Origin: a bacterium
GTDB lineage: Bacteria; UBA9089; CG2-30-40-21; SBAY01
Direction of reading: 5' to 3'
NCBI GenBank assembly: GCA_040757115.1
Contig: JBFLYA010000150.1
Span: 1-9,070 of the forward strand
Length of the DNA: 9,070 bases
The notes beneath the pieces were generated by a model, which made no database searches, was not told where the DNA came from, and worked only from the letters and a program-made list of their open reading frames with translations. Position numbers and translations under genes: made by a program. Numbering within the stretch: the stretch's first letter is position 1; each line of letters starts with the position of its first letter. This document shows, piece after piece, positions 1 to 9,070 of this stretch.

Positions 1-229
1 GTAACTATTCACCATTCACAATTCACCATTCACAATTTCTTCCCTAAATTTCCTTAATAATGGTGAATGGTGAATTGTCAATTGTGAATTGTGAATTATC
101 ACTCTTCACGGTGTCAAGCAAACCTGGTCCAAGAGTTCGATGCACCGCTATAGCGCATCCAATGACTCTATTCGATAATTCATCAAATTTCACTTCGTGC
201 TCTCCGTACCCTTCGTGGTGAATAGTTAC
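1..229. mobile_element. MITE-like element A (TIR GTAACTATTCACC)
   Basis: The first 13 bases, GTAACTATTCACC, are the exact reverse complement of 217-229 (GGTGAATAGTTAC), so the two ends form perfect terminal inverted repeats. Bases 4-98 form a long imperfect hairpin of TTCACCATT/TTCACAATT repeats facing their complement. Bases 116-216 hold a gene scrap described separately. No transposase is encoded, so the element is non-autonomous. The left flank lies outside the window, so a target duplication cannot be checked; the right flank is TCGCAGAG. It belongs to the same family as the elements at 254, 1002, 2910 and 5163. Confidence 0.7.
116..199 (-). pseudogene. 5' fragment of a GxxExxY-family gene
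   Basis: Read on the minus strand this encodes a segment with FDELSNRVIGCAIAVHRTLGPGLL, the well-known N-terminal signature of GxxExxY-family proteins, a small nuclease-like family of uncertain role. Full-length members continue for roughly another 100 residues, including the GxxExxY motif that names the family. Here the match stops at GPGLL (near base 116) and the frame runs into the simple-repeat hairpin of element A. The fragment lies wholly between the inverted repeats of element A, so it was either captured by the element or broken by formation of the palindrome. It is not a functional gene. An open frame of 81 codons runs through it (44-289), but most of it is repeat translation. Confidence 0.72.
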
Positions 230-399
230 TCGCAGAGAAGACATAGAAATAAAGTAACTATTCAGCCACTGATTAACACGGATTAGCACGGATAAAAAAA
301 TAAAATCAGTGTTTCATCTGTGTCCATCTGTGGCTGAATAGTTACCAATAAATTTTAATTTTTTCTCTGCGTCTCTGTGTCTGTGCGGTAAACAGTTAC
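230..399. mobile_element. Remnant element C, interrupted by element B
   Basis: Bases 230-253 start CGCAGAGAAG and bases 361-387 read TCTCTGCGTCTCTGTGTC, which are facing arms of the same module that begins element D (CGCAGAGACACAGAGACGC). The right arm ends in AACAGTTAC (391-399), a variant of the family end. Element B sits between the arms, so C looks like an older element split by B. Its left terminus is not visible; it may lie to the left of the window if A also inserted into it. Confidence 0.45.
254..345. mobile_element. Miniature element B, 92 bp, 16-bp perfect TIRs
   Basis: GTAACTATTCAGCCAC (254-269) is an exact 16-base reverse complement of GTGGCTGAATAGTTAC (330-345). The interior consists of ACGGATTAGCACGGAT-like and ATCTGTGTCCATCTGTGG-like units, which loosely pair, so the whole element can fold as a hairpin. 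The flanks share AATAAA (248-253 and 347-352) with one extra base on the right, a possible decayed target duplication. It encodes nothing. It is the smallest member of the family in the window. Confidence 0.75.
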
Positions 400-410
400 T
401 GATTTTTCTC

Positions 411-947
411 TCAACTTTCAATTTTTATCCTTACCTGTTCCTTAATTTCTATCTTTTCTTTTTCCGGGTCAATTTCTAATCCAAAACCAGAGATATGAAC
501 CTTTTTATGAATTATATCCACTCTATCTGGAGTAATAAAAATTTGTGGTTTAGCACGCCAGTTAAGGGTATCACTTCTAAATTCTGTTCCTTCCTCATTC
601 GTTGCTTTAACCTGACCTTTGAGTTCAATATCTCTTGTTTGGGTATCAAGAATGCCATTTTGAGCCTCTACGGTTAAAACAGGTTTGTTATCGGAAAAAA
701 AGATACATTTAATCTGTTCAAGTTTAGTATGTGTTGGCGACATTGCGGCTTTTTTAGCCAATAATTCCCATTGAGGCTTACCAGATATTGTCTCGACAAG
801 GTAAAATCCCTTTAAGCCTGATTCTGAGTCAGAAAATTCAGTCGCAGGAATCTTATCTTTTTCTTTTATTTTACCTGTATTTTTAATTAAAAGAAAACTA
901 ATAATTCCTATTAAAATTAAAACAAATATAAAAATTTTTAATCTCAT
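411..947 (-). CDS. lptC: LPS export periplasmic protein LptC
   Basis: This 178-residue protein fits LptC in length and architecture: one N-terminal membrane anchor (about residues 4-21, IFIFVLILIGIISFLL) followed by a periplasmic beta-rich domain. LptC sits on the inner-membrane LptBFG transporter and passes lipopolysaccharide to LptA. The body has the pattern of the LptC/OstA-like fold, for example LYLVETISGKPQWELLAKKA-like opening strands (near residues 48-67), then AQNGILDTQTRDIELKGQV and TLNWRAKPQIF, typical of LptC/LptA strands. The ATG at 947 has no strong ribosome binding site. Usual partners (lptA, lptB, kdsC) are not in the window; they may lie to the left beyond elements A-C. It is transcribed away from the phosphodiesterase gene at 1436. 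The family call is by fold pattern and motif, as LptC sequences diverge strongly. Confidence 0.82.
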   Translation of the reverse strand: MRLKIFIFVLILIGIISFLLIKNTGKIKEKDKIPATEFSDSESGLKGFYLVETISGKPQWELLAKKAAMSPTHTKLEQIKCIFFSDNKPVLTVEAQNGILDTQTRDIELKGQVKATNEEGTEFRSDTLNWRAKPQIFITPDRVDIIHKKVHISGFGLEIDPEKEKIEIKEQVRIKIES

Positions 948-1001
948 TTAATTGATAGGAAATTGCTTTTTGGGGTTTGGGGATAATTTTATTTATTTTT
1001 G

Positions 1002-1250
1002 GTAACCGTTCACCGCAGAGACACAGAGACGCAGAGAAAAAAATTAAAATCTATTCACCAGAGACAGAAATTTCCTTTTTTTGTGTGCCTTTCGGGTCTT
1101 TCGTTGTTTATTAATCTTTTAATACTTACTTTTGACTAACTGTTTTTAAGCCTTTTTAAACACCGAAAAACGCAATAAACACGAAAAAAAAGATATTTTC
1201 CTCTCTGTTTTCTCTGCGTCTCTGCGGTAAAGGATTACCTGAACGGTTAC
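1002..1250. mobile_element. MITE-like element D with 8-bp target duplication
   Basis: The ends are perfect 11-base inverted repeats: GTAACCGTTCA (1002-1012) and TGAACGGTTAC (1240-1250). Immediately outside are identical octamers, TATTTTTG at 994-1001 and again at 1251-1258, the footprint of transposition. Inside the left end lies CACCGCAGAGACACAGAGAC and inside the right end its complement TCTCTGCGTCTCTGCGG. Further in are looser pairs built on CACGAAAA/TTTCGTG units. The element lies in the divergent gap between lptC and the phosphodiesterase gene and has no coding capacity. The rest of the gap (948-993 and 1259-1388) shows no gene. Confidence 0.88.
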
Positions 1251-1388
1251 TATTTTTGCACCTCCTGAAGGTATTTTAGCAAAAATTTTGTCCTATGTCA
1301 ACAAAAAATTCGACCTGTTACAAATTCCTCATTCACTACCAATCCGCAAATTTTTACTTTCGATTTATCAGAGTTTCAGAAATTTCCC

Positions 1389-1417
1389 TTGACATTTTTA
1401 TTCATTCATTGTAAAAT
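1389..1417 (+). promoter_or_regulatory. Sigma70-type promoter for the phosphodiesterase-deacetylase pair
   Basis: TTGACA at 1389-1394 is a perfect -35 box. TAAAAT at 1412-1417 is a close -10 box (consensus TATAAT, one mismatch) after an ideal 17-base spacer. Transcription would start near 1424, leaving only about a dozen bases before the ATG at 1436, so the message would have a very short leader. Confidence 0.7.
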
Positions 1418-1435
1418 ATATTTGGTGTAAGATTA

Positions 1436-1942
1436 ATGAAAATAGGTATTATGGCTGATTCTCACGAGAATATGCCAATGATTGCAAAGGCTGTAGAATA
1501 TTTTAATCAAGTTCAGGTAGATTTAGTCTTGCATGCGGGTGATATTATATCTCCTATTACTTGTAAAGAGTTTAAGCATCTGAATAGTAAACTCATTGCT
1601 GTATTTGGAAATAATGATGGAGAAAGGGCTTTATTAACAAAAAAGTTTAATGAACTAAAGATAGAAATTTATCCGGCTCCTTATGAGTTAACTATTGTAG
1701 GAAAAAGGATTTTACTATATCATATTCCAGATTTTTTAGATGATTTAATTAAAACTGGGTCGTATGATGTTATTATTTATGGACATACACATACCGTAGA
1801 TGTTAGAGAAGGTAAAACATTGGTAATTAATCCGGGGGAATGTGGTGGGTGGTTAACCAATAATTGCACGGTGGGAATTCTTACATTGCCTGAATGCCGT
1901 GTGGAAATAGTTAATATGGAGAATAAATGTGAAAAAAAATAA
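1436..1942 (+). CDS. YfcE/MJ0936-type metallophosphoesterase
   Basis: The 168-residue protein has the calcineurin-like phosphoesterase motifs in order: ADSH (D8, H10), HAGD (residues 33-36), GNND (58-61), the histidine of LYHIP (H96) and GHTH (116-119), followed by INPGE (131-135). These residues bind a two-metal centre. The compact one-domain size matches the YfcE/MJ0936 group, cytoplasmic phosphodiesterases active in vitro on model diesters, whose physiological substrates are mostly unknown. Where relatives have THG, this protein has YHI at the fourth motif, but the histidine is kept. The ATG at 1436 follows a weak GGTG-like site; a short leader from the promoter at 1389 may explain this. 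The end overlaps the next gene by 14 bases, suggesting translational coupling. Confidence 0.88.
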   Translation: MKIGIMADSHENMPMIAKAVEYFNQVQVDLVLHAGDIISPITCKEFKHLNSKLIAVFGNNDGERALLTKKFNELKIEIYPAPYELTIVGKRILLYHIPDFLDDLIKTGSYDVIIYGHTHTVDVREGKTLVINPGECGGWLTNNCTVGILTLPECRVEIVNMENKCEKK

Positions 1943-2885
1943 TGAATCAAGAATAGGATTAGTTTATCATCCAGCTTATTTACTTCATGAGACCCGAGGG
2001 CATCCGGAAAATAAACTTCGATTAATAAAAATATTAAAATACTTAGAAGAAAGTCCAATTAGAGATAAATTATTTTATATTCCACCACGATATGCGACGG
2101 TGGAAGAGGTTAGTTTTGTTCATCCATTGACTTATATAAAAATGATAGAGCGTGCCTGCCAGACAAATAAAAAGTCGATAGACCCGGATACCCAGATATG
2201 TTCTAAGTCTTATGAAGTCGCACTGTTAGCGGTTGGTGGAGTAATATCAGCAATTGATACGGTGATGGAAGGGAAGAAGGTAAAAAATGCCTTTGCCTTA
2301 ATCAGACCACCAGGACATCATGCCGAACCTAATAAAGGAATGGGATTTTGTATATTTAATAATATTGCAATTGGCGCAAAATATGCCCAGAAGAAATATG
2401 GTCTTAAAAAAATACTGATTATTGACTTTGATGTCCATCACGGAAATGGAACACAATTAGTTTTTTATGATGACCCGGGTGTATTATATGGTTCTATTCA
2501 TCAATATCCATTTTATCCGGGCACAGGGACTCAATTAGAAAAAGGCGAGGGTAAAGGAGAAGGATTTACTATCAATATTCCTCTTCCGGCTAAAAGTGGT
2601 GATTTAGAGTATATTCAGGCATTCAAAAATTACATACAACCACAAAGTTTAGAGTTTAACCCGGAGTTAGTTTTAGTTTCTGCGGGATTTGATGCACATA
2701 AAGATGACCCGATTGGCGGTATGAAGTTAACTACGGAAGGTTATAAAAATCTGGCAAAGATGATTTGTGAGATAGCGGAACAATGTTGCGAAGGTAAAAT
2801 CGTCTCCTGTCTGGAGGGAGGTTATAATTTAGAGGTATTGCCTGTTCTTGTAGAAGAATATCTATTAGAGATGTTGAATTATTAG
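1929..2885 (+). CDS. Histone deacetylase family (acetoin-utilisation type) amidohydrolase
   Basis: This 318-residue protein is a full-length arginase/deacetylase-fold enzyme. Visible motifs are RPPGHHAEP (126-134, catalytic H130 and H131), IDFDVHHGNGT (165-175, zinc ligands D168 and H170), SAGFDAHKDDP (251-261, zinc ligand D255) and CLEGGYN (294-300, catalytic Y299). All catalytic and metal residues are present. Bacterial members remove acetyl groups from protein lysines, polyamines or other acylated amines in the cytoplasm; the substrate cannot be told from sequence. The start is GTG at 1929 with GGAG at 1918-1921, seven bases upstream; a first ATG at 1927 is out of frame. It overlaps the phosphodiesterase gene, so the two form one short operon from the promoter at 1389. 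Confidence 0.92.
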   Translation: MKKNNESRIGLVYHPAYLLHETRGHPENKLRLIKILKYLEESPIRDKLFYIPPRYATVEEVSFVHPLTYIKMIERACQTNKKSIDPDTQICSKSYEVALLAVGGVISAIDTVMEGKKVKNAFALIRPPGHHAEPNKGMGFCIFNNIAIGAKYAQKKYGLKKILIIDFDVHHGNGTQLVFYDDPGVLYGSIHQYPFYPGTGTQLEKGEGKGEGFTINIPLPAKSGDLEYIQAFKNYIQPQSLEFNPELVLVSAGFDAHKDDPIGGMKLTTEGYKNLAKMICEIAEQCCEGKIVSCLEGGYNLEVLPVLVEEYLLEMLNY

Positions 2886-2909
2886 GGGGAATAATAAGTA
2901 ATATAAAAA

Positions 2910-3200
2910 GTAACTATTCACCCTATAGGAAAGTAGGAGAGTAGGGAAGTAGGAAAGGGAAAGAAAATGAATGAGAAGTTATAAGGGAAAAGGGGAAAAA
3001 CAGGGGAAAATGGGAAAAGAAAAAAGGAAATCACTTTTACCCTTTTCCCCAATTTTCCATTTTCCCTTTATTACACACTGAGCACTTACAAAATCTTAAT
3101 TTATGCCGTTGTTGAGTATAGTATGAAGTATTTTCCCCTCTTCCTACTTCCTACTTTCCTACTTCCTACTTCCTACTTGCTTGGTATGCTGAATAGTTAC
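2910..3200. mobile_element. MITE-like element E with 8-bp target duplication
   Basis: The ends are GTAACTATTCA (2910-2920) and TGAATAGTTAC (3190-3200), perfect 11-base inverted repeats. TATAAAAA occurs directly outside both ends (2902-2909 and 3201-3208), an exact 8-bp target duplication. The body is nested: an outer pair of arms of AGTAGGAAG repeats (about 2925-2960) facing CTTCCTACTTCCTAC repeats (about 3139-3180), and an inner pair of GGGGAAAA repeats (about 2988-3020) facing TTTTCCCC repeats (about 3040-3067). The centre (3070-3130) is unique sequence. No gene is present. It separates the deacetylase gene from the PorV-like gene. Confidence 0.9.
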
Positions 3201-3285
3201 TATAAAAATTGGGAATCAGTGATTAGATTTTCACGCTTTCTGTGATTTCTAATTTCAATCTATATTACAAAGGGAGGGAATAAAA

Positions 3286-4512
3286 ATGAATTTTAAAAGC
3301 ATAATCTTATCTCTATGTTTTTTGATTATTCTTCCCGTTGGTGTTTTTGGAGCAGGGGCGGCATTTTTAAAAATGGATGTAGGAGCAAGACCTCAGGCAC
3401 TGGGTGGGGCATATACGGCTTTAGCAGATGATGTCACCTCTATTTATTGGAATCCAGCAGGACTTGCCCGGATAAATCAGCCAGAATTTAATTTTATGCA
3501 CAATGAATGGTTTGAGGGAATTAATTATGAATTTGTTGGCGTAGCATATCCTGTAGAAGATTTGACCTTTGCCACCTCTGTAACCTACCTCTATATGGAT
3601 GAAATAAAAGAGATATTAAGGGATACTCAGGGTTACGGAAATGGCAGATATTGGGAAACAGGGAAATTGTTTACGGCAGAAAATATGGCATTATCTTTAG
3701 CCTTTGCCCAGGCAATCGAAGAAAATCTCTTTATGGGAGTGAATTTTAAATATATTTATGAAACTATTGAAGATACCTCTGCTTCTGGATTTGCTGTGGA
3801 TTTAGGAATATTAACTAAACCATCAAATAAACTTGGATTGGGATTTGTTATATGTAATGTAGGTCCTAAGATGAAATTTATAAAGGATGAATTCGCATTA
3901 CCATTAACATATCGGGCTGGAATATCTTATCAATTAGGAAGGAATTTTAATATTTCTTTTGATATAAAAAAGATTAAAGATGAGAAAATAGATTTTTGTG
4001 CGGGTATAGAATCATGGTTTGGTGAATGGTTAGCGTTAAGATTTAGTGGGAAAACAAATTCAGATAATAAACTGGGGAAATTTAAAGGTTTATCTACGGG
4101 GATGTCTGCTGGATGTGGATTTAAACTGGGTAATTCTGTGCTCGTAGATTACGCTTATGCACCTTATGGTGATTTGGGCGATACCCACAAACTCTCTATC
4201 TCAACAAAATTTGGCACTAAAAGGATTCCAACACCTAAAGTTAAACCAATAAAAGTTTATCAACCTATAAAATCTTATGAAGGGGCTAAACCAGAGATAA
4301 CTAAACCGCTCAAAAAACCAGAGATATTAACTGTTCGGGTAAAGATGGATAATGTCGCTATCTGGGATGGTCCTGGTTCGAATTATCAACGCATTGCCAC
4401 AGTTTCCAAAGGAACAGAATTGCCTGTTCTGGATACATCGAAGAAATGGTATTATAAAGTTATGTTAGAAGATGGGACTATTGGTTGGATATGTTCTACT
4501 TTTGTTGAGTAA
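3286..4512 (+). CDS. PorV/PorQ-like outer-membrane protein with C-terminal SH3 domain
   Basis: The 408-residue protein starts with a signal peptide (K4, hydrophobic 6-21, cleavage likely near residues 22-25). The mature protein opens with MDVGARPQALGGAYTALADD (30-49) followed by IYWNPAGLA (53-61), the hallmark of PorV/PorQ/UPF0164 barrels of the FadL-like outer-membrane fold. Alternating beta strands continue to about residue 310. A Pro/Lys-rich linker (311-345) leads to a bacterial SH3 domain (about 348-408) with the typical DNVAIWDGPGSNYQ, KGTELPVL and DGTIGWI segments. SH3 domains of this type bind peptidoglycan or stem peptides, so this may tie the barrel to the wall; that role is inferred. 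PorV proteins can act in type IX secretion, but no other such gene is here. GGGAGG at 3271-3276 supports the ATG. Confidence 0.85.
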   Translation: MNFKSIILSLCFLIILPVGVFGAGAAFLKMDVGARPQALGGAYTALADDVTSIYWNPAGLARINQPEFNFMHNEWFEGINYEFVGVAYPVEDLTFATSVTYLYMDEIKEILRDTQGYGNGRYWETGKLFTAENMALSLAFAQAIEENLFMGVNFKYIYETIEDTSASGFAVDLGILTKPSNKLGLGFVICNVGPKMKFIKDEFALPLTYRAGISYQLGRNFNISFDIKKIKDEKIDFCAGIESWFGEWLALRFSGKTNSDNKLGKFKGLSTGMSAGCGFKLGNSVLVDYAYAPYGDLGDTHKLSISTKFGTKRIPTPKVKPIKVYQPIKSYEGAKPEITKPLKKPEILTVRVKMDNVAIWDGPGSNYQRIATVSKGTELPVLDTSKKWYYKVMLEDGTIGWICSTFVE

Positions 4513-4569
4513 ATTTTACTATGGATGACATAAATTTCACGAAAGAAGGATAATTATTTATGGAATTTC

Positions 4570-4590
4570 AAGAGGTTTTTTTAACCTCTT
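4570..4590 (+). terminator. Hairpin after the PorV-like gene, possible terminator
   Basis: AAGAGGTT (4570-4577) and AACCTCTT (4583-4590) form a perfect 8-bp stem with a five-T loop. It lies 58 bases past the stop codon. The sequence after the stem is TAATATATAA rather than a T run, so intrinsic termination would be weak; the hairpin might instead protect the 3' end or act upstream of the next gene. Confidence 0.4.
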
Positions 4591-4633
4591 TAATATATAA
4601 AAATAGAATTTAAACCGAGGAGGATATAAATAT

Positions 4634-5041
4634 ATGGCAGAGATTTTAAAATGTGCAGGTGCAGTTTATCTTGGTATTGAAAAAGAAGGAGATACCTGGC
4701 TTGGTAAATTGACCGGAGAATTAACTATATGTGGAGAAGGAAATCTAAAACTTTCAACAGAAGGAGTAACATTTAAACGCTGGCTTCCGCCACGAGAATT
4801 CGTTATTCCAATTGAAAAGATAAAAAAAGTAGAGTTGAGCACTACTCATTTACTTAAACCTGTATTCCCGGGGAGAGTCCTTAGAATTGTATATCAAGAA
4901 TCTCAAGATATACTTATTTTTGGAGTATGGCTTGGGACTCGGGATGGAATAAAATGGAAAACTAAGATAGAATCTCTTCTAACTGGACAGGGTCAAACCG
5001 TGACAAAAGAAAGTGAAGAGGGAAGAGAAGAAGATAAATAG
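4634..5041 (+). CDS. Small protein with a PH/GRAM-like domain, function unknown
   Basis: This 135-residue cytoplasmic protein has no signal peptide or membrane segment. A strong GAGGAGG at 4617-4623 supports the ATG. Residues 8-105 are predicted here as mostly beta strands, with GELTICGEGNLKLSTEGVTF, then EFVIPIEKIKKVEL (55-68), RVLRIVYQES (81-90) and DILIFGVW (92-99), followed by a helix WKTKIESLL (108-116). The run of strands, the 'IPIEKIKKVE' step and the closing helix resemble PH-like or GRAM-like domains of bacterial proteins that monitor or bind membranes, but no catalytic motif is seen. The last 20 residues are a charged tail rich in Glu and Lys. The domain call is by pattern only. It stands alone between the PorV-like gene and the accessory region. 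Confidence 0.6.
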   Translation: MAEILKCAGAVYLGIEKEGDTWLGKLTGELTICGEGNLKLSTEGVTFKRWLPPREFVIPIEKIKKVELSTTHLLKPVFPGRVLRIVYQESQDILIFGVWLGTRDGIKWKTKIESLLTGQGQTVTKESEEGREEDK

Positions 5042-5162
5042 GCGAGGACAAAATTAATTGTGTGATATCAGAACGCAAGCTTTTTCTCAGAATTTATCAG
5101 GATTTTTTAGCCTATTCTGAAAGGTGTAGAAATTAAGAAGGGAACAGATGGTAGAATAATAG

Positions 5163-5399
5163 GTAACCGTTCAGGCTATATATCAAAAGTGTAAGAAAGG
5201 GGATAAGGAGATAAGAGTGATATGGAGATAAGATAATAGAAATAGATTGAAATTTATAGAAATAGGTAGAAATTGATTGTGGAAAACAACAAATTTCCAT
5301 AAATTTCTATTAGTTTCTATTAATTTCAATTTTTTTAATAATATCTCCCTATCTCCTTAATCTCCACATCTCCTTTTGTTACACCACCTGAACGCTTAC
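5163..5399. mobile_element. MITE-like element F, diverged ends
   Basis: GTAACCGTTCAGG (5163-5175) pairs with CCTGAACGCTTAC (5387-5399) at 12 of 13 positions. Further in, GTGTAAGAAAGG (about 5190-5200) faces CCTTTTGTTACAC (5373-5384), GGAGATAAG repeats (5205-5235) face TATCTCC repeats (5341-5375), and AGAAATAGAT-type repeats (5238-5278) face ATTTCTATTA-type repeats (5295-5330), giving a nested palindrome. The flanking octamers AATAATAG and AATATCTG agree at five of eight positions, so the target duplication has decayed or was never exact. No gene is inside. It ends 28 bases before the antitoxin start and may supply or disturb its upstream control. The remaining gap, 5042-5162, shows nothing coding. 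Confidence 0.78.
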
Positions 5400-5413
5400 A
5401 ATATCTGGATATT

Positions 5414-5420
5414 AAGGAGG
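5414..5420 (+). promoter_or_regulatory. Ribosome binding site fixing the antitoxin start
   Basis: AAGGAGG ends six bases before the ATG at 5427. The frame is open further upstream to 5376, but that longer start would lie inside element F and has no binding site, so the 82-residue form is preferred. Confidence 0.8.
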
Positions 5421-5426
5421 AAGATT

Positions 5427-5675
5427 ATGCCTTCACAAGTGTTGAGTAGTATGGAGAAAACAATCAGCCATTTATCTGGTATGGAACAGTTATGGCTGAT
5501 TGAGCAACTTGCTCATCGCTTACAAGAGAACCTGATGAAAACTCATGTGATTGAACAGTATGCTTTCGAAAGCCAACTTGCTGCGATGTCAATGGACCCT
5601 GAGGTTCGAGCTGAGTTGCAAAAGATTGATCAAGAGTTTACTGTAACGGAAGCAGATGGATTGGAGAGCAGATAA
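5427..5675 (+). CDS. Antitoxin of a PemK/MazF toxin-antitoxin pair
   Basis: This 82-residue acidic protein (starting MPSQVLSSMEKTISHLSGM) sits directly before a PemK/MazF toxin and overlaps it as TAATG, the usual layout of type II antitoxins. Residues 12-35 (LSGMEQLWLIEQLAHRLQE) are a helical segment seen in many small antitoxin-like proteins, and the tail LAAMSMDPEVRAELQKIDQEF...DGLESR (about 49-82) would be the toxin-wrapping region. It does not show a clear AbrB/MazE or ribbon-helix-helix motif, so the DNA-binding type is unassigned. The role rests mainly on position and size. Antitoxins of this kind normally bind the toxin and repress the operon; no operator is evident. Confidence 0.78.
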   Translation: MPSQVLSSMEKTISHLSGMEQLWLIEQLAHRLQENLMKTHVIEQYAFESQLAAMSMDPEVRAELQKIDQEFTVTEADGLESR

Positions 5676-6022
5676 TGACCATTAATCGAGGAGAAATTTA
5701 TTTTGTCAATTTGGATCCTGTGAAGGGACGAGAGCAAGCAGGGCAACGTCCAGTATTGGTTTTATCTGTAGATGCCATTAATAAATTGCCTCTTGTGGTT
5801 ACAGTCGTTGTTGGGACAAGAGGCGAAAACATTTCTCGTGATTATCCGACAAATGTCCGTGTATCACCAGAAGATAGTGGTTTAGCGATAGAAACAATTT
5901 TCTTATGTTTTCAAATCCGTTCATTGGATCCCAAACGGTTTCCTGATAAACCAGCTGGCAAGGTTTCAGGTAAGGTATTAGAGAAGATTGAAACAGCTGT
6001 TCGTTACTCCCTTGGGCTATGA
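5675..6022 (+). CDS. PemK/MazF-family mRNA endoribonuclease toxin
   Basis: This 115-residue protein matches the PemK/MazF (CcdB-like fold) toxin in full. RGEIYFVNLDPVKGREQAG (5-23) is the N-terminal strand-loop; QRPVLVLS (24-31) carries the conserved arginine R25 of the active site; SPEDSGLAIETIFLCFQIRSLDP (64-86) has the conserved SGL, T74 and IR-LD block. Family members cut single-stranded mRNA at short sequences, halting translation when the antitoxin decays. The ATG overlaps the antitoxin stop by one base, so the two are translationally coupled. The unit ends 47 bases before the first attC-like site, so it could be the 3'-most gene of a cassette, but the matching cassette start was not found upstream. 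Confidence 0.93.
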   Translation: MTINRGEIYFVNLDPVKGREQAGQRPVLVLSVDAINKLPLVVTVVVGTRGENISRDYPTNVRVSPEDSGLAIETIFLCFQIRSLDPKRFPDKPAGKVSGKVLEKIETAVRYSLGL

Positions 6023-6068
6023 TTGATGTCAAATAGGGGATTGAATTTGAGAAAATGCCCGAAGAACT

Positions 6069-6203
6069 TCAGATAACATGGGATAAACAAAATTGGAGGT
6101 TATTGTTCTCTTAATTTCTAAGCATCAAACAAAGGATGTGTGGTTAAAACTGTTACGATCTTTCCGAACCTCCAACTTCGTTTATCCCAAGAACGTTATC
6201 TGA
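6069..6203 (+). repeat. attC-like recombination site 1
   Basis: A long imperfect palindrome: TCAGATAAC (6069-6077) pairs with GTTATCTGA (6195-6203), TGGGATAAAC (6079-6088) with GTTTATCCCA (6180-6189), and TTGGAGGTT (6093-6101) with AACCTCCAA (6167-6175), all without mismatch. The loop of about 65 bases is unpaired or variable. The layout (outer core box, spacer, inner box, variable loop) and the GTTA-starting right core (GTTATCT, 6195-6201) fit an integron attC site, though GTTATCT departs from the GTTRRRY consensus. At 135 bp it is within the long range for attC sites. The 3' flank, GACATTCGGC, is the 5' end of the next cassette. Confidence 0.72.
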
Positions 6204-6241
6204 CATTCGGCTTGACAGATAGCATCTTCAAGAGCAATACC

Positions 6242-6247
6242 GGGAGG
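6242..6247 (+). promoter_or_regulatory. Ribosome binding site fixing the hicB start
   Basis: GGGAGG ends eight bases before the ATG at 6256. An in-frame GTG at 6247 overlaps the binding site itself, so the ATG is the likely start. Confidence 0.75.
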
Positions 6248-6255
6248 TGTTTGAA

Positions 6256-6468
6256 ATGGCAACACGAATCTTTACCGCGGTTCTCCACAAGGAAGAAAAC
6301 CTGTACGTAGCAGAATGCCCCGAAGTTGGGACGGTTAGCCAGGGGTACACTGTTGAGGAAGCCATCGCCAATCTGCGAGAAGCGACGGAGCTTTACCTGG
6401 AAAAGTTCCCCCTACTTGAAGTTACCAAGCCGTTGATGACCACTTTTGAGGCGGAGGCGTATGCTTAA
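6256..6468 (+). CDS. hicB: HicB-family antitoxin (short form)
   Basis: The 70-residue protein carries the HicB core fold signature: FTAVLHKEENLYVAECPEVG (6-25) then TVSQGYTVEEAIANLREATELYLE (26-49), that is, a strand pair, the conserved C-PE and G-T-EEA-NL-EA helix. It binds and blocks the HicA RNase. It is the short type that ends soon after this domain, without a C-terminal helix-turn-helix or ribbon-helix-helix, so by itself it may not bind DNA. It is placed before hicA and overlaps it by eight bases, in the antitoxin-first order. Codon use is richer in G and C than the genes to the left. Confidence 0.9.
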   Translation: MATRIFTAVLHKEENLYVAECPEVGTVSQGYTVEEAIANLREATELYLEKFPLLEVTKPLMTTFEAEAYA

Positions 6469-6688
6469 GTTACGCAGGGTATCGGGAAAAGAAACTATCC
6501 GTGCACTGGAACGCCTGAGTTTCGAGAGAGTGCGGCAACGCGGCAACCACGTGGTGCTTAAGAAACAAACGCCAGAGGGCGCTGTCGGATGCGTGGTTCC
6601 TCTGCACCGTGAGCTGGCGATAGGCACGTTAAGGGGCATTCTGCGGCAAGCCAGGATAACCCCTGATGAGTTTATGGAGAACCTTTAG
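6461..6688 (+). CDS. hicA: HicA-family mRNA interferase toxin
   Basis: This 75-residue basic protein has the small dsRNA-binding-like HicA fold: VSGKETIRALERLSFERVRQRGNHVVLKK (7-35) with the catalytic histidine in GNH (H30), then VVPLHRELAIGTLRGILRQARITPDEF (45-71), the conserved P-H---I--GTL--IL helix and C-terminal helix. It cleaves mRNA and is neutralised by HicB. The ATG at 6461 lies inside the end of hicB with GGAGG only three bases upstream, so translation is probably coupled to hicB. A longer TTG start (6446) adds five residues and has no support. Length is normal for the family. Confidence 0.9.
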   Translation: MLKLRRVSGKETIRALERLSFERVRQRGNHVVLKKQTPEGAVGCVVPLHRELAIGTLRGILRQARITPDEFMENL

Positions 6689-6695
6689 CGAACGA

Positions 6696-6783
6696 GCGCC
6701 GAACGTCAGATAACACGGGCTTTGCGGCTCACTTCGTTCGCCCAAATGCTTCGCACTTCGCAAAGTCCAAAAACGTTAGGCGC
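6696..6783 (+). repeat. attC-like recombination site 2
   Basis: GCGCCGAACGT (6696-6706) pairs with ACGTTAGGCGC (6773-6783) with one mismatch, and GGGCTTTGCG (6717-6726) pairs with CGCAAAGTCC (6759-6768) with one G-T pair. The right core, GTTAGGC (6775-6781), is a perfect GTTRRRY integron core. CAGATAAC (6707-6714) between the outer and inner left boxes is the alternative left core that belongs to the hicBA cassette. The loop contains further small stems (GCGGCTCACTTCG..., CTTCGCACTTCG). At 88 bp it is a normal attC length. It separates the hicBA unit from the restriction-modification unit. Confidence 0.78.
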
Positions 6784-6819
6784 AATTTCGGCTAATAGTA
6801 TGCATATGGAGGATACATA

Positions 6820-7641
6820 ATGACAGACAAATATGGAAGTCATGCAGATTATATGGAATGGGTGAAAGACGATGCAGATTCACGACAAAAATCTATAGAG
6901 AAAGCTCTACATGAGGCATTTTCTAATTTCATAGAAAAACGAGAAGTTGAAGTCATTGTCTTTTCGAGTATGAACGCTTTTGATCTTGCAGAAGCTATCG
7001 TTAGCCGCCCCCTCATTCTTAAACCACTTTTAGCTGCCTGTAATATTGCGGCAAGAGCAATCGAACGCGACTTATCTATCAAAAATTTAAATACCTATAG
7101 TCCTCATCTGAATGAAGATCAGGCTAAAGTTATTGCAGGATATATCAAGCCGTTTTTGCCGTCGTATTTAGAAATCCCCGCCCTCAGCCAGATTGATAGG
7201 GTTGCCTTTATTGATAAAGAAATTAGGAAAGGAAAGGGGCGGTGGGAAAAAGATATCCTTGAAAGTCTTAATAGGTTTAGTAGCTTACAGTTCCATAAAC
7301 GAATATTTACAGCTGGGGGCGAAGAATTTGAGCTGGATGCAGCCAGTCCAAAGTCGGGGGATATTAAAGTTGGAGTAGATATAAAAAGAATCGAAGCCAG
7401 AAGAGATATCCATAAGCGATGCGATGAAATCGTTAATAAAGCGGCCAAATTAAAATCAACTTTTCCGAATAGCAAATTTGGTGCTGTTGTGTATTATCCG
7501 TTTATTGAAGAACATATAAACATTCAGAATCGCCTTCGTTCGGATAACATAGATTGCGTTGTTTTTGCCTCAGAGTCAAATGAGTCCATCGAAAATGCGG
7601 TGAGAATGTTTCTTTCAACGCTGGGAGTATCGAGAAAATGA
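6820..7641 (+). CDS. Putative type II restriction endonuclease, PD-(D/E)XK fold
   Basis: This 273-residue protein lies just before a DNA methyltransferase and overlaps it as ATGA, the layout of a restriction-modification pair. The likely nuclease core is at residues 168-215: EEFELDAASP (acidic D173), then KVGVDIKRIEARRD, where VDIKR (186-190) supplies D187 and K189 of the (D/E)-x-K motif, then an Arg/Lys-rich helix and the strand KFGAVVYYPF (219-228). The N-terminal 150 residues are mostly helical and could recognise the target; RKGKGRWEKDILESLNRF (136-153) is the helix before the core. GGAGG at 6808-6812 supports the ATG. No controller gene is seen. The recognition sequence cannot be read from the protein. 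Confidence 0.78.
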   Translation: MTDKYGSHADYMEWVKDDADSRQKSIEKALHEAFSNFIEKREVEVIVFSSMNAFDLAEAIVSRPLILKPLLAACNIAARAIERDLSIKNLNTYSPHLNEDQAKVIAGYIKPFLPSYLEIPALSQIDRVAFIDKEIRKGKGRWEKDILESLNRFSSLQFHKRIFTAGGEEFELDAASPKSGDIKVGVDIKRIEARRDIHKRCDEIVNKAAKLKSTFPNSKFGAVVYYPFIEEHINIQNRLRSDNIDCVVFASESNESIENAVRMFLSTLGVSRK

Positions 7642-8525
7642 CCAGTCCTAAAACTTTACATCGCTTAATTCAAGGAGATGCTAGGAACCTTTCATTCATA
7701 CCAGATGAAAGTATCCACCTGGTTGTGACTTCACCCCCTTACTGGATACTCAAAAAGTACCGTGATTATCCCGGCCAGATGGGGCATATTGATGACTATG
7801 AGCAGTTCATAGAAGGCCTATCAAAAGTCTGGCAGCATTGCTATCGTATATTAGTCTCCGGTGGGAGATTGGTTTGTGTGGTTGGGGATGTGTGTCTTGC
7901 ACGAAGAAAATTCGGTAGGCATGTTGTGGTCCCCCTCCACGCAGACATAGCCGTAGCATGCAGGAAAATAGGTTTTGATAATTTGAATCCTATTATTTGG
8001 TATAAAATTGCTAAAGCTACATACGAAGTTAACAATGGTACCAAATTTTTTGGCAAACCTTTTGAGCCTAATGCCATAATTAAAAATGACATTGAGTTTA
8101 TCCTTATGCAACGTAAACCAGGTGGTTACCGTAAACCTACCTTTGACCAACGTCAATTGAGCAAGATCGGCGAGAAAGAGTATGAGCAATGGTTCCAACA
8201 AATCTGGAACATTCCGGGGGCGTCAACGAAAGACCATCCTGCTCCCTTTCCATTCGAATTGGCATATAGACTGGTTAGGATGTTTTCTTTCTGGGGAGAT
8301 ACTGTCCTCGACCCTTTCTGTGGAACAGGGACGACAATGCTTGCCGCAATAAAGACTAATAGGAACAGCATTGGTGTTGAAATTGATCCTGAGTATTGTC
8401 AAATGGCATTGGAAAGACTTCGACGAGAAGGACGAACTTTATACAATGAAATAGAGATAAAGTTTGAGAAAATGGAGGGGTCTATCAATGAGGGGAGTGA
8501 GAATGATGCCGAAAACAGCGCCTAA
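7638..8525 (+). CDS. Beta-class DNA methyltransferase, probably N4-cytosine
   Basis: The 295-residue protein has the permuted motif order of beta-class amino methyltransferases. The catalytic motif IV, TSPPYW (31-36), comes first, and the AdoMet-binding motif I, DPFCGTGTT (225-233), comes near the C-terminus, followed by NSIGVEIDPEYC (243-254). HPAPFPFELA (200-209) is the conserved segment before motif I. Serine in SPPY is typical of N4-cytosine enzymes, while N6-adenine enzymes usually have D/N-PPY; some SPPY enzymes are adenine-specific, so the base is probable only. Residues 120-175 hold the likely target-recognition part. It protects host DNA from the upstream nuclease. The tail after residue 270 is acidic and encoded partly by the attC-like site, since the stop codon lies in GCGCCTAAC. 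Confidence 0.93.
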   Translation: MTSPKTLHRLIQGDARNLSFIPDESIHLVVTSPPYWILKKYRDYPGQMGHIDDYEQFIEGLSKVWQHCYRILVSGGRLVCVVGDVCLARRKFGRHVVVPLHADIAVACRKIGFDNLNPIIWYKIAKATYEVNNGTKFFGKPFEPNAIIKNDIEFILMQRKPGGYRKPTFDQRQLSKIGEKEYEQWFQQIWNIPGASTKDHPAPFPFELAYRLVRMFSFWGDTVLDPFCGTGTTMLAAIKTNRNSIGVEIDPEYCQMALERLRREGRTLYNEIEIKFEKMEGSINEGSENDAENSA

Positions 8526-8760
8526 CACAGCATAAAAGGTTCGTGCCTTACGGCACCCACCTAAATCCTTCGCTAACGCTCAGGACTTCTTTTATGCTGG
8601 AGCCGATAACCAAAATGACGCAGAGCTCAAAGCCCTTTGGGGTTCGCATTTTGCGGGACACCTACGAAGTGGGGCACATGAAGTGGGTCGCGCTTGCGGG
8701 TCGGGGCTGAAGCCAAAATGCCCCTAAAGGGGCACTTCGCTCATCCGCACCACGTTAGGC
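8518..8760 (+). repeat. attC-like recombination site 3, long or composite
   Basis: The left core GCCTAAC (8520-8526) is the exact complement of the right core GTTAGGC (8754-8760). CAGCATAAAAG (8528-8538) pairs perfectly with CTTTTATGCTG (8589-8599), with small stems such as GTGCC/GGCAC (8543-8556) in the loop. So 8518-8605 looks like a complete attC that lacks its right GTTRRRY core (GATAACC is found instead). The remaining 8606-8760 has its own pairs: CAAAATG (8611-8617) with CATTTTG (8647-8653), CGAAGTG (8665-8671) with CACTTCG (8733-8739), and the GCCCC-TAAA-GGGGC hairpin (8720-8733). At 243 bp this is longer than usual single attC sites; a second, gene-less cassette fused to the first is possible. 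Confidence 0.6.
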
Positions 8761-8788
8761 GAAAGGGCAAGCAAAAAGGATAATCAAA

Positions 8789-8875
8789 ATGGAACCAAAA
8801 GACTATAAGAACAGAAGTTACCTTTCAGCAATAGAAGCAGCTAAATTTTTATGGAGGAGTGGGAGCAAACCTTGA
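8789..8875 (+). CDS. Small open frame of unknown worth at the start of the next unit
   Basis: An ATG at 8789 opens a 28-codon frame beginning MEPKDYKNRSYLSAIEAAKF and ending at TGA 8873-8875, with AAAAGGA (8773-8779) as a fair binding site nine bases upstream. It sits 28 bases after the right core of site 3, where a cassette gene would start. It could be a tiny real gene or the start of a gene broken by an early frameshift: a second frame (19 codons from TTG 8872, LNIEFRIPTTVDNSRLKTS) overlaps its stop. No family is recognised. Confidence 0.25.
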   Translation: MEPKDYKNRSYLSAIEAAKFLWRSGSKP

Positions 8876-8942
8876 ATATTGAATTTAGAATACCCACAAC
8901 GGTAGATAACAGCAGGCTAAAAACTTCTTGATAATATTGATA

Positions 8943-9070
8943 ATGAGCTTTCTCAACAAATGGATAGGTAAGGTTGATAACAATTATATTAGGAGAGAGC
9001 GAAAGGTAGTTTGGGAAGAAAAAAATTCTTTGACAACCCAGAAGGGAGATTTTTTGGGGTTAAAAGGGCG
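8943..9070 (+). CDS. Open frame running off the window, unknown
   Basis: ATG at 8943 opens a frame that stays open to the end of the window (42 codons, beginning MSFLNKWIGKVDNNYIRRER). The same frame is open back to 8910 with a TTG at 8928. There is no good ribosome binding site. The product is basic and unrecognised. It could be the first part of the next cassette gene or chance. The rest of 8761-9070 shows no terminator or RNA gene. Confidence 0.25.
   Translation, partial: MSFLNKWIGKVDNNYIRRERKVVWEEKNSLTTQKGDFLGLKG

Follow-up and report, generated by a model that had tools for sequence, protein, structure and literature searches.

Do the complementary ends of a hicBA toxin-antitoxin unit mark it as an integron gene cassette, and what kind of system would such a cassette belong to? 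The window, that is, the whole stretch of DNA analysed, is the complete contig C150 (9070 bases) of a 4.3-Mb draft genome (G000) in 462 contigs. All features described lie on the + strand, except for one intergenic repeat to which no strand was assigned. The preliminary description had placed the unit at 6195-6714 and had reported that its two ends are complementary at 16 of 17 positions. This complementarity was borne out: the start arm of the cassette (6195-6211) reads GTTATCTGACATTCGGC and the end arm (6698-6714; R'' plus 10 nt) reads GCCGAACGTCAGATAAC, with one difference, A vs G after reverse complementation, at position 11. Within the non-repetitive stretch 5400-9070, no other 16/17 inverted pair spans 200-2000 nt, other window pairs of this kind being confined to AT-rich intergenic repeats, and a comparable 16/17 pair was obtained in 1 of 150 dinucleotide shuffles. 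We consider it about 90% probable that positions 6196-6775 are a gene cassette composed of hicB, hicA and an attC-like site of its own.

The hicA toxin ORF (6461-6688) was recognised by PF07927 (1e-15; 58 bits, above the curated cut-off of 27). The ORF in front of it (6256-6468) is named as the putative HicB antitoxin by its position and a weak PF15919 match (5e-4; 20.6 bits, below the curated cut-off of 27), and no promoter pattern was found upstream of it. The upstream neighbour is a MazF/PemK toxin ORF (5675-6022; PF02452, 5e-25) preceded by a MazE-like antitoxin ORF (5427-5675), which was named from position and overlap with mazF only and has no family match. Although the mazEF unit ends in an attC-like site, no start of a cassette could be made out for it: a high-copy repeat of about 237 bp (5163-5399; GTAACCGTTCAGG...CCTGAACGCTTAC, ends read from the sequence) stands where that start is expected and hides the left edge of the unit. 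The repeat has inverted ends and more than 20 copies in G000 and its sister genome, and G000 is rich in MITE-like repeats.

Downstream of hicBA, a methyltransferase cassette (6776-8605) carries a 273-aa ORF (6820-7641), a putative restriction endonuclease from position only and with no family match, and an N6/N4 DNA methyltransferase ORF (7638-8525; PF01555, 2e-43; PADLOC MTase_II, 1.5e-67), the two forming a putative restriction-modification pair. One IMG/VR viral contig (L216) encodes a relative of the 273-aa ORF, 59% identical. A further cassette, of which only the start is present, occupies 8755-9070 and runs off the contig, which probably breaks at a repeat: the last 127 bases of the window (8944-9070) are present again in C265 (96%) and at the terminus of C337 (100%).

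One family of attC-like sites in a single orientation

The genome and its relatives contain many palindromes that follow the pattern RYYYAAC-a(c/g)-L''-...-ACTTC-L'-NNAAC-GTTRRRY, and a covariance model, R1, was built from an alignment of 13 of them, none taken from the window. The L''/L' stem of this alignment has 12 consensus pairs, and in 9 of these both partners are changed in one or more of the sequences. An attC covariance model had been proposed as a check of the cassette reading, and R1 returned three matches in the window: A1 (6071-6201; 33.6 bits, E 8e-6; fold z -6.4), A2 (6708-6781; 45.9 bits, E 1.5e-8) and A3 (8520-8605, R1 match 8520-8611; 43.5 bits, E 5e-8; fold z -4.9). All three lie on the + strand, and the next-best match in the window has an E of 0.25. 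Their lengths (131 nt, 74 nt and about 86 nt) are inside the classical attC range of 57-142 nt, and AAC in R'' and GTT in R' are present in each of them once an ORF-less element, E, is set aside. The three are shown to be one family of folded sites in a single orientation.

Site A1, borne by the mazEF unit, comprises R'' AGATAAC, L'' GGGATAAAC, L' GTTTATCCC and R' GTTATCT, with the crossover G^TT after 6195. Site A2, at the end of the hicBA cassette, again has R'' AGATAAC, and its R', GTTAGGC, is part of the next cassette. As integrated in the array, A2 folds no better than shuffles (z -0.84); its DNA has matches of 72-90% on other contigs and in relatives. Site A3, of the methyltransferase cassette, has R'' GCCTAAC, within which the methyltransferase stop codon falls, L'' CAGCATAAAAG and L' CTTTTATGCTG. 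Sites A1-A3 fell below the threshold of a first palindrome finder, which demanded that R'' and R' pair within each site; one reason is that the R'' and R' of an integrated site come from different cassettes. Rfam gave no attC or intron matches, only chance matches of microRNA type. The GTTATCT box at 6195 had been pointed out as a departure from GTTRRRY. It does depart from this classical consensus, to which GTTAGGC at 6775 and 8754 conforms, but it is unremarkable here, because position 5 of the R' box is T in about half of the cassettes of this array family.

Across the whole genome, R1 found 27 sites at E<=1 and 23 at E<=0.01, with long one-way runs on contigs C65, C96 and C224. The further sites that the preliminary description had asked for are thus present in the window and in the genome, as well as in 17 of the 19 genomes of the phylum. 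R1 gave no hit in 806 kb surrounding the IntI genes of further genomes, most of which belong to other phyla. The integron integrase gene sought on the 9070 bases of the contig is not there.

Between two crossover G's, 3' of the L' of A3, stands a shortened, ORF-less copy of element E (8606-8754; 149 bp). Longer versions reach about 260 bp at the equivalent place, again framed by G on both sides at the crossover, and orientation and crossover position are constant in 14 of the 14 G000 copies with a right end. E is also found in the sister genome, G001, and as a diverged copy in G008. Its locations in G000 are on contigs C55, C65, C84, C96, C154, C224 and C338, and a further one is L052:8065-8312. 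Two adjacent hairpins fill the element completely (z -7.35), the first resembling a cassette-arm pair (GATAACCAAAATG...CATTTTGGTTATC) and the second an attC stem, ending in CACTTC...ATCCC-G. E is perhaps, at somewhat better than even odds, a cassette that lacks an ORF and has an aberrant first box; the alternative is a mini-element targeting attC. Like ORF-less cassettes (PMC6557892) and attC-targeting IS1111 elements (PMC11187229), it sits exactly at the attC crossover in one orientation, but it differs from them in having no transposase, about 14 repeats in one genome and a first box GATAACC instead of GTTRRRY. A group II intron and a plasmid-borne or virus-borne element were rejected as readings of E, no match being found.

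Cassette boundaries, arms and strand choice

Since the R' of an array site belongs to the following cassette, a cassette start is expected to pair with its own downstream R''. Indeed, among 24 cassettes own ends matched at 11.0/16 positions vs 8.2 for swapped ends, a value of 11.0 being reached in none of 20,000 permutations. The hicBA cassette has the best own-end match (15/16), and the methyltransferase cassette reaches 12/16. The 17-nt complementarity of the hicBA ends is explained by the excised circle, the only form in which these ends adjoin and together make the outer stem of the site. Thus, whereas the ends described at 6195 and 6714 are real, the recombination unit is instead 6196-6775, from crossover to crossover, because A2 falls inside the cassette. 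Genes plus one attC between the G^TT crossovers of A1 and A2 correspond to the definition of a gene cassette. The cassette at 8755 is shared with contig C62 of G001, where it stands behind a different attC; identity is 101/110 rightward of the crossover and is lost 2 nt to its left. As homology breaks at the crossover, recombination has really taken place at the predicted boundary, and this neighbouring cassette is shown to have switched partners at exactly the predicted base.

G002, a genome from the same family, retains the PorV-like and PH-like genes, but an adenine-deaminase-like gene (named by eye from its translation) comes next; mazEF, hicBA and the methyltransferase are absent from this syntenic place, which holds no cassettes. 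The G002 locus closest to hicBA in sequence, at 68% DNA identity, is situated elsewhere, with a ptsI-like gene on one side and a sugar-isomerase-like gene on the other (both named by eye) and no visible attC nearby, and the mazEF relatives in G002 and G008 have no attC and no visible cassette. Such non-cassette loci are what would be expected if hicBA were an ordinary fixed chromosomal toxin-antitoxin locus between intergenic palindromes, but the hicBA of the window is part of an array, with an attC-like site on either side, and the corresponding place in G002 is empty; we regard a fixed locus as most improbable. It is also very unlikely that the 17-nt ends are the terminal inverted repeats of a small transposon carrying hicBA, a reading to which the gene pair between inverted ends and the abundance of MITE-like repeats in the genome would lend themselves. 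Transposon ends are constant, whereas the ends described here vary among cassettes and pair with their own partner; moreover, both fall exactly at the R'/R'' of attC-like sites found with an independent model, and the same kind of boundary recurs at the start of the next cassette. A cassette origin of the hicBA unit is thus supported, and the three findings named beforehand as refuting it (no attC model match, no further sites on the contig, and the same hicBA locus fixed in relatives with conserved flanks) were each looked for and did not hold.

Of 19 examined sites of the window's type, 18 have a contiguous L''/L' stem with no bulge, and the extrahelical base in L'' is absent from these sites. 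The other attC type of the genome is 132 bp long and has a classical extrahelical G (GTT[G]CAG); no long arms were found in its arrays, with 2.7/10 matches outside the box. The arms of the window's type pair across 17 nt save for position 11: there, an A in the start arm faces a C in the end arm in 13 of 16 cassettes. These 16 had been picked for good matching, and held-out contigs were therefore selected on the 7-nt box only; there, A/C at position 11 was found in 7/10 cassettes, with A at 29/34 starts and C at 26/38 ends. As A/C is kept in the held-out set, the single mismatch of the hicBA arms is a conserved feature. When the top strand folds, this A.C stays unpaired; its counterpart in the folded bottom strand is T.G, which forms a wobble pair. 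When circle sites were reconstituted, the bottom strand folded better in 16 of 16 cases, by a mean of 3.9 kcal/mol, and in 12 of 12 held-out sites. Pairing position 11 in silico halved the strand difference for hicBA and left it present for the next cassette, so that the wobble is at most one contributor to it, and never the sole cause.

Candidate recombinase of the arrays

Genome G000 contains one intact IntI gene on C39 (TIGR02249, 368 bits) and several decayed ones, and the contigs of several of its IntI genes carry 132-bp attC sites. Intact or broken, IntI genes were located on contigs C39, C30, C63, C118, C114, C116 and C324. A different recombinase is encoded on C154, with a 172-aa catalytic domain in which the arginine, HxxR and tyrosine motifs are present, and with a broken N-terminal part. 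Its best family is NF040815 ("XerA/integron integrase"), a partial match under the cut-off of that family, and it matches IntI in two pieces only, because the IntI-specific insertion before the HxxR motif is missing from it in the alignment. Its stop codon is followed by 126 nt and then by G^TTAGGCGAAATC, the start of the first cassette (arms 13/16), which ends in an attC-like site of the window's type. The gap between recombinase remnant and first cassette is 126 nt on C154, 81 nt on C62 of G001 and 96 nt on C31 of G011, with recombinase and cassettes co-oriented at all three loci, and the same TTGACA-N17-TATAAT promoter-like sequence lies upstream of the recombinase on C154 and C62. On this positional evidence, which comes from decayed copies only, the enzyme of the arrays could well be a XerA/IntI-like recombinase lacking the IntI insertion, a proposal that we place slightly below even odds. 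No intact copy of this candidate was found, and G002 has 14 sites yet no close relative of it.

The decayed XerA/IntI-like recombinases are at L023:1170-1814 (C154), L057 14423-14867 and L268 about 2550-3135. The C154-like recombinases of G006, G007, G013 and G024 were disregarded, those of G007 and G024 having apparent IS91-type transposase frames as neighbours. The contig DYDG01000068.1 (L106), deposited as Marinifilum sp. IMS_BF-2, agrees in length and in the position of IntI with G006, a genome assigned to this phylum, and its deposited name may be wrong.

Alternatively, the window sites might be variant attC served by the ordinary IntI of the genome, with the XerA/IntI-like remnants as chance neighbours or cassette cargo. 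The genome does hold an intact IntI together with several decayed ones, and on C62 of G001 the recombinase remnant has an attC upstream of it as well and could thus be cargo. However, the IntI genes here accompany the 132-bp attC type with its classical extrahelical G, and well-scoring sites of the window's type were found on none of the examined IntI-bearing contigs of the phylum, C39 having one weak site (31.6 bits). Furthermore, G002 combines its sites with no IntI above cut-off, and three remnants of one recombinase family each have their first cassette within 81-126 nt. We therefore hold service by the ordinary IntI to be doubtful, though far from negligible.

Under the proposal of a dedicated XerA/IntI-like enzyme, a tyrosine recombinase would cut G^TT on the folded bottom strand of the attC of the circle and join it to another site, the predicted junction of the hicBA circle being ...AAAAACG^TTATCTGACATTCGGC... 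The bottom strand would probably be favoured partly by the arms, through A.C / T.G at position 11, and not by an extrahelical G. The enzyme itself would be the recombinase without IntI insertion, remnants of which immediately precede the first cassette at the three loci. HicA should work as an mRNA interferase restrained by HicB; loss of the hicBA cassette would therefore be penalised and the array stabilised, an effect known from toxin-antitoxin cassettes in other systems.

Relation to known integrons and significance

Toxin-antitoxin and restriction-modification cassettes are common. A HicAB gene cassette is known from the chromosomal integron of Treponema denticola, and toxin-antitoxin cassettes are considered to stabilise arrays (PMC4909258). 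The cassette described here is likewise a hicA/hicB pair in one cassette with one attC, but it differs from the T. denticola case in the host phylum, in the attC family and in the absence of IntI from the contig. Clusters of attC sites lacking an integron integrase are termed CALINs (PMC8618304). With three or more attC-like sites that all point the same way, and no integrase nearby, C150 is a CALIN-like cassette cluster without integrase, two or more attC sites being called for. Unlike a CALIN, its sites are without the extrahelical base, and on a contig of only 9 kb the integrase could lie beyond its ends. A complete integron, with intI and attI beside the array, is absent from C150. Outside the window, C154, C62 and C31 resemble integrons with IntI in having a recombinase gene, an attI-like stretch and cassettes, but differ from them in the missing IntI-specific insertion, in a recombinase co-oriented with the cassettes and in the presence of decayed copies only.

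In classical attC sites, an extrahelical base in L'' decides strand choice, and arms usually pair over 9-11 nt (PMC2727003). The window sites share with them the R''-L''-L'-R' palindrome, the G^TT crossover, unequal spacers, lengths of 74-131 nt and arm pairing past the 7-nt boxes, but they have no L'' bulge and their 17-nt arms carry a conserved A.C mismatch at position 11. HicAB cassettes and CALINs are already known; as far as the literature searched goes, the array family, its sites that combine an unbulged stem with long arms containing a mismatch, and a possible recombinase other than IntI are new. We tentatively propose, at odds somewhat short of even, a distinct integron-like system of this candidate phylum, made up of a co-oriented XerA/IntI-like recombinase that lacks the IntI insertion, an attI-like stretch and bulge-less attC. 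With similar caution, the attI-like stretch would measure 81-126 nt and strand choice would be made partly via the T.G wobble in cassette-specific 17-nt arms. These arms may, at the same tentative level, pair fully only in the excised circle.

The IntI-specific insertion is regarded as the integrase half of the key pair for using folded single strands. The extrahelical bases of attC are regarded as the other half (PMC2727003). If the proposal is true, a cassette system without insertion and extrahelical bases would mean that folded-strand capture works, or once worked, lacking both, with strand choice encoded in the cassette ends. Such a system would provide a comparison group for integron origins, and cassette arrays would have been under-counted where searches demand IntI or a classical attC model.
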